From NCBI RefSeq assembly GCF_037126435.1, contig NZ_CP147020.1, positions 186,001-250,000 on the forward strand: a stretch of 64,000 bases of DNA, in the 5' to 3' direction. The notes beneath the pieces were generated by a model. That model was not told the origin of the DNA and did no database searches. It was given only the letters and a program-made list of their open reading frames with translations. Below, piece by piece: positions 1-64,000 of the stretch (positions are counted from its first letter, which is position 1; every line of letters begins with the position of its first letter). The DNA comes from Bernardetia sp. ABR2-2B. Its GTDB lineage: Bacteria; Bacteroidota; Bacteroidia; Cytophagales; Bernardetiaceae. The translations under genes and the position numbers were made by a program.

Positions 1-1012
1 GTGACCAAGTCAGGCGAAAGTCATTATTACTACTCTCATCAATTCCTCTTTCTTGCGCCCTAACGGTGTTCATTCTGAAATCAAAATTTCCTGTATAATA
101 ATATCGTTTGGAATAACGACTACGAACAGAAGCACCATAAACACCTTTTGAGTAGGCTTCTCCTAAAAAGGTAAGGTCAATATGGTCGCTGATAGCCCAA
201 TAATAACCTCCATCTCGTAAGAAAAACCCACGTTCTTGTGTTTCTCCATAGCTAGGAATAATAATTCCTGAACTCCGAGTTTTTGGAATGGGTAAAAGAC
301 CAAAGGGAAAACCAACAGGAGTTGGAATGTCCATTAGTTCTAACTGGAAAGGACCTGTAATAATTTGTTTGTTTTCTATTACTTTTAATTTCTTTGAGCG
401 AATACGAAAGTGAGGGTGTGCAGTATTTGTACAGGTAGTATAAGAACCTTCAATTCCATTAAAGTTTCCTTCTGCATCACGTTTTCCTTTTTCTAAAAGC
501 AAAAAACCTTCTCCTTCTTTTTTTACAATATCAGTTACAATAGCTTTTTCACTTACAAAATTATATCTTATTTTTTTTGCTTTATATTCATCATCTCCTT
601 GTTTGAAAATAGGAGTTTCGGTTAGTCCTCCCAAAGAATCTTTTAATCCGATAGCTGTAAGTTCGTTTGTGTTCCAATCCAGAGTAATATTATCAGATTT
701 TAGATTGATGTTGGTATAGTCAATTTCAGATTTTGTATAAAGAATAATTTTTTGAGTTTTGAAATCGTATTTTATCGAATCAGTTGCTGAATAAGTTACA
801 ATATCAGTAAAATCTCCACTTGCAACAGGACGGTTTACTGTATCACTTTCTTCTAAATCAACAGAATCAAGAGCAGCTTGTTGTTTCAATTCATTGAGTT
901 TATTCAAGCTATCTAATGAAATAGTAAGAGGTTTTATATCCTGACCATAAGCCGTTACGCTTGAAAATAAGACAAGAAAACAAGAAAAAATAAATAAAAT
1001 TATAAAACGCAT
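1..1012 (-). CDS. lptD: LPS-assembly protein LptD (partial, N-terminal part)
   Basis: The ATG is at 1010-1012 on the minus strand and the frame stays open to the window edge, so about 337 N-terminal residues are present and the C-terminus is missing. A signal peptide with a hydrophobic core and an AYGQD cleavage region is followed by an OstA/LptA-like beta-jellyroll stretch and the start of a beta-barrel; the segment GPFQLELMDIPTPVGFPFG is typical of Bacteroidota LptD. Family knowledge: LptD inserts lipopolysaccharide into the outer leaflet of the outer membrane. It lies downstream of TamL on the same strand, 277 bp away, which fits an envelope-biogenesis neighbourhood. The family call is confident; completeness cannot be judged. 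Confidence 0.85.
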   Translation of the reverse strand, partial: MRFIILFIFSCFLVLFSSVTAYGQDIKPLTISLDSLNKLNELKQQAALDSVDLEESDTVNRPVASGDFTDIVTYSATDSIKYDFKTQKIILYTKSEIDYTNINLKSDNITLDWNTNELTAIGLKDSLGGLTETPIFKQGDDEYKAKKIRYNFVSEKAIVTDIVKKEGEGFLLLEKGKRDAEGNFNGIEGSYTTCTNTAHPHFRIRSKKLKVIENKQIITGPFQLELMDIPTPVGFPFGLLPIPKTRSSGIIIPSYGETQERGFFLRDGGYYWAISDHIDLTFLGEAYSKGVYGASVRSRYSKRYYYTGNFDFRMNTVRAQERGIDESSNNDFRLTWS

Positions 1013-1289
1013 AAAACTATAAATAAGATAATTATGAATTAAAAGTTAAAAATGTAATTTATTTATAATAAGAAGATTATATTTTGAAATCTTTTCATTT
1101 AATTTTTAATTCTAATTCAGAAAGATAATAGAGTATTTTTTTGTAACTATAAGCTTTTTTACTTTTTAGCTCATGTAAAAATACATCAAAAAGACGGTGC
1201 AAAGGTAGCAAATGCAACGCTTTTACTCTATTTTAACGGCAATTTAATAGTATTTAATTCTTTAAGGTTTCTTCTTTTTGTTTTTTTAT

Positions 1290-3770
1290 CTAAAAAGGAT
1301 AGCCAATAGCAATATTAACAGCAGAATTTTGAAATGGACTTCGAAAGAGTTTATTACCAACCCAACGCTCAGAAAGCGATAAAGTAGGGTCATATAATCG
1401 AATGCCGACATCAGCACGAATAATCAAGAAAGAAAAATCTAATCGTAAGCCTAAACCTGTATTGAGAGCGATTTCTTTCCAAAAACGATTAAATTCAAAT
1501 TCTGAATTAGGTCTTGCTTCGTCATTCGAAATCATCCAAATATTTCCTGCATCAAAGAAAACAGCCGTTTCGACATATTTCATCAAATCCCTTCGCCATT
1601 CAAAAGAAAGCTCTAATAATAGTTCTCCAGGTTGTTCGAAGCGAGTGTCATAATCTCCATTTGCAAGGCGTGGAGAGTACGAACCAGGCCCTAATCTTCG
1701 TGGTCGCCACGCTCTAAGGCTATTTCCTCCTCCTACGAAAAAGTAACGTTCATAAGGTAGTATGCTTTCTCTACCAAATGGTTTTGCTATTCCTAACCTA
1801 GCACGATATGCTAAGATACTTTTTTTTCCAACAGGTTTGTAATATCTGAAATCTGTATCTGTTCTAAAAAAACGATAAAAAGTAAGTGTATCACTTAATA
1901 TTTGTACAGAATCTACAATATTTCTATTATTCAAACTCAAAAAAGTTCCTCCATATTCGGCAAACTGCCTAAAATAATGAGCTTTTTTTCTCTCAAACAA
2001 ATTATTGTTGTAGATATAACTTCCACCAATAGTAGTAGTAAGAGAACGGCTAAAATTGAATATTAAATTATTACCATTAGCAGCCAAGTCTTCTAAATTT
2101 TCTAAAAACACATCATTTATTCGTGTTGTATTGGTAAGCAAAACATCAATTGCATCAATCTGATAGGTTTTGTAAGGGACTTTATTCCAATTATAGCGCA
2201 TCGCAAATTCAGCGTTCGTACGTGTGTATTCAGGTCTATCTGTGTTTGCAAAACCTATTTGAAACTGCGTTCTAGCATTGTATTTTCCAAAACGCTGTTG
2301 TATTCTCTTAGAAAAAGGAAAGACAAATTGAGGAAGTGTAAGATTTGTACTAAAGTTAAATTGTTGTGTCCTGAGTGTTTGATTTACATTTACATCTAAT
2401 CCTTGAATGGCAGCTTGATATTCGATGGCTCCTCTTCCATTAAACTCTAAGAGTTCGCCTCCTCCAAATGTATTTCTATTTAATAAGGAAACACTAAAAA
2501 ACGGTCCAGGGATAATCTGACTCACATTTATTCCTACTCCTCCCTCTAAAGAAAGGTTATATTTTGTATGAGAATTAGCAAAAATGGTAGTGATGAATTT
2601 ACCTCCTGTCGTATCATGTCTCATATTGACAAAACGAAACATATTTAATTGGGTAAGTGAACGTTGAGTTTGAGCTTCGTGTTTTTGGTTATAATATTCA
2701 TTCGGACGAAGCTGTATTTTATTATTTAATACTCTCTTTGAGTAGTTTTGCTTGTACTCTACATACTTTATGCTATCATATTCCGAACGCTGTGGTGTAC
2801 TCTGAACTTTGCCAAAAACATTTCCATCAATAATCATTTTTACAGAATCGACTACAAAACGCTTGTGTTTTCTGTTTTTTTCTTTGAGAGTAGCTAATGG
2901 ATTTTCGATAGCAATCGTAATATCAGACTGAAAAGGAGCATTATTGATGAGTGAATCAACATCAAAAAATATGAACTGTTTTGTAAAGTCAAAGTAACCG
3001 TTGTTCCTCAAATGTGTGGTAATTCGTTCCCGTTCTGCTGCGAGTTTAGATTCATTATATTTATCTTTTTGATTGAAAAGGCGATTACTACTATCTGAAA
3101 AAATAAGTTCTTGAATGGTAGAATCTTGAATTTGATAGTTTATATCTCGGATTTTTTGTACTCTTCCTTCATGTATTTGATAGGTAACGACTACTTTTTG
3201 AGAATCATTTCTATGATAAGAAAGTTTTGGCGTTACAGTATTTTCAAAATATCCCTTCTGACGCAATGCCAATTTCATTTGGTCGGCTGTTTGTTGCATT
3301 AAGGTTGTGTCAAAAATAGCAGGTTCTTCTCCTAACGAACGCATAAACCAGTTTCCATTTTCTATTTTATCATTTGCTTTTAGGAGTTTTTTTTCATATT
3401 TATTTCTAATTCTATTTCTTTTATTGATTTCCTTTTGGGTAGATACATTCTCATATTCAGCTAATTTCTTATCATACTTTGATTCTAATTCTATTTTATC
3501 TCTAATGAAATCTAATGAATCTTGAGTTGTATAATTACTTTTACCTAAATAATAAAAATATAAATAAGGAGTAATTGGTAGATATAGAATGCGTCTATTG
3601 GGTTGCTGACGATAATAAACAGCTAATTCATCTGAATCTATTTTTTCTGTTCCTTCTATTTTCTGATTGTATAATAGTTTTTCATTAGGCGCAAGGTTTT
3701 TGGTGGGGACACAAGAAAATAAACCTATAAAAAATAAGAAAGCAAAGAAAAGGAATAAATAATTTTTCAC
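1290..3770 (-). CDS. tamL: TamL-type BamA/TamA family outer-membrane lipoprotein
   Basis: This 826-residue protein has a lipoprotein signal peptide with lipobox LFSC near residue 20. POTRA-like repeats occupy roughly residues 25-400, and a C-terminal Omp85 surface-antigen barrel fills about 400-826, including the GGGNSLRAWRPRRLGPG signature of Omp85 barrels and an aromatic C-terminus. A lipidated Omp85 is characteristic of the Bacteroidota TamL lineage, the outer-membrane half of the translocation and assembly module. The tsaB stop lies 23 bp upstream of the start, so the two are probably co-transcribed. A charged coiled stretch at about residues 90-140 is visible. Plain BamA is less likely because of the lipobox and the length. 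Confidence 0.85.
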   Translation of the reverse strand: MKNYLFLFFAFLFFIGLFSCVPTKNLAPNEKLLYNQKIEGTEKIDSDELAVYYRQQPNRRILYLPITPYLYFYYLGKSNYTTQDSLDFIRDKIELESKYDKKLAEYENVSTQKEINKRNRIRNKYEKKLLKANDKIENGNWFMRSLGEEPAIFDTTLMQQTADQMKLALRQKGYFENTVTPKLSYHRNDSQKVVVTYQIHEGRVQKIRDINYQIQDSTIQELIFSDSSNRLFNQKDKYNESKLAAERERITTHLRNNGYFDFTKQFIFFDVDSLINNAPFQSDITIAIENPLATLKEKNRKHKRFVVDSVKMIIDGNVFGKVQSTPQRSEYDSIKYVEYKQNYSKRVLNNKIQLRPNEYYNQKHEAQTQRSLTQLNMFRFVNMRHDTTGGKFITTIFANSHTKYNLSLEGGVGINVSQIIPGPFFSVSLLNRNTFGGGELLEFNGRGAIEYQAAIQGLDVNVNQTLRTQQFNFSTNLTLPQFVFPFSKRIQQRFGKYNARTQFQIGFANTDRPEYTRTNAEFAMRYNWNKVPYKTYQIDAIDVLLTNTTRINDVFLENLEDLAANGNNLIFNFSRSLTTTIGGSYIYNNNLFERKKAHYFRQFAEYGGTFLSLNNRNIVDSVQILSDTLTFYRFFRTDTDFRYYKPVGKKSILAYRARLGIAKPFGRESILPYERYFFVGGGNSLRAWRPRRLGPGSYSPRLANGDYDTRFEQPGELLLELSFEWRRDLMKYVETAVFFDAGNIWMISNDEARPNSEFEFNRFWKEIALNTGLGLRLDFSFLIIRADVGIRLYDPTLSLSERWVGNKLFRSPFQNSAVNIAIGYPF

Positions 3771-3793
3771 TTTTAATAAATATAATAAACTGA

Positions 3794-4537
3794 TTACTGA
3801 TAATTGGTAACGGGTAATTTTTTTGCTGTTGTATAAAACTCTTTACCATAATTAGGTTCAAAATAAGCTAAGTCTTCAAAATCTTGATTATTAAATTTGT
3901 CAATAGCTAGTTTTCCTATTTCGGCAGCAGAAGGCAATTTGTTTGAAATAAAAATAGCATTTGGGTTTTTTATAACAGTCTTACATTTCTGTAATTTCTC
4001 TTCATTATCTCCAAAAAATAATATTTTGTTTTTAGAAAGTTCTTTTTCAAAACTATTCTCATCAATTATTAAAGCTGTATCATTTAAGATATAATTCATC
4101 TCAACATCAAAAATAGCCGTAAAAACTTCCATACGACGAGCATCCATTAAAGGACAAAGTAGATAATTTGTTTTATTTTTTCCTTTTTCTTTATGAGTTT
4201 GATTGCTCAAACCTTTTGCCAAATCAACCATAGAAAGAGACCAAGCTTGTAAGGAAGGGATTCCGATAAGTGGAATATTCAAGCCAGTACAGAGCCCTTT
4301 TGCCGTCGAAACGCCAATTCTCAGACCTGTATAAGAACCTGCTCCCGAGCCTACTGCAATTGCTTTCAAGTCGGAAAACTTAGTTTGGGTAGTATTTAGA
4401 ACAGCTTCTACTAAAAGAGTGAGACGTTCGGCATGTTTTCTTTGTTCATTTAATTGGTGCAAAGCGAGTAAGTTTCCTTCTAAGTCGTGCAGAGCAACTG
4501 AACAAATATGAATAGAAGTTTCGATGCTTAAAATCAT
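3794..4537 (-). CDS. tsaB: tRNA threonylcarbamoyladenosine biosynthesis protein TsaB
   Basis: The product begins MILSIETS, the usual N-terminus of TsaB (YeaZ), and carries the ASKHA-fold signature VGSGAGSYTGLRIG. Family knowledge: TsaB partners TsaD and TsaE to make t6A37 on ANN-decoding tRNAs. The frame is open for 14 more codons upstream (to 4579), but that extension reads MFINFLLQKLFFES and has no family counterpart, so I start at the ATG at 4535-4537. At about 247 residues it has the normal family length. It precedes tamL by 23 bp on the same strand. Another insert-bearing ASKHA paralogue is unlikely given the N-terminus. Confidence 0.92.
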   Translation of the reverse strand: MILSIETSIHICSVALHDLEGNLLALHQLNEQRKHAERLTLLVEAVLNTTQTKFSDLKAIAVGSGAGSYTGLRIGVSTAKGLCTGLNIPLIGIPSLQAWSLSMVDLAKGLSNQTHKEKGKNKTNYLLCPLMDARRMEVFTAIFDVEMNYILNDTALIIDENSFEKELSKNKILFFGDNEEKLQKCKTVIKNPNAIFISNKLPSAAEIGKLAIDKFNNQDFEDLAYFEPNYGKEFYTTAKKLPVTNYQ

Positions 4538-4823
4538 AGATTCAAAAAATAGTTTTTGTAATAAAAAATTAATAAACAAAGGTATAAAAAAGAGCTAAGA
4601 AAACGTATTGATAAAATAGATGTCTAAGGTTACTCAAAATAATTTTCATTATAATTTTCATTCTGTTATATAACTTCTAAATTTGTAGTCAGAATTAGGC
4701 TACTTTTTATCTCTATAAAACAAAATTAGGAAAGAAACGTTTTGTAGAAAGATTTGAAACAAGGATTAAAAATCTGTTAGAATCTATTTTTTTAATTATA
4801 TCATAAAATTTTTATTTTTTTTT

Positions 4824-5786
4824 GTGAAAAATATATCCAAAGAATTTAAAGTTGGTTTGCTCGTAGTAGTGGCTGGCGCATTGTTGTATTTAGGTTTTAA
4901 TTTTTTAAAAGGGCGTGATTTTTTTAGTAGCGACAATACTTTCTATACTTTTTATGAGGATATAGACGGTCTGACGATTTCTAATCAAGTCATTATCAAT
5001 GGTTATGCTGTTGGGCGTGTAGATAAAATAGAATTATTGCCTGAAGAGGGAAATAAGCTCATGGTTACTCTGAAAGTCAAAAAAGATATTGGAGTTACAG
5101 AAGGTTCTACACCTATGCTTGCTGACGGTGGGCTTTTAGGAGGAAAACAAATTAATCTTATTTTGGGAAAAGGAAAGTTGCTTGAATCAGGAGATACTTT
5201 AGTGAGTGGTTTAGAGTTAGGTCTAACAGACATGATAGCTGAAAAAGCAGCTCCTTTAGCTAAAAATATAGATTCAACAGCTTTGGTACTCAAAAATATG
5301 CTTGTTCAGTATGAGGCAATGAGTGGAAGTATTGGGGAGATATTAGAAAATACCAAAATGACGACGGCTAGTATTAATGGAATTTTGTCTGATAACCGTG
5401 AGCAACTCAAAAATATTACAGCAAATTTGGCTGCTCTTACTTCTTCTTTAAAAGACACAGAAGCACAATTCAAACCTATTATTGCAAAACTCAATACGTT
5501 TGCAGAATCTCTCAATGAGCTAGAAATTGGAGAAATCAGTAAGAAAAGTAATGAGCTTTTAGCAGAATTGAACAAAACGACACAAGCTATAAATAATGCT
5601 GATGGTTCTTTAGGAAAATTAATTCATAGCGATTCGCTTTATCAACAACTTAACTATACCGTTTCAGATTTGGATAGGTTACTGATTGACTTGAGGGAAC
5701 ATCCACAGCGTTATGTTCACTTGTCTGTTTTTGGAAGAAAACAAAATAAAGATGACAAAAAAGACGAAGACAAAAAAGGTAAATAA
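4824..5786 (+). CDS. MCE/MlaD family lipid-transport protein
   Basis: This 320-residue protein has one N-terminal membrane segment (about residues 9-26), then an MCE domain (about 38-118, with the typical DIDGLTISNQVIINGYAVGRV and LADGGLLGGKQINL strands), then a long helical tail rich in K, E and N that probably forms a periplasmic coiled coil. Family knowledge: MCE proteins form hexameric rings or tubes that shuttle phospholipids between the membranes. The start is GTG at 4824, preceded by a T-rich stretch. No mlaE/mlaF partner is visible nearby, so any ABC components are encoded elsewhere. The end is rich in D and K (DDKKDEDKKGK). Confidence 0.85.
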   Translation: MKNISKEFKVGLLVVVAGALLYLGFNFLKGRDFFSSDNTFYTFYEDIDGLTISNQVIINGYAVGRVDKIELLPEEGNKLMVTLKVKKDIGVTEGSTPMLADGGLLGGKQINLILGKGKLLESGDTLVSGLELGLTDMIAEKAAPLAKNIDSTALVLKNMLVQYEAMSGSIGEILENTKMTTASINGILSDNREQLKNITANLAALTSSLKDTEAQFKPIIAKLNTFAESLNELEIGEISKKSNELLAELNKTTQAINNADGSLGKLIHSDSLYQQLNYTVSDLDRLLIDLREHPQRYVHLSVFGRKQNKDDKKDEDKKGK

Positions 5787-5807
5787 AATATCTATAACAT
5801 TAAATTA

Positions 5808-5840
5808 AAACTCTAAGCATCTTGAAGGTACTTAGAGTTT
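5808..5840 (+). terminator. Hairpin after the MCE gene
   Basis: The arms AAACTCTAAG and CTTAGAGTTT form a clear stem separated by a short loop in the 64 bp between the MCE gene and the next gene. There is no T-tract after it, so it may be an attenuating or RNA-stabilising hairpin rather than a true intrinsic terminator. Confidence 0.4.
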
Positions 5841-5850
5841 AGAAATATAC

Positions 5851-6462
5851 ATGCTAAACGAAAGTGAACTTTCCATTTTACTACAAAATCAATCTGTTAG
5901 AGAACCTTTGGATTCTCTGCGTAGTAATTTTTTTTCTGTTTATACAGAAATTCGTCCTTTAGATGAAAAAGATTTTTTTGCACTCACTCTTTTAGCCCCC
6001 TCAATTGCTATTGCCCTTGCAAACGGCAGTATTAGTCTTTTTGAAGAACTTAGTCTTACCAAAAAAGCTCGTATGCTTTCTCGTCAAGAAGATGCTTTTC
6101 GCACTAACGACCCACTTTTAGCAGCTTTAAAGCAACTTACAAAAGATTTTGAGAGATGGGAAAATGGTTTTTATGATGCTATCAAAACAGCCATGTATTC
6201 TTCTCTACGAAAAAATGAACTGCTTTGGCTGCATTTACATGAAGAAAAATCAGTAAGTCAGAATTGGAAAAATGATGCCCTTAATGCACCTTATGTATTA
6301 GTGAAATTTTTAGTTTTACTTTTTTTGGAGGAAGAAAAAATTACGACAACACCTCTACTTTCCCAAGTTGAATATAAGAAACTACTAGAAATTGGAGGAA
6401 AGTTAGAACTAACTAAGTTTCCCATATTCAAAAGTTTTTGTGGTGTCTTTGATGTGAGATAG
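5851..6462 (+). CDS. Protein of unknown function (203 aa)
   Basis: I do not recognise a family. The 203-residue product is predominantly helical, with acidic and basic residues mixed, and has no signal peptide and no clear membrane helix, although residues 150-162 (VLVKFLVLLFLEE) are hydrophobic. It follows the MCE gene on the same strand after 64 bp that contain a hairpin, so co-transcription is possible but not assured. A strong T-tailed hairpin about 75 bp after its stop fits an end-of-transcript position. Codon use looks like that of its neighbours and the frame is long and uninterrupted, so I regard it as a real gene. Confidence 0.6.
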   Translation: MLNESELSILLQNQSVREPLDSLRSNFFSVYTEIRPLDEKDFFALTLLAPSIAIALANGSISLFEELSLTKKARMLSRQEDAFRTNDPLLAALKQLTKDFERWENGFYDAIKTAMYSSLRKNELLWLHLHEEKSVSQNWKNDALNAPYVLVKFLVLLFLEEEKITTTPLLSQVEYKKLLEIGGKLELTKFPIFKSFCGVFDVR

Positions 6463-6536
6463 ATTATAGACATATCTAATTCAAAATGTCTCGTCCTGAA
6501 ATAGCGTTACAGGTTTTTAGATAAATTTTATATGAA

Positions 6537-6565
6537 TCAGACGGTTTCTAAACTGTCTGATTTTT
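6537..6565 (+). terminator. Intrinsic terminator-like hairpin
   Basis: TCAGACGGTT at 6537-6546 pairs with AACTGTCTGA at 6551-6560 (one G-T pair), and a T-run follows. It could end the transcript of the unknown gene that stops at 6462. It overlaps the last codons of the transposase remnant, and a very similar hairpin with a similar left flank occurs near 38959-39013. Confidence 0.65.
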
Positions 6566-6770
6566 CTTTTTTATAGCTTCTTATTTGAATGTTTTCTTCT
6601 TGATGAGTTTGTTCTGGTGTCTGCAAATGTAAAGAAAAATATGGTCTTTCTTGATTATATATTTGGACACTTTGTTTTACCATCTTTTTCATCCATTCTA
6701 AATAAGAGTGTTGAGATTCTAATAAAAAATCTTGTTTTAAAATACCATTTATACGTTTTGTAATAGCTAT
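6537..6770 (-). pseudogene. IS3-family transposase, C-terminal remnant
   Basis: Read on the minus strand, about 77 codons are open up to a TGA at 6537-6539 and give ITKRINGILKQDFLL, then KKMVKQSVQIYNQERPYFSL, then TPEQTHQ. This is the C-terminal end of the rve integrase domain of IS3-family OrfB proteins, where the YNxxRPHxSL and TP..H signatures recur and the KQ-type segment around the catalytic glutamate region is seen. An in-frame TAA at 6771-6773 cuts it off and no start codon or DDE core remains, so it is a dead fragment. It shows that a mobile element once sat beside the ubiquitin-like operon. Confidence 0.8.
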
Positions 6771-7294
6771 TTACTTACATTTCTTTACTATTCATTTTTT
6801 TAGAAAACCTTACTTCAAAATATAACTATTTGTATTTCAATAGAATACTTTTTTAACACTTAAAAAAAATGCTATACAGGAAAAAATAAGGTTTTTGATG
6901 AATGATAAGTAGATAAATTGAGGTTTTCGATAAAAAAAGTAATACTTATATCAAAATAGACGATAAAGACACGAAAAAGCACAAACTAATGTGTTTTTTT
7001 TGCTTAAAGAAACATCTTTTGTTACCTTATAAACGAAGAGTGTTCTATTATTGGACTTTTTTAGGTTTGTAAACTCTTAGTTTCTCCAAGACACTAAGGG
7101 TTTGAATGAAGAATGTTTTTTCAAAAACTATTTTCCAAAACTCATACATCTTGAGTGTATTACTTCTTATCCTTATTTTTTACTCCTTGAAAGTGAAAAT
7201 AAGGATTTTTTATGCTCTTAATTTTCTATAAAACTTCTCGCTGTTAGACTTATCTATTTAACGTAATTGGTATTATATTTCTGCTTTTATGTCC

Positions 7295-7366
7295 CTGTCA
7301 GACACTTCAGAGTGTCAGACAGCTATGTTGGACTAAATTGTCTGACACCTTGAAGGTGTACTGACA
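7295..7366. repeat. Two adjacent TGTCTGACAC-type palindromes
   Basis: The first stem pairs CTGTCAGACACT (7295-7306) with AGTGTCAGACAG (7311-7322) around a 4-base loop, 11 of 12 positions. The second pairs TGTCTGACACCT (7339-7350) with AGGTGTACTGACA (7354-7366). Related words occur at about 28320 and 33448, so this is probably a dispersed palindromic repeat rather than a gene-specific site. Confidence 0.6.
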
Positions 7367-7480
7367 AGATAGTTCGCAAATCAGCAAATAAAGAAGTATA
7401 GACTGGTATTTACATAAATTCTAATACCGAGTTCACGTTATTTATCTAATTTCATAGTTAATTCTAAAGTTCGTATTTGA

Positions 7481-8086
7481 CTATATATCTTCAAGAATAC
7501 AAATCACTTCTTCAAAATCGTTTCCCAAAAAGCATTTTATTTCTTTTCGTTGAGGATTAAGAACCAAGCCAAAATGCCACTCCTTATCAAAAAAAGTAAG
7601 GTGATTTTCTTTGTCAATGTGAGAAAAATAAACTTCTAAATGTTTTGGGTGGGTGTGATACCAACCGATAAGTTGTTTTTTAGATTCTGCTTCTTCTATT
7701 TTTTCTTGTTCCTCTAAAAGAGAATGCCAAGTAGTGTGATTAAAATGAAGGTGTCTCATCGAACCTTCAGCTGTTTTGGCAGCAAGGGCATAATTAACAA
7801 TTCCTATAAACTTAGGTTTTGTGCTTTCATCTTCATTATTTTTATATTCTATTACTTCTCCAAACAGTAATCCTCCTTGTTCTACTTGATTATCTTGAGT
7901 GTCTTTTCCAAATCCAATATGGCTTTTTATAACATTAAAGGCTTCTTTATGGATAAAAATAGAATCTAAAATAGGTTTTTCTTTAAAAAATTTTTTTAAA
8001 TTCTCTTCAAAAAAAGATTCCCAAAAAGGCGTAGTTTTAGCTTTTTTGGGAAAATAAGGAGGCGTTTTTTTTATGATTTTGAACAT
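7481..8086 (-). CDS. JAMM (JAB1/MPN) metallopeptidase, predicted Ubl-processing or deconjugating enzyme
   Basis: This 201-residue protein carries the full JAMM zinc motif: a catalytic-type Glu69 in VEQGGLLFGE, then H144-T-H146-P, exactly seven residues, S155 and D158 (HTHPKHLEVYFSHID). Family knowledge: JAMM enzymes cleave isopeptide or peptide bonds after ubiquitin-like proteins, and bacterial members often sit beside Ubl, E1 and E2 genes. It is the last gene of the minus-strand operon, 27 bp after the DinB-like gene and downstream of the E2 and Ubl genes. The first 60 residues are basic and aromatic and lie outside the domain. A RadC-like or cysteine-metabolism (Mec+) role is less likely because of the E2 neighbour. 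Confidence 0.85.
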   Translation of the reverse strand: MFKIIKKTPPYFPKKAKTTPFWESFFEENLKKFFKEKPILDSIFIHKEAFNVIKSHIGFGKDTQDNQVEQGGLLFGEVIEYKNNEDESTKPKFIGIVNYALAAKTAEGSMRHLHFNHTTWHSLLEEQEKIEEAESKKQLIGWYHTHPKHLEVYFSHIDKENHLTFFDKEWHFGLVLNPQRKEIKCFLGNDFEEVICILEDI

Positions 8087-8113
8087 TTAAATGTAGTATT
8101 TTCTAATTTTAAA

Positions 8114-8680
8114 TCAATACTTTCCTTTTGCTTCAATGGCTTGTTTGACATGTGCCAAATGATGATTTGAATGCCAAGCATAATTTGCTATAAGGTCAAA
8201 AAGAGTAAAATAAACTTGATGTTCTGGATGGAAAAATTGCCTTTCCAAATCTGATTCAGATAAAGATTCAATGATTATATGTAGCTTTTTATGAATCCCT
8301 TCCAAAATAGAAATAGAAACCTCAATAGGCAAAGTCATGTCTTGTAGTTCTGCCCATTTATTTTCTACATACGGTTTTATAGTTGGTTCTTCTTCTGTAA
8401 GAGTAAGTTTGAAACGGATAAGTGCATTGATATGACTATCCGAACAATGATGAATAACTTGCTTTATTGTCCAACCTTGAGGGCGATATTTCCAGTCTAA
8501 CTCTTCCTGTGTTAAGTTTAGAAGTACAGCTTTTAGGCGCATAGGAAAATAAGAAATATCGTTTTTCCACTCCAAAACCAAATCTTTAGCTTCTGGAAAC
8601 TCAAATACTGGCTTTTCAAACTTTCCAATTGGATATTTAAATTTGTCTAGTTCTATTTTATTAAGCTGATTTGTTTCCAT
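8114..8680 (-). CDS. DinB/YfiT (BstA-like) superfamily protein
   Basis: This 188-residue four-helix-bundle protein has the two signatures of the YfiT/BstA branch of DinB: QGWTIKQVIHHCSDSH around residues 68-83, and YAWHSNHHLAHV around 167-178, which together supply the three metal-binding histidines (His77 or His78, then His170 and His174). Family knowledge: members are metal-dependent thiol-S-transferases, including bacillithiol transferases, or putative hydrolases. The gene lies between the E2-like gene (61 bp) and the JAMM gene (27 bp) on the same strand. Whether it takes part in Ubl chemistry or is a passenger cannot be read from the sequence. Confidence 0.85.
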   Translation of the reverse strand: METNQLNKIELDKFKYPIGKFEKPVFEFPEAKDLVLEWKNDISYFPMRLKAVLLNLTQEELDWKYRPQGWTIKQVIHHCSDSHINALIRFKLTLTEEEPTIKPYVENKWAELQDMTLPIEVSISILEGIHKKLHIIIESLSESDLERQFFHPEHQVYFTLFDLIANYAWHSNHHLAHVKQAIEAKGKY

Positions 8681-8741
8681 TTTTCAAGCTAGGATAATAT
8701 ATAAAAACAAAACGCAGACTAAGGTCTGCGCTAGATATGAT

Positions 8742-9356
8742 TTAATGAATTCTGAATCCACCTCTTTTGTCTTCTTGTGTGGGTTGATTTTGTTGTGCTG
8801 TTTCTGTGGTGGTAGTATCTGTTCCAAAACCTGTAATTTTGAATCCTGAACTTTTCTTAGCAGCACGTTCTTTAGTTGGGTCAGGCATTTCTTGTTTATC
8901 ACAAGGAAAAATACCACTATTTCGCATACGCAAATACCAATTACGAGCTTCTTCATTGGCAGGGCTATGTTCGTTCGTAATTTCCATATCATATTGTAAT
9001 GTACGAATCATACGAATCATGTGTCTTCCCAATCCTTCCGACATTTCCCAAGTTCCGTAACACCAACGCCCATTTTTAAACCAATTTGGGTGATAAATAA
9101 ATGGCTCATCAAGTAGTTCTAATTGTGGTGGAGCTTGTGGATAGGCTTCTGGAAGTGTAATTTTGAGTTTGTGTTGATTACGATAAGTAGGTTGTGTATC
9201 TGTAATGCTTCTAACAAAAATCGTTACTTCGTACTCTTCTACGTAAGGAGCATTACCCACAAGTGGCTCAAAGGAAAGCAATGAACCACTAATATTTTCC
9301 ATTTCTTTATAATCATTCGCCAATCGACGATTTCGTATTTCTTGAGGAGTTGCCAT
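8742..9356 (-). CDS. E2 ubiquitin-conjugating-enzyme-like protein
   Basis: This 204-residue protein matches the UBC fold motif by motif: a beta meander ending in LPEAYPQAPPQLEL (the YPxxPP element, residues 68-81), then HPN at 89-91, exactly seven residues, and Cys99 in NGRWCYGTW, which is the spacing between HPN and the catalytic cysteine in eukaryotic E2s. The helix SPANEEARNWY (131-141) corresponds to the N-P-x-N-x-E-A region of E2s. A low-complexity T/Q-rich tail follows (about 160-204). An RWD-type inactive relative is unlikely because the cysteine is kept. It sits between the Ubl and JAMM genes, so a Ubl-conjugation step is the natural inference. No E1 gene is nearby. Confidence 0.88.
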   Translation of the reverse strand: MATPQEIRNRRLANDYKEMENISGSLLSFEPLVGNAPYVEEYEVTIFVRSITDTQPTYRNQHKLKITLPEAYPQAPPQLELLDEPFIYHPNWFKNGRWCYGTWEMSEGLGRHMIRMIRTLQYDMEITNEHSPANEEARNWYLRMRNSGIFPCDKQEMPDPTKERAAKKSSGFKITGFGTDTTTTETAQQNQPTQEDKRGGFRIH

Positions 9357-9361
9357 TTTAT

Positions 9362-9386
9362 CAGTTATCAGTTATCAGTTATCAGT
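9362..9386. repeat. Heptamer tandem repeat, about 3.5 copies
   Basis: CAGTTAT is repeated three times and followed by CAGT. It is the reverse complement, in another phase, of the ten-copy GATAACT array at 51611-51680. It lies just upstream of the E2-like start codon, in the gap to the Ubl gene. Confidence 0.85.
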
Positions 9387-9514
9387 CATGCAGTTACTAG
9401 TTAAACTCCAATAATTGTATGACTTAATGGTTAATAGTTTATTTTTATAAGATTGACACTAAAAAATACTTTTTGTTGATTTTAATTCTAACTTTTAAAA
9501 TCATGCTTCTAAAT

Positions 9515-9769
9515 TTATTTTCCTGCATCAGTTGCTGGAATCACCCTAAAAGTAGTTCCGTGAGTGATACCTGCTTGTCCTAATGTTTGGTGATTAAGCA
9601 TACGATTTCCTCCTTTTATGGCAAGGTTATATCCTTGCTGACTATTTTTGATAAAATCATGTGTTATAAGTTCACCTATAATTTCTTGTACACTCATTGT
9701 GTCGTCTAAAGTTGCGCTAATCATGCGTCCATCAGTTGGATGTACAAAGTTTACGTTTACGTCTGCCAT
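9515..9769 (-). CDS. Ubiquitin-like protein, EsaB/YukD-type beta-grasp
   Basis: This 84-residue product has a beta-grasp layout: an N-terminal beta hairpin (VNVNFVHPTDGRMISATLDD), a central helix (SVQEIIGELITHDF), a third strand (YNLAIKGGNRML), then LGQAGITHGTTFRVIP. It resembles YukD/EsaB and prokaryotic ubiquitin-like proteins. It ends in ATDAGK rather than a bare diglycine. It is the first gene of the operon with the E2-like, DinB-like and JAMM genes, which makes a modifier role more likely than a type VII secretion role; no WXG100 or EssC gene is present. A 145-158 bp gap with heptamer repeats separates it from the E2 gene. The fold is inferred from sequence pattern only. Confidence 0.75.
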   Translation of the reverse strand: MADVNVNFVHPTDGRMISATLDDTMSVQEIIGELITHDFIKNSQQGYNLAIKGGNRMLNHQTLGQAGITHGTTFRVIPATDAGK

Positions 9770-10041
9770 GTTTAGAATTATATATTTTTGAATGAATTTT
9801 TTGAATGAATTTGTCTAATTAAACCTTAAATCTTTAGACTTATTTTCCTTATTTTACATAAGTTACTAAGAAAATGAATTGCTATCAATTATGCAAAAAT
9901 AGTTTATAAAAATATTTTTAGCATTTGAGCTTCGTAAAAGTAAAGTAACTTTTACTAGAGAGACAAATTTACAGATTTAGAGTTTCAAAATCTATTTTCA
10001 AACGTAAGTTTTTAGAATTTTGTTTAGCTAAAGAACAATTA

Positions 10042-10239
10042 TGACCTAGATATATGAGAATATATAAGTAATTAGGTAGAATTAAATGTAATAAAACCCA
10101 CAACGGCTTTAACCCTCAGCGAAGCTAATTTTAATTGTGGGAAAAAGAGTCGCAAAACGATGGAAAGTGCTATTCTAGAGAAACTCTCAATAATAACTTA
10201 TAAATAATTTTACTCAATTACTTATATGGATATAGGTCA
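10042..10239. repeat. Inverted-repeat element of about 200 bp
   Basis: The left end has TGACCTA (10042-10048) and ATATAAGTAATT (about 10062-10073). The right end carries the same two words inverted, AATTACTTATAT and TAGGTCA (about 10216-10239). The interior holds a palindromic module (10094-10140) related to one at 28424-28445. No coding potential is visible. It looks like a small non-autonomous element upstream of the Ubl operon. Confidence 0.55.
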
Positions 10240-10458
10240 ATCTTGCATAGCAAATCATTTGTAGTCAGTGATTTGACTTTTAGAACAGCCTATTTATCTA
10301 ACATTTTTTATTATAACTTTTGGCTTGATTTTTCGTTTCTAAGAATAAATCGTATATTTAATTATAGCTTTTTACTAAAAACCATTATCTATTGTTTTTA
10401 GTTTAACTCATAATTACCTTAAAAATAAATTTATTCATACTCATAAATCATTCTAATT

Positions 10459-10557
10459 ATGTTGAATCTAATCTGGCTTATCTTAAAGCGTATTGACTGG
10501 AAAAAAATTATTATCGGTGTTATTATACGTGGTATTTTGAAAAAGATTTTCAAGTAA
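10459..10557 (+). CDS. Predicted 32-residue cationic hydrophobic peptide
   Basis: ATG at 10459 opens a 33-codon frame ending in TAA at 10555-10557. The peptide alternates hydrophobic and basic segments (LIWLILKR, then WKKIIIGVIIRGILKKIFK), contains ten basic and only one acidic residue among 32 positions, and would form an amphipathic or membrane-inserting helix. A strong T-tailed hairpin follows 54 bp later, as expected at the end of a short transcript. I know no family for it. Toxin, bacteriocin-like or membrane-microprotein roles are all possible, and chance cannot be excluded for so short a frame. Confidence 0.45.
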   Translation: MLNLIWLILKRIDWKKIIIGVIIRGILKKIFK

Positions 10558-10610
10558 AAAATATCCTTTCTTATTACTGCAACATTAATAACCACAAAAA
10601 TGCTAGTCTA

Positions 10611-10653
10611 AAAATCCCTTTTTTGAAAAAAACTTTCAGAAATGGGATTTTTT
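10611..10653 (+). terminator. Intrinsic terminator after the small ORF
   Basis: AAAATCCC at 10611-10618 pairs with GGGATTTT at 10644-10651, and a T-run continues. It falls between the predicted small peptide and the SPFH gene, so the small ORF region probably has its own transcript. Confidence 0.75.
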
Positions 10654-10723
10654 ATTTCTTTTTTGTAAATTATGAGTACGTTATAATAAACAAATTTATC
10701 ATTACTAACTAAAACATTTTTTT

Positions 10724-11863
10724 ATGGGACTTTGGGACAAAATTAGTGGGCAGTTTATCGATGTCATCGAATGGATAGACAATAGCCGAGACACAATCGT
10801 TTATAGATTTAAGCGAGATGGAAACGAAATAAAATACGGAGCACAACTTACTGTTAGAGAAGGACAACAAGCTGTTTTTATTAATGAAGGACAATTAGCA
10901 GACGTTTTTCCTCCTGGTAGGTATGAGCTTACAACACAAAATATGCCTCTCCTAACAACTCTAAAAAGTTGGAAATATGGATTCAATAGTCCGTTTAAGG
11001 CAGAAGTTTATTTTGTAAATATGCGCCCATTTGTAGATAATAAATGGGGAACTCGTAACCCAATCCGTGTAAGAGACCCAGAATTAGGCTCTATGGGAGT
11101 CGAAATTCGTGCTTTTGGTAGTTTTGATTTTAAGGTGATTGAACCAAGTCGTTTTCTTATTGACATTGTAGGAACAGACGGACACTTTACGACAGAAGAA
11201 ATTACGACAAAGCTCAAAGGTTTGGTAGTTAAGCAGTTTACAGACGGATTAGGAGAAAGTAAAATTCCGTTCTTAGATTTGGCTGCTAATTATGAAGAGC
11301 TAGGTGCTATGATTAAGAAAAAACTAGTGTTGGATTTTGACCGTTATGGTGTCGATATTACGGATTTTTTGGTAGAAAATATGTCTCTGCCAGACCACGT
11401 GCAAAAAGTGCTTGACCAAAGAAATGAAATGGAAATTATGGGGCGTTCAATGCAAGGAAACCTCAATAATTATACGCAGTTTAAGATGGGACAAGCTATG
11501 GAAGACTCGGCAAACAATCCGAACGGAGGAAATGACGGAATGAGTATGGGAATGGGAATGGCAATGGCGAATCAAATGTCTAACCAAATGCAAAACCAAC
11601 AGCAGAATCAAAATCAGAACCAAGGACAGCAGCAGAATAGTACGCCACCTCCAATGGCTTCTTTTCATGTACACTTAGACGGACAACAAGCAGGACCTTT
11701 TCCGTTAGGAGAAATACAAAAAATGATACAAAGTGGAAAAATTACTCGTACTTCTTATGTATGGAAAGCAGGAATGGCAGAGTGGGCAGCAGCTGAAAAA
11801 GTAGCAGAACTACAAGGTCTTTTTGGAAGTGTTCCACCACCATTGCCACCACCACCCATGTAG
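10724..11863 (+). CDS. SPFH-domain protein with C-terminal GYF_2 domain
   Basis: The first 230 or so residues form an SPFH/band-7 type domain (it begins MGLWDKISGQFIDVIEW and includes the characteristic LVVKQFTDGLGESKIPFLDLAANYEELG region). A Q/N/M/G-rich linker occupies about 240-310. Residues about 313-365 form a GYF_2 domain (FHVHLDGQQAGPFPLGEIQ, then SYVWKAGMAEW). The end is proline-rich (VPPPLPPPPM). Family knowledge: the YdjI/virion-core-like SPFH group is cytosolic or membrane-associated, and GYF_2 domains bind proline-rich partners. The tail could be a ligand for its own GYF domain. It is divergent from the Ubl operon, 954 bp away. Confidence 0.8.
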   Translation: MGLWDKISGQFIDVIEWIDNSRDTIVYRFKRDGNEIKYGAQLTVREGQQAVFINEGQLADVFPPGRYELTTQNMPLLTTLKSWKYGFNSPFKAEVYFVNMRPFVDNKWGTRNPIRVRDPELGSMGVEIRAFGSFDFKVIEPSRFLIDIVGTDGHFTTEEITTKLKGLVVKQFTDGLGESKIPFLDLAANYEELGAMIKKKLVLDFDRYGVDITDFLVENMSLPDHVQKVLDQRNEMEIMGRSMQGNLNNYTQFKMGQAMEDSANNPNGGNDGMSMGMGMAMANQMSNQMQNQQQNQNQNQGQQQNSTPPPMASFHVHLDGQQAGPFPLGEIQKMIQSGKITRTSYVWKAGMAEWAAAEKVAELQGLFGSVPPPLPPPPM

Positions 11864-11933
11864 AATTGCTGAAAATTATATATTATTTATAACCAAAATA
11901 TAATTTTTGAGTTATATCTAAAAATTCCTATTT

Positions 11934-11958
11934 ATTAATTAAATAGGAGTTTTTTTTT
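11934..11958 (+). terminator. Intrinsic terminator of the SPFH gene
   Basis: TTCCTATTT and AAATAGGAG arms surround TATTAATTA, and a run of nine T residues follows. It sits about 70 bp after the SPFH stop and before the histidine kinase. Confidence 0.75.
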
Positions 11959-12000
11959 GACAGGGATGTTTTATAACCTCATTTTTTAGACTATTTTTTT

Positions 12001-13416
12001 ATGTCATTTCGTCGTCCTCAAAAAGATAAATTAACTTATCAAAGAAGAGTGGAGAGTCGTAAAGTAATTCGCACTTTATCGATTGGCTTAGGACTCATTC
12101 TTATACTCTTAGTAGGGTATTTTGTCTCTCAAAAAATAGAGAATAATATACAACAAGAACTTAGAGAAATTTTGCTTTTAGAAGGTGAGTTAGGAGATTT
12201 ACTTTCTTCTGTTCAAGATGCTGAGACAGGTCAGAGAGGATTCTTGCTAACTTCTAACGAAGAGTATTTGAAGTATTATTACATAGCCTTAGAGAAAACA
12301 CCACAACTTATAAAGGAAATAGAAGAGTATCCAAATTCAGATACTGTTTTCAAAGAAAAATTATATCTTATAAAAGAGCTTATTGATGAAAAGTTTGAAG
12401 AACTAAAAATGACTATTGACTACAAAAATAATAATGAAGCAGCAAAAGCATTAGAACTAGTAAATTCAGATATAGGAAAAGACCTTATGGACAAAATACG
12501 AATACGAATAAGAGAGCTTAGAAAAACGAGTTACCAATCTTTAGAAGAAAGTAGAGAAGAAATTTTAATCATAAACAAGGTAGTTGTTACATTTCAACTA
12601 ATTGCATCGATAGCTATGCTATTTATTTTTTATAATATTTATTCTATTCTACGTCCTCTTATTGATAATTTGGTTGAATCTAATAATGAATTAGAGAGAA
12701 GAAGAGAAATCTTAAAAGAAAAAAATGAACAATTAGAACGTTTTGCTTATATCGCTTCTCATGACTTGAATGAGCCTTTACGTACCATTACAAGCATAAT
12801 AAATATTCTTGAAGAAGATTATGGAGATAAATTTGATAAAGAAGCCAAACAAAATTTTACCTTTATTACTTCGGCAGCCAAGAGAATGAAAAAAATGATA
12901 GATGGCATTCTGAATTATTCAAGAATTGGAAAGTCTAGTGAAGTAGAGGAAATCGAATTAAATGCACTATTATACAATTTACAAAAGGATTTATCATTGT
13001 TGATTGAAAAAAAACAAGCAACTATTTCATTTGACAAACTTCCTATTATCAAAGGGTTTAAGTTAGAGTTAAGACAGCTTTTTCAAAATTTATTGACCAA
13101 TGCACTCAAATTTAGCAAAGAAGGTGTTGCACCAATAATAGAAATAACAGTAGAAGAACAGCCTCAAAGTTGGAAGTTTTTAGTAAAAGATAATGGAATT
13201 GGTATTCCAGAAGAGCATAAAAAGAAAATATTTGGTATATTTGCCAAATTACACCGTAATTCAAAGTACGAAGGGCAGGGAATTGGACTTGCTTTTTGTA
13301 AAAAGATAGTTTCTTTACATAAAGGTAAAATAGGAGTAGAGTCAGAGTTTGGAATCGGAACTATATTTTATTTTACTATTTCTAAAAATATAAATCAGAA
13401 TAACCATGAAATCTAA
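12001..13416 (+). CDS. CHASE3-domain sensor histidine kinase
   Basis: This 471-residue protein has one membrane helix at about 24-43, a CHASE3 sensor region (about 50-185, including the DAETGQRGFLLT signature), a second helix at about 193-217 and a short coiled coil. A HisKA domain follows with phospho-acceptor His254 in IASHDLNEPL, then a HATPase_c domain with N-box QNLLTNALKF, G1 DNGIGIP and G2 GQGIGL. Family knowledge: it autophosphorylates and passes phosphate to a receiver. Its 3' end overlaps the next gene by 11 bp, a receiver-only protein that is the obvious partner. No ligand can be predicted. It probably starts a transcript, because a terminator lies upstream. Confidence 0.92.
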   Translation: MSFRRPQKDKLTYQRRVESRKVIRTLSIGLGLILILLVGYFVSQKIENNIQQELREILLLEGELGDLLSSVQDAETGQRGFLLTSNEEYLKYYYIALEKTPQLIKEIEEYPNSDTVFKEKLYLIKELIDEKFEELKMTIDYKNNNEAAKALELVNSDIGKDLMDKIRIRIRELRKTSYQSLEESREEILIINKVVVTFQLIASIAMLFIFYNIYSILRPLIDNLVESNNELERRREILKEKNEQLERFAYIASHDLNEPLRTITSIINILEEDYGDKFDKEAKQNFTFITSAAKRMKKMIDGILNYSRIGKSSEVEEIELNALLYNLQKDLSLLIEKKQATISFDKLPIIKGFKLELRQLFQNLLTNALKFSKEGVAPIIEITVEEQPQSWKFLVKDNGIGIPEEHKKKIFGIFAKLHRNSKYEGQGIGLAFCKKIVSLHKGKIGVESEFGIGTIFYFTISKNINQNNHEI

Positions 13417-13825
13417 ACTAGATAAAATTTTGCTCATTGATGATTCAGAAGCTGATAATTATATTCATAGCCGAGTAATTAAAAAAGCAAACGTAACAGA
13501 CGAAATTGTAGTAAAATTAGGAGCGCAAGCAGCTCTTGATTATTTACAAAAGAGAGAGAATGGGCAATATCCTAATCCAGACCTTATCTTTTTAGATATA
13601 AATATGCCAGGGCTCAATGGTTGGGACTTTTTGGAAGAGTACAAAAAATTAGATAAAGAGCAGAAAAAGGGGGTTGTTGTTTGTATGCTTTCTACTTCTG
13701 CACCTGATATCGAACAACAAAACATAACAAAGTATGATGATATAAAATCATATTCTCAAAAGCCACTTACTAATGAAGCTTTAGAATATATTATAAAAGA
13801 AGTATATCCAGAAAAAGTAGAATAA
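13406..13825 (+). CDS. Single-domain response regulator (receiver only)
   Basis: This 139-residue receiver carries the acidic pair Asp12/Asp13, phospho-acceptor Asp64 (IFLDINMPG), a switch Ser/Thr around 96-98 and Lys119 (SQKP). There is no output domain, so it acts by protein contact or as a phosphate carrier, like the Rcp1-type receivers that pair with phytochrome-like kinases. The ATG at 13406 lies inside the kinase gene and overlaps it by 11 bp in another frame, which points to translational coupling. Confidence 0.9.
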   Translation: MKSKLDKILLIDDSEADNYIHSRVIKKANVTDEIVVKLGAQAALDYLQKRENGQYPNPDLIFLDINMPGLNGWDFLEEYKKLDKEQKKGVVVCMLSTSAPDIEQQNITKYDDIKSYSQKPLTNEALEYIIKEVYPEKVE

Positions 13826-13852
13826 AGTGAAATGTTGAGTTGTTTTTTCTAT

Positions 13853-14689
13853 TTAATAACTCTCTTCAAAACTTTTATTTTTTAAGCTTTTTAATAATCT
13901 TAAAAGTTTACTCTGTCCTCCTTTATCATACCAACGAGCGACCTCTTCTTGTGCTACAAAATAATGTAGTTGAGCATCTTCTGTAAAAAACTGTTCAGTA
14001 GTTTGAAGATTTTGTAGAGAAAAGGAAGAAAGATTTATAGAATCTGAAGTTGTATGAAAACTATTTTCATAATTCAAGTTAGAACTATCTTTTTCTAAGT
14101 CAATCAAGGTTTGCCAATCATCTTGTAGAGATGTCCAATATTCAAAACGCTTATCGACAAGCATTGCCAGACCTTCATCAAACCAAATTGGTATTTTTTT
14201 CCTTCTTGTCTGCCAACCTAATCTTTGCATAAGTTCGGCATGAGAAAGCTCATGGCTCAAAACATCTACATTTGTACCGTTGGGAGCAAGAATAATATAA
14301 GCTCCAAAAGGTGTAAGGTGTGTCATTCCCGTCTGAACTTTTTCCTCTTGAGAGTTTGAATGACCAAAAATCTGCATCACTTCACTTGTATTTCCTACCA
14401 AAATTGAAGGTTTTGCTTCTGTTTTTCCAAAAATAGAATCTATTCTTAGTCTTGATCTTTGATAGAGAAGAATGATGTTTTGACGCTCTTCTTTATCCAT
14501 TTGAGGACTTACATAAATAGTGGCTTGTTCGAATTTTAATTTGTCTAAATAAAGTTCTTTAAAAAAAATAGTTCTAATAAGGTTTGGAGCATAAAAAAAA
14601 CTAAGAACAAGAATCCAAAAAATAAACAATAAAAAAGCTATTCCTATCCATTTTTTGATAGAAATAGGAGGCTTGAAGAATTTTAGCAT
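13853..14689 (-). CDS. Membrane-anchored HExxH metallopeptidase-like protein
   Basis: The 278-residue product has one N-terminal membrane helix (about 14-34). Its extracytoplasmic domain holds HELSH at residues 146-150, and WFDEGLA at about 169-175 supplies a downstream glutamate, a gluzincin (peptidase MA-like) arrangement. Family knowledge: such proteins bind one zinc ion. No substrate can be inferred. It is 33 bp downstream of the TerB-like gene on the same strand and probably in one transcript. It converges with the response regulator, whose stop is only 27 bp away. Confidence 0.7.
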   Translation of the reverse strand: MLKFFKPPISIKKWIGIAFLLFIFWILVLSFFYAPNLIRTIFFKELYLDKLKFEQATIYVSPQMDKEERQNIILLYQRSRLRIDSIFGKTEAKPSILVGNTSEVMQIFGHSNSQEEKVQTGMTHLTPFGAYIILAPNGTNVDVLSHELSHAELMQRLGWQTRRKKIPIWFDEGLAMLVDKRFEYWTSLQDDWQTLIDLEKDSSNLNYENSFHTTSDSINLSSFSLQNLQTTEQFFTEDAQLHYFVAQEEVARWYDKGGQSKLLRLLKSLKNKSFEESY

Positions 14690-14722
14690 TACTTTTTTAT
14701 CAGTTTTTTAGGAAGTTATTTT

Positions 14723-15100
14723 CTAAACGAGGTTTCTTTTTTCCATTTCAATAATAAAACTTTCTTTCAAGTCTTTTTGAAAAAGCTCAATCATTTCTTG
14801 TTCAGCTGCATCAATACCATCACTAGCCTTAGCAACCTTTTGCAAAATTTCTATTAAGTAAATATACTCTTCATCGGGACCGTGCTGTGTAAAAGTATCT
14901 AAAGCTTTCTTATAAACTTGTTTTAAATCAAGTGCTTTATTGGCTTCATAATTAAATGACCATTTTATTTGAGATGCCCAAGCATGTCCTTCCAAAATCC
15001 TGTCCAAAGCCTGTATTTCTTTGGGTTGGATAAGTCCATCAGCCATAGCTAAGGCGTAAATTAGTTCGCCAAAAGCATCATATAAACGTTCTTTGTTCAT
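14723..15100 (-). CDS. TerB-like protein
   Basis: This 125-residue helical protein has the YALAMADGLIQPKEIQALDRIL pattern, split as ALAMADGLIQPKE, and a second copy-like stretch KASDGIDAAEQEMIELF. Both are the acidic D-G-x-x-x-x-E turns of TerB domains, which are thought to bind metal through these residues. There is no signal peptide, so it is cytoplasmic. The other tellurite-resistance genes (terC, terD) are absent, so the domain name should not be taken as a resistance function. The queA gene upstream is separated by a terminator; the HExxH gene follows. Confidence 0.7.
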   Translation of the reverse strand: MNKERLYDAFGELIYALAMADGLIQPKEIQALDRILEGHAWASQIKWSFNYEANKALDLKQVYKKALDTFTQHGPDEEYIYLIEILQKVAKASDGIDAAEQEMIELFQKDLKESFIIEMEKRNLV

Positions 15101-15144
15101 TTTTATAGATATAAGAGTTATTATTACTAGCTAGGCATTTTGCC

Positions 15145-15183
15145 AAAAAAACCTTTTATTTCACTATAAATAAAAGGTTTTTT
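15145..15183 (-). terminator. Intrinsic terminator of queA
   Basis: AAAAAACCTTTTATTT and AAATAAAAGGTTTTTT form a long near-perfect stem with T-runs on both strands. It lies 24 bp after the queA stop and before the TerB-like gene on the same strand, so it fits the end of the queA transcript. Confidence 0.8.
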
Positions 15184-15206
15184 CTAAGGTTTTGTTTCAA
15201 AAAAAC

Positions 15207-16322
15207 TTAAATAATAAGCATTGCATCGCCATAACTAAAGAAACGATATTTTTCCTTGATAGCCAGTTCATAGGCTTCCATAATTAGTTCGTAACCACCA
15301 AAGGCACAATTCATCATCAAAAGAGTAGATTGTGGATAATGAAAGTTGGAGATAAGAGCGTTACAAATTTTGAATTCATAAGGAGGAAAAATAAATTTAT
15401 CAGTCCAACCACCATTTGGTTTTAAGTGTTCGCTTGCCGAAACTGAAGATTCTAAGGCTCTCAAAGAAGTTGTTCCGATGGCACAAATTCTCTTTTTTGC
15501 ATCGATGGCTTCATTTACAGCCTTTACAGTTTCTTCCCCTACATCAAAATTTTCAGAATCCATTTTATGTTTTGTCAAATCTTCTACTTCTACTTGACGA
15601 AACATTCCTAGACCTAAGTGAAGCGTAATTGGATGAAAACTTGCTCCTTGTAATTGTAGTTTTTTCTGTAATTGAGGCGTAAAATGGAGACCAGCCGTAG
15701 GAGCTGCAACTGCACCTTTATTTTTTGCAAATATAGTTTGAAAGCGTTCTTTATCAGAGTCTTCAGCTTCCCTACCAATTTCACGAGGGAGAGGGGTTTC
15801 TCCCAATTCTTCTAATGTTTTATAAAATTCTTCAGGTTCGCCATCATATAAAAAACGAATAGTACGACCTCTTGAAGTAGTATTGTCGATAACTTCTGCT
15901 ACTAATTCTCCTTCCCCAAAGAAAAGTTTGTTTCCCACTCTTATTTTACGTGCAGGATCGACAAGTACATCCCAAAGATGCGAATCAGGATTTAATTCTC
16001 TCAATAAAAAAACTTCAATTTTGGCATTTGTTTTTTCTTTGTAGCCATACAAACGAGCAGGAAAAACCATTGTATCGTTCATAATCATTTTGTCGCCTTC
16101 CCCAAAATAATCTAATACGTCTTTAAACATTTTGTGTTCGATAACGCCTGTATCACGATGCACAACCATAAGGCGAGAATCATCACGATTATCAGTAGGG
16201 TATTTTGCTGTCAATTCTTGAGGTAAATCAAATTTGAATGACGATAATTTGTAGCGTTTTGTAGATTTATAACCAGGAGCTTTAATAATAGTTGTAGGTT
16301 TTGGAGTGATAGATTTACTAAT
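15207..16322 (-). CDS. queA: S-adenosylmethionine:tRNA ribosyltransferase-isomerase QueA
   Basis: The protein matches QueA throughout ([33 protein letters not shown]). Family knowledge: QueA transfers and isomerises the ribosyl group of SAM onto 7-aminomethyl-7-deazaguanine in tRNA to give epoxyqueuosine. The start is a problem. The first conventional start is a TTG at 16212-16214, giving 335 residues, but the same frame upstream reads [19 protein letters not shown], which is the normal family N-terminus. The frame is open back to a TGA at 16338-16340 and has no ATG, GTG or TTG there. I extend to an ATT at 16320-16322 as a provisional start. The real initiation codon is unproven. Confidence 0.8.
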
Positions 16323-16599
16323 TTTTACTAAGTTGTTTCAACAAAATATATTATTGATTTCTGATTTAGATTATTTTTCAAATCAGAGGATAACTATCGA
16401 AACTAACTACAAAAATACAGAATAGTTACTTTATGCTCAAATTATTTTTCATAAAAATAGAATACAACACAAATATTTTATTTTTTTAGTCTTAAAAAAC
16501 GTTTCTGCTTCAAAAATATCTTATTTATTCTTATAGGTTTTAACCTACTTTTTTGATTTTCAATTCGTAATTAAACAACTGAATAATTACCTTTGTAGA

Positions 16600-17283
16600 A
16601 TGAAAGAAACTACTCCACAATCAGAATTAGAAACAGAGAATTTTTCTTCTGTTGCTCATCAAATAGCTTCTATGCTTTTAGAAATTGAAGCTGTCAAATT
16701 ACGTCCTCATGAGCCTTTTCAATGGGCTTCTGGCTGGAACTCTCCTATTTATTGTGATAATCGCTTGACGCTTTCTTACCCTAAAGTCAGAACTTTTATT
16801 ACAAAGGCATTAGTAGAAATGATAAAAAAAGAGTTTCCTGATGTTACAGCTATTGCAGGTGTAGCAACGGCAGGAATACCACAGGCTGCTCTTGTAGCAC
16901 ATCAGCTTGATTTGCCAATGTTGTATGTACGCTCAAAACCAAAAGAACACGGAACGCAAAGCCAAATTGAAGGGAAATTGAATAGTGATGATAAAGTTGT
17001 TTTGATAGAAGATTTAATATCAACAGGTCAAAGTTCTTTAGCAGCTGTTCATGTTTTGCAATCTACACGAGCAAAAGTAATTGGAATGGCAGCTATTTTT
17101 ACGTATGGTTTCGACCGTGCAGTTCGTAATTTTTCACAAGCAGCTATTGACTTGAAGGTACTTAGTGATTATTCTACATTAGTAGAAGAAGCAATTTCTC
17201 AAAATTATTTGGAAGAAAAAGACCACGAGATTTTGAAGAAATGGAGAGACAAACCCGAAAACTGGATGCCAAAAAAGAAATAA
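16600..17283 (+). CDS. pyrE: Orotate phosphoribosyltransferase
   Basis: This 227-residue type I phosphoribosyltransferase has the PRPP-binding segment KVVLIEDLISTGQSS and the OPRT-type stretches FQWASGWNSPIYCDNR and AGVATAGIPQAALVA. It makes orotidine 5'-phosphate in de novo pyrimidine synthesis. A TAnnTTTG-type box (TACCTTTG, 16588-16595) lies only five bases before the ATG, suggesting a very short leader. The gene is followed by a MITE-like repeat and a strong terminator. The first 15 or so residues are an acidic extension. No other pyr genes are adjacent. Confidence 0.93.
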   Translation: MKETTPQSELETENFSSVAHQIASMLLEIEAVKLRPHEPFQWASGWNSPIYCDNRLTLSYPKVRTFITKALVEMIKKEFPDVTAIAGVATAGIPQAALVAHQLDLPMLYVRSKPKEHGTQSQIEGKLNSDDKVVLIEDLISTGQSSLAAVHVLQSTRAKVIGMAAIFTYGFDRAVRNFSQAAIDLKVLSDYSTLVEEAISQNYLEEKDHEILKKWRDKPENWMPKKK

Positions 17284-17296
17284 GTTAATTGTCATT

Positions 17297-17437
17297 GAAG
17301 TTGTTTAAGAATGTGAATTTTTCCGTAGAATTGGGTTTGCAAATCCAATTCTACGGAAAAATAACCCAGCCTTTGTTAGTGTTTTAGCGTAGCGACACCA
17401 ACAAATAAACGTACAAAACCTATTCTTAAACAACTTC
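17297..17437. mobile_element. MITE-like element, copy 1 (141 bp)
   Basis: Perfect 16-bp terminal inverted repeats, GAAGTTGTTTAAGAAT at 17297-17312 and its complement at 17422-17437, are flanked by a 3-bp direct repeat ATT on both sides. Inside are a long hairpin (about 17317-17362) and a second hairpin ending in ACACCAACAAA. It closely matches copy 2 at 33236-33376. Confidence 0.85.
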
Positions 17438-17447
17438 ATTGTCAATC

Positions 17448-17486
17448 AAAAAAACCTAAAAATAAAGTATATTTTTAGGTTTTTTG
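17448..17486 (+). terminator. Intrinsic terminator downstream of pyrE
   Basis: AAAACCTAAAAATA and TATTTTTAGGTTTT form a strong stem with a T-run after it. The MITE-like element lies between this hairpin and the pyrE stop, so it may have inserted between a gene and its terminator. Confidence 0.8.
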
Positions 17487-17592
17487 TTTCTGATAAAAAT
17501 GAAATATAAGACTAGAAATGGATATTAAATAAATTACTATTTTCGAATCAATAGCTGACTGGTGTTCAATGAATTAAACTCGTAATTGTTCC

Positions 17593-18138
17593 CTATCTCA
17601 ATCTCAAATAAGCAGCTTTAATTTTGCCTCTTGTAAACTCAACAGAAGAAGTATCTACCGTACCACTATCAGATTCAGTAGTTTTATCAAAGCTAAAATT
17701 GAAATCAGCTTCTAAAATATAACGAACTGTATCATAACGAGTAATGTTAATTGTACCCTCAGGAACATCTTCGCCTTTGTAACGAATAATTGGAATAGGA
17801 AGACCTACAGTGTCAGTAGTATCACGAGGAGCTACTGTAAAAGAACTAACTTCAGGATAAGGAATGAAAAGATAAAGTTCGCTTCCATCAATTGATGAAT
17901 TTCCTTGTATTGTTAGGATAGTATCTCTTCCTAATGAATCTCTACCAAAGCTTTGTACTTGAGGTGAGCTTGTATTCCAATAAAGACAGTCAGCAACATA
18001 TCCTTCCATAGTCGAAACGGCTAATGGGTTGTCATCATTATTTGACTCACAAGCAACGGCTAAAAAAGCAAAGAGAGCTAAAAAAATGTAAGCAAAATTG
18101 GATACAAATTTATTTTTATTTCTGATTGAATGAAACAT
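17593..18138 (-). CDS. Hypothetical lipoprotein (181 aa)
   Basis: The protein has a signal peptide with lipobox VACE (FLAVACESNND, cysteine at about residue 30), so it is predicted to be lipidated, and the SNNDDN stretch after the cysteine is a Bacteroidota export-type tail. The rest is beta-rich and contains many T/D/S residues. I recognise no family. It lies 60 bp downstream of a predicted beta-barrel gene on the same strand, so the pair is probably an operon of two outer-membrane-associated products. Confidence 0.7.
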   Translation of the reverse strand: MFHSIRNKNKFVSNFAYIFLALFAFLAVACESNNDDNPLAVSTMEGYVADCLYWNTSSPQVQSFGRDSLGRDTILTIQGNSSIDGSELYLFIPYPEVSSFTVAPRDTTDTVGLPIPIIRYKGEDVPEGTINITRYDTVRYILEADFNFSFDKTTESDSGTVDTSSVEFTRGKIKAAYLRLR

Positions 18139-18198
18139 AGAATAGGCTATTAATATATAGTATGAATTGATTTTTTTAAATGAATTTATGATGTTTTT

Positions 18199-18912
18199 TT
18201 ATTGAGGGCCACCACCAAAAGGAATACGAACGCCTAAGTTAGCTCTCCAAAAATGATGTAAATGAGGAGTATAAGCTGTTACATTCGAAACATAATCTTT
18301 AAAACGATACGAACCGCCACCTTCAGCAAAAAGATAGAAAGAACCTAAATATACTTCTGTGCCGATTCCTGCATTTAAGCTCAAAAGCCAAAATTGTTGG
18401 TCTTGGAAATAATTACCTTCTGGAAAAAGACGATACCCATCATTAGGCTCATTGTCTTCAAGTGTCCAATCAATTGTGTACATTCCTCCACTTAATCCAC
18501 CATACGTATAGAATCCACCTCTATCGTTATAAGCTCCAAAAAGGTAATAACGTAAGTTAGCTCCTAGTTCGGCAGCCATACTTTTACTCGTAATCATATA
18601 ATCATACACAAACTCACCACGTTCCGTTCCCAACATAAAAGAACCTTCCAAGTTAAGAGATGTTTTATAATTCAGACCTATATTTAGGCGTGTTTCTAGC
18701 CCAGCAAAAGGAGGGAAATCTTCTACTCTACCAAAAGGAAAACGATCTTCTTCACCTCCAATAAATTTTTGATAACGTGCAGCCACACTCATACTTACTT
18801 GTGCTTGTAGTTGGCTAGTAGAAAACATAAGAAGTGCTATAAAAAGCATCAGAAATATCCCTATTTTTTTGAGAGATATAGAAAAAGGAGTTGAAGTCAT
18901 AATTGCAAACAT
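18199..18912 (-). CDS. Outer-membrane beta-barrel protein (237 aa)
   Basis: An N-terminal signal peptide ends near LQAQVS. The rest alternates hydrophobic and polar residues with aromatic girdle residues, as in an 8-stranded barrel of the OmpA-like/PorT-like type, and it ends NLGVRIPFGGGPQ. There is no enzyme motif. The start could instead be the second methionine (MTSTPF) four codons in. The gene precedes the lipoprotein gene by 60 bp on the same strand. Confidence 0.65.
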   Translation of the reverse strand: MFAIMTSTPFSISLKKIGIFLMLFIALLMFSTSQLQAQVSMSVAARYQKFIGGEEDRFPFGRVEDFPPFAGLETRLNIGLNYKTSLNLEGSFMLGTERGEFVYDYMITSKSMAAELGANLRYYLFGAYNDRGGFYTYGGLSGGMYTIDWTLEDNEPNDGYRLFPEGNYFQDQQFWLLSLNAGIGTEVYLGSFYLFAEGGGSYRFKDYVSNVTAYTPHLHHFWRANLGVRIPFGGGPQ

Positions 18913-19315
18913 AATATGGAATATGGATTTTTTTTATTTCGTTGTAATGATTTGATTTTTTTTTAATAAATCTATTTAGTTGAAAAAATCAAAGTTATAT
19001 CTATACAAGACTATTAAAATCAAATATAGTTTTATTAAACTTTTGGTAAAACTAATAATTTTCTTTCATTTTTCTGACTTAATCGTCAAAATTTGCTCAA
19101 AATTTGCTTCAAGTTTATAGAAAGTAGTTTTGTCTCAATAAGATACTCTAATGATAATAACGATAATAATAATGAAACGTTATTTATCACAATTTATTGA
19201 AAATATATTACCAAAATTATAATATAGACTATTTTTCTATCAATTTCGTGATTTTCTTTGAATATTTATTTAAAGTTTTTTATCTCAAACCTCATATCTC
19301 AAATCCTATACCTTA
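18913..19315. other. 403-bp divergent intergenic region
   Basis: This very AT-rich gap lies between divergent genes, so it must carry promoters for both. I see a tandem pair of AAAATTTGCT words at about 19088-19108 and a GATAATAA-rich stretch near 19152-19172. I see no ORF, RNA gene or hairpin of note. Confidence 0.4.
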
Positions 19316-19894
19316 ATGAACCAGCCAACAAATAATTCTGAAACAATTTCTGAAAAAGTAGTTGCTATTAACTCAGAACGTGAACTAAAAGAACAAAACA
19401 AAAAAGTACGAATTTTATCTTTAGGATTTGTTTTTAGTGTTTTTATTGCTTTCTTTTTACTACTTTCTTTTTCTAGTAAGGCACAAAATGCAGATAAAAA
19501 TAAATATCTAGCTACTTTTCAAGACAAAACATATATTGGTCTTGCGACTGAAGATAATGTAGAACTCATTTATACACAATGTGGCGACCCAATAAGCACT
19601 TTTTATTTTGATGTTAGCAATGGAGAGCCTATGTTTGTAATGGCAGGTTTGTATGATATTATGATGTACCAACTTACTTCTGTAAAAAAAGAAAATGATA
19701 AATTTGTTTTAACATATAAAGATGCGAAAGGACAAAAACAAGTAGCACAACTTGAAACAGAATCTAATAATGAGAAAATATATGTTATTTTTGAAGGAAT
19801 GAAGATGGGTTTTGCTGTCAAAGAAAAAATGAATATCTACAAGATTTCTAATGATTGTGATGAGATGAGATTAGCTACACCAAATAAAAAATAA
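19316..19894 (+). CDS. Membrane-anchored hypothetical protein (192 aa)
   Basis: A cytoplasmic N-terminal segment of about 30 residues is followed by one membrane helix (about 32-56, LSLGFVFSVFIAFFLLLSFS) ending in SSKAQ, and then a beta-rich domain of about 130 residues that contains two cysteines (QCGD and NDCDE). I do not recognise a family. A strong terminator follows 47 bp after the stop, so it is probably transcribed alone. Confidence 0.6.
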   Translation: MNQPTNNSETISEKVVAINSERELKEQNKKVRILSLGFVFSVFIAFFLLLSFSSKAQNADKNKYLATFQDKTYIGLATEDNVELIYTQCGDPISTFYFDVSNGEPMFVMAGLYDIMMYQLTSVKKENDKFVLTYKDAKGQKQVAQLETESNNEKIYVIFEGMKMGFAVKEKMNIYKISNDCDEMRLATPNKK

Positions 19895-19940
19895 AATAAC
19901 GCTTAATATACCTTTGAACAGGTTTTTTTAGAAAAAAAAG

Positions 19941-19974
19941 AAAAAGTTGCACAAAAAATGCAACTTTTTTTTGT
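19941..19974 (+). terminator. Intrinsic terminator
   Basis: AAAAAGTTGCA and TGCAACTTTTT pair around a short A-rich loop, and T residues continue. It ends the transcript of the membrane-anchored protein and precedes the PadR gene. Confidence 0.8.
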
Positions 19975-20025
19975 GCTTTGAGTATAAATACATAGATTTA
20001 CGATGTATTAAAACTCTATGTAAAA

Positions 20026-20379
20026 ATGAAAACAAATCCAAGTAAAGAATTACTCAAAGGAACACTAACCACAATTATACTACGATTGCTTTCCGAAAAA
20101 GGCAAAATGTACGGATATGAACTGGCGCAATGTGTCAAAGAAACTACTGATGGCAAAGTCTTGATAAAAGAAGGTTCATTGTATCCTGCTCTTCACAAAT
20201 TAGAAGCTGATGGCTTAATTGAATGTGAAAAAGTGATGATAGGAAAGCGAGTACGCAAGTATTATCATCTCACACCAGCAGGAGAAACAGCAACAGCAAA
20301 GGCAATCAATGAACTTTTAGAGTTTTTGAGTACAATCCATCATTTAATAACTACCGAACCGATTTATGGTAACACTTAA
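20026..20379 (+). CDS. PadR family transcriptional regulator
   Basis: This 117-residue winged-helix protein matches PadR N-terminal domains: LLSEKGKMYGYELAQ, then a recognition region ending EGSLYPALHKLEADGLIE and a wing KRVRKYYHLTPAGE. Family knowledge: PadR proteins are usually autorepressors that respond to small molecules or membrane stress. It overlaps the next gene by 14 bp, a membrane protein, which is the common arrangement of a PadR regulator with a DUF1700-type or permease-like partner. Confidence 0.92.
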   Translation: MKTNPSKELLKGTLTTIILRLLSEKGKMYGYELAQCVKETTDGKVLIKEGSLYPALHKLEADGLIECEKVMIGKRVRKYYHLTPAGETATAKAINELLEFLSTIHHLITTEPIYGNT

Positions 20380-20983
20380 TGAAAATCAAGTAGAATTGAT
20401 TTGTGAACATCTTTTCAGAAATCCTCTTCAAGATACTGATTTGCAAGACAGTTTGTTAGACCACTTTTGTTGCTTTGTAGAAAGCAAAATGAGTGAAGGC
20501 TTTTCTTTTGAGGAGAGCATCAAAGAGGCTTCTGTTTCTATTGCTCCCAATGGAGTAGGTGAAATAGAGGAAGAATTATTTTTTATTATTCATTTCAAAA
20601 CCCAAATTACTATGAAACGCATCTTGTATTTTTCTAGCTTTTTAGTAGCTTTTTCGCTTTCTTTTTCTTTCCTTTTTAAGGCTCTACACTGGCCTTATGC
20701 TAATATTTTATTGCAATTAGGTAATATTATTTTGCTCTTTTTTGCTCTACCAAGTTTAGTAATATTGGCTTTCAAGAATAAAAATAGCCTTGAAACAATG
20801 GACAAAATTCGTCTGAGTATTGGCATTCTAGCAGGTGGTTTGATAAGTACAGGAATGATTTTTAAGGGGTTGCACTTTCCTTATGCAAGTATTCTTTTTG
20901 TTGTTGGCTGTGCTGTCTTTTCCTGTCTTTTCCTGCCTATCTTCTTTTATCAACTTTATCAAAAATCAGTTCGATTAGCTTAA
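20366..20983 (+). CDS. PadR-associated membrane protein with GldL-like motifs
   Basis: This 205-residue protein has a soluble N-terminal region of about 75 residues and then four predicted membrane segments. It contains two copies of a motif, LFKALHWPYANIL and IFKGLHFPYASIL, which resemble the F-K-x-x-H-W-P-x-A loop of GldL-type proteins in Bacteroidota. The N-terminal part (ENQVELICEHLF, LLDHFCCFVESKM) looks like the small domain found in proteins encoded next to PadR regulators. The 14-bp overlap with the PadR gene suggests translational coupling. Its function is unknown. Confidence 0.7.
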   Translation: MVTLNENQVELICEHLFRNPLQDTDLQDSLLDHFCCFVESKMSEGFSFEESIKEASVSIAPNGVGEIEEELFFIIHFKTQITMKRILYFSSFLVAFSLSFSFLFKALHWPYANILLQLGNIILLFFALPSLVILAFKNKNSLETMDKIRLSIGILAGGLISTGMIFKGLHFPYASILFVVGCAVFSCLFLPIFFYQLYQKSVRLA

Positions 20984-20998
20984 CCATAATCCTATTAG

Positions 20999-21042
20999 TA
21001 GTCTTCTAAAATTCTTCTTTCAAGAATAGAAGACTATTTTTT
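20999..21042 (+). terminator. Intrinsic terminator
   Basis: TAGTCTTCT and AGAAGACTA arms, extended by an inner ATTCTT/AAGAAT pairing, are followed by T residues. It ends the PadR operon. Confidence 0.8.
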
Positions 21043-21137
21043 ACTTCTTTTTTTAAAAAAACTCCTCAAAGCAATAATCAGAACAATCAGTTTATTTCTT
21101 TGGCTGGGATAATATTGCCTTCTAAAAATTACTTTTA

Positions 21138-22832
21138 ATGAAAAATTTATCTTTAATCCATCTGGTTCATCTTTTTCTAATACTATCATTTTGCTTAGTT
21201 AGCCATACTACTTTTTCTCAAAATTACTCCACAAATTGGAAATCAGAAATTGATTCTATCCTTCAAAAAAATACTCAAAATCAAGATTTAGGCGTTACAG
21301 TTGGGATTACTCAGCAAGGAAAATTAGCATATCACAATTATACAGGTTTAGCAAATTTAGAATATCAAGTTCCCTTTAATGACAGTACCGTTTTTGGATT
21401 GGCTTCAATTACTAAGCAATTTACGGCTGCTTGTATTGCAGTTTTAGAAAAAAAACAGCTTTTGAGTGTAGAAGATGATGTTAGAAAATATATTCCAGAA
21501 CTTCTTTTTTATGATGATACTATTCGTATAAAGCATCTTCTAAATCACACAAGTGGAATTCGTAATCACAATGTACTTCTGAGCTTACGAGGATTTGATT
21601 ATCAACATAGAGGTTATACCAACAAAATGATTGAGAGTTTAATGTTTCGTCAGCGTGGAGTAAATGATATTGCAGGAAAAAAAATGTTGTATTCAAATAC
21701 AAATTATGTCTTTTTGGCTTTGATTATAGAACGAGTTTCTAAAAAAACAATTTCAGAGTTTGCAAAAGAAGAAATTTTTGAACCTTTAGAAATGAAATCT
21801 ACATTTTATAAAAATGATTTGGAAAGTATTGTTCCTAACAAAGCCTGTGCATATTACTTTGATGGAGAAACGTATAAACACCCAAAATCTCTAACATTAT
21901 GTGTAGGAGCTGGAGGCGTAGGAAGTACCATTTCAGATATGGCAAAATGGGCAAAGATATTTTTAGATGATACTCATGAATTTGCTTATATTGCCAAATT
22001 TTTAACCACAAAAGATGCTCTTAATGATGGTTCTTTCATAACACAGGCTCGTGGTGTTTTTGTGTGGGAGTTTGAAGGAAATACTTTGGTAGGACATGGA
22101 GGAAGAGATATAGGAATGCATTCTTATTTTGTTTGTGTTCCCAAAAAAGAAATATCTATTATGGTTTATACCAACTCTGAACATATTAATGCTCAAGGAA
22201 TTGCATTTGATATTTTGGAAAAATTAGTTACTCAGAAAGAAAACAAAAATAAAATAGAAAAAGCTGATTATCAACATTCTAAAGAAGAGTTAAACTTGTT
22301 TTTAGGTTCATATCAAGAACTGAATAGTGATTTGTTGATGATTTTTTTTGTAGAAAATGACACTTTAAAAGTAAAAACCAGTATGGGAAACAATGCAATT
22401 TCATTATTGACAGAATCAAAAAATACTTTTCATCGTATCCATGCTAAAAATGTAGTCTATAATTTTTATAATACTTCAAAAGAAAATAAGAATAAAGATA
22501 TGGCTTTGAGTGTGAATTTTGGAGGAGGAGTATTTTATTTTGAAAAAATAGATTTATTTAAAAAAGAGAAAATCAATACAAACGACTATATAGGAAAATT
22601 TTATTCTGATGAGTTGGATGTTACTTATCAAATTTTTCAAAAAAACGGCAAATTAATTCTTTCTTTTCCAAATAATGAAAACATGCAATTATCTTCAAGA
22701 AGAAAAGATGAGTTTGGAACAAATCAAAGAATGAGACTTTCTTTTCAGAGAAATAAAAAAGGAAAAATAGATGCTTTTGAGGTAGCAGCAGAAGGAACGG
22801 TAAAAGAAATATTATTTGAAAAGGAAAAATAA
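21138..22832 (+). CDS. Serine hydrolase, beta-lactamase (class C/PBP4-like) family
   Basis: A signal peptide (cleavage near TTFSQ) precedes a beta-lactamase-fold domain with the SxxK motif S90-I-T-K93, YSN at 185-187 and a later HGG (VGHGGRDIG). The C-terminal 190 or so residues form a beta-rich domain of unknown role. Family knowledge: these secreted or periplasmic enzymes include esterases, D-aminopeptidases and penicillin-binding-like hydrolases; true beta-lactamase activity should not be assumed. The protein has 564 residues. The following gene starts about 100 bp after its stop. Confidence 0.85.
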   Translation: MKNLSLIHLVHLFLILSFCLVSHTTFSQNYSTNWKSEIDSILQKNTQNQDLGVTVGITQQGKLAYHNYTGLANLEYQVPFNDSTVFGLASITKQFTAACIAVLEKKQLLSVEDDVRKYIPELLFYDDTIRIKHLLNHTSGIRNHNVLLSLRGFDYQHRGYTNKMIESLMFRQRGVNDIAGKKMLYSNTNYVFLALIIERVSKKTISEFAKEEIFEPLEMKSTFYKNDLESIVPNKACAYYFDGETYKHPKSLTLCVGAGGVGSTISDMAKWAKIFLDDTHEFAYIAKFLTTKDALNDGSFITQARGVFVWEFEGNTLVGHGGRDIGMHSYFVCVPKKEISIMVYTNSEHINAQGIAFDILEKLVTQKENKNKIEKADYQHSKEELNLFLGSYQELNSDLLMIFFVENDTLKVKTSMGNNAISLLTESKNTFHRIHAKNVVYNFYNTSKENKNKDMALSVNFGGGVFYFEKIDLFKKEKINTNDYIGKFYSDELDVTYQIFQKNGKLILSFPNNENMQLSSRRKDEFGTNQRMRLSFQRNKKGKIDAFEVAAEGTVKEILFEKEK

Positions 22833-22932
22833 AAGAAAGACTAAAAAAGCAAGATTATTAATAGTAATTTTTTTTCTTAATTTTGAAAGATTAAAACTAT
22901 TCCTCTTCTATTTCAAGAAAAAGAAAATTTAT

Positions 22933-24015
22933 ATGTTCATTATAAAAGATACTACTCTCAAAGAATTTGTAATTGATGTTTTTATTCAAATGGGTTGTCC
23001 AAAAGATGATGCTTTTTTAGCTGCTGATGTTTTGTTAGCTGCTGATTTGCGTGGGATAGATTCTCATGGTGTTGCTCGTCTGACGGGTTATGTGCGTTTA
23101 TGGGAAGTAGGACGTATTAATCCTACTCCAAACTGGAAAGTTACTTATCAAACTCCAAGTACGGCAACCATTGATGCAGATGCAGGTCTGGGATTGGTTG
23201 TTGCACCAAAAGCAATGCAAGTAGCTATTGAAAAAGCTGAAAAAGTAGGTTCTGGTTGGATTTCTGTCAAAAATTCAAACCATTTCGGAATTGCAGGGTA
23301 TCACTCTATGATGGCAGCCGAAAAAGATATGATAGGTTGGGCAATGACAAATGCAAGTCCATTGGTTGCTCCTACTCATTCTAAAGAGCGCATGTTAGGG
23401 ACAAATCCGATTGCAATAGCTGTTCCTGCAGGAGAGGAAAACGATTTTGTGGCTGATTTTGCAACAACAACAGTAGCCAATGGTAAATTAGAAATCTTGC
23501 AACGAAAAAATGAAGATGCTCCTCAAGGTTGGGTACAAGATAAAAATGGAAACACAACCAATAATGCAGCAGCTCTGAAAGATGGTGGCGCACTTTTACC
23601 TTTGGGTTCTGACCCTATGCGAAGCAATCATAAAGGATATTGTTTAGGTTCGGCTGTCGATATTCTTTCGGCTGTACTTTCTGGTGCAGGTTATGGTCCT
23701 TGGGCGCCTCCTTTTGTTAGTTTTCTGCCTGTTCCGTCTGACCCTGTTGGACAAGGTTTAGGGCATTTTTTGGGTGCTATGCGAATTGATGGTTTTCGTC
23801 CAAAAGAAGAATTCAAATCTCACATGGATAATTGGATTCGTCGTTTCAAAAATGCTACTCCTATTGATGAGAATCAAAAAGTAATCATACCAGGAGAGCC
23901 AGAGTTAGAAAATAAAGCCTATCGCCTTGAAAATGGAATTCCCCTTTTAGAACCTGTCGTGAAAGATTTGGAAGAGGTAGCTAAAAAATTGAAGTTAGAA
24001 AAATTGAAATTTTGA
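22933..24015 (+). CDS. Ldh family (malate/L-lactate dehydrogenase-like) oxidoreductase
   Basis: The protein of about 360 residues matches the NAD(P)-dependent Ldh/MDH type-2 family (ADLRGIDSHGVARL, then NSNHFGIAGYHSMMA, then MLGTNPIAIAVP). It oxidises a 2-hydroxyacid or related substrate, which cannot be narrowed further. The frame runs 39 codons further upstream to 22816, but that part is a K/R/F-rich stretch overlapping the previous gene, so the ATG at 22933 (MFIIKD) is the better start. It is cytoplasmic, with no signal peptide. Confidence 0.88.
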   Translation: MFIIKDTTLKEFVIDVFIQMGCPKDDAFLAADVLLAADLRGIDSHGVARLTGYVRLWEVGRINPTPNWKVTYQTPSTATIDADAGLGLVVAPKAMQVAIEKAEKVGSGWISVKNSNHFGIAGYHSMMAAEKDMIGWAMTNASPLVAPTHSKERMLGTNPIAIAVPAGEENDFVADFATTTVANGKLEILQRKNEDAPQGWVQDKNGNTTNNAAALKDGGALLPLGSDPMRSNHKGYCLGSAVDILSAVLSGAGYGPWAPPFVSFLPVPSDPVGQGLGHFLGAMRIDGFRPKEEFKSHMDNWIRRFKNATPIDENQKVIIPGEPELENKAYRLENGIPLLEPVVKDLEEVAKKLKLEKLKF

Positions 24016-24450
24016 TAGGAAATAATTTTACGAAAGTTGTTAGTGGAGATACCAACAACAGTAAAGACTCTTTAGAATGTGATTCCTCTTTTGTAACATT
24101 TTGTAATTATAATTTTCAGAAATATAATGTATTTTTAGCTGCATCGCAGCGTAATATTGTTGTTGTGATTTATAATTATAAAGTTTTAGGTGGTATTATA
24201 AAAAGTATGTAAGTTGGTTGTTGGTGTCGCTTTGCTAAAACACCAACAACGGCATCGTGGGTAGTTTTTAGTTGCATAATTTTGCTATTTTAAAACACTT
24301 TTTTTTAAAAAAAACATATTTTGCGTAAGACCACCGAATTTCAATGCTACGCAGCTTTTTGAATTTCTTTTTCTTGACTTCTACAAATATCACACAACTA
24401 CACAGCTAAAACTCTAGTAAAATCATAATAACGAATTAAGAGATAAAATA
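24016..24450. other. 435-bp intergenic region with solo hairpins
   Basis: Two palindromes related to the inner hairpin of the MITE-like family occur here, at 24036-24059 and 24217-24250. A weak inverted pair, TGCGTA and TACGCA, lies near 24323-24353. A 66-codon frame crosses the region but runs through the hairpins and has no family resemblance. The promoter of the helicase gene must lie near the right end. Confidence 0.5.
24217..24250. repeat. Solo MITE-core hairpin
   Basis: GTTGTTGGTGT (24217-24227) pairs with ACACCAACAAC at the right end (24240-24250) around the loop CGCTTTGCTAAA. Arms and loop match the inner hairpin of the three MITE-like elements, but no terminal inverted repeats are present here. 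Confidence 0.7.
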
Positions 24451-26304
24451 ATGATTGTAGATAATATAAAATTAGACAAAGATAATATAGAGTTTAATAA
24501 TGCTTTAGACCTTATCAAGCATACCGAAAAAACGATTTATCTGACAGGTAAGGCAGGAACAGGAAAAACTACTTTTTTGAAATACCTCAAAACGACTATT
24601 GATAAAAGAATGGTCATTGTTGCGCCTACAGGAGTGGCTGCCATCAATGCAGGTGGACAAACAATACATTCATTTTTTCAGATAGCTCCTAGTTTGTATG
24701 TTCCGAATGATAAACGACTTCGCAAAGCTGCCAATATGGGCGATGATGATAAAAGTACTATTTTCGAACATTTTGTGTATTCTAAAGAAAAGAGAAAAAT
24801 TATTACAAGCCTAGAAGTATTGGTTATTGATGAGGTTTCGATGGTGCGCTGTGATTTATTAGATGTGATAGATAGACTTTTACGTATTTTTCGCAAAAAA
24901 GAAACTGTTCCTTTTGGTGGCGTGCAGGTTCTTTTGATTGGAGATACTTTTCAGCTTCCTCCAGTTATGAAAGATGAAGAGAAAGAAATTTTGATGGAAC
25001 ATTATGAGAGTGAATTTTTCTTTAGCTCAAAAGTAATTCAGCAAATAGAACCCATTTATATCGAACTCAAAAAAATATACCGTCAGAAAGACCAACGTTT
25101 TATTAATCTTCTCAACAAAATAAGAAATAGTAATCTGACTTACGACCAATTGCAAGGTCTGAATACAAAATATGACCCTAAATTTGACTTTGAAAAACAT
25201 ACAAACTGTATTATGCTCTGTACGCATAATGAAAAAGTAAAAGAAGTAAATTCTGAAAAATTGACTCGTTTGACTACTTCTTTACAAACCTTTGAAGCAA
25301 AAATAGAAGGAGAATTTCCAGATAAAAATTTTCCTACCAATAGAAACCTTGAATTAAAACTCAATGCTCAAGTGATGTTTGTAAAGAATGATTCTGATAA
25401 AGAAAAAAAATATTATAACGGAAAAATTGGAAAAATAATCCGATTAGAAAGTGAAAAAATAATTGTAGAAGATGATTTTAAAAATGAAATTGAAGTAGAA
25501 CAGGAAGTTTGGAAAAATATAAAATATGTTTGGAACGACGAAAAAGGAAAAATAGAAGAGGAAGAACTAGGTTCATTTACGCAATATCCTATCAAATTAG
25601 CGTGGGCAATTACGGTTCATAAAAGTCAAGGACTTACCTTTGAAAAAATAATTGCAGATGTAGGAAATGCCTTTGCAGCAGGTCAGGTTTATGTTGCTCT
25701 TAGTCGTTGTACTTCTTTTGAAGGATTGATTTTGTCTTCTCCAATTCCTCACAGAGCTATCAAAACGGATAAAAGAGTGATGAAATTTGCTAAAACAGAA
25801 ACCTCAAAAGCAGCCATTTCACAGCAAATAAATGACGGAAAAGCAGATTTTTATTATAAAAAAACAAGACAAGCAGCCAAAAATAAAGATTTTGAAGGCG
25901 TTTATGATAATTTTATCAATGCACTTGAATTTCGTAATGATATAAAGACAGAAGATTTTAGAAAGCATTTTTTGTTTTGGGCAGAACAATGGAGTTTTCC
26001 TCAAGAAAGAAATACTAACCCAAAAGATAAAGAGACAGAAATTTCATTGCCAAATGCAGAAGGTAAAAAGCAAGAATTTTTAGAAAAAATAATTGATAAA
26101 AGTTTAACTTCTGAAAAAGTACAGGCTAATAAAGAAGTCAGAAAAACCAACGAAAAACCCTATAAACGTTGGACGATAAAGGAAGAACAAAAACTCAAAG
26201 ATTTATTTCATTTAGGACATACTATAAAAGAAATAACCAAAATAATAGGTAGAGATAAAGATGCAATTATTTCTAGGCTACATAAAATAGAATTGAGGAA
26301 ATGA
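24451..26304 (+). CDS. Pif1-like SF1B DNA helicase with C-terminal HTH/SANT-like module
   Basis: The Walker A motif GKAGTGKTT (residues 33-41), Walker B-like VLVIDEVSM, GDTFQLPPV and the C-terminal helicase segment ITVHKSQGLTFEKI with VALSRC identify a Pif1/RecD2-type helicase. Family knowledge: these are 5'-3' DNA helicases that unwind forks, G-quadruplexes or DNA-RNA hybrids. The last 46 or so residues (KRWTIKEEQKLKDLF, ending GRDKDAIISRLHKI) look like a SANT/Myb-type or HTH module that may bind DNA or a partner. It overlaps the next gene by 4 bp (ATGA), which indicates coupling. Confidence 0.9.
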   Translation: MIVDNIKLDKDNIEFNNALDLIKHTEKTIYLTGKAGTGKTTFLKYLKTTIDKRMVIVAPTGVAAINAGGQTIHSFFQIAPSLYVPNDKRLRKAANMGDDDKSTIFEHFVYSKEKRKIITSLEVLVIDEVSMVRCDLLDVIDRLLRIFRKKETVPFGGVQVLLIGDTFQLPPVMKDEEKEILMEHYESEFFFSSKVIQQIEPIYIELKKIYRQKDQRFINLLNKIRNSNLTYDQLQGLNTKYDPKFDFEKHTNCIMLCTHNEKVKEVNSEKLTRLTTSLQTFEAKIEGEFPDKNFPTNRNLELKLNAQVMFVKNDSDKEKKYYNGKIGKIIRLESEKIIVEDDFKNEIEVEQEVWKNIKYVWNDEKGKIEEEELGSFTQYPIKLAWAITVHKSQGLTFEKIIADVGNAFAAGQVYVALSRCTSFEGLILSSPIPHRAIKTDKRVMKFAKTETSKAAISQQINDGKADFYYKKTRQAAKNKDFEGVYDNFINALEFRNDIKTEDFRKHFLFWAEQWSFPQERNTNPKDKETEISLPNAEGKKQEFLEKIIDKSLTSEKVQANKEVRKTNEKPYKRWTIKEEQKLKDLFHLGHTIKEITKIIGRDKDAIISRLHKIELRK

Positions 26305-27035
26305 TTTACAAAAAGCTAATATATCTGTGTGTTCTGTTATTTTTAATCTCTTGTAATTCGGAGCAAAAAATAAATGAGAATGTAAATTCTAAAGTAGAAA
26401 TAGACTCTTCTTTTACAGAAATAGTTGCAGATAGTATCAATGCAGAGCAGAAGGAAAAAAATACAAAAAAATGGAATTTAAGGAAACCAACAGATACTAA
26501 GAATACCAAGGTTACAAGGATAATAAATATTATCTCTCAAAATGTAGATTATGCTCACGAAGGAGGAGGAAGAAAATCTGCAGATATAATGTCTTTAGTT
26601 TGGGATGTAGTTTATAACGATGATACTGTTAGTGATGAATTAAAATTTGAATTATTGCATATAATGTCATATTATAAGGAATCAGCTAGGAGACCATTTA
26701 GAGCTTATCTTTTTAGTGAAATTAGGGAACATAATCCAAAAGTATTAGCTAACATAGAATTTGCTATACCTTTTATACTGTGTCATTATTGTCAATCTAC
26801 AGAGGTAGTCAAAATTATAAAGAATACACCTACAAAATTAGAAAATGAAGATATTCCACCTTATTATATAGAACACAATAAAAAAATATGGGAAATAATT
26901 GAGCAAGTTGATACGAGTAAAGAAGAAGACAAAATACTCAACTCCTATAACAGAAATCATTTTATTATTGATTATTATTTGAAAAGAAAGTATCCACAAC
27001 TCCCCAAATCCATGGAGTATCCTCATCAAGATTAA
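26301..27035 (+). CDS. Hypothetical lipoprotein (244 aa)
   Basis: Lipobox LISC at about residues 15-18 marks a lipidated protein. The rest is helical and polar, and I recognise no family. The start codon overlaps the helicase stop by 4 bp, so translation is coupled although the two products belong in different compartments. Its stop is only 2 bp from the end of the convergent MFS gene. Confidence 0.6.
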   Translation: MIYKKLIYLCVLLFLISCNSEQKINENVNSKVEIDSSFTEIVADSINAEQKEKNTKKWNLRKPTDTKNTKVTRIINIISQNVDYAHEGGGRKSADIMSLVWDVVYNDDTVSDELKFELLHIMSYYKESARRPFRAYLFSEIREHNPKVLANIEFAIPFILCHYCQSTEVVKIIKNTPTKLENEDIPPYYIEHNKKIWEIIEQVDTSKEEDKILNSYNRNHFIIDYYLKRKYPQLPKSMEYPHQD

Positions 27036-27037
27036 AT

Positions 27038-28243
27038 TTATTCATCAGTTTCCCCCCTCAAAGCCACCAAACCCAAAACAGGGCCTAAAGCTAAAAACAC
27101 AAAAATATACTTTTCATTTATAAAACTAGGAAAGTCAGAAAGCAAATTTATAAACTGAATACTGACAATCGTAATAGCAAAACCGATGCAGTTTACAATC
27201 GTGAGTGCTGTTCCTTTTAGTTCTGAAATGGCACTTTGAGCTACCAAAGTAGAAAAAAGAGGAGAGTCTGCAATCACTACCAATCCCCAAAAAATAAGAA
27301 AAGCAATCAAGAGAAAATAAGAATCTGCATAAAAAACGAGAGGAGAAACAATACAACAAAGCGCAGAAAGTGATAGGGACAAAACAGCGATTTTCTTAGT
27401 TCCGAAACGCTCCGAAAGATAGCCACCAATTACACAAGCAAAGCTCCCTAATCCAATAATTAGAAAAGAAAAAAGTGAAATATTCAAATTTATTTCTGGG
27501 TGAAGTTTGGAATAAGTAGTCAAGATAATAGGAACAAATGCCCAAAAAGTATATAATTCCCACATGTGACCAAAATACCCAAAGGCTGCCGAACGAAAAT
27601 TAGCACTTTTGAAGACGTGAAAGAAAGCTGTAAGTTTTAATTTTTGTGCTGATTTTACTGAACGGTTTGGGACAAAAAAAATCATCAAAACTCCTCCAAA
27701 AACAGCAATCAATGAAGTTGCTTGTATAACCAAACGCCAAGAGAACAAATCTTTAAAACTCTCTATATTCTGAACGCTTCTCAAAAGATGTGGAAAAGCC
27801 GTTCCGATGACTAAAGCTCCTACCAAATAACCCAAAGATTTCCCCAAACCTTTCTGATAATAATCCGATGCTATTTTCATTCCGACTGGATAAATTCCTG
27901 CTAAGAAAAAGCCTGTTAGAAATCGAAAAAGTAAAAGGTTTACTAAATCATTTCCTTCAAAAATTGTAAAATAATTACATAAAGCTCCCAAAATTGCACA
28001 AACAAAAAATACTAGAGAAGGAGAAAACCTATCAGCAATCATCAAGAAAGCAAAAATCAGAGTTCCTGTAATAAAACCAAACTGGACAGCAGAAGTTAGC
28101 GAACTCAAGGCATCATTAGGAAGACTAAAATCAACTATTAAATCACTCATTACGGCATTTCCTGCAAACCACAGCGAAGTACAGCAAAATTGAGATAAAA
28201 CAATGATGGGTAAAACAGGAAAAATTGGCTGACGCTTTTTCAT
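27038..28243 (-). CDS. Major facilitator superfamily transporter
   Basis: About 400 residues with roughly twelve hydrophobic segments, an MFS-type loop-2 region and SERFGTKKIA at the corresponding loop in the second half. I start at the ATG at 28241-28243 (MKKRQPIFPVLP), because the 21 upstream codons in the same frame are not typical of MFS proteins. The substrate is unknown. A family-2 repeat element lies just upstream, between about 28291 and 28420, and could carry or alter its promoter. Confidence 0.85.
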   Translation of the reverse strand: MKKRQPIFPVLPIIVLSQFCCTSLWFAGNAVMSDLIVDFSLPNDALSSLTSAVQFGFITGTLIFAFLMIADRFSPSLVFFVCAILGALCNYFTIFEGNDLVNLLLFRFLTGFFLAGIYPVGMKIASDYYQKGLGKSLGYLVGALVIGTAFPHLLRSVQNIESFKDLFSWRLVIQATSLIAVFGGVLMIFFVPNRSVKSAQKLKLTAFFHVFKSANFRSAAFGYFGHMWELYTFWAFVPIILTTYSKLHPEINLNISLFSFLIIGLGSFACVIGGYLSERFGTKKIAVLSLSLSALCCIVSPLVFYADSYFLLIAFLIFWGLVVIADSPLFSTLVAQSAISELKGTALTIVNCIGFAITIVSIQFINLLSDFPSFINEKYIFVFLALGPVLGLVALRGETDE

Positions 28244-28290
28244 TTTTTTTATAATTAACTGAGTTACGCAAAAATGAAATTTATGTAGTA

Positions 28291-28420
28291 TAATAAAGGT
28301 TATCACGGTTTGTTACAGGTAGTTCAGACACCTTGTATGAACATAAAAAAATAGCCTTTATTTATCTTAGTCAGTCTGGAAGACTGACATACAAAAACAA
28401 CTGTGATAACGTTTAATAAA
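28291..28420. repeat. Inverted-repeat element family 2, copy 1
   Basis: The left end contains GTTATCACGGTTTGT (28299-28313) and the right end AACAACTGTGATAAC (28396-28410). The arms extend outward imperfectly with TAAA-rich words. The middle contains the palindrome GTCAGTCTGGAAGACTGAC. A related copy with diverged ends and the same middle theme lies at about 39062-39190. It is non-coding and placed between an MFS gene and a CPA1 antiporter gene. Confidence 0.6.
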
Positions 28421-28423
28421 ACG

Positions 28424-28466
28424 AAACCCACGATTTTAATCGTGGAAAAACAGTCGTAGAATAGTA
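28424..28466. repeat. AACCCAC...GTGG module
   Basis: AACCCACGATTTTAATCGTGG forms a small hairpin and is followed by AAAAACAGTCGTAGAATAGT. A comparable module with a longer loop lies at 10094-10170 (TTTTAATTGTGGGAAAAAGAG, then TCGCAAAACGAT when split). Such shared non-coding modules suggest another dispersed repeat. Confidence 0.5.
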
Positions 28467-28511
28467 AAAAAATAGCATGTTTTGCTTTCCATTTTAATCT
28501 ACCTGCCATTA

Positions 28512-29756
28512 TCAATCTTCCTTCACAACTTCTTTCTTTACCAATTTCTTGACTGTCAGACCTTGCACCAAAATAGAAAATACTACCACCACATACGTAA
28601 CAGTTACAAACAAATCTCTACCCATATCAGGCGTAAGGGAAAGCGCAAGAGCTACCGAAATTCCTCCACGAAGTCCTCCCCAAGTCAAAACCAAAATTGT
28701 ATTTGGAATAAAATCTCGTTTTAGTTTCATAAAAGAAATAGGCAGACCTACTGAAATAAGACGAGCCAAAAGAGAAACTACAATCGCAATAGCACCAACG
28801 ACAAGATATTTTCCATCAAAAGAAAGAATCAAAACTTCTAATCCTATCAAGACAAATAAAACGGCATTCAGCACTTCATCTATGAGTTCCCAAAATTTAT
28901 CTACATAATCTCTTGTTAAATCTGACATGGCAAACTCTCTTCCTTTTGCGCTCATCACAAGTCCAGCCACCACAACAGCCAAAGGTCCCGAAGTATGTAA
29001 ATAAGCAGCTAAAGCATATCCACCCATCACAATCGCCAGTGAAATCAAAACTTCTACTACATAATTATCAATAGAATACATTAGTTTGTAACAAACCCAA
29101 CCTAATGCCAAACCAAAAATAACTCCTCCAATTGCTTCAATAGCAAAGAGTTTTACAATATCTAAAGCTGTCGTATTTTCTACTCCTTGACTTGCCATCT
29201 GAAAAAGTGTAAGAAAAACAACTACTGCAACGCCATCATTAAAAAGCGATTCTCCTGCAATCTTTACCTCTAGGTTTTTAGGAACTTTTGCGCTTTTCAA
29301 AATTGATAAAACAGCAATAGGGTCTGTTGGTGAAATAAGCGAACCAAAAAGCAAACAATAAATATAATCCATACCAAGTCCGAGCCACCCCAAAATAAAA
29401 TACATAGCCGTTCCTATCATAAAAGTAGATGCTGTAACGCCAATCGTTGCAAAAAACATAATTGGGTAGCGTTCTTTAGCAAGTGTAGGGGTATCGACGT
29501 GAAGCGCACCAGCAAAAAGTAAGAAACTAAGCATTATCTCCATCAAAACCTTAGAAAAATCTACACTCTTAATCAGTTCTTGAGCTTGTTGAAAAAGAGC
29601 ATCATTAAACTGACCAATCGCAACAATAACTACTGACATAACAAGTGCAATAAGCATCAGACCGATTGTAGTAGGAAGTTTTAAATAACGATGATTGATA
29701 TATGCAAAAGCTGCTGAAAGCACGATAAGAATTGTAAAGGCGTGGAATAAATCCAT
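28512..29756 (-). CDS. CPA1-family Na+/H+ antiporter (NhaP-like)
   Basis: This 414-residue membrane protein has 11-13 predicted helices and two diagnostic motifs: SPTDPIAVLSIL, and GESLFNDGVAVVVF with the ND pair of electroneutral CPA1 exchangers. Family knowledge: it exchanges cytoplasmic Na+ or K+ for external protons in pH and salt homeostasis. It ends in a charged cytoplasmic tail (KKLVKKEVVKED). It is transcribed toward the family-2 repeat that lies before the MFS gene on the same strand; 268 bp separate the two. This fits a marine habitat. Confidence 0.9.
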   Translation of the reverse strand: MDLFHAFTILIVLSAAFAYINHRYLKLPTTIGLMLIALVMSVVIVAIGQFNDALFQQAQELIKSVDFSKVLMEIMLSFLLFAGALHVDTPTLAKERYPIMFFATIGVTASTFMIGTAMYFILGWLGLGMDYIYCLLFGSLISPTDPIAVLSILKSAKVPKNLEVKIAGESLFNDGVAVVVFLTLFQMASQGVENTTALDIVKLFAIEAIGGVIFGLALGWVCYKLMYSIDNYVVEVLISLAIVMGGYALAAYLHTSGPLAVVVAGLVMSAKGREFAMSDLTRDYVDKFWELIDEVLNAVLFVLIGLEVLILSFDGKYLVVGAIAIVVSLLARLISVGLPISFMKLKRDFIPNTILVLTWGGLRGGISVALALSLTPDMGRDLFVTVTYVVVVFSILVQGLTVKKLVKKEVVKED

Positions 29757-29948
29757 AAAAATAAATTTAGAAGTATGAAGTCAGAATTTGTAATTTGTAG
29801 GGAAAAGGCACACCTTTTCCTAATGTAGTATTTTCTTATTTAAAAAAAATAGAATTGACTTTGAACTAAATAGTTTTTGTGTTACTATTGTTTATAAAAT
29901 CGAAATTAGACAATCTAGCTTGATAAATCAATTCAATTCTAACAAAAA

Positions 29949-30818
29949 ATGAAAATTAATTATTCCATAAACAATCAAAGTTGTACAGCCGATTTATCAA
30001 AACCGTTGGATATTTCGATTCCACTAAAAGAAGGAAAACAAAATCCAAGTTGTTATTATGCTGAAGAACCGACTTTCGAAACGATTCGCTTTGGAGAAAG
30101 CTTTGTTGGAAGCGTAGCAGAAGAAGGAGCTTGTAATTATCAAAAAGTTATGATTACGCCACACGGAAATGGCACACATACAGAGTGTTACGGACATTTG
30201 AATAATCAAGAAGAGAATAAAGTTACTATCAATCAATCACTCAAAACGTTTTGGTTTGTTGCTCGTCTTATTAGTTTAGAGCCTACGCAACTCACAAAAG
30301 AAGACTTAGAAAATGAAAAATTCAGTAAATTAAAAGAAATTGCAGAAGTTGGTGATGAGGTAATTTTGAAAAAAAATCTTGACGAAAAATTGAATGAATT
30401 AGAAAAAGATAATAATTCTATTTCTTATGAAGCCTTAATTATTCGTACACTTCCAAATGAAGAAGACAAAAAAACAAGACAGTATTCAGGACAAAATCCA
30501 CCTTATTTAGAACCAAGTATAGGAGAGTTTTTAGCTCAAAAAAATATCAATCATTTGCTCTTAGATTTGCCTTCAGTAGATAGAGAATCAGATAAAGGAA
30601 AATTATCGGTTCATAAAGGTTTTTGGAGTATTCTTACAGATAAAAATCATAAAAAGAACTTTTCAGAAGTTCGTGCAACTGCCACTATTACTGAACTTAT
30701 TTTTGTAGATAATAAAATAAAAGACGGAATCTATTTATTAAATCTACAAATTCCATCTTTAGAAATTGATGCTGTTCCCTCCAAACCTGTTTTGTATGAA
30801 ATAAGTAAATCAACCTAA
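29949..30818 (+). CDS. Cyclase-family protein (kynurenine-formamidase-like)
   Basis: The 289-residue protein carries the metal-binding signature of the cyclase family, here HGNGTHTECYGHL instead of the usual HxGTHxDxPxH, plus LLLDLPSVDRESDKGKLSVH. Family knowledge: members hydrolyse N-formylkynurenine or arylformamides or act in polyketide cyclisation, with a Zn2+ or Mn2+ site. It converges with an ACMSD-like decarboxylase gene and their 3' ends overlap by 4 bp, which favours a tryptophan-catabolism setting. The substitution in the motif makes substrate assignment uncertain. Confidence 0.75.
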   Translation: MKINYSINNQSCTADLSKPLDISIPLKEGKQNPSCYYAEEPTFETIRFGESFVGSVAEEGACNYQKVMITPHGNGTHTECYGHLNNQEENKVTINQSLKTFWFVARLISLEPTQLTKEDLENEKFSKLKEIAEVGDEVILKKNLDEKLNELEKDNNSISYEALIIRTLPNEEDKKTRQYSGQNPPYLEPSIGEFLAQKNINHLLLDLPSVDRESDKGKLSVHKGFWSILTDKNHKKNFSEVRATATITELIFVDNKIKDGIYLLNLQIPSLEIDAVPSKPVLYEISKST

Positions 30819-31930
30819 ACTACATCCCAAGATTGCATAAAAGCAAAGTCAGATTTTTTAAGTCCTAGCCAGTCTAAAGCCGAACCACTCAATAATTGTT
30901 CTTTTTGCTTTTCATCATAATTCATTGAATGAATCAGTTTCCCTGGTTGAAGTTCGCCTAATGGAAAAGGATAATCTGTACCCAAACAAATTTTGTCTGC
31001 ACCCATTAGTTTTACTACATAATCCAACATTTCAGGACTATGAACTAAAGAATCTAAATAAAACTTACCTAAATAGTCTTTTGGTGCAATTGGATTATCA
31101 ACAGCACACAAATCTGGACGAACATCAAAACCGTGTTGAATACGTCCGATAGTTGCAGGAAATGAACCTCCACCGTGAGCAAAGGCAACTTTTAGATTAG
31201 GTAATTTTTCAAAAACACCTCCAAAAATCATAGAACAAATAGCCAAACTTGTTTCTGCTGGCATTCCAACAAGCCAAGGAAGCCAATATTTAGGCATTTT
31301 GCTTGTTCCCATCATATCCCAAGGGTGTACAAAAATAGCTGCACCAAGTTCTTCTGCTGCTTGAAAAATTGGAAAAAGCTCTGGAGCATCTAAGTTCCAA
31401 TCCATAATATGCGAACCAATTTCTACACCTGCCAACCCTAAATCTTTCACACACCTTTCTAGTTCTTTGATAGCCAAATCAGGAGACTGCATCGGCAAAG
31501 TACCCAAACCAACAAAACGGTCTGGATAATCTTTTACAATACCTGCAATATGTTCGTTGAGCATTTTAGACAAATCCCACGTATGTTCTGGTTTTGCCCA
31601 ATAACCAAACATAACAGGAACGGTGGAAAGCACCTGTACATCAACATGTTGCTGATTACATTCTTGCATTCTGCGTTCTGCCGACCAACAATTATCCTCC
31701 ACTTCACGAAAAAAACGGTCGTCCATCATCATACGAGCGCAACACGGTTTGTGATGCTCCAAATGAATAAAACCTCCATATCCATAACGTTCACGCAGGT
31801 TTGGTAAGCGTTCGGGCAGAATATGAGTATGAATATCTATTGTAAAGAGATTTGAAGAAGGCTTAAAAATTTCTTTTTTACTTTGCTTTTGTAATGTATT
31901 TGGAGTGTTTGGTGTCGTGTCTTGTGGCAT
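30815..31930 (-). CDS. Amidohydrolase family, ACMSD-like decarboxylase
   Basis: The 371-residue TIM-barrel protein shows metal-binding His34 and His36 (IDIHTHILPE), a later HPW, FAHGGGSFP and LGTDYPFPLGE, which match 2-amino-3-carboxymuconate-6-semialdehyde decarboxylase (ACMSD). Family knowledge: ACMSD diverts the kynurenine pathway away from quinolinate. The convergent partner is a cyclase-family gene that overlaps it by 4 bp. Other gamma-resorcylate or o-pyrocatechuate decarboxylases share the fold, so ACMSD is the best but not the only reading. No nbaC-like dioxygenase or kynureninase is in the window. Confidence 0.82.
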   Translation of the reverse strand: MPQDTTPNTPNTLQKQSKKEIFKPSSNLFTIDIHTHILPERLPNLRERYGYGGFIHLEHHKPCCARMMMDDRFFREVEDNCWSAERRMQECNQQHVDVQVLSTVPVMFGYWAKPEHTWDLSKMLNEHIAGIVKDYPDRFVGLGTLPMQSPDLAIKELERCVKDLGLAGVEIGSHIMDWNLDAPELFPIFQAAEELGAAIFVHPWDMMGTSKMPKYWLPWLVGMPAETSLAICSMIFGGVFEKLPNLKVAFAHGGGSFPATIGRIQHGFDVRPDLCAVDNPIAPKDYLGKFYLDSLVHSPEMLDYVVKLMGADKICLGTDYPFPLGELQPGKLIHSMNYDEKQKEQLLSGSALDWLGLKKSDFAFMQSWDVV

Positions 31931-32033
31931 TATTTTTTATGAAATCGTTATTATAGAATCTTAAAAGTAGGCTAAATTAAAGAATTAGAAAGTGTTTTCA
32001 AAGGAAATGTTTCGCTGTGTTGCATTCTTATTG

Positions 32034-32062
32034 GGTCAGTCTCGTAGAGCAGACTGTTTGTA
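32034..32062. repeat. TCTCGTAGAGCAGAC repeat, copy 1
   Basis: This 29-bp sequence, GGTCAGTCTCGTAGAGCAGA with CTGTTTGTA following, is nearly identical to 40680-40708 (one base differs). CAGTCT and AGACTG form a small stem inside it. Both copies are intergenic near gene 3' ends. Confidence 0.7.
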
Positions 32063-32085
32063 AATATCTAGCAGTATGAAAATAA

Positions 32086-33192
32086 TTAATAATCTAATAA
32101 ATCAAGATTATAGCGTTTGATTATTTTCTTCAAAAGTTCGCCATAGATAGGAGAAGTAGCATAACCAACACCACCATATTTTGTAGAACCAATTTTATCA
32201 GCCCAGTCTTCATAATCTTTTCCTTTTGTAAATAAAGGAGAATAACGTTTGCTTTCATTCAAAAAAATAGAATGCGCTCTAAATGATTCCCAAGGCGAAG
32301 TATAATCAGCAAAACTATCTTTTATAAGACATTTATAAAGTGTCTTGCCATCTTTTTTGATAATCTTCGAACTTACCACTTTGCTTTTATTGGCTTTATA
32401 TTCTGCTGCTGTGTAATATTCTGTTGTAGTGATAGCTTTTGTTTTTCCTCTCTTATCTTTTATTCCAAAATAATTATTATTCACAATTCGTTGTCCGTAG
32501 GCTGTTTCTAAGGCAGATTGCGCTAATTTTATAGAAGCAGGAACGTGGTATTTTGCTTGTTCCATAAGCGCAGTTTCAAATTTTTTGAGGTCTTTTGTTC
32601 CTGTAAAATACGCCATTACATGAGGCTCTACCTTGGTTTGATTAAAGACGATAGTAATAAAGGCATCACTCAACTTCTGATTTAGTTCAATCATTTTTTT
32701 ATCACTAAGTTGATCCAAACGAGATACTTGATTTGCTATAAGAGCTTCACTAATTAATGTATGCTTTGCTTTCAAAAAACTCTTGCGTTTGTCTTCTGTT
32801 TCTACCTTTGGAAGAGAGTTAGTCTTCGATAAATGTTTATAACCATATTCTACTACGTCATTATATTCTACCTCATCATTATCTGCTTCATTAGTATTTT
32901 CATCAGTAGTAGAATTTGCTGTCAGTCCTTCTCCTTCCAAATATTCTTTTGTAGCCGTATCCGTAAGCGTATTCGTTTTAGCAAGTTGTGTTTCTTCTTT
33001 TCCAGACATCAAAATAGAAACTTGCAAAATTGCTATGATACTGAATATTCCAATTAGCGCAAATATTAACCTGTTATTTAATTGAATTACGAGAGTAAGT
33101 ATATTATTTTCCTTCTTAAAAGGAACTCTTATTTGAATAGATTTGGAATAAACAGGACGGGTAGCCCATTTTTTAAAAGGAGTTGGTAACAT
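32086..33192 (-). CDS. Glucosaminidase-domain protein (Bax/FlgJ-like)
   Basis: A cytoplasmic N-terminal segment and one membrane helix (about 38-56) precede a low-complexity linker and a C-terminal glucosaminidase domain. The domain includes SIKLAQSALETAYGQRIVNNNYFGIK, split here as QSALETAYGQ and NNNYFGIK, with the catalytic-type glutamate of LETAYG and a later YAT-P-YGELLKKII stretch. Family knowledge: it cleaves the N-acetylglucosamine bond in peptidoglycan during growth or division. It is membrane-anchored, probably facing the periplasm. It is transcribed away from MITE copy 2, which lies upstream of its start. Confidence 0.85.
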   Translation of the reverse strand: MLPTPFKKWATRPVYSKSIQIRVPFKKENNILTLVIQLNNRLIFALIGIFSIIAILQVSILMSGKEETQLAKTNTLTDTATKEYLEGEGLTANSTTDENTNEADNDEVEYNDVVEYGYKHLSKTNSLPKVETEDKRKSFLKAKHTLISEALIANQVSRLDQLSDKKMIELNQKLSDAFITIVFNQTKVEPHVMAYFTGTKDLKKFETALMEQAKYHVPASIKLAQSALETAYGQRIVNNNYFGIKDKRGKTKAITTTEYYTAAEYKANKSKVVSSKIIKKDGKTLYKCLIKDSFADYTSPWESFRAHSIFLNESKRYSPLFTKGKDYEDWADKIGSTKYGGVGYATSPIYGELLKKIIKRYNLDLLDY

Positions 33193-33711
33193 TTTTATAT
33201 AATTTTTAAGCTTTTGGTTGAATTTGGTTTTTTATGAAGTTGTTTAAGAATGTAGATTTTTCCTTAGAATTAGGTTTGCAAACCTAATTCTAAGGAAAAA
33301 GAATCCAGCCCTTGTTGGTGTTTTAGCGTAGCGACACCAACAAATACATGTACGAAACCTATTCTTAAACAACTTCTATTTATTGCTATCAAGTGATACT
33401 ATTACATAATTTGACTTCAAAAAAAGTTATTCTATCAGCATACTTTCACAGGTGTCAGATAGCTCGTTTTTTAACTAAAGTATTTTCCATAGATTTTGAC
33501 AATAAAATAGACTGTAAATTTAACGAAAAGAAGTTACTTTTTCTTTACCTTCATAAAAGCGACTGAAGACAAATTGGACAAACTTTTTTATAAAGTTTCA
33601 AATTTTTTTAACAAAAAAAAGCCCTCTGTATTTTCGAAAGAACTATTTTTTTCTAAAAAAAATACGTATTTTTCATATTCTTGCCAAACTAATAATTACA
33701 AATCCAAATCT
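33193..33711. other. 519-bp divergent intergenic region
   Basis: This gap holds MITE-like copy 2 (33236-33376) and a related palindrome word CAGGTGTCAGATAGCTCG at about 33449-33466. The region right of 33574 is open in the frame of the large gene through a TTG, but its K/F/N-rich peptide gives no reason to start there. It must also contain the promoters for the divergent genes; I cannot place them. Confidence 0.5.
33236..33376. mobile_element. MITE-like element, copy 2 (141 bp)
   Basis: The same perfect 16-bp terminal inverted repeats as copy 1 lie at 33236-33251 and 33361-33376, flanked on each side by the direct repeat TAT. The inner long hairpin differs from copy 1 at two paired positions with compensating changes in the opposite arm (copy 1 G-C pairs become T-A and A-T here). 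The second hairpin keeps TTGTTGGTGT and ACACCAACAA arms. Confidence 0.85.
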
Positions 33712-36700
33712 ATGCTAATTTTAAAAAAATTACTCTTAAAAGCTGAATCAAAGAATAGAATAAGAAAATCAGTCAGTTTGTCGGTTTTTCTACTCTTAAT
33801 AATCATTTCTTTTACAAGTCAGGCACAAAGACATTTCAATGATGAGAAAGATTTTGTACAAGATATGCGACAGGTCATTGAAAGAAAATCACAACCTACG
33901 ACTTTAGAAATTGCTGATGGAGTAGCCTCTTTGTGGGAGAGTGGAATGTCAGAAGAGCAAAAGAGTTTGTTATTCAAAGTGGCAAAAAATATGTATAAGC
34001 GAAGTTATCCTACTAATCCAACTTCAGAAGATTTTTATGCATGTATTGTTTATGGTAAGAAAAATGGAAGATTAACTGACGAACTTCTGACCTCTTTTTT
34101 GGAGGTTGCCGACACGACCGTTTTGGAGGCTTCAGTAGGAGTAGCTACTAATTTTTATAGAATCACACGTCTTTATCTAACAGAAAATAAACTGTATAAA
34201 TATAGAGAAACCAGTGGTGTTATTGTAGAAGGAAATACTAATTTTTCTTTTGGTTATGGAAGAGAAGCTGCTGTTCCTGAAAGTGTCGTTGAGCTACCTG
34301 CTGATATAAATGAAATTATTGATAGCAAAACAGAAACAGAAGACACAGAAGAGAAAAAAGAAACAGCAGAAGATTTGGGCTGGGGAGAAACTGAAACTGA
34401 AAAAGAAGATGATGGCTGGGCAAATGACGGTTGGGATACTAGTTGGGAAGAAGAAGATACAGGAGATGTAAAAGCCGACCCTAATGTTTGGGGAAGTCCT
34501 GATGAATGGGGTTCTGGAGGAGACTGGGGAGATACTGAAACGACTCAAACGGAGAAAAAAGAGGATATAAAACTTGATGCAGCCGTAAAACCTAATGTAG
34601 TCTATGATTACAATGCTGTTTCTGAAAAGCTACCTCTTGCGGGTCCTTATATGAATTTGGATGGTATTACTTTCACTATCCAAACACCAAATGATACAGT
34701 ACAAATAAAGAACACAACAGGGCAGGTTGTTTTTGCAGAAGCTGCTTTCACAGGAGAAGGAGGACGTTTTGATTGGGGAGTTTTGCCTGATGTATATGGA
34801 GAATTTACTAAGTTTAGTTTTGTGGTGCAAAAGCCAGAAATAAAAGCAGAAGAGTTCAAATTGTATTATGGAGAATATGTAGATTCTGCTGTTGTAGGGC
34901 AATTTGATTATTTTGCTTCTCGTTCGAATAACAAGGAAAATCCATTATATCCAAGATTTACATCTTATAAAAGTAATATTGAAGTAAAAGGATTTTTGAA
35001 AGATATTATCTATCAGGGAGGTTTTTCTCTACTAGGGAAAAAAATTATTTCTAAGTCATTGGGTGGAGGGGCTTCTTCTATCCGACTAGAACAAGAAGGA
35101 AAGGTGCGTTTTAAATCCACTTCAAGAGAAAGCTATGTTTTTAGCGAACACGCAGTTACTAACAGGCTTTCCCAATTAGTTATTTATACCACAGATAAAG
35201 ATTCTTTAGCTCATCAAGGAGTAAAGCTGCGTTATGATGATGAAAAAGAACAACTTTTGGCACGAAGAGATAAAAAGCTATTCAAATATGCTCCTTTTAT
35301 AGACTCATATCATGACGTTAGTATTTCGGCAGACTATGCAAGTTGGGATATAAAATCTGATACAATGAATATTTATAGCTTGGCTGGGCGTGGTGCTGTT
35401 ATGGCAGCCTATGAAGCTGCAAGTAGAAATGAGAAGAAAAGAGATTCTATTATGAAGCAGATTGATTTTGTTACTGTTACTTCAAATGCTTATTTCAATG
35501 AATATGAGCTTAGAGCTGTGCAGGGAATGTACCCTTTCAATCCTTTGGTAATGGCGTGGGCATATATTGTGCAGAGGAAACCATTCGGACTTTCTTTTAC
35601 AAGTGCAGATTTGGCAAATCACTTTAAGCAAAAGCCCGTACACGTAAAAAGCTCAATGCGAGATATGGCAGGAGCTGGTTTTGTAGAATATGATGAAGCT
35701 GCAGACTGGGTTACTCTTACTCAAAAAGGAGTGCTTTATGCAAGAGCAAATTTACCTACAACGAGTCGTTTGCGTTCTGATTACGACCAAATCAGACTTT
35801 CTTCTTTAGGTACAAACAGTGATAATCTCACTTATTATTTTGAAAATAATGAACTTAAAGTTAGAGGTGTAGAAGAGGTATTATATAGTAATGCAAAAGT
35901 AGATTCAGTGAATTATTATGCTGTAAAAGCAAAACCTGTTGATAAACAAGTAATCATTAAAGAAAATAGAAATATGACTGTTAATGGACAAGTAGCAGCA
36001 AAAAACTTTATCTTTAATGGGGAAGGATTCGAATTTAATTACAAAGATTTCAAATTTGATATGGAGAAAATTGATTCCATGCAATTCTTTGTGGATGGAG
36101 ATACAATGCCAAATAGCTTCAAAGATGTCTCAGGTACATTTGCTATTAATCTTCCTAATAATAAAGCAGGAGTATATGACCAAGGCAGGTTCAAAGATTC
36201 TCAACGCTACCCACTTTTTAATACTACTTCTGGTGGAACGGTTCGTTTTGGTGGAGATGAAGTAATGGGAGGAGCATACAGCGATTCGACAGTTCGTTTT
36301 GATGTAGATAACTTTACACTTGATAGTTTGGCAAAAAGAAAACCAGAAGATTTGCGTTTTGGAGGAACATTCAATACCCCTATTTTTGATAAATTTAAAG
36401 AACCTATTCGGGTAATGCCTGATAAATCACTTGGTTTTACACACGATGTAAATGACCCACAACACGCTGATGGAATGTCTTTGTATGGTGGAAAAGGTAA
36501 GCTACTTACGGGCAGAGTTGTAGTCAGTAATAGTGGTATTCGTGCAGGTAGTGAGCGTTATATTCAAGATATTGAAGAAAATCCTAAGAAAAATGCCAAA
36601 ACACAAGAAACAAAAGATGAAGTTGTAATAGACAATGAACCAGCCAAAATGACCTATTTAGCTGCCGAACTTAATTCGAATGACTTTATCTTTTTTGCTG

Positions 36701-38916
36701 ATTCTGCTACCTCAAAAGGAGAATTTGCTGCAAAATTAGCTACTTCGAAAGGTAAAATAAATGCTGTTACGATTGATGAGGCGATGTTCCCACAAGTAGA
36801 ATTAGAGAATTATAGAATGAAATGGCTTCCAAAACAAGATAGTATGATGCTTTCCACAACAGACCAACCTTTCAGAATGTATAAAGGAGAAGGAGGAACG
36901 CTAAAAGAAGCCAATTATACAGGAACATTAGCACTTACTCCATTAGGTTTGAAAGGATATGGAGGATTAGAAACGCAGGATGCCATCATCGAATCCAAGT
37001 TATTTGCCTTCGAAACCACTCGTGTATTTGGACGTGAGTCAGATTTTCAAATCAAGTCATTAACGAATGATTCAATACCTGCAGTTTCGGCAAGTAATGT
37101 AAAATTTGAATATGATATTTTGGCTTCTCCTCGTACAGCAGAAATTACTTCAGAGGTTTTGGGTGAGCAGGTTTTTGATTTTCCAAGTCTTCAATATAAA
37201 ACATCACTTGCAACAGGATATTGGAATGCAGATGCAAAAACAGTAGCTTTTCGCTTGGATGAAACAGGAGATATTAGCAAACAGTATTTTGTTTCTACTG
37301 CGCCTGAGCAAGATAGTTTGAATTTTAGAGCAGCTTTTGCTAATTATCATATTCCTAGTGGAAACCTTACCATTGGTGGCGTTCCTTATATTTTGGTAGT
37401 AGATACTGAAATTTATCCAAGAGAAGGAAACGTAACTATTCGTGAAAATGCTAAAATGGATAAGCTAGAAGATGCTGAACTAGTTATTAATTATATCAAT
37501 AAATATCATAAACTGACAGAAGCAAATGTAGATATTCTTTCTAGGAATGAGTATCAAGGTGAAGCTGTTCTGAATTATGATAATGGAACTGATAAAATTC
37601 AATATTTACGATTAAATAACTATGGTAAACAAATCATAAGAGAAGATGATTTGCCTGATAGTTTGCGTAAAACAGAAATTGCTGAAAGACTTATTGGTAC
37701 AGAAGGAACTGTTTCTGTAACAAGCATCGAAGAAAATGACGATGTTATCGACGATACAGACTTTATTTATTCAGAGGGTAAGCAATTTAGAGGAGAAGTA
37801 ACCCTAAAGGCGTGGCTTTCAGAATTAGAGTTCAATGGACAAGCAAGACTTGTAATTGATGGTGTTCCCCAAACAGGTTGGTTTCCTTTAGTGAGCGCAG
37901 CTTATGTAGATGCAAAGTCTAAAAAAGCTCAAAAACTTGCAGCAGCAGGTTCATCAGAGCTAATCAAAGACCAAAAAATTGGAGGACAACCTGCCTTTAC
38001 AGGAATTTATTTGGGCGAAGAAGGATTGTTTGTTCCTGTTATGCAAGAAGAAATTCCTAAAGCTGAACCTATATTATTAGGAGAAGGACAAGTAAAAGTA
38101 AAGCCTGAAGAAAAATCAATTTTGATTATCTCTGAAGAAAGAGCTAAATCATCTGAAATTGAAGACGGAAACTCTTTTAAGGCAAGTAAAACATTAGGAA
38201 CAGCCGAATTTGATGGTAAATTAATGCTATTCAATAGTAACCAAAGAGCGCAGGTAGATGTATCTGGAGTAGGAAAAGCAAATTTCCAAAACAAACAGTA
38301 CACAATTGACGCAATGGCAAGTATCAATATAGAATCAAAAGGAGATGCACTTTCATTTATGCAAGATGATTTGAATGCCTTTGTAGAAGAAAATAGAGAA
38401 CGCTTAAAACTTGAACCAACTGTAAACAAATCTAAAAACACACTCCTCAAAATTGCAGGACAAGCAGGTGCAAAAGAAGCCCAAAATTTCCAAAAAAGAT
38501 TTGCTCCAAATGATTATGGTATTGCAGACGTAATCAGCAAAACGATTGTGCTTTCCGATGTAACAATGAATTGGTCGCCAGATGAACAGACTTTTTATAG
38601 TGTTGGCGAAATAGGCTTGGCTTCTGTCTTAAAAGAAGAGATTGATATCAAAACAACAGGTTATTTCGAAATTCCACAAACGGAAAATAGAGATGAGTTT
38701 ACTCTTTATTTTGAGCTTGACCCAGATAAATGGTATTACTTTCAGTTTGACGGACGTACTATCAGAACTCTTTCTTCTAGTGAAGAGTATAATACTTTAG
38801 TTACAGACCCAAAATCAAAAGATAAGTTTGATATAGCAGATAGAGCAGAGGTAGATGAATTTATGGCTCGTTTTAGAGGTGTTTATCCAGCAACTCCTTC
38901 TATTTCTCTAAAATAA
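33712..38916 (+). CDS. Very large secreted hypothetical protein (1734 aa)
   Basis: I choose the ATG at 33712, which gives a signal peptide (LSVFLLLIIISFTSQAQ). An open frame from a TTG at 33574 would add 46 residues that do not look like a signal region. An acidic tryptophan-rich segment (about 200-285 of the mature protein, with repeated GW/EEW/DDGW words) separates an alpha-helical N-terminal part from a long beta-rich body of about 1400 residues that lacks obvious repeats. I recognise no family; it resembles large envelope or surface proteins of Cytophagales. The C-terminus has no clear type IX secretion domain. A terminator follows 65 bp later. Confidence 0.75.
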   Translation: MLILKKLLLKAESKNRIRKSVSLSVFLLLIIISFTSQAQRHFNDEKDFVQDMRQVIERKSQPTTLEIADGVASLWESGMSEEQKSLLFKVAKNMYKRSYPTNPTSEDFYACIVYGKKNGRLTDELLTSFLEVADTTVLEASVGVATNFYRITRLYLTENKLYKYRETSGVIVEGNTNFSFGYGREAAVPESVVELPADINEIIDSKTETEDTEEKKETAEDLGWGETETEKEDDGWANDGWDTSWEEEDTGDVKADPNVWGSPDEWGSGGDWGDTETTQTEKKEDIKLDAAVKPNVVYDYNAVSEKLPLAGPYMNLDGITFTIQTPNDTVQIKNTTGQVVFAEAAFTGEGGRFDWGVLPDVYGEFTKFSFVVQKPEIKAEEFKLYYGEYVDSAVVGQFDYFASRSNNKENPLYPRFTSYKSNIEVKGFLKDIIYQGGFSLLGKKIISKSLGGGASSIRLEQEGKVRFKSTSRESYVFSEHAVTNRLSQLVIYTTDKDSLAHQGVKLRYDDEKEQLLARRDKKLFKYAPFIDSYHDVSISADYASWDIKSDTMNIYSLAGRGAVMAAYEAASRNEKKRDSIMKQIDFVTVTSNAYFNEYELRAVQGMYPFNPLVMAWAYIVQRKPFGLSFTSADLANHFKQKPVHVKSSMRDMAGAGFVEYDEAADWVTLTQKGVLYARANLPTTSRLRSDYDQIRLSSLGTNSDNLTYYFENNELKVRGVEEVLYSNAKVDSVNYYAVKAKPVDKQVIIKENRNMTVNGQVAAKNFIFNGEGFEFNYKDFKFDMEKIDSMQFFVDGDTMPNSFKDVSGTFAINLPNNKAGVYDQGRFKDSQRYPLFNTTSGGTVRFGGDEVMGGAYSDSTVRFDVDNFTLDSLAKRKPEDLRFGGTFNTPIFDKFKEPIRVMPDKSLGFTHDVNDPQHADGMSLYGGKGKLLTGRVVVSNSGIRAGSERYIQDIEENPKKNAKTQETKDEVVIDNEPAKMTYLAAELNSNDFIFFADSATSKGEFAAKLATSKGKINAVTIDEAMFPQVELENYRMKWLPKQDSMMLSTTDQPFRMYKGEGGTLKEANYTGTLALTPLGLKGYGGLETQDAIIESKLFAFETTRVFGRESDFQIKSLTNDSIPAVSASNVKFEYDILASPRTAEITSEVLGEQVFDFPSLQYKTSLATGYWNADAKTVAFRLDETGDISKQYFVSTAPEQDSLNFRAAFANYHIPSGNLTIGGVPYILVVDTEIYPREGNVTIRENAKMDKLEDAELVINYINKYHKLTEANVDILSRNEYQGEAVLNYDNGTDKIQYLRLNNYGKQIIREDDLPDSLRKTEIAERLIGTEGTVSVTSIEENDDVIDDTDFIYSEGKQFRGEVTLKAWLSELEFNGQARLVIDGVPQTGWFPLVSAAYVDAKSKKAQKLAAAGSSELIKDQKIGGQPAFTGIYLGEEGLFVPVMQEEIPKAEPILLGEGQVKVKPEEKSILIISEERAKSSEIEDGNSFKASKTLGTAEFDGKLMLFNSNQRAQVDVSGVGKANFQNKQYTIDAMASINIESKGDALSFMQDDLNAFVEENRERLKLEPTVNKSKNTLLKIAGQAGAKEAQNFQKRFAPNDYGIADVISKTIVLSDVTMNWSPDEQTFYSVGEIGLASVLKEEIDIKTTGYFEIPQTENRDEFTLYFELDPDKWYYFQFDGRTIRTLSSSEEYNTLVTDPKSKDKFDIADRAEVDEFMARFRGVYPATPSISLK

Positions 38917-38980
38917 ATTTATATTAATTCTAAATATCTACTTCAGTAATTTTATAGATTTTTAGATAAAATACATACAA

Positions 38981-39013
38981 ATCAGGCAGTCTTTTGGGCT
39001 GTCTGATTTTTTT
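38981..39013 (+). terminator. Terminator of the 1734-residue gene
   Basis: ATCAGGCAG (38981-38989) pairs with CTGTCTGAT (38999-39007), and a T-run follows. The hairpin and its left flank (TTTTTAGATAAA, then ATAC.A words) resemble those at about 6514-6565, so this may be a dispersed terminator-type repeat. Confidence 0.8.
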
Positions 39014-39061
39014 ATCAAAAAAATACCGTTGTTAGTATTTTAATGAAGTAACAACAACAGA

Positions 39062-39190
39062 AAATAAACCTTATTACGGTTATTTTTGTATGTCAGTCTT
39101 CCAAACTGACCAGTAAGAATAAAAACTGTTTTTATTATGTTCAGGTAAGATACCTAAACTACGTTAGACAAACCGTGATAACATTTAATA
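39062..39190. repeat. Inverted-repeat element family 2, copy 2
   Basis: The left arm is TTATTACGGTT (39071-39081) and the right arm AACCGTGATAA (39171-39181). The middle carries GTCAGTCTTCCAAACTGAC, an imperfect palindrome like that of copy 1. The flanks AATAAACC and CATTTAATAA match copy 1 in outline. Its right end lies only about ten bases before the tilS start codon. Confidence 0.55.
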
Positions 39191-39199
39191 ACTAAAGCA

Positions 39200-40648
39200 A
39201 TGACAAATTTGAAAATAATTGATTCCTTTTGTACTGAAAATGATTTTGATTTAGGAAATAAATCTATTCTAGTCGCTGCTAGTGGTGGCGTGGACTCAAT
39301 GGTTTTGATTGATACTTTACTAAAAATTAATTCTAATCTTCATAAAAAAATAACTAAAATCGGAATTGCTCACTGTAATTTTAGTTTGCGAGATGAAGAA
39401 TCAGAACAAGATGAGATATTTATAAAAGAATATGCAGTAAAAAATAATATTCCTTTTTATTCTATAAAATTCAATACAAAACAGATTGCAAAAACACAGC
39501 AAAAATCTATTCAGCTAGTAGCCAGAGAGCTTAGATACGATTTTTTTGAAAAAATAAGTCAAGAAAAACAGTATGATTTTGTTGCAACAGCTCATCATTT
39601 GTCAGACTCTTTAGAAACTTCTATTTATCATTTGAGTAAAGGAACTGGGATTGCAGGAGTACGTGGAATTTTGCCTAAAAGAAATAGTAGAAATAGTTCT
39701 GAATCTGACTCTTTAGCTACTCAAATTATCCGACCTTTACTTTGTATTACCAAAGAAGAAATTATTAGTTATGCGAATGAAAATAATCTAAAATGGAGAG
39801 AAGATGCAAGTAATCAAACGCAAAAATACAAACGTAATTTTATAAGACATCAAATTATTCCTCGCCTTAAAGAAATAAATAGAGACACCGAAAAAACATT
39901 TTTGAATACTTCTGAAAGGCTAAGAAGTATGGAAAATTTACTGCAAACTCATGTGAATGATTTTGAGAATTTTTTTTTTAAAAAAGAAAATGGAAGCAGC
40001 ACAATAAATAGTTCTCAAATCAAAAAATTGAGAGAGCCTTTACTTATTGTTTCTGAATTTTTAAAAAAAAGAGGCTTTTCCTACAAACAAGCCAAACAAA
40101 TCATAAAACAGCTAGACACGCTTGAACAAGAAAAAACAAAAAGATTTGTTTCAAAATCTCATATTCTTTATACAAATAAGAAAGAATGGATTTTGGCAGC
40201 TCAAGAAGAGAATCAATTAAACCAACTAAGTAATGAGACTGAAGAATTTTTAATTTCTCTAAACGATATTAAATCAGATAATTTTGTTTTTCAAAGTGAA
40301 TTGCAAGGAGTTACATTAACTTTTGAAGAATGTAGTCCTAAAGAAGTAGATTTTAAAAGCAAGGCTATGTATTTAGATGCAGATAAATTAGAATTTCCTT
40401 TGATTTTGAGAAAATGGAAAGACGGTGATAAATTTGTTCCTTTAGGAATGAAAAATCAAAAAAGTATTGGAGATTTTCTGACAGATTTGAAAATTTCAAT
40501 GTATGAGAGGAATTTTGTTTATGTTTTATTATCAAAAAATAAAATTAGTTGGGTAGGAGTCATTCAGCAAAACGAAGTAAAAGGATTAAGAATAAGTAAT
40601 CCTTTCAAGTTAAACGAACATTCAAAAAATATTATCGTCATAAAATGA
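39200..40648 (+). CDS. tilS: tRNA(Ile)-lysidine synthetase
   Basis: SGGVDS (residues 28-33) is the PP-loop of N-type ATP pyrophosphatases, and the later NLKWREDASNQTQKYKRNFIRH stretch, seen as REDASNQTQKYKRNFIRH, is the TilS signature. The C-terminal domain contains KWKDGDKFVPLGM. Family knowledge: TilS converts C34 of tRNA-Ile (CAU) to lysidine and is essential. The length of 482 residues fits. The family-2 repeat abuts its 5' end, so its promoter or leader lies in or next to that element. It is convergent with metK, with a terminator between. Confidence 0.92.
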   Translation: MTNLKIIDSFCTENDFDLGNKSILVAASGGVDSMVLIDTLLKINSNLHKKITKIGIAHCNFSLRDEESEQDEIFIKEYAVKNNIPFYSIKFNTKQIAKTQQKSIQLVARELRYDFFEKISQEKQYDFVATAHHLSDSLETSIYHLSKGTGIAGVRGILPKRNSRNSSESDSLATQIIRPLLCITKEEIISYANENNLKWREDASNQTQKYKRNFIRHQIIPRLKEINRDTEKTFLNTSERLRSMENLLQTHVNDFENFFFKKENGSSTINSSQIKKLREPLLIVSEFLKKRGFSYKQAKQIIKQLDTLEQEKTKRFVSKSHILYTNKKEWILAAQEENQLNQLSNETEEFLISLNDIKSDNFVFQSELQGVTLTFEECSPKEVDFKSKAMYLDADKLEFPLILRKWKDGDKFVPLGMKNQKSIGDFLTDLKISMYERNFVYVLLSKNKISWVGVIQQNEVKGLRISNPFKLNEHSKNIIVIK

Positions 40649-40679
40649 CTTTTTGCAATACATATATACTTTATAGTAA

Positions 40680-40708
40680 GGTCAGTCTCGTAGAGCAGAC
40701 CGTTTGTA
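40680..40708. repeat. TCTCGTAGAGCAGAC repeat, copy 2
   Basis: This 29-bp sequence differs at one base from 32034-32062 (AGACCG here, AGACTG there). It lies between tilS and the convergent metK gene, right next to their shared terminator. Confidence 0.7.
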
Positions 40709-40717
40709 GTCAAAACC

Positions 40718-40757
40718 AAAAAAGCCTTTCAAGTTTTATAACTTAAAAGGCTTTTTT
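40718..40757. terminator. Bidirectional terminator between tilS and metK
   Basis: AAAAAAGCCTTT and AAAGGCTTTTTT arms, with an inner AAGTT/AACTT pairing, have T-runs in both directions. It sits between convergent genes and can end both transcripts. Confidence 0.85.
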
Positions 40758-40775
40758 ACTTATTTCAGCTTCTTA

Positions 40776-42065
40776 TTATGCTTCTACTGTCTTTTTAGCA
40801 TCTTTGAAAGCAGCTTTTATTTTATCTACAAAATCTAATTTTTCCCAAGTAAAGAATTCTACCTCACGCTCTTCTACTGTTGTAGTTTGGCTAGTAACAT
40901 TTCCTTTTTGCTCAGATTTGATGGTAGAAAAAGTAACTTTTTCTGTGTACGGTTCACGCCCCATATGTCCATAAGCAGCCGTAGGAGAAAAAATAGGATT
41001 TGTAAGTCCTAAACGACTAATAATCGCAGAAGGACGCATATCAAAAATTTCATTTAATTTATCTGCAATTTGTCCGTCTGTCAAATTTACTTTAGAAGTT
41101 CCATAAGTATTTACAGAAAGAGAAACAGGTTTGGCAACACCAATTGCATAAGCCACCTGAACAAGAGCTTCATCAGCAATACCAGCAGCAACTAAATTTT
41201 TGGCAATATGACGAGTTGCATAGGCTGCACTTCTATCTACTTTAGAAGAATCTTTTCCAGAGAAAGCTCCACCACCGTGTGCGCCTTTTCCTCCGTATGT
41301 ATCTACAATAATCTTACGACCAGTAAGACCTGCATCACCATGAGGACCTCCAATTACGAATTTGCCAGTAGGGTTAATATGAAAAACAGTATCTTTTGTG
41401 ATTAATTTTTCAGAAATAACACGAGGAATAACAATTTTCTTAACGTCTTCATTGATTTTTGAAAGCATTGCAGCCTCCGAATCAAAGTCATCATGTTGAG
41501 TAGAAACTACAACTGTATGAACGTGAATAGGTTCGTTATCATCGTTATATTGAATGGTAACTTGAGCTTTTGCATCAGGACGCAAATAAGGCATCAAGTG
41601 AGATTCTTCCTTACGTATTTTAGCTAGTTCTTTCACTATTCGGTGCGAAAAAGCAAGAGCCATTGGCATATATTCAGGAGTTTCTTTAGTCGCATAACCA
41701 AACATCATACCTTGGTCTCCTGCGCCTTGTTCTTCGTTTTCTCTATCCACACCTTGAGCAATATCAGGAGACTGACTGTGGAGAGTAACAACAACACCAC
41801 AAGACTCTGCATCAAAACGATACTCATCGCTATTATAGCCAATATTACCAATCGTTTTACGAGCTACCTCAGCAATATCAACATATGCTTTCGTGGTAAC
41901 TTCTCCTGCCACTACAGCAAGACCAGTAGTTACAAGAGTTTCACAAGCAACTCTTGATTTTGGGTCTTGAGCAAGCATTGCATCTAATACAGCGTCAGAG
42001 ATTTGGTCAGAGATTTTGTCTGGGTGTCCTTCAGATACAGATTCAGAAGTGAACAAATAAGCCAT
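40776..42065 (-). CDS. metK: S-adenosylmethionine synthetase
   Basis: The protein starts [18 protein letters not shown] and contains [12 protein letters not shown] and [19 protein letters not shown], all diagnostic for MetK. It makes S-adenosylmethionine from ATP and methionine, the substrate of the QueA step among others. It has 429 residues, slightly longer than the usual 385-400, with an extra stretch near [20 protein letters not shown] saw no SAM riboswitch in the 295 bp upstream. The final residues (KDAKKTVEA) are basic. Confidence 0.95.
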
Positions 42066-42257
42066 TCGTATAAATTTAGGGAAATGATGTAAAATTTTTT
42101 CTTCCTAATCAATAAGTAGTTTTACTCAAAAAATAATTTTTTCTTAATATAATCTAAGACAAAAAATTAAAAACTATTTTATTACAACTATTGATTTAGA
42201 CAAGCAAAAATACAAACCTAAAATCAAATTACAAAAAAAGAATCCTACCAAAAATTT

Positions 42258-42306
42258 CTTTTATCACTTATTGGTAAATAATATTTGTTAATAAGTGCAT
42301 TAAAAG
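42258..42306. other. Long imperfect inverted repeat upstream of the aminotransferase gene
   Basis: CTTTTATCACTTATT (42258-42272) pairs with AATAAGTGCATTAAAAG (42290-42306) around a 17-base AT-rich loop. It lies in the divergent region between metK and the aminotransferase gene, about 55 bases before the latter's start. It might be a regulator site or an mRNA hairpin; there is no T-tract. I cannot assign it. Confidence 0.35.
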
Positions 42307-42360
42307 CGCATAGAATACTATTTTTGAAAAATTATTAGAAAGTAAACAAGAAAATATAAA

Positions 42361-43494
42361 ATGAATTTCTATCCTGGTCCTTCGAAAGTATATCCACAAG
42401 TAAAAGATTGGCTAAGTGAAGCCTATGATATTAATATCTTGAGCATTCAGCATCGTAGTCAGAAATTTATGGAGATATATGAAAGCATTGTCAAAAATCT
42501 GCAAGAAAAACATAATATTCCGAAAGATTATACCATGGTTTTTACGTCTTCTGCTACGGAGTGTTGGCATATTCTGAATGATACTTTTGGGAGTGATAAT
42601 TTTTCAAAACTGAATGCTTATCATTTCTACAATGGTGCTTTCGGTAAAAAGTGGTTTGAGTATAGAAAAGCAAATTATCCAAAGACAAGTTTTGGAATTG
42701 AATTTGGAATAAACGAGGAATTAGAAGATAAGTGTTTTCAACAAATCCCACAAAATGATTATTTACCAAATCTAATCTGTCTTTGTCAGAATGAAACATC
42801 AAACACCACTCAAATTTCTCAAAAAATACTTTCAGAAATTAGACAAGATAGACAAAATGATTTTATTTTCGTAGATGCTACTTCGTCTTGGGGAGGGCAA
42901 AATCTAAACTTTCAAGATGCTGATGCGTGGTTTGCTTCTGTCCAGAAGTGTTTTGGACTTCCTGCTGGACTTGGAATTATGGCTCTTTCTCCTAACTTAA
43001 TTGATTTTTATCAAAATGAAATTCAAAATTCAAAAAATAATCCTGCCGTTGTTGGTGTCCCCACCAACGACAAACACACCAGATACAATCAGCTTTCATT
43101 TTTACTAGAAAAAGCAAAAGGTTTTCAAACTACTTACACGCCCAATGTTTTGGGAATATATTTGCTTTCCAAAGTATTGGGGTTTGTTCCGAATATTTCT
43201 CTTACTTCTCAAGCAATAGAAAAACGAGCGACTGATTTATATGATTTCTTGGAAGAAAATGGATATAAAATTTTGATAGAAAATAAATCTGTTCGTTCGC
43301 AAACAGTTCTTTCAGTAGAACTAAATGAGCCAAAACTTAGTTTTTTAAAACAAAAAGCCAATCAATCAAATATTATTTTAGGAAATGGTTATGGAAATTG
43401 GAAACAAAATACATTCAGAATTGCTAACTTTCCACAGCATACCGACGAAGAATTTGAGGTTTTGAAGGAGTTTTTATTGAAATTGGATATCTGA
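42361..43494 (+). CDS. Class V aminotransferase, SerC-like
   Basis: The start MNFYPGPSKVYP and the PLP lysine context WFASVQKCFGLPAGLG (Lys196) resemble Bacteroidota SerC-like phosphoserine aminotransferases, but serine biosynthesis is not proven because no serA or serB lies nearby. Residues 229-237, AVVGVPTND, replace a region that is usually conserved in the family, and are encoded by a palindrome (43048-43071) that matches the inner hairpin of the MITE-like repeats. The frame stays intact across it. The protein has 377 residues. Confidence 0.82.
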   Translation: MNFYPGPSKVYPQVKDWLSEAYDINILSIQHRSQKFMEIYESIVKNLQEKHNIPKDYTMVFTSSATECWHILNDTFGSDNFSKLNAYHFYNGAFGKKWFEYRKANYPKTSFGIEFGINEELEDKCFQQIPQNDYLPNLICLCQNETSNTTQISQKILSEIRQDRQNDFIFVDATSSWGGQNLNFQDADAWFASVQKCFGLPAGLGIMALSPNLIDFYQNEIQNSKNNPAVVGVPTNDKHTRYNQLSFLLEKAKGFQTTYTPNVLGIYLLSKVLGFVPNISLTSQAIEKRATDLYDFLEENGYKILIENKSVRSQTVLSVELNEPKLSFLKQKANQSNIILGNGYGNWKQNTFRIANFPQHTDEEFEVLKEFLLKLDI

Positions 43495-43518
43495 TTTACT
43501 GACTAATAACTACTTGAT

Positions 43519-44040
43519 ATGAGTAAAAAAATATTTGACTTAATTTTTATTAAAGCAAAAACAGATTTTTTTAATAAATTTCTGGATAAAACACCTGTGT
43601 TTTACTTTTCAGATGATATCCTTTTTAAAAAAAACATAAAAGAAAAAATACAAAATATTGAATTTATTACTATAAAGGTAATATTAGATTCAATATTAAA
43701 ATATATTGAAAATTCTGAAAAACAGCTAGTAAATTCGAATGAAAAGCCAATCAAGCTATACGTACTCTTTGGTGTAGATTACATGATAGACGATGAGAAG
43801 ACTTTTCAAATAACAATAGCACATCAAAAAATGAATCCAATAACGAAGCAATTGAACGAGCATAGGGTTGAGTTACATTATCTACCAAGTAAATTTTCAG
43901 GTGTGGAAGAGGACGATATTAGATGGGAAGATGAAGAAAAAATAAATGTATTTCTTGAAAGATTAAGAAAATCTAAAGGGTTTATTAAGAGTTTAAGCTA
44001 TAAACCAATGAGAGTTTTGGTAGAGAGTGAAGAAATTTGA
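43519..44040 (+). CDS. Hypothetical protein (173 aa)
   Basis: I do not recognise a family. The protein is charged, has no signal peptide and no membrane segment, and contains a long helical start followed by a beta-rich middle (KLYVLFGVDYMIDDEK). It starts 24 bp after the aminotransferase stop on the same strand, so the two are probably co-transcribed. Base composition resembles the neighbours. Confidence 0.55.
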   Translation: MSKKIFDLIFIKAKTDFFNKFLDKTPVFYFSDDILFKKNIKEKIQNIEFITIKVILDSILKYIENSEKQLVNSNEKPIKLYVLFGVDYMIDDEKTFQITIAHQKMNPITKQLNEHRVELHYLPSKFSGVEEDDIRWEDEEKINVFLERLRKSKGFIKSLSYKPMRVLVESEEI

Positions 44041-44102
44041 ATTTAGAGCGATAATATTCAAATACTTTTATGATTTCAATTTTAATACAAGGTTAGGAAG
44101 TA

Positions 44103-44130
44103 TTTTTCATTAAAAAAAATGTTATTTTTG
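44103..44130 (+). promoter_or_regulatory. Candidate promoter of the CCA-adding enzyme gene
   Basis: TATTTTTG at 44123-44130 fits the Bacteroidota -7 box TAnnTTTG, and a TTTT word lies about 17-20 bases upstream. The start codon follows only four bases later, implying a very short leader. Confidence 0.4.
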
Positions 44131-44134
44131 CACT

Positions 44135-45613
44135 ATGAAGACAACTGAAACAAAACAACCAGCAGAACTAACAGAATTATTAAACGAAAACTCTATTTTT
44201 GAGTGGATAAAAAATAGTGCCGATGCGCTAAACTTAGAAACTTATGTAATTGGAGGCTTTGTACGTGATTTTTTATTGAAAAGACAAAGGGAAACTAAAG
44301 ATATTGACATTGTCTGTATCGGAAGTGGAATTAGTCTTGCCAAGCACGTTGCAAAGTCGTATGGAAAAGCAAATGGAGTTTTTGTGAAAGTTTCTATTTT
44401 TAAGCGTTTCGGAACAGCAATGATAACGCTAGAAGATGAAAAAACAAAACAAAAAATAGAAGTAGAATTTGTAGGTGCAAGAAAAGAATCCTACGATTTT
44501 GACTCAAGAAAACCAACCGTAGAGGAAGGAACACTAGAAGATGACCAAAAGCGAAGAGATTTCACTATAAATGCTTTAGCTATAAGCCTAAATACAGAAA
44601 CATACGGAAAGTTTTTAGACCCGTTTAATGGGCTTAAAGATTTACGAAAAAAAATAATTCGTACGCCTTTAGCTCCTGAAAAAACATTTTCTGACGACCC
44701 TTTGCGTATGCTTCGTGCTGTGCGTTTTGCTTCTCAACTTGGTTTTGATATTGAAGTGGATACTTTTGAAGCTCTTTCTACTCAAAAAGAAAGAATAAAG
44801 ATTATTTCACAAGAACGTATCACTACTGAAATTAATAAAATTATACTTTCAAATCCTCCTTCGTATGGTTTTAAGTTGTTGTATCAATGTGGGCTTTTAG
44901 AGCTTATTTTCTCTGAAATGACAGATTTGCACGGCGTAGAAATCATTGATGGAAAAGGACACAAAGATAATTTTTATCATACGTTGCAGGTTTTGGATAA
45001 CGTAGCGAAGGTTTCTGATGATTTGTGGTTGCGTTGGGCTGCTATTTTACACGATATTGCAAAACCAGCTACAAAGCGTTTTCATCCAAAAGCAGGTTGG
45101 ACTTTTCACGGACATGAAGATAAAGGCGCACGTATGACACCAGCAATTTTCAAAAAATTACGTCTTCCTCTGGATGCAAAAATGCGTTTTGTACAAAAAT
45201 TGGTAAAGCTACATTTACGTCCAATTGCTCTTGTCAAAAAAACAATTACTGATTCGGCAATCCGTCGTTTGCTCTTTGAAGCTGGAGAAGATACAGATGC
45301 TTTAATGATGCTTTGTCGTGCTGATATTACTTCAAAAGACCATAGCCGAGTAAAGCGTTATTTACAAAATTTTGATAGAGTAGAAAAACGAATGGCAGAA
45401 GTAGAAGAAAAAGACCAATTACGTACTTTTCAGCCTGTCATTGATGGAGAAATAATTATGAAAACCTTTGCTCTCAAACCTTCAGCAGAAGTTGGAAAAA
45501 TAAAACTGGCTATTCGTGAGGCGATTTTAGAGGGTGAAATCAGAAATGAATACGAAGAAGCCTATAATTTTATGCTTAAAGAAGGCAAGAAATTGGGTTT
45601 GACGAAGGTTTAG
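44135..45613 (+). CDS. CCA tRNA nucleotidyltransferase with HD domain
   Basis: The N-terminal nucleotidyltransferase domain has the GGFVRD motif and DIDIVCIGSG, followed by the RRDFTINALAI segment and the polyA_pol RNA-binding region FSDDPLRMLRAVRFASQLGF. An HD-like domain follows (LHDIAKPATKRF, WTFHGHEDKGA). Family knowledge: the enzyme repairs or adds the 3' CCA of tRNAs; HD-containing forms may have phosphohydrolase activity. The length of 492 residues fits a CCA/HD enzyme. It could instead be a related poly(A) polymerase, which is less likely in this phylum. Confidence 0.9.
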   Translation: MKTTETKQPAELTELLNENSIFEWIKNSADALNLETYVIGGFVRDFLLKRQRETKDIDIVCIGSGISLAKHVAKSYGKANGVFVKVSIFKRFGTAMITLEDEKTKQKIEVEFVGARKESYDFDSRKPTVEEGTLEDDQKRRDFTINALAISLNTETYGKFLDPFNGLKDLRKKIIRTPLAPEKTFSDDPLRMLRAVRFASQLGFDIEVDTFEALSTQKERIKIISQERITTEINKIILSNPPSYGFKLLYQCGLLELIFSEMTDLHGVEIIDGKGHKDNFYHTLQVLDNVAKVSDDLWLRWAAILHDIAKPATKRFHPKAGWTFHGHEDKGARMTPAIFKKLRLPLDAKMRFVQKLVKLHLRPIALVKKTITDSAIRRLLFEAGEDTDALMMLCRADITSKDHSRVKRYLQNFDRVEKRMAEVEEKDQLRTFQPVIDGEIIMKTFALKPSAEVGKIKLAIREAILEGEIRNEYEEAYNFMLKEGKKLGLTKV

Positions 45614-45662
45614 AGCTTTCTTGAAAACTTTGTCAGTAGTTTTTTAGTAATCTGAAATAACT

Positions 45663-45693
45663 CTGTCAATAGTTGCGAACTAACTATTGACAG
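45663..45693. terminator. Perfect hairpin after the CCA gene
   Basis: CTGTCAATAGTT and AACTATTGACAG form a perfect stem with the loop GCGAACT. There is no T-tract, so its role as terminator is uncertain. It is about 50 bp after the CCA gene stop. Confidence 0.5.
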
Positions 45694-45798
45694 TCTTATG
45701 AAAGACATTTGAAAATTGAAAACTTCTCAACAAAACCCTAATTTCTACCGTAGTGAGTTAGAATCCCAAGAAACAGAAACAATCTAACTCACTTCAAC

Positions 45799-48087
45799 AT
45801 GTCTTTTTCTTTAAAGTTATTTCGCTCTTTATTTTTTTTATTGTCTTTATTTTTTCTATTAAATTCTTTTTCATTTGCTCAAAACAGCATATTAGAAGGT
45901 GTTTTAAAAGACAAAGAAACCAAAGCAATTCTGCCTTTTTGTAATGTCTATCTCAAAACTACACAATTAGGAACGGTCAGTAATTCAGAAGGAGAATTCA
46001 GACTTCTCATTCCTAAAAAGCAGAAAAATGACACTATTTTTATTTCTTATATTGGTTACAAAACTAAGAAAATAGATATTTCTAGCTTACTTCCTCAAAA
46101 AAAGAAAGCTGTCATTTTCTTAGAAACTGACCAAACTAATCTAAGTGAAATCGTTGTTCAAGATTATACAGCTGATTTTATTATCCAAAAAGCAATAGAG
46201 AATATTCCTAAAAATTATTATAACGAATCTCATAAAACAAAAGGGTTTTATAGAATAGTTTCTAAAAAAGAAAAGGAGTATGTTCATCTTTCAGAAGCTG
46301 TCTTTGACCTTCATCTTTCCAAAACTGAAAATCCAAATCAGCAGTTTAAGCTAGAAAAAATGAGAGCTATAAAAGATGAAAAGGCTTCAAAAGGAATTGA
46401 CTTAGGGTTGAAGCCACAAGCGATTTTTGAAATGGATATTGTAAACTGTGTAAAAGGTATTGATTTGCTCAATAAAAAAGGATTGAAACTACACGATTTT
46501 GAAATAGAGGAATGCAATATGGTAGATGGAGATGTGGCTTTCAAAATTACTTTTGAACAAAAAGATAAGAAACAATCAGGTTATAAAGGTTATATTCTGA
46601 TTGATAAAGAAACATACGCTTTTCTTTATTTTGATTTTGGTTTGAGTCCAAAAGGAATAAAATATCATAAATATGGCGATGTTGCTACACGAGCGTTGAT
46701 GAATTTATTGGATATTCATATCGAATTAGTAGAGGATAAATATCAAATTCAATATAAGAAAATAGGCAATAAATACTATTTGAATAATGCCTCTGGCAAT
46801 GCAATAATGAATTTTAGATCTGCTCGTCAGAACTTTAACTTTGATTTGGACACACGTGTTGATTATCTAACTACACAAGTAGATACAGATGATAAAACTC
46901 CTTTTGAAAGTGATGAGGTTTTGGGAAAAGGAAAGCTTATTGAACATCAAAATTCTATTTATGATAAAGATTTTTGGAAAGATTATACGATTGTTTTGCC
47001 TTCAAATGATTTTGTAGAAATAGCAAAGATTTTGGAAGCGAACAATAAAGCAAATGATCTAAAAATTCAGATAGAAGAAAAGCTATATAAGTTTTCAAAA
47101 GACAAAACAGTTCGAATAGATTCCCTACTTACTTTTTACAATAATCAAGGTTTGTTTAATGGAAATGCACTTATTGTTTATGATGGAAAAATAATCTTAC
47201 AAAAAAGCTACAATAATGAACTAACAAAAAATACGCAGAGTTCACAATTTCGTATTGGTTCTTTGAGTAAGACTTTTACAGCTATGCTGATTTTGCAGTT
47301 AGAAAATGAAGGAAAGATTAGTTTTGAGGATTCAGTAGGTAAATTTTTGCCAAATTATGCTAATAGACAAATCAAAATTTCAGAGCTTTTGAGTCATCAA
47401 AGTGGTATTCCAGATTATCTAAAAAAGAATGAATATGTTACTCAAATAATGACAAAAGCATTTTCACCAGAGGAATTAGTCAATCGTTTTTGTAGCGATA
47501 GTTTGGAGTTTGAGCCAAGTAAAAAGTTCACTTATTCAAATTCGAATTACGTTATTTTGGCTAGAATCATTGAAAAAATAACAAATCAAGATTTTGGAAT
47601 AGTTTTAAAGGAAAGAATTTTTGACCCATTAGAAATGAAGAATACTTTTTTTGGAGAAAGCAAAACCGAAAATTCTAATCTAACAAAAGCGTTTTTGTAT
47701 GGAAAATCAGAGCCATTTTATTTTGTTCAAAACAGCATAGGTGCAGGTGGAATTACTTCAACAACAGAAGATTTATTGAAATGGAGTAGAGCATTAGATG
47801 GAAAGAATGAAAACTTTATGTCTTTATCTGAGATTGAAAAACTATTTGTTCCACAGGCTGAATATATAGACTGGGAAGCCTATTATGGATATGGTTTTAT
47901 GATTGATAAGTATTATTTTCTGACTTCTAAAGACCGAAAAACGATTTATCATCCTGGAACTGATTTTGGGTTTTATACCATGTTTTTGAAGCAGCCCAAA
48001 TCTGATATTACAATTATTTTACTCAATAACACAGGTGACTTTCCTTGTTTTGATATAAGTGAAGTTATCTTGAACGAATTTGATTAA
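45799..48087 (+). CDS. Carboxypeptidase-regulatory-like plus serine hydrolase fusion (762 aa)
   Basis: A signal peptide (to about residue 28) is followed by a CarboxypepD_reg-like beta domain (about 30-115), a middle region of about 300 residues, and a beta-lactamase-fold domain with SxxK S488-L-S-K491 and YSNSNY, ending with HPGTDFG. Family knowledge: the first domain is common at the start of outer-membrane receptors and secreted proteins in Bacteroidota; the second acts on peptides or esters. It is probably anchored or exported to the periplasm or surface. The middle region contains DUF-type elements I cannot name. Confidence 0.75.
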   Translation: MSFSLKLFRSLFFLLSLFFLLNSFSFAQNSILEGVLKDKETKAILPFCNVYLKTTQLGTVSNSEGEFRLLIPKKQKNDTIFISYIGYKTKKIDISSLLPQKKKAVIFLETDQTNLSEIVVQDYTADFIIQKAIENIPKNYYNESHKTKGFYRIVSKKEKEYVHLSEAVFDLHLSKTENPNQQFKLEKMRAIKDEKASKGIDLGLKPQAIFEMDIVNCVKGIDLLNKKGLKLHDFEIEECNMVDGDVAFKITFEQKDKKQSGYKGYILIDKETYAFLYFDFGLSPKGIKYHKYGDVATRALMNLLDIHIELVEDKYQIQYKKIGNKYYLNNASGNAIMNFRSARQNFNFDLDTRVDYLTTQVDTDDKTPFESDEVLGKGKLIEHQNSIYDKDFWKDYTIVLPSNDFVEIAKILEANNKANDLKIQIEEKLYKFSKDKTVRIDSLLTFYNNQGLFNGNALIVYDGKIILQKSYNNELTKNTQSSQFRIGSLSKTFTAMLILQLENEGKISFEDSVGKFLPNYANRQIKISELLSHQSGIPDYLKKNEYVTQIMTKAFSPEELVNRFCSDSLEFEPSKKFTYSNSNYVILARIIEKITNQDFGIVLKERIFDPLEMKNTFFGESKTENSNLTKAFLYGKSEPFYFVQNSIGAGGITSTTEDLLKWSRALDGKNENFMSLSEIEKLFVPQAEYIDWEAYYGYGFMIDKYYFLTSKDRKTIYHPGTDFGFYTMFLKQPKSDITIILLNNTGDFPCFDISEVILNEFD

Positions 48088-48200
48088 AACACATGTCATT
48101 AATAAGTTTTTAAATCTATTTTATGAATAGGTTTTATCTCTTTTATAATCAGAATACTTAACTTTGTGAGTAAAATAAATTATCAAAAAAAACTTAGAAT

Positions 48201-49811
48201 ATGTATTACAAAAATTTACTACTTGCTCTTTCTTTTTTTATTATTTCAACAATCTCTTTTGCTCAAACTACACAAGGTTTAGAGTATTTAATTGAACGAA
48301 AAGACTTTCAAACCAAACTTTTGCACGAAGGTAAAGCTCCTCAGCCTTATGAAAAGTTTGATGAAAATAGAGAAGATATAATTCTTGTAAATTATGAATC
48401 TGACGGTAAAAAATTAAAAGGATTAGTAGAAACAAGTAATATAGAAAAAGATAAGAAAAAGCCTGTTTTAGTTTATTTACATGGTGGTTTTGCATTGGGT
48501 TATCAAGATATTTTGGATTGTCAGCCATTTATAGATGCTGGTTTTATTGTTTTTGCTCCTACATATAGAGGCGAAAACGGCAATGATGGAAATTTTGAGT
48601 TCTTTTTGGGAGAAGTGGATGATGCCAAAGCTGCCATAAATTGGGTTGCAAAACAAGAGTATGCAAATGCTGATAGTGTTTTTGTTTTTGGACATAGCAT
48701 AGGAGGAACAATTTCATCTTTGCTTTCTTTGCACGTTGATGTTCCTATAAATTTGAGTGCAAGTAATGCTGGTTTTTATACTATTGGAGATTTAGAAAGT
48801 TTTGAGAAAGAAGGTGTCAAAACATTTGATTATTCAGATGAAAAAGAATCTACATTCAGAATTCCTTATATGGCTTTTCATTATATGCAAAGAAATCATA
48901 CTGTTTATATGGGAGAAGACGATAATTTTGATTATTGGAGTACAAACATTAAAAAGATGTATGAACAGGCTGATGTAGTTACTTTATTGGAAATGAAGAA
49001 AGTCAAGGGCAATCATTTTACTAGTTTAAAACCTTCTATGGAATTATTTATAGAAAAAATTAAAATAGGAGAAGAAAATAAGAATAGTGATGAAGCAAAA
49101 GAGGAAAAGGTAGTAGTTGATGATAATTTTGTAGAAGGAGTACAATTATATCAAAAAGCAAAGACTTTTTATGATGATGAGAATTTTCAAGAAGCGATTC
49201 CATATTTAGAAGAAGCTGCTAAAAAAGGACACGAAGGGGCGCAATTTGATTTAGGTTATCTTTATAAAGAAGGCAAGGGAACAAAACGAGACAATGAGAA
49301 ATCTCTATTTTGGTTTAAAGAAGCTGCAAAGCAGGAAAATGCTATGGCTCAAATGGCTGTCGCTAGTATTTATTTAATAGATAAAAACTACAACGAAGGA
49401 TTCAAGTGGACTAAATTAGCTGCTCAACAAGGCGTAGTAGAAGCTCAGTATTATGTAGGAATGATGTATTTAGAAGGAAAAGGAACAACAAAAAATTATA
49501 CAGAAGCTATAAAGTGGCATAAAGAAGCCATCAAAAACAATCACGTAGAAGCTATGTTTAGTTTAGGAGTTTTGTATGCCCAAGGTATAGGAGTGAAAAA
49601 AAATAAAGATGAAGCATTTAGGTTGATGAATACAGCATATAAAATAAATCCTAATATTCCAGAACATGCTTACTATTTGGGTGTCATGTATATGTATGGT
49701 GATGGCGTAGAGAGAAATCCAGATACAGCTATTTCACTTATGCAAAAGGCTGCAAGAAAGGGATTCAAACCTGCTCAAGAGCATTTAAAAGATATAGATA
49801 AAACGTGGTAA
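48201..49811 (+). CDS. Alpha/beta hydrolase fused to Sel1-like repeats
   Basis: A signal peptide (ends near FAQTT) precedes an alpha/beta-hydrolase domain with oxyanion HGG (94-96), the nucleophile Ser166 in GHSIGG and a later VKGNHFTSL histidine. From about residue 330 to the end there are five or six Sel1-like repeats (A-x-x-x-L-G-x-x-Y pattern, for example AQFDLGYLYKEGKGT and AQYYVGMMYLEGKGT). The hydrolase could be a peptidase (S9-like) or esterase, and the repeats likely bind partners. A promoter-like TAACTTTG box lies at 48159-48166. It abuts the convergent glycosyltransferase gene. Confidence 0.82.
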   Translation: MYYKNLLLALSFFIISTISFAQTTQGLEYLIERKDFQTKLLHEGKAPQPYEKFDENREDIILVNYESDGKKLKGLVETSNIEKDKKKPVLVYLHGGFALGYQDILDCQPFIDAGFIVFAPTYRGENGNDGNFEFFLGEVDDAKAAINWVAKQEYANADSVFVFGHSIGGTISSLLSLHVDVPINLSASNAGFYTIGDLESFEKEGVKTFDYSDEKESTFRIPYMAFHYMQRNHTVYMGEDDNFDYWSTNIKKMYEQADVVTLLEMKKVKGNHFTSLKPSMELFIEKIKIGEENKNSDEAKEEKVVVDDNFVEGVQLYQKAKTFYDDENFQEAIPYLEEAAKKGHEGAQFDLGYLYKEGKGTKRDNEKSLFWFKEAAKQENAMAQMAVASIYLIDKNYNEGFKWTKLAAQQGVVEAQYYVGMMYLEGKGTTKNYTEAIKWHKEAIKNNHVEAMFSLGVLYAQGIGVKKNKDEAFRLMNTAYKINPNIPEHAYYLGVMYMYGDGVERNPDTAISLMQKAARKGFKPAQEHLKDIDKTW

Positions 49812-50873
49812 CTATAAAACCTTTTTCATTTTCCTTAATAATCCCATAAGTGTAGGGTTTAAAAATTTACTTCGCTGATAAACTTGTTTTATTTCAGGAT
49901 TTTTAGCAACAAAATTAGGTTCATTTTTGACTAAATAAGAAGTTATTTTCTTTACTTGTTTCCAACTTTGAGCCTGTTCTTGTTTGTCTTTTGTTTCGAT
50001 GGCTTCATAATAAAAAATAAGTTGATTCAGAAGATTATAACAAAAAGCTAGGTGAAGTTGAGTTTCTGTAAAAGAATTAGTTATTTCAAAAATATCATCA
50101 GAACTTTGATTTTCTGTATAAAAATCTAATTCCTTGAATTTTGAAAGTGTGTTTTTTGCAATTTCTTGATTTTTAGGATTCTGACTGCTTTCAAAAGAGC
50201 GTAAAATTTTACTAAAAACTTTTGCATAATCCCGAGCAAAACCACTTTGTTGGGTCAGACTTTTACTTTCTGTATGATAGAGATATTTTGAAAAAATACT
50301 ATCTATATAAACGCTTTTTTCATTTAGAAAAGCAGGAACAAAAAACTCATAATCCATTCCAAAATGAAATTCTTTTTTTAGGTTTCCATACTTTGCTATC
50401 AATTCTTTTCTAAAAAATGAAGAAGGTTGAGGAAAAGGAAGACCAGCCAAAGAACGCTCTAAAAAATCAGTTGAAGAAGCTCCAAATTCTTTATCAAGCA
50501 TATTTTCTCCAAAAAGAATTGTCTTTCCATGAACAATAAAAATTTCTTGATTCTTATCGTTTTCAAATTCGGCTGCAATTTTGTGTAAGGTATTTGGTGT
50601 AAGCTGGTCGTCCGAATTAATCCACGTAATTATATCTCCTGTCGCTTTTTCAAAACCTTTATTAATGGCGTGGCTTTGTCCTTCGTCTTTTTCACTTACC
50701 CAAAAAGAAAAATGAGTTTCATATTTTTTGATAATCTCCAAAGAACCATCATCACTTCCTCCATCTATCAAAATATATTCTAAATCATCATATCCTTGTG
50801 AAATAATAGATTGAATAGTTTTTTCAAGATAAGCAACTTGATTGTAAGAGGGAGTAATGATAGAAATGCGCAT
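49812..50873 (-). CDS. Family 2 glycosyltransferase
   Basis: The GT2 pattern is complete: ISIITPSYNQVAYLEKTIQS at the start, DGGSDDGSLEII for nucleotide-sugar and metal binding, and WINSDDQLTPNTL, with a later FHFGMDYEFFV. Family knowledge: it transfers a sugar from a nucleotide donor to polysaccharide, LPS or protein. It is soluble or peripheral, with no membrane helix. The substrate is unknown, and no other polysaccharide genes surround it. Its stop directly abuts the stop of the convergent hydrolase gene. Confidence 0.88.
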   Translation of the reverse strand: MRISIITPSYNQVAYLEKTIQSIISQGYDDLEYILIDGGSDDGSLEIIKKYETHFSFWVSEKDEGQSHAINKGFEKATGDIITWINSDDQLTPNTLHKIAAEFENDKNQEIFIVHGKTILFGENMLDKEFGASSTDFLERSLAGLPFPQPSSFFRKELIAKYGNLKKEFHFGMDYEFFVPAFLNEKSVYIDSIFSKYLYHTESKSLTQQSGFARDYAKVFSKILRSFESSQNPKNQEIAKNTLSKFKELDFYTENQSSDDIFEITNSFTETQLHLAFCYNLLNQLIFYYEAIETKDKQEQAQSWKQVKKITSYLVKNEPNFVAKNPEIKQVYQRSKFLNPTLMGLLRKMKKVL

Positions 50874-51021
50874 CTATAAAGTTAGAATTTAGAAATCAGA
50901 GTGTAGAGTTAAAGGCGAATACAAATAATTTTAACACTAAGTTGGCAAGTTTCACTAAGAATAAGAAAAGAAATTTGAAACAATTAAAACAGAAAAAAAC
51001 TTCTTCTAACTGATAACTGGT

Positions 51022-51336
51022 TTACTTTGTATTAGCTTGTTGATAAATTGCTTCTGCACGTTCGAAATCTTGAGCAGATGATTCAGAAAACCCATCTTGA
51101 ATAAGCGTTTCTATGATTTTGTTGCGCTCTCCTGTATAAGGTAAATCTTGCTTTTTAGCCAAAATAAAAGGAGCTTGTTCTGTTGAAAGTCCTCCTGAAA
51201 GCAATGATTCAGAAAAATCAAAGTTTGCTCCTGCTTTTATATTAATAATAATTGTAGCAACTTTTTCAGGCAAACATTTAAAGAAAATAGCACTTTTGTC
51301 TTTACGAGTTTGAAGATAGCGAATAGAACCGTTCAT
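51022..51336 (-). CDS. Small hypothetical protein (104 aa)
   Basis: I do not recognise a family. The 104 residues contain IRYLQTRKDKSAIFFKCLP at the N-terminus and a helical C-terminal part. No signal peptide or membrane segment is seen. The upstream region has no shared gene, so it is probably transcribed alone. A tandem pair of the heptamer GATAACT-type repeat lies directly after the stop. Confidence 0.5.
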   Translation of the reverse strand: MNGSIRYLQTRKDKSAIFFKCLPEKVATIIINIKAGANFDFSESLLSGGLSTEQAPFILAKKQDLPYTGERNKIIETLIQDGFSESSAQDFERAEAIYQQANTK

Positions 51337-51682
51337 AATTTTTTGTTTTTAGTATTTTCTAAGATAGGCATATAAAATGAACTCAAAAGTACGTAAAATA
51401 TTTTTTATGAAATAAACTTAGGAACAATTACGAATTAAAAATTACGAATTACGAATGTAATAACTTGAATATCAACAACCTAAAATTTTGAAATAAGTAG
51501 TTTATTCAATTTCAATTCCTTATTAATCAAAACCTTCAAAAAGCCTCCAAAGTTAATTTATATAGTAAAATGAAATAGTTTAAAACAATTAAATCAAAAA
51601 GTAATTTTGTGATAACTGATAACTGATAACTGATAACTGATAACTGATAACTGATAACTGATAACTGATAACTGATAACTGC
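51337..51682. other. 346-bp gap with heptamer array
   Basis: The only clear structure is the ten-copy GATAACT array at 51611-51680, abutting the 3' end of the SUMF1-type gene. The AT-rich rest shows repeated AATTACGAATT words near 51425-51450 but no coding potential that I recognise. Confidence 0.5.
51611..51680. repeat. GATAACT tandem array, ten perfect copies
   Basis: Seventy bases are exactly ten copies of the 7-mer GATAACT, directly before the SUMF1-type gene's stop codon (51683-51685). The array could change length by slippage. Shorter arrays of the same heptamer lie at 9362-9386 and 51007-51019. Confidence 0.95.
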
Positions 51683-53311
51683 TTATCTTCCTCCTCTTCC
51701 TCCAGTAGTTCCACGGCGATTTTGATTGCTAAGTGTAGCATAATAACGAGCCGAAACGGATAAATCTCTAAAATCTCCAACTGCATAAGTTACGCTATCC
51801 CACGCACCACCACGAACGATAAAACCATCTGAAACATCAAAGGAGAACAAATCAGCGTTTCCATTCTCATCTAAAAAACCATTTCCTAGTTGATTTCTTT
51901 CAAAAGATAATGAATTTTGATTATTTATTTTGACACAATATTCCCAAACATTTCCACTTAGTTCCATCACTCCCCAAAAACTTGCACCTGCTTGTAAACG
52001 TAACTCAAAATCGTAAGTAGAAAAATCTGAACCTTTTGCAGCAAAACCATTTCTCAAAACTCCATTTAATTGATTGATTTCTATTCCAGAATTGTAAGAT
52101 GCAAGTCCTGCCGAATCTGCAATATTTGCTAGTTCCGAAACCGTTTCGTTTTCTGTTCCATCCTCTTGAACTGTATTTGCATCAATAATATAAGGCGTTC
52201 CCCAAGAAAACTCTCCTTTTATGGGAATTGTTATTCCTCTTGCAGCTTTCTCAAATTCTAATTCGGTTATTGGTCGGAGTGCTGCCCAATCCAAAAAAGC
52301 AGCTATATCTTCTGCATTGAGCCAATTACAAGCTCTGTATTTTCCCTCTCTGACTTCATAAGTTGCAGGAATATGTAAATTTTTGTTGCCTTTTTCTTTT
52401 ATAAAAATAGAATTACGAAGAGGATTTGAAGAAGTTATTAAAGCAGAAGTAGCAACATCACTTTCTGGAGAATTTGCTGTTCTATTCAGCTGCTGTTTAA
52501 AGGTCAAAGTATTGAGAAAATCTGTATATTGATTTTGATTAATTTCATATTTCATTATCCAAAAACCATCATAACCCTTTGGGAAGTTAGTAGGAATAAT
52601 TGATTGTGGAAACTCTTCTTGTCCATTATTTCCATACAGGTTGCCTTCATTTGTTCCTACCAAAATTTCATTTTCAGAGTGTATCAAAAATGGTTTTACT
52701 TCTGTACTGTCATTGTGTTGTGTTGCTTTTCGAAGCCCATTTTGTGAATGAACGCCATCACCAACAAAAAAACTTCCTTCATCTATCCAAACCATTTCAA
52801 CAGCATAAAGCGCAACATCATAAACGCCAAATTGATTTTTTATTTCATTAGGTAATTTTACGGAAATAGATGTTTGAGAAATTCCGTTTTTTTCTTCTTT
52901 TATAATTGACTTCAAGAAAAAACCTCCTTTATCACTAACTGTTTCTAGTTCTGTATCTAGAATTTGAGTTGTATTCTGATTGATAAAAATTTCATTTTCT
53001 GATAAATAAATATGTTTCCAAGTATAATCATTTGTTCGTATCTTCAAAAAACACCAAACACCATCTCTAAAAATGAAATTCTTCTTTTGATTAGAATTCT
53101 GATTTTCAGAGGCAATGGTAAGTTCTTTGTTAAAAAACCAACTGTTTTCCCATTTTACCGTACACTCTAAAAAGTTATTTTCTGTAATGACTAAATTTTC
53201 TATTTTTACATTATTTGCAAAACTGCTTTCAATCAAAAATAGAAGTAAAAAACTACTGACTAATAGTAGAAAAGTTACTCTAAATTGCTTTTTATAAATT
53301 GCTTGTCTCAT
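51683..53311 (-). CDS. SUMF1/formylglycine-generating-enzyme-fold protein (542 aa)
   Basis: A signal peptide is followed by a beta-rich N-terminal domain (about 40-210) and a SUMF1/FGE-sulfatase fold (about 215-530), visible as EEFPQSIIPTNFPKGYDGFWIMKYEINQ split here as DGFWIMKYEINQNQY, LRPITELEFEKAARG and GGAWDSVTYAVGDFRDLS. In Bacteroidota such proteins are often gliding-motility (GldJ/GldK-like) or structural lipoproteins rather than enzymes; no lipobox is obvious and the catalytic cysteine pair of true FGE is not evident. The end is GTTGGRGGR. Its start is 29 bp from the divergent OMP gene. Confidence 0.78.
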   Translation of the reverse strand: MRQAIYKKQFRVTFLLLVSSFLLLFLIESSFANNVKIENLVITENNFLECTVKWENSWFFNKELTIASENQNSNQKKNFIFRDGVWCFLKIRTNDYTWKHIYLSENEIFINQNTTQILDTELETVSDKGGFFLKSIIKEEKNGISQTSISVKLPNEIKNQFGVYDVALYAVEMVWIDEGSFFVGDGVHSQNGLRKATQHNDSTEVKPFLIHSENEILVGTNEGNLYGNNGQEEFPQSIIPTNFPKGYDGFWIMKYEINQNQYTDFLNTLTFKQQLNRTANSPESDVATSALITSSNPLRNSIFIKEKGNKNLHIPATYEVREGKYRACNWLNAEDIAAFLDWAALRPITELEFEKAARGITIPIKGEFSWGTPYIIDANTVQEDGTENETVSELANIADSAGLASYNSGIEINQLNGVLRNGFAAKGSDFSTYDFELRLQAGASFWGVMELSGNVWEYCVKINNQNSLSFERNQLGNGFLDENGNADLFSFDVSDGFIVRGGAWDSVTYAVGDFRDLSVSARYYATLSNQNRRGTTGGRGGR

Positions 53312-53340
53312 CTAAATTTATTTTAAAAATTATTTTTCTT

Positions 53341-54300
53341 ATGAAGAAAATAGCTACTTCTTATTCTCTCGTTTTGTTATTTATTTGTCTTTTATCTTAT
53401 ACACAGAAAAATTCTGTTTTGGCGCAGGGTTGTAGTGATGCAGGTTTTTGTACTATGGGAGCAATGCGCCCAGACCAACCTTTTAGCAAAAAGATAAATG
53501 TTCGTCTTCGTTCGGTCAGTCTGACACAGTATATTGGTCTTACTAAATTCGACGACCGAATTTTGTCTTATGTTGCTGAAGCAAATGTAGGTATTTCTGA
53601 TAAATGGCAGGCACAAATTAAGCTTCCTTATACTTTCGTACAAGGTCCTTTGGCAAACACACAAGGAGTTGGAGATATTTCTTTGAGCTTGACACGCTCA
53701 CTTATTCAGAAAAAAGAATGGCAACTTAACGCTACTTTGGGAGCAAAAATACCTACAAATGATGCAAATTTCAAAAATGATGTTGGTTTAGCTTTACCTA
53801 TGTATTATCAAAGTAGTTTGGGTACATATGATATTATTGCAGGAATTGCTTTTATTAATAAAAACTTTTTGTTTGCAGCAGGGATTCAACATCCTTTTAA
53901 TCAAATAGATAATGGCTTCAAATGGGGAATTTGGCAAGAGCATCCTCTTTTCGATACATCTCTTGAATATCCAGTTTCACAGTTTTTGGATAGAGGAACA
54001 GATGCTATGTTGAGAGCTGAATATAATCTTCGATTTTCAAAGTGGAGTATGAATTTTGGAATCTTGCCAATCCTTCGTTTTACCCCAGACGTAATTACAA
54101 GCCCAGCGACAGGAGAAAGAACAGAAGTAGAAGATAGTAAAGGAGTTGCTGTAAGTGGACTTATTGGAGGTACTTATAATTTTTCGGTTCGTTCTAGCTT
54201 AAAACTTCTCTTAGGAAAACAAATTGCTCAACGTTATAAAAATCCAGATGGACTTTCAAGAGAGTGGGTAAATACAATTACTTATCAATATAGATTTTAG
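53341..54300 (+). CDS. Outer-membrane transporter-like beta-barrel (319 aa)
   Basis: A signal peptide ends near NSVLAQGC. The mature part has the alternating, aromatic-rich pattern of a 10-12-stranded barrel (for example FVQGPLANTQGVGDISLSLTR, seen in parts), and the C-terminus is NTITYQYRF, ending in an aromatic residue. I choose the ATG at 53341 because the 14 codons upstream (starting at 53299) look like a K/F-rich extension in the divergent promoter. Cysteines in QGCSDAGFCTMG may form a disulfide. No function can be assigned. Confidence 0.7.
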   Translation: MKKIATSYSLVLLFICLLSYTQKNSVLAQGCSDAGFCTMGAMRPDQPFSKKINVRLRSVSLTQYIGLTKFDDRILSYVAEANVGISDKWQAQIKLPYTFVQGPLANTQGVGDISLSLTRSLIQKKEWQLNATLGAKIPTNDANFKNDVGLALPMYYQSSLGTYDIIAGIAFINKNFLFAAGIQHPFNQIDNGFKWGIWQEHPLFDTSLEYPVSQFLDRGTDAMLRAEYNLRFSKWSMNFGILPILRFTPDVITSPATGERTEVEDSKGVAVSGLIGGTYNFSVRSSLKLLLGKQIAQRYKNPDGLSREWVNTITYQYRF

Positions 54301-54499
54301 AATTAAACATACTTTTGAAAAATAGGCACGAAATTTTCATTCTTTATAAAGTGCTACAACAATTAAATCGTAGTTTAACATCTCATTAACACTTAAATTT
54401 GAAGAAAATATCTGTTTTGATTGACTAATTTCGTAAATTTGTCATTATCAGAAATTTATAATTAATTCTAATTTTCATCATTAAAAAAACGTATTAACA

Positions 54500-55252
54500 A
54501 TGAAAATCACAAAATACTCTCTTGCATCTATCGCTTTTAGCTTTTGTTTATTCTTATTTTTATCAGCAAGTTCAATGGCGCAAGGCGTTTTTCAATTTGA
54601 TGTAGAATCTTTTGATTTCTCAACTGTTGAGGAAGGAGACAAAGCTGAAAAAACATTTACTTTCAAAAATACAGGAAATCAGCCAATTATTTTGAGTAAT
54701 GTACGTGCTTCTTGTGGCTGTACTACTCCAAACTGGACTCGTGAGCCTGTTATGCCAGGGCAGAGTGGAAAAATTGAGGTAAGTTATAATTCTGCTGGTC
54801 GTCCAGGTGCTTTTAATAAAACAATTACTATTACTTCGAATGCAACAGAAGCTACAAAAGTTTTGACAATTCGTGGAAATGTAGTAAGCGACCCAGCAAA
54901 TGACCCAAAAATGACAGTAGAGCGTACTACGGTAGCTTTAGGCAAAATCAAAAAAGGAGAAGCTGTTACTTACAAAATTTCTTTCAAAAATGATGGAAAA
55001 AAACAACTTCAAGTTCATAACCTTACTAGCAAGTGTAATTGTGTGAAATTAGCAGGTAGAGCTACTGCAAATGCAGGTGAAACAAAAGAATTAGAAATCG
55101 TAATTACTCCAACTCAAACAGGAGAGTTTGAAGACGATATCGTAATTTATACAAATAGCCGTTCTCAAGGAAAAACGACTATCAAACTTACAGGAACAGT
55201 AGTAGAAGGTTCTTCTAGCAGTGTTCTTCGTAATGAAAACTCTGGATTCTAA
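54500..55252 (+). CDS. DUF1573 (MSP-like) domain protein
   Basis: A signal peptide is followed by two immunoglobulin-like DUF1573/MSP domains. The first has SCGCTTPNWTREPVMPGQSG, and the second SKCNCVKLAG; each contains the conserved C-x-C pair. Family knowledge: such proteins are abundant, secreted or periplasmic, in Bacteroidota, and their function is unsettled. A candidate TAAATTTG box lies at 54434-54441. A strong terminator follows the stop. The length of 250 residues is normal. Confidence 0.85.
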   Translation: MKITKYSLASIAFSFCLFLFLSASSMAQGVFQFDVESFDFSTVEEGDKAEKTFTFKNTGNQPIILSNVRASCGCTTPNWTREPVMPGQSGKIEVSYNSAGRPGAFNKTITITSNATEATKVLTIRGNVVSDPANDPKMTVERTTVALGKIKKGEAVTYKISFKNDGKKQLQVHNLTSKCNCVKLAGRATANAGETKELEIVITPTQTGEFEDDIVIYTNSRSQGKTTIKLTGTVVEGSSSSVLRNENSGF

Positions 55253-55278
55253 TAAATAAATCTATTCTTATAGAATTA

Positions 55279-55318
55279 CAAAAAACCTTATTTGATTCAT
55301 TTCAGATAAGGTTTTTTT
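55279..55318 (+). terminator. Intrinsic terminator of the DUF1573 gene
   Basis: AAAAAACCTTATTTGA and TCAGATAAGGTTTTTTT arms form a long stem ending in T residues, about 27 bp after the stop. Confidence 0.85.
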
Positions 55319-55395
55319 GATAAATTCATTTCAAAAAAGTAACTTGTGTTACTTAATGTTCTTACTATCTCAGTGTTAAAATCATTCAAAATCAA

Positions 55396-55899
55396 ATGAA
55401 AATCAGTATTATTACAGCTCGTACGAAAAATGGTGTTATAGGTTCAAATAGCTCTCTCCCTTGGAAAATGCCTTCTGATATGCGTTTTTTCAAACAAACA
55501 ACTATCGGACATCACGTTTTAGTAGGAAGAAAGACTTATGAATCTTTTAATGTTCAGCTTGTTGAGCGTCCTTCACTTATCTTGACGACAAAATCAGAGT
55601 ATAAACCAACTTATAAAGAAGACCAAACTATAAATTCATTAGAAGAAGGAATCAAGAAAGCAAAAGAACAAAATGAAACAGAGCTTTTTGTGATTGGAGG
55701 AGGGGAAATTTATAAACAAGCCTTAGAAAAAAATCTTGTTACACATATGTATATTACAGAAATTGATGCAGTTGTAGAAGGAGATACTTTTTTTCCAGAG
55801 TTTGATAAATCAGAGTGGAATATTATCCGAAACGATAGTTTTGCAGCAGGAGAAAAAAATGACTACGATTATAGTTTCGTTTTGTACGAAAAGAAATAA
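55396..55899 (+). CDS. folA: Dihydrofolate reductase
   Basis: The 167-residue protein starts ISIITARTKNGVIGSNSSLPWKMPSDMRFF and has HHVLVGRKTYES and FVIGGGEIYKQAL, the classical DHFR motifs. It reduces dihydrofolate to tetrahydrofolate with NADPH. No thyA is adjacent. The Glu/Asp at the substrate site is Asp (PSDMRFF), as in most bacteria. It is convergent with the muramidase-like gene. Confidence 0.95.
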   Translation: MKISIITARTKNGVIGSNSSLPWKMPSDMRFFKQTTIGHHVLVGRKTYESFNVQLVERPSLILTTKSEYKPTYKEDQTINSLEEGIKKAKEQNETELFVIGGGEIYKQALEKNLVTHMYITEIDAVVEGDTFFPEFDKSEWNIIRNDSFAAGEKNDYDYSFVLYEKK

Positions 55900-55930
55900 G
55901 AAGAAGTAAGATGTTTTTTCTGAAAATAAA

Positions 55931-55961
55931 ACCCACGAATAAATTCATAAATTACGTGGGT
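55931..55961 (-). terminator. Hairpin between folA and the muramidase-like gene
   Basis: ACCCACG (55931-55937) pairs with CGTGGGT (55955-55961), with inner AATAAATT/AATTTATG-like pairing. On the minus strand TTTTATTTT follows, so it fits the end of the muramidase transcript. It resembles the AACCCAC/GTGG modules at 10094 and 28424. Confidence 0.6.
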
Positions 55962-55970
55962 AAAAAACAA

Positions 55971-56603
55971 TTATTCCAATGAAGCCATATAAATCAATCC
56001 TTTATCTACATAAAGTGGGTCATATGTAGTAGCTTTCCAAAAAACAGGGTGTTCTTTTCCTGTATTATGAATATGAAAGGCATTTTTATAATCTTTTTTT
56101 TCAAGATATTTTCCATAATTAGCAATACACCATTGAATAGCAATTTGAAGTCCTTTTTCTCCATTCAAATCATCAATTGTCAGACCTTCTTTTATTACGT
56201 GATACCCCATAATTTGCAAAGCTCCCCAAGAAGTAGCAAGCATAGTCAGCTCTTGAGTAGAATAACGCTCTAAATCTTTTTGTGTTAGGTTTCCGTATCT
56301 TTTCCTTTTGCCTTCTTTTACAGCTTTTAGTTTCTTAAAAACATTAGGTTCATAACGACTTTGAGGTGGATTTTGAGCCGAACATTCTAATAAAACCAAT
56401 GCTTTAAAATATTCAGAAGGAGCTTCTAATTCTTCACAAATACGCTCTATTTCAGCTCCATAATTTCGTTCAACTTTTATGACAGCATTCATTTTGGCAC
56501 GTTCTGAAAAGATAGGCTTTAATGCGCTATACGAACAAGAACGAAAATTCCATACAATATGAACGAGAATAACAGCAACAAATATTTTGAGAAATAAACG
56601 CAT
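55971..56603 (-). CDS. Membrane-anchored N-acetylmuramidase-like protein
   Basis: An N-terminal membrane helix or uncleaved signal (LFLKIFVAVILVHIVW) precedes a domain of about 170 residues. It contains ALVLLECS, then SRYEPNVFKKL, and TSWGALQIMGYHVI, which recall the DUF3380 (N-acetylmuramidase) pattern E...R-x-E-P...SWG-x-x-Q-I-M-G. A catalytic glutamate is likely at LLECS. If active, it would cut peptidoglycan in the periplasm. I am moderately sure, since the match is by motif and not by search. Confidence 0.65.
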   Translation of the reverse strand: MRLFLKIFVAVILVHIVWNFRSCSYSALKPIFSERAKMNAVIKVERNYGAEIERICEELEAPSEYFKALVLLECSAQNPPQSRYEPNVFKKLKAVKEGKRKRYGNLTQKDLERYSTQELTMLATSWGALQIMGYHVIKEGLTIDDLNGEKGLQIAIQWCIANYGKYLEKKDYKNAFHIHNTGKEHPVFWKATTYDPLYVDKGLIYMASLE

Positions 56604-56724
56604 AGAGTTAAAGCAAATAAATTGTAAAGCCTAAATATTTTAGAATACTTAGGCTTTAATTTTTGATAAACGTTTGATAAAAATACTATTTTTCTTAGCA
56701 GAAAGCAACAAAAAATATCAATAA

Positions 56725-59316
56725 TTAATTATTTTCTTCTAAAGAAATTAGATTGACAAGTAAACGATACGCACCTGTTACTCCTTCTGGAAGCTGTCTA
56801 AACCAAGAAATTCCAGTGTAAGCAAAATTTCCTTTTCCATATTTTGCAATCAAAATACTTCCCTTTTGTGGTTCTTCTCCTGTATCAAAACTGCTTATTG
56901 GAGCTTCAAAATGTTCGTCCCACGAATCAGCAAAATAAAGCCCTCGCTCTTGTGTCCAACCTTCAAAATCTAAAAGCGTAATTTTGTTTGGCGTATTCAA
57001 AACTGGATGATTTGGAAGTTCAAAAACAACTGGTGCATTTTCTTCGGTAACTCTTTTTCTTGAAATTTGAAATGGATAAACACCAATATTTTCAGCTTTC
57101 AAACGGTAAGAAGTATTGTATTGAACAATTAAGTTTCCTCCATCTTCAACATATTTATGAAGTTTTGGAAGATAAATCGCTAATTCTTCTTGAATATTAA
57201 AAGCTCTAATCCCTGTCAAGACGGCATCATAAACTGATAAATCTGTTGTTCCCAAATTTTTAGCTTCAATAATATCTACTTGATAGCCGATTTGCTCCAA
57301 AGCCTTCGGAACATAATCTCCTGCACCTAAAATATAACCAATTCGCTCTCCTTTTTTCTCTAATTCGGCACGCATCAAACGAACTTTTGCATTTGGGAAC
57401 ATCGCTTGATAAGGAATATGGTCGTAATCAATTTTTTCCATTGATTTAGCAAATTCTGTTTTATTGGGACTACCATTTTCTTGATAAGTTAATCCTACAA
57501 GTAAAGCATTATTTTGAGTTTTTGCAGGAGGAGTTATTTCGATTTCTATGATTTTGGATTGCCCCTTTTTATTAAATGAAAACTTTATATCAGTAGGCGT
57601 AGTATCAAAATAGTCTGTTTTTGCAGAACTTTCATTTGTTCTTTTTTCAGGAATTAAATTTATAAATCCAGAAACAGGATTATCAGTATTTGAAAGCAAT
57701 TCTAAACGAACTTTCTTTGGTTTATTGTCTGCAAAAATCATTACATCATCTAAAAAACGAGCTGTTACTTTTGGTACGACGAGCAAAGGCGCATATTTTT
57801 CTCCTTTTACTGGGTCGGTATATTTGTGTTGAATTGGCAGTTCGACAGTCAATTCTTGAATGCTTGATTCTTTACCCCCAACGTTCAATGTCAAACTTAA
57901 TTTAAGATTGGCAGGGTTGCTTGGTAAACCTCTTAATTCTTGATTATCAACGCTGTACATTCCTGTCGTTTGATTTTCATTGAGCCAATACGGATTTGAA
58001 TTTTTTATATTTTTTAATTGAATTGTCTTAGAGAAAGTCTCAATTTCATTTGTTTTGAGCGTTTGATTATAGGCATTAAGATAAAAATCTTTTAAATCAG
58101 TTTTGCCTTTTGCGTTTTCAGCCAACAAAATTATTGTTGAAATAATAACAGGTACATCAAAACGCTTGATAAGATTTAATTCTAGTTGAAGAGAATCTCC
58201 ATTGGCTACTTGCGAATTATCTGTAATAGCTTCTGCAAAAAGTCCTCCTGTTGTGAAAATAAGCTCGGTAAGGATTTTCTTTGCATTTTCTGTAATCGGA
58301 CTTTTTTCTAATTGACTTACTTCCTTATAAGATTGAACAACTAATTCAAACGAATTTTGAGGTTTTGCTGGGTTATATTCTTTTTTGAGTTTTTGAATTA
58401 ATTCTACAAATTTTTTACTTCCTTTTACTCTACTCCAATCTGTGATTATTCCTTTAAAAGCATTTTTTTCTGGCAAATCTCCTTTCAAAATCTGTAAATA
58501 TTCAGTTTGCTGACCTCTAAAACCAGCACTTCCAAACCCTTGACTTTTATGTTGTGAACGGCTCTGCGCTGCAATTTCATTGTATGATTTTCCCAAAATG
58601 GCATCATAGCCACCAATTTCGATTTTCATTGTGCTGTCTTCACTCATTTGCATTCCATTTCTTCTGAAAAACCATTCAGAGGTATTCCAAAAAATACGTT
58701 TTGGTTGCCAAACTTCTACATATTTTAGCTGTTCTGGAAAACGTTTTGGGTCTGCCGCTGCATCATAAGCTAACATTGCAATCTGTGCCGAAGCTGTGTG
58801 ATGTCCGTGTGTTCCTCCTAAAGTGGGCGAAAAACGAGTAATGAGAATATCTGGTCTAAACTTACGAATTGCCCAAACAGCATCTGCCAAAACTTGCTCT
58901 TTCTCCCAAATAGTAAAAGTTTCTTCAGGAGTTTTTGAGTAACCAAAATCATTGGCACGAGAGAAAAATTGATTTCCTCCGTCTGTATTTCGTGCTGCCA
59001 AAAGCTCATTAGTACGAATAATACCAAGTCCTTCTCTAACTTGTTCGCCAATTAAATTTTGTCCACCATCGCCACGAGTGAGGGAAAGATAAGCCGTTCG
59101 ATAGCCTTTTTCTTGTGCAAAATGTGTAATAAGTCGTGTATTTTCATCGTCTGGGTGAGCTGCAATATACAAAATGCTACCAGTCGTTTGAAGATGTTCT
59201 ATTTTTTGAAGTGCTTTACCTGCTGAAAGAGGGTTTATTTGAGCAAAAATAGAATTGGAAAAGTGTAATAGAAAAAACAGAGCTATAAAAGCTGTATAAA
59301 AAGTAATTTTTGACAT
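56725..59316 (-). CDS. PIG-L (LmbE-like) deacetylase family protein, long form
   Basis: A signal peptide ends near SIFAQINP, and the PIG-L domain (about 35-300) shows IAAHPDDENTRLI and GTHGHHTAS, the metal-binding motifs. The remaining 560 or so residues are beta-rich modules, with an extra domain near the C-terminus (LLVNLISLEE at the end, and GKGNFAYTGISWFRQLPEG before). I start at the ATG at 59314-59316, because the 14 upstream codons read as a K-rich stretch. Family knowledge: PIG-L enzymes deacetylate N-acetylglucosamine-type sugars; exported long forms are common in Bacteroidota. The substrate is unknown. Confidence 0.82.
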   Translation of the reverse strand: MSKITFYTAFIALFFLLHFSNSIFAQINPLSAGKALQKIEHLQTTGSILYIAAHPDDENTRLITHFAQEKGYRTAYLSLTRGDGGQNLIGEQVREGLGIIRTNELLAARNTDGGNQFFSRANDFGYSKTPEETFTIWEKEQVLADAVWAIRKFRPDILITRFSPTLGGTHGHHTASAQIAMLAYDAAADPKRFPEQLKYVEVWQPKRIFWNTSEWFFRRNGMQMSEDSTMKIEIGGYDAILGKSYNEIAAQSRSQHKSQGFGSAGFRGQQTEYLQILKGDLPEKNAFKGIITDWSRVKGSKKFVELIQKLKKEYNPAKPQNSFELVVQSYKEVSQLEKSPITENAKKILTELIFTTGGLFAEAITDNSQVANGDSLQLELNLIKRFDVPVIISTIILLAENAKGKTDLKDFYLNAYNQTLKTNEIETFSKTIQLKNIKNSNPYWLNENQTTGMYSVDNQELRGLPSNPANLKLSLTLNVGGKESSIQELTVELPIQHKYTDPVKGEKYAPLLVVPKVTARFLDDVMIFADNKPKKVRLELLSNTDNPVSGFINLIPEKRTNESSAKTDYFDTTPTDIKFSFNKKGQSKIIEIEITPPAKTQNNALLVGLTYQENGSPNKTEFAKSMEKIDYDHIPYQAMFPNAKVRLMRAELEKKGERIGYILGAGDYVPKALEQIGYQVDIIEAKNLGTTDLSVYDAVLTGIRAFNIQEELAIYLPKLHKYVEDGGNLIVQYNTSYRLKAENIGVYPFQISRKRVTEENAPVVFELPNHPVLNTPNKITLLDFEGWTQERGLYFADSWDEHFEAPISSFDTGEEPQKGSILIAKYGKGNFAYTGISWFRQLPEGVTGAYRLLVNLISLEENN

Positions 59317-59494
59317 ACGTTTAAAAAAGTTGGATTTTATTTTTAGACAATTATACAAATAAAGCGAGTTTTAGATAAAGACGATTGATAAGAGAAGTAT
59401 TTTAAGATTATTTAGCTATCAAAAAATAATAGTTTTATCTTTAAAATTATTTCAAAATATGACACTATCAAAAATATAATTTAAAAACTAGGAA

Positions 59495-60031
59495 ATGAAA
59501 CAAGACTTAAATAAAAATATAAAAGCTCAAATTCAAGTTCTTGCTTACTATCAAATTTTAGGAGGGGTAATGGGAATAGGTTTAATAGTTTGGTTGGGTT
59601 TTCAGTCTAATATTTTTTTATCTTTAGGGCTATTAATTCTATTATTTGTTATAGGGCTTTATTCTTTCTCCATTTATTGTGGATATAATTTGTTGAACTA
59701 TACTAATAGAGAATCGTTCAGATTATCAGCTATTAATCAAGCATTACAGATACTTAGTTTTATGTTACTTGGATTCTCTTATAAATATATTGCAGGTGTA
59801 GAGTTTGCTGTTGGAGTGAACTTAACAAATGAAGCCTTATTTACGTTTGATTTTTCTTTTTTTACTTCAGAGTTTCAAATGAATCTTAACACAGAGAAAG
59901 AAACTACAAAAATTGCAATAAATATAATCCCTATCTTAATCATGTATTTTATAGGCAAACTAGAGCAGAAAGTAGAGACAGGCGAACCTATTCCTACCAT
60001 TGAAGAATCTAATATTCTTGATAGTTTTTAA
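59495..60031 (+). CDS. Membrane protein of unknown function (178 aa)
   Basis: At least three hydrophobic segments (about residues 21-40, 44-64 and 85-110) and one near residues 145-162 suggest a small polytopic inner-membrane protein with a basic N-terminus. I recognise no family. Its stop lies 18 bp before the TetR operator region, so it is not part of that regulon by position. Codon use is ordinary. Confidence 0.55.
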   Translation: MKQDLNKNIKAQIQVLAYYQILGGVMGIGLIVWLGFQSNIFLSLGLLILLFVIGLYSFSIYCGYNLLNYTNRESFRLSAINQALQILSFMLLGFSYKYIAGVEFAVGVNLTNEALFTFDFSFFTSEFQMNLNTEKETTKIAINIIPILIMYFIGKLEQKVETGEPIPTIEESNILDSF

Positions 60032-60048
60032 TAAAAAAAGTTAAAAAC

Positions 60049-60080
60049 TTGTAGCATACCTACAAGTATGTATATATTTG
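60049..60080 (+). promoter_or_regulatory. TetR promoter with overlapping operator
   Basis: A TTG at 60049-60051 and TATATTTG at 60073-60080 form a Bacteroidota-type promoter with a 21-bp spacer. Inside the spacer lies the palindrome GCATACCTACAAGTATGT (60054-60071), with half-sites CATAC and GTATG. A near-identical site precedes the NmrA gene, so the TetR protein probably represses both. Confidence 0.65.
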
Positions 60081-60140
60081 TAGTGTCAATCAGATAAAGC
60101 AAAAATTTATTTCAACCAGCGATTTATTTTTACATACATA

Positions 60141-60740
60141 ATGGATACACGAACTGCAATTTTGGAAAAAAACTATGAAGCTATTTTACAAAAAGGCTTT
60201 CAAGGAGTTCGTACGGATAAAGTAGTAGCTGATTTAGGAATTACAAAAGGAGCATTTTATCATTACTTTCCTAACAAAAATATGCTAGGTTATGCTGTGG
60301 TAGATGAAATCATTTATCCTAATTTTGTTGGAGTATGGGAAGATAGTTATCAAAAATTAATTAAAAATAAAGATACACATGCTATTGATCTGATTTGTCA
60401 AACAATAGAAAAAATAGCTTCTTTTTCTACTGGCGAGAATATTTCTGTGGGCTGTCCTTTAAATAATTTGATACAAGAAATGTCTGCTATTGACGAAGGG
60501 TTTAGACAAAAATTAGCAGCAATAATAGACAAACAATACTTTTTTATTCAAGCAGTTTTGGAAAAAGGAAAGGAAAAGCAGCAAATAAAACTTGAAGTAA
60601 ATCCAAATGAATGGAGTTATTTTATTATAGCAGGCTTAGAAGGAAGTTACACCATTGGAAAAGCAAAAAATAATATTGAGGCTTTTCAAGCAAGTATAAA
60701 CTCATTACTCATGGCTTTAAGGTCATTAAAAAACATATAA
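60141..60740 (+). CDS. TetR/AcrR family transcriptional regulator
   Basis: The N-terminal helix-turn-helix is clear (TDKVVADLGITKGAFYHYFPNKNML) and the C-terminal ligand-binding domain is of the TetR_C type, with residues SVGCPLNNLIQEMSAIDEGF. At 199 residues it has the usual length. The pair of matched operators around it and before the NmrA gene argues for autorepression and control of that reductase. An inducing ligand is likely a reactive or toxic small molecule, but that is inference. Confidence 0.92.
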   Translation: MDTRTAILEKNYEAILQKGFQGVRTDKVVADLGITKGAFYHYFPNKNMLGYAVVDEIIYPNFVGVWEDSYQKLIKNKDTHAIDLICQTIEKIASFSTGENISVGCPLNNLIQEMSAIDEGFRQKLAAIIDKQYFFIQAVLEKGKEKQQIKLEVNPNEWSYFIIAGLEGSYTIGKAKNNIEAFQASINSLLMALRSLKNI

Positions 60741-60817
60741 TCATTCTTTAGCTTTGACTAAACTCATTGGTAAAGAATATAAAAAGCAGCAGATTTTTGA
60801 TTTGCTTTTTTTTAAAA

Positions 60818-60848
60818 CAAGTAACATACATACAGGTATGTATTTTTA
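60818..60848 (+). promoter_or_regulatory. Second TetR-type operator, before the NmrA gene
   Basis: ACATACATACAGGTATGT at 60824-60841 shares half-sites, spacing and most positions with the operator at 60054-60071. TATTTTTA follows at 60841-60848 in the -7 position seen at the first promoter. Confidence 0.65.
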
Positions 60849-60887
60849 ATTCCAATTTTTATTTTCACATTTAAATCAAATTTCATT

Positions 60888-61784
60888 ATGTACGTAATCA
60901 CAGGCGCAACAGGAAACACAGGCAGCGAAGTTGTAAATAGACTTTTAGCAGCAGGGAAAAAAGTAAAAGCAATTAGTAGAAGCGAAGAACGCTTACAATC
61001 TTTTGTAGAAAAGGGAGCAATTCCAGCTGTAGGAGAATTAGAAGACACTAATTTTTTAACAAAAACTTTCGAAGGAGCAACAGCTATTTATGCCGTCATT
61101 CCTCCAAAATGGGACTTACAAGAAGATTGGAGAGGTTTTATGAGAAGAATTGGAAATTCTATTGTAGAAGCTATTCAAAAGTCAGATGTTAAAAATATTG
61201 TTGTTTTAAGTTCGAATGGAGCACAACTTGAAAGTGGAGCAGGTCCTGTTACAGGTTTGTATGAATTTGAACAACGTTTAAAGCAAATAGAAGGACTTAA
61301 TATAACGGCACTTCGTGCAGGATACTTTATGCAAAACTTTTTTGGCTTAGTTCCAATGATTGAAAATATGGGACTATTTGGATATTCATTAAAAAGTGAT
61401 ATTAAAACTCCTATCGTTCACACTAAAGATATTGGGGAAGTGGCTGTAAAACATCTTTTGAATCTAGATTTTAAAGGTTTTAATTCTGTCTTTGTTTCTG
61501 GTGCAGAAGATTTGACTATGAATGAAGTAGCCGAGATTTTGGGAAATGAAATAGGCAAACCAAACTTAAAATATATGCAGTTTTCAAGAGAAGATGCAAT
61601 AAATGGAATGGTACAAAATGGAATTCCTCAAACGATTGCAGAAGGGTATGATGAGCTTTTTAATGCATTGAATGAAGGTGATTATTTAAATGATTACAAA
61701 AGAACTTCTGAAAATACAACACCAACTACTTTAAAAGATTTTGCTAAGAATGAATTTGCACATGCTTTCAAACATGAAGCATAA
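60888..61784 (+). CDS. NmrA-like/SDR NAD(P)-binding protein
   Basis: The 298-residue protein starts MYVITGATGNTGSEVVNRLL, the Rossmann GxTGxxG motif of the atypical SDR (NmrA/QOR2) group, and includes LRAGYFMQNFF. Family knowledge: such proteins act as NAD(P)H quinone or azo reductases or as redox sensors. It lies 147 bp downstream of the tetR gene with a shared operator, so it is the likely target of that repressor. A strong terminator ends the transcript. Confidence 0.88.
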   Translation: MYVITGATGNTGSEVVNRLLAAGKKVKAISRSEERLQSFVEKGAIPAVGELEDTNFLTKTFEGATAIYAVIPPKWDLQEDWRGFMRRIGNSIVEAIQKSDVKNIVVLSSNGAQLESGAGPVTGLYEFEQRLKQIEGLNITALRAGYFMQNFFGLVPMIENMGLFGYSLKSDIKTPIVHTKDIGEVAVKHLLNLDFKGFNSVFVSGAEDLTMNEVAEILGNEIGKPNLKYMQFSREDAINGMVQNGIPQTIAEGYDELFNALNEGDYLNDYKRTSENTTPTTLKDFAKNEFAHAFKHEA

Positions 61785-61799
61785 TTTTTTTCTTATTTC

Positions 61800-61833
61800 A
61801 ATGAGGCTGTCTGAAAAGGGCAGCCTCATTTTA
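61800..61833 (+). terminator. Intrinsic terminator of the NmrA gene
   Basis: AATGAGGCTG and CAGCCTCATT arms form a GC-rich stem followed by TTATTTTTTATTT. It lies 15 bp after the stop and just before MITE-like copy 3. Confidence 0.9.
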
Positions 61834-61845
61834 TTTTTTATTTCT

Positions 61846-61941
61846 GAAGTTGTCTAAACATGGGCTTTTTGGGTATATTTGTTGGTGTCGCTATGCTAAA
61901 ACACCAACAAAGGCTTAAAATAAGTATTCTTAAAAAACTTC
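61846..61941. mobile_element. MITE-like element, copy 3 (96 bp, shorter)
   Basis: The ends GAAGTTGTCTAAACAT and ATTCTTAAAAAACTTC are related to the 16-bp repeats of copies 1 and 2, and the flanking 3-bp direct repeat is TCT on both sides. The inner TTGTTGGTGT...ACACCAACAA hairpin is present in the opposite orientation, while the second, longer hairpin is missing. Confidence 0.75.
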
Positions 61942-62048
61942 TCTGAGTAAATTAAATATGTAAACAACACTAAAAAAATATATAAGTTTAAGAGACATAA
62001 CTTTTATAATGGCTACATTTGAAAAATATTTTACTTAAAAATTCAATT

Positions 62049-62816
62049 ATGAAAAATGCTTTCTTCTTGATTTTATTTCTCTTTTCTTCAACTTTTTGCT
62101 TTGCACAAGACTATTTTGTTACAGCAGAAAATGGATTGCTTGTTCGAAAATATCCAAATGATTCAGCAAAAATAATAGGCAAGTTTGATTTTGGAACACG
62201 CATTACCAGTAGTAGGAAAACAAATTACTCTTATTCTGTGAATGAAAATGGAGAAAAAATAGATGGTTTTTGGACTTGGGTAGAAATAAGTCCTTATTCT
62301 AGTTTTGCTTCCGAAGAAAGTAAAGGATATGTTTTTAATGGTTTCTTGAAAAAAGAGAAAGATTTTATAGCCGAAATAAAAGAAAAAATGAGTCGTTTGC
62401 CTGTCTTGGATAATTATAAAATTGATATAAAAAATGATGTTTTTTGTTTGAAAGGAGATTTTTTTGGAGATAGTATTGCAGATTTAGCTATTTTGATAAA
62501 AGATAATAAAGACGATAAGCGTATTGTATTTATTAATTACCAAAAAAATAGCATTCCTAAAACTTTATTTTTGGGAGGAAAAAATGACCCTTTTAAGATG
62601 GAATATTATAATTGGGTAGGTTATTTTAGAAAAATAAATGAAGGCGAAATTCTTTATTCTAATTATGATGATGACTTTAGAGGGTTAGAAGATGTTCCTC
62701 AAGATGAAAGAGTAGTTTTGAGTTATGATGCTATCTATATCCATCAAGAAGAATCTTGTGGAGGAGGTTTTATTTTTTGGAAAGATGAAAAATTTAATTG
62801 GTTGCAGCAAGAATAA
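62049..62816 (+). CDS. Secreted SH3-like hypothetical protein (255 aa)
   Basis: I start at the ATG at 62049, which gives a signal peptide (FFLILFLFSSTFCFAQ). The TTG at 62019 would add ten residues and spoil it. Residues about 30-110 look like an SH3b-type beta domain (TAENGLLVRKYPNDSAKIIGKFDFGTRI, seen in parts), which often binds cell-wall peptides. The rest is beta-rich with D/K-rich turns and ends with GGGFIFWKDEKFNWLQQE. It is secreted or periplasmic. Its function is unknown. Confidence 0.6.
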   Translation: MKNAFFLILFLFSSTFCFAQDYFVTAENGLLVRKYPNDSAKIIGKFDFGTRITSSRKTNYSYSVNENGEKIDGFWTWVEISPYSSFASEESKGYVFNGFLKKEKDFIAEIKEKMSRLPVLDNYKIDIKNDVFCLKGDFFGDSIADLAILIKDNKDDKRIVFINYQKNSIPKTLFLGGKNDPFKMEYYNWVGYFRKINEGEILYSNYDDDFRGLEDVPQDERVVLSYDAIYIHQEESCGGGFIFWKDEKFNWLQQE

Positions 62817-62891
62817 GGTAATTATAAACACTTTATTTCGTTCTTATTTTTTACTAGCCTATGAAATCATAAATTTATCAAAACCTTTCTT

Positions 62892-63758
62892 ATGTCTATC
62901 AAAAAAGTAGCTTTATTTATTCTTCTCTTTTCTTCTTTTGCCTGTTCTTCTCCTTACAGAGCGTGGCAAAAACAAGTGAATAAAAAAGTCAAAAGTCATC
63001 TTAATGAAAAACCCAATCTTCCCACACCTCCCAACACAGTTTGGATAAGTGATAATTTGTTTATGGACAAAACAGAAGTTGTAAATCTTTCTTATTTGGA
63101 GTATTTACATTATATGGGAGAGGATTCTTCCTATCAATATTATCAAAATCAAATTCCTACCAATGGCGTTTGGATGGATAAAGAAGTTCCTTTTTTAGAT
63201 TCTATCAAACTTTCGCTTTCACTAGGTTATCTTGAATATGAAGGTTATCGTTTTTTGCCTGTTGTGGGAGTTTCTTATCAACAAGCCAAAAATTATTGTA
63301 AATGGAGAAGTGAAATAGCAACACAAAACTTTGTCAGTACAAGAGATAAAAAATACCGTTTTGAATATCGTTTGCCTACCGAAAAAGAATGGGAAAAGGC
63401 AGCTTTATCTTTTATTGATACATTAAATCAAGAAAATATAAAATATGGTTTTGATACTTCTATTGTTCCTCCTTCTGCCTTTAATTTGAGTCAAGTTTTG
63501 AATAAATCAAAGGGAGATTCTACCAAAATTCCACCAGTAGTTTATGCTTACTCTGAGCCTACAACACTTCTAGGGCTTCATCACACCATCGGAAATGTAG
63601 CCGAAATGATAGAAGAAGAAGGTATTTCTAAAGGAGGTTCTTGGCTTCATGTTCCTCTTCAAAGTACGATTAATGAGCGCATTCGATACCGTTATCCTAC
63701 TTCTTGGTTGGGGTTTAGATGTATTTGTGAAGTAAAAGAATTGGAAATTAGGAATTAG
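62892..63758 (+). CDS. SUMF1/FGE-fold lipoprotein
   Basis: Lipobox FACS (cysteine about residue 19) predicts a lipidated protein. The fold follows with VVGVSYQQAKNYCKWRSEIA, RLPTEKEWEKAALS and KGGSWLHVPLQSTINERIRY, then TSWLGFRCICE, the SUMF1 pattern also seen in GldK/GldJ of gliding Bacteroidota. The enzyme-type catalytic cysteines are not obvious, so a structural or sulfatase-unrelated role is likely. It has 288 residues. The gene starts 75 bp after the previous stop on the same strand. Confidence 0.78.
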   Translation: MSIKKVALFILLFSSFACSSPYRAWQKQVNKKVKSHLNEKPNLPTPPNTVWISDNLFMDKTEVVNLSYLEYLHYMGEDSSYQYYQNQIPTNGVWMDKEVPFLDSIKLSLSLGYLEYEGYRFLPVVGVSYQQAKNYCKWRSEIATQNFVSTRDKKYRFEYRLPTEKEWEKAALSFIDTLNQENIKYGFDTSIVPPSAFNLSQVLNKSKGDSTKIPPVVYAYSEPTTLLGLHHTIGNVAEMIEEEGISKGGSWLHVPLQSTINERIRYRYPTSWLGFRCICEVKELEIRN

Positions 63759-63853
63759 GACATGGGAAATGGTGGCAAGGAATTGGGAATTAGGAAACTT
63801 TGTTTTCTCTAACGCACAGAATACAAAATAGAGTAACATCAATTAAAACAGTA

Positions 63854-64000
63854 TTATAAAGCTGTTGTATTATCTAGCTGCGCTTTTTTGACTTTTTTTT
63901 TAGCTTCTTCCTCATCATCTTTTTCTGGTTCTGGCTCTTCTTGGGTATGTTTTTCTTTAGGAATGTAAGCTAAATTAATGAAGATAGGGAAATGGTCAGA
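63854..64000 (-). CDS. Endonuclease/exonuclease/phosphatase family protein (partial, C-terminal)
   Basis: Only 48 C-terminal codons are inside the window. They begin with SDHFPIFINLAYIPKE; the SDH-x-P motif is the last catalytic element of the EEP nuclease fold. A charged K/E-rich tail (KDDEEEAKKKVKKAQ) follows. The start and the catalytic core lie beyond 64000, so specificity (DNA, RNA or phospholipid) cannot be judged. Confidence 0.75.
   Translation of the reverse strand, partial: SDHFPIFINLAYIPKEKHTQEEPEPEKDDEEEAKKKVKKAQLDNTTAL

Follow-up and report, generated by a model that had tools for sequence, protein, structure and literature searches.

A probable dispersed ubiquitin-like conjugation pathway with a family of candidate membrane-anchored RING/U-box-like E3 proteins in Bernardetia

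The genome of Bernardetia sp. ABR2-2B (G000) probably encodes a dispersed ubiquitin-like protein (Ubl) conjugation pathway, in which one core would feed about 51 membrane-anchored RING/U-box-like proteins that are candidate E3s. The core of this pathway is well supported: the genes and their motifs, their conservation, the homology of the E1 to operonic E1s and the strict co-occurrence of the components all point to Ubl, E2 and JAMM proteins that act in protein modification, as an earlier note made from the DNA letters alone had suggested. Bacterial E1-E2-Ubl-JAB systems with a RING are an already known kind of system; as far as an incomplete literature search could find, neither the dispersal of such a pathway nor the expansion of a RING-like family to about 51 genes has been described. 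To our knowledge, known prokaryotic Ubl-conjugation systems are compact clusters that include no more than one or a few E3-like proteins, and are usually read as defence or stress modules.

The window analysed here, a stretch of 64,000 nucleotides, contains the Ubl locus at C1:193481-195769 of this genome. Four minus-strand ORFs lie where the earlier note had placed four genes, with Pfam and NCBIfam identities that agree with its reading, and in the order from Ubl to JAMM they are separated by gaps of 158, 61 and 27 bp. The first gene (window positions 9515-9769) encodes a YukD-like beta-grasp modifier of 84 aa with an invariant Gly83 (Pfam YukD, 3.8e-6, 28.0 bits against a cut-off of 27), and the second (8742-9356) an E2-like conjugating enzyme of 204 aa, whose match to Pfam UQ_con (3.3e-6, 27.2 bits) barely exceeds the cut-off of 27. 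The third (8114-8680) encodes a YfiT/BstA-type protein of 188 aa that matches Pfam DinB_2 and the NCBIfam model NF009807 for YfiT-family bacillithiol transferases (206 bits against a cut-off of 160), and the fourth (7481-8086) a JAMM/JAB peptidase of 201 aa, JAB1 (Pfam JAB, 2.5e-6; Prok-JAB, 1.2e-5), which is predicted to be a Ubl maturase and deconjugase. The profile HMM searches thus bear out the E2, JAMM and Ubl assignments, and the catalytic motifs were confirmed at the residues where they had been read: the E2 has YPQAPP (YPxxPP) at position 72 and HPN at 89-91, followed after exactly seven residues by the predicted catalytic Cys99, and JAB1 retains an intact JAMM signature of Glu69 (in EQGG), H144-T-H-P, seven residues and S155-x2-D158 (SHID). 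The best PDB sequence match of the E2 is a ubiquitin-conjugating enzyme of the Ubc2/Rad6 group (2.4e-6), and all of the 50 best PDB fold matches to its predicted model, which has a pLDDT of 44 from a shallow alignment, are E2s or E2-containing structures. None of the Ubl, E2 or RING-like proteins tested was matched by a curated NCBIfam model. Judged from its sequence, the locus appears to encode a UBC-fold E2 with an HPN-type Cys, a beta-grasp Ubl with a terminal Gly and a JAB protein with an intact JAMM motif. Around these genes, tandem CTGATAA copies occupy positions 9357-9395, immediately 5′ of the E2 start codon; the 1-kb intergenic stretch downstream of the JAMM gene holds inverted-repeat-like GTCAGACA / TGTCTGAC elements (7290-7390); and a divergent gene upstream of Ubl (10724-11863), which adjoins the locus in L014 too, encodes an SPFH/Band-7 and GYF_2 protein.

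Among 11 genomes of the family, E1, E2, Ubl and JAMM occur together in the same eight, namely those of seven Bernardetia and of a sister genus (G339), and the Ubl and E2 genes adjoin in all of them. The core genes are absent from the other three (G365, G405 and G295), save for a 28% ThiF-domain match in G295. Values of dN/dS against other species are 0-0.055 for Ubl, 0.05-0.08 for E2 and 0.14-0.17 for JAMM. Because Ubl, E2 and JAMM have been kept in all seven Bernardetia and in one sister genus with such low dN/dS, the locus is not a chance reading of the sequence. The eight genomes form one clade, and their co-occurrence therefore amounts to about one evolutionary event; a second lineage comes only from the operons of G202 and G606 described below. 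All seven Bernardetia genomes also possess a second JAMM protease, JAB2 (38%; L042; C1:4864959-4865453 in G000), which to the eye is nearer than JAB1 to the operon JAMM of G339 and may be the ancestral operon JAMM. The JAB2 gene adjoins a gene resembling that of the RsmE 16S rRNA methyltransferase.

The earlier note had included the BstA-type gene in the Ubl operon, and the four adjoining genes could be taken as one functional unit, with the bacillithiol transferase as a participant in the Ubl pathway, as its gene lies on the same strand with short gaps on either side (61 and 27 bp) and is next to E2 in six of the eight pathway genomes. However, a comparison of gene neighbourhoods showed that G377 and G339 lack the transferase between E2 and JAMM, and that in G352 and G325 the JAMM gene has been relocated with the transferase still beside E2. 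Because of these breaks in synteny, the transferase was ruled out as a conserved pathway member and is regarded as a neighbour only, which makes a shared operon function extremely unlikely.

The Ubl itself is 95-100% identical across the genus Bernardetia and ends in ...RVIPATDAG-K; conservation stops at Gly83, and Lys84 is predicted to be a removable tail of the precursor. A glycine equivalent to Gly83 is common to all Ubls in the alignment. The residues after it vary: with a hyphen marking the end of the conserved part, the termini read DAG-K, DAG-R and DAG-YHLC in Bernardetiaceae, PGG-K in G606 and EGG-Y in a plasmid operon of Crinalium, and the Ubls of G202 and G199 are tail-less, with VPG and IAG ends. 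The Bernardetia protein carries a single Gly, not GG. Maturation by the JAMM peptidase is implied because a near-invariant Ubl ends in Gly plus a short tail; a short variable tail past a fixed Gly, encoded beside a JAMM gene, has the look of a processed precursor. Removal of such a C-terminal tail by a JAMM enzyme, CsRpn11, has been demonstrated in Caldiarchaeum (PMC6043591).

The lack of an adjacent E1, remarked upon in the earlier note, holds for the locus but is incomplete for the genome. A whole-genome search for the ThiF family returned a single gene (C1:723517-724746), which lies outside the window and about 528 kb from the Ubl locus, so the components are not assembled in one gene cluster. 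Its product of 410 aa contains an adenylation domain with GAGAIG, a CxxC...CxxH zinc site, Cys194 and a C-terminal extension, the last of which was matched by no known UFD model in a Pfam search. In an alignment read by eye, Cys194 falls about where canonical E1s have their catalytic Cys, and it is probably the thioester Cys. The protein is 33% identical end to end, the C-terminal extension being part of the match, to the E1s of E1-Ubl-E2 clusters in the genomes of two other Bacteroidia, G202, where the homologue directly precedes Ubl and E2, and G199, where it belongs to the same cluster. Because its operonic homologues lie beside Ubl and E2, the Bernardetia E1 would be a conjugation E1 that no longer adjoins its partners; as the only ThiF-family protein of the genome, homologous over its length to operonic E1s, it may be classed as E1-like with a putative catalytic Cys. 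Its membership of the ThiF/MoeB superfamily, of which it is the sole representative in the genome, would also suit a sulphur-carrier pair of E1 and Ubl (ThiS/MoaD/Urm1-like) to which E2 and JAMM are accessory. Against such a pair, the E1 lies below all MoeB/ThiF equivalog cut-offs (128 bits against 275 for ThiF and 95 against 377 for MoeB), no rhodanese domain was found, the Ubl is YukD-like rather than ThiS/MoaD-like, and the E2 is a dedicated one with HPN-x7-C. We therefore regard a sulphur-carrier function as very unlikely and retain the assignment to conjugation.

Searches with the E2 profile showed that E1-Ubl-E2 systems are rare in the phylum, occurring in 4 of 396 genomes with that of Bernardetia counted. 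In G202 (contig C65, L025) and G606 (C11, L060), the gene order is PAAR, nSTAND1, E1, Ubl, E2, membrane-JAB and a membrane vWA-FHA protein. The G199 cluster (C19, L026) comprises Ubl, E2, membrane-JAB, a RING-matching membrane protein and E1, and VgrG and DUF4280 genes lie close to it. The PAAR and nSTAND1 neighbours in the former and the VgrG and DUF4280 neighbours in the latter hint at a link to contractile injection systems. In a member of another class of Bacteroidota (L059, G627:C14), E2 lies beside a JAB-TM-LysM protein, neither E1 nor Ubl is evident in the vicinity, and this may perhaps be another dispersed system. The plasmid search yielded one plasmid E2. The mobilizable cyanobacterial plasmid pCRI9333.03 of Crinalium (L125, NC_019754.1:38825-42302) encodes E1, two small similar proteins, of which one ends in EGGY, E2 and a JAB protein with a membrane segment, and this cluster adjoins a conjugative coupling-protein gene.

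The likeness to Bil-type antiphage operons that the earlier note had drawn is not supported by these comparisons. A Bil/Bub-like antiphage or stress-response conjugation system would contain just such parts, as Ubl, E2, JAMM and E1 are component types of prokaryotic conjugation operons (PMC1779556), and PADLOC models for E2 and JAB gave matches, albeit weak ones. However, the four components are not in one operon, and the neighbouring genes look by inspection like ordinary chromosomal genes, among which none for mobility or defence is evident. Every member of the genus searched has the pathway, and the Ubl is under strong purifying selection. In addition, phage records contained no relatives, and viral contigs searched for E2 and the RING-like domain gave none either. 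A role in defence is possible without being indicated, and we consider a system of this kind improbable; the way in which the pathway is inherited speaks for a housekeeping or envelope-related function rather than for phage defence.

The candidate E3s came to light through the RING of G199, which prompted a search of the Bernardetia genome with Prok-RING_1: it gave 40 matches, all sub-threshold and nearly all in ORFs of about 240-340 aa. The N-terminal RING-like domain of these proteins has the invariants R-x-D-x-x-T, CxxC, S-x-F, W and HC, and a profile of it found 51 intact copies and one remnant with stops, scattered over the chromosome. A strict DNA pattern detected 50 copies in this genome, 56, 39, 37, 20, 14, 12 and 5 in the other seven pathway genomes, and 0, 0 and 1 in the three family genomes lacking the pathway; a reversed control pattern detected none in any genome. 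Among 191 genomes of the order, the profile matched exactly the eight pathway genomes and no other. Among the 396 genomes of the phylum, its best two matches outside Bernardetia were in G606 (4.5e-5) and G202 (8.3e-5), and both fall within the membrane vWA-FHA protein of the E1-Ubl-E2 operon. The E-values are per genome, so that 395 genomes would yield about 0.03 such matches by chance, and a position inside the operon is not what chance would give. The matched stretch reads RRDPITQDAFEEGDNVVVKC...W and stands where G199 has a Cys/His-rich RING (RICHYC...EGQNIVVKC-KH-x2-H-x2-C-W), in each case after a common KY--YVPEKN stretch. Profile-profile alignment by hhalign gave 94.9% and 4.6e-8, a result that is not independent of the 396-genome search. 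The simplest reading of these alignments is that the first zinc site of the RING was replaced by a DPIT motif, after which the domain would have been freed and multiplied. A membrane protein in L120 (G673:C1) also has a cysteine-free DPFTG...VVVQ...TW stretch like the RING-like domain, with an E-value of 5.5e-4 that may be due to chance.

Predicted transmembrane segments were found in all 42 RING-like proteins examined, mostly as two close together after the domain. The C-termini of these 42 fall into 16 groups without mutual BLAST similarity (RDD, bacterial-PH-like, TPR and unknown), and the core domains are about 60% identical between the groups. E3s at the inner membrane would be expected to combine a constant head with a variable tail and a membrane anchor, as these proteins do, and the operonic relatives likewise have a membrane-anchored RING and JAMM. 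Modelled with AlphaFold2 from four sequences (pLDDT 65), the domain has a hairpin-helix core, for which Foldseek ranked RING E3s such as RNF13, RMR1, RNF38 and RNF165 first in the PDB, with a best E-value of 0.26 and no hit significant alone. Homology, fold ranking and co-occurrence together suggest an E3 role for the family. It may also be proposed that the core Ubl pathway is real and the RING-like family unrelated to it, consisting of lineage-specific membrane proteins with a small zinc-binding cap that share the clade by chance. The degenerate ligands would suit this proposal, as only about four of the eight RING zinc ligands are kept (the invariant CxxC...HC), and so would the score under the Pfam cut-off and the fold matches, none of which is significant singly. 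Clustering of RING-like genes near E1 or Ubl was likewise not significant in G000 or G312 and marginal, for E1, in G352, and common ancestry alone would yield much of the co-occurrence. On the other hand, the three genomes of the same family without the pathway are also without the RING-like proteins, and the best profile matches outside the family sit in E1-Ubl-E2 operons at the RING position. We judge an unrelated family to be somewhat unlikely and prefer to place the RING-like proteins in the pathway.

The scheme that we favour for the pathway is as follows. The JAMM peptidase would cut off the single residue that follows Gly83 in the Ubl; the single E1 would adenylate the exposed Gly83 and bind it as a thioester, probably on Cys194, before the Ubl is handed on to Cys99 of the E2. 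One of the roughly 51 membrane-anchored RING/U-box-like proteins would then recruit the charged E2 via its N-terminal domain, pick substrates with its own C-terminal part and direct the Ubl to them for covalent conjugation, and both the operon JAMM (JAB1) and its paralogue JAB2 would remove it. In its boldest form, towards which we lean slightly, the scheme amounts to a eukaryote-like ubiquitin economy that evolved independently in a bacterial lineage. A single near-invariant Ubl, a single E1 and a single E2 would be joined by two JAMM proteases and by a lineage-specific expansion of RING/U-box-like E3s, from fewer than 10 to more than 50 of them, which are anchored in the membrane and vary in their C-terminal modules for substrates. 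These E3s would descend from the RING of a membrane vWA/FHA protein of an ancestral operon, after the loss of one zinc site. If so, a many-E3 architecture can arise outside eukaryotes, and Bernardetia would be a tractable organism for studying what purpose E3 diversification serves, with some 50 natural variants of a minimal RING/U-box-like domain on offer. Surveys based on operons would miss dispersed pathways of this kind, because the E1 and the E3-like genes both lie away from the Ubl locus and the Ubl, the E2 and the RING-like proteins tested have no match among curated NCBIfam models.

Bacterial E1-E2-Ubl-JAB gene clusters with a RING were reportedly treated by Burroughs and colleagues in Mol BioSyst in 2011, a paper that PMC11354881 cites. 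Such clusters, with or without a RING (Iyer et al., 2006, PMC1779556), share with Bernardetia a Ubl, a stand-alone E2, an E1, a JAB protein and a RING-type partner. By contrast, the Bernardetia E1, JAB2 and RING-like genes are dispersed over the chromosome, and the RING-like module appears to have separated from the vWA/FHA protein and expanded to about 51 genes. The Bil antiphage system (BilA-D) has a similar component list of Ubl, E2, JAB and E1; in Bernardetia, however, these are not in a single operon, the only E1 of the genome being remote, and there is a large RING-like family as well as conservation throughout the genus. The Ub/E1/E2/RING/Rpn11 system of Caldiarchaeum subterraneum is likewise comprised of one Ub with a JAMM-removed tail, one E1, one E2 and RING-type E3s, and it is archaeal, compactly clustered and equipped with one or two E3s and a Ub with GG (PMC6043591, PMC5654768). 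Bernardetia differs from it in the YukD-like Ubl, the single Gly and the dozens of candidate E3s. Compared with the eukaryotic ubiquitin system, in which membrane RING E3s also exist, Bernardetia has a degenerate RING-like domain and a single E2, with no proteasome link shown; the two are alike in the HPN-x7-Cys of the E2, in a near-invariant tag and in the hierarchy that leads from one tag and E1 through few E2s to many E3s.
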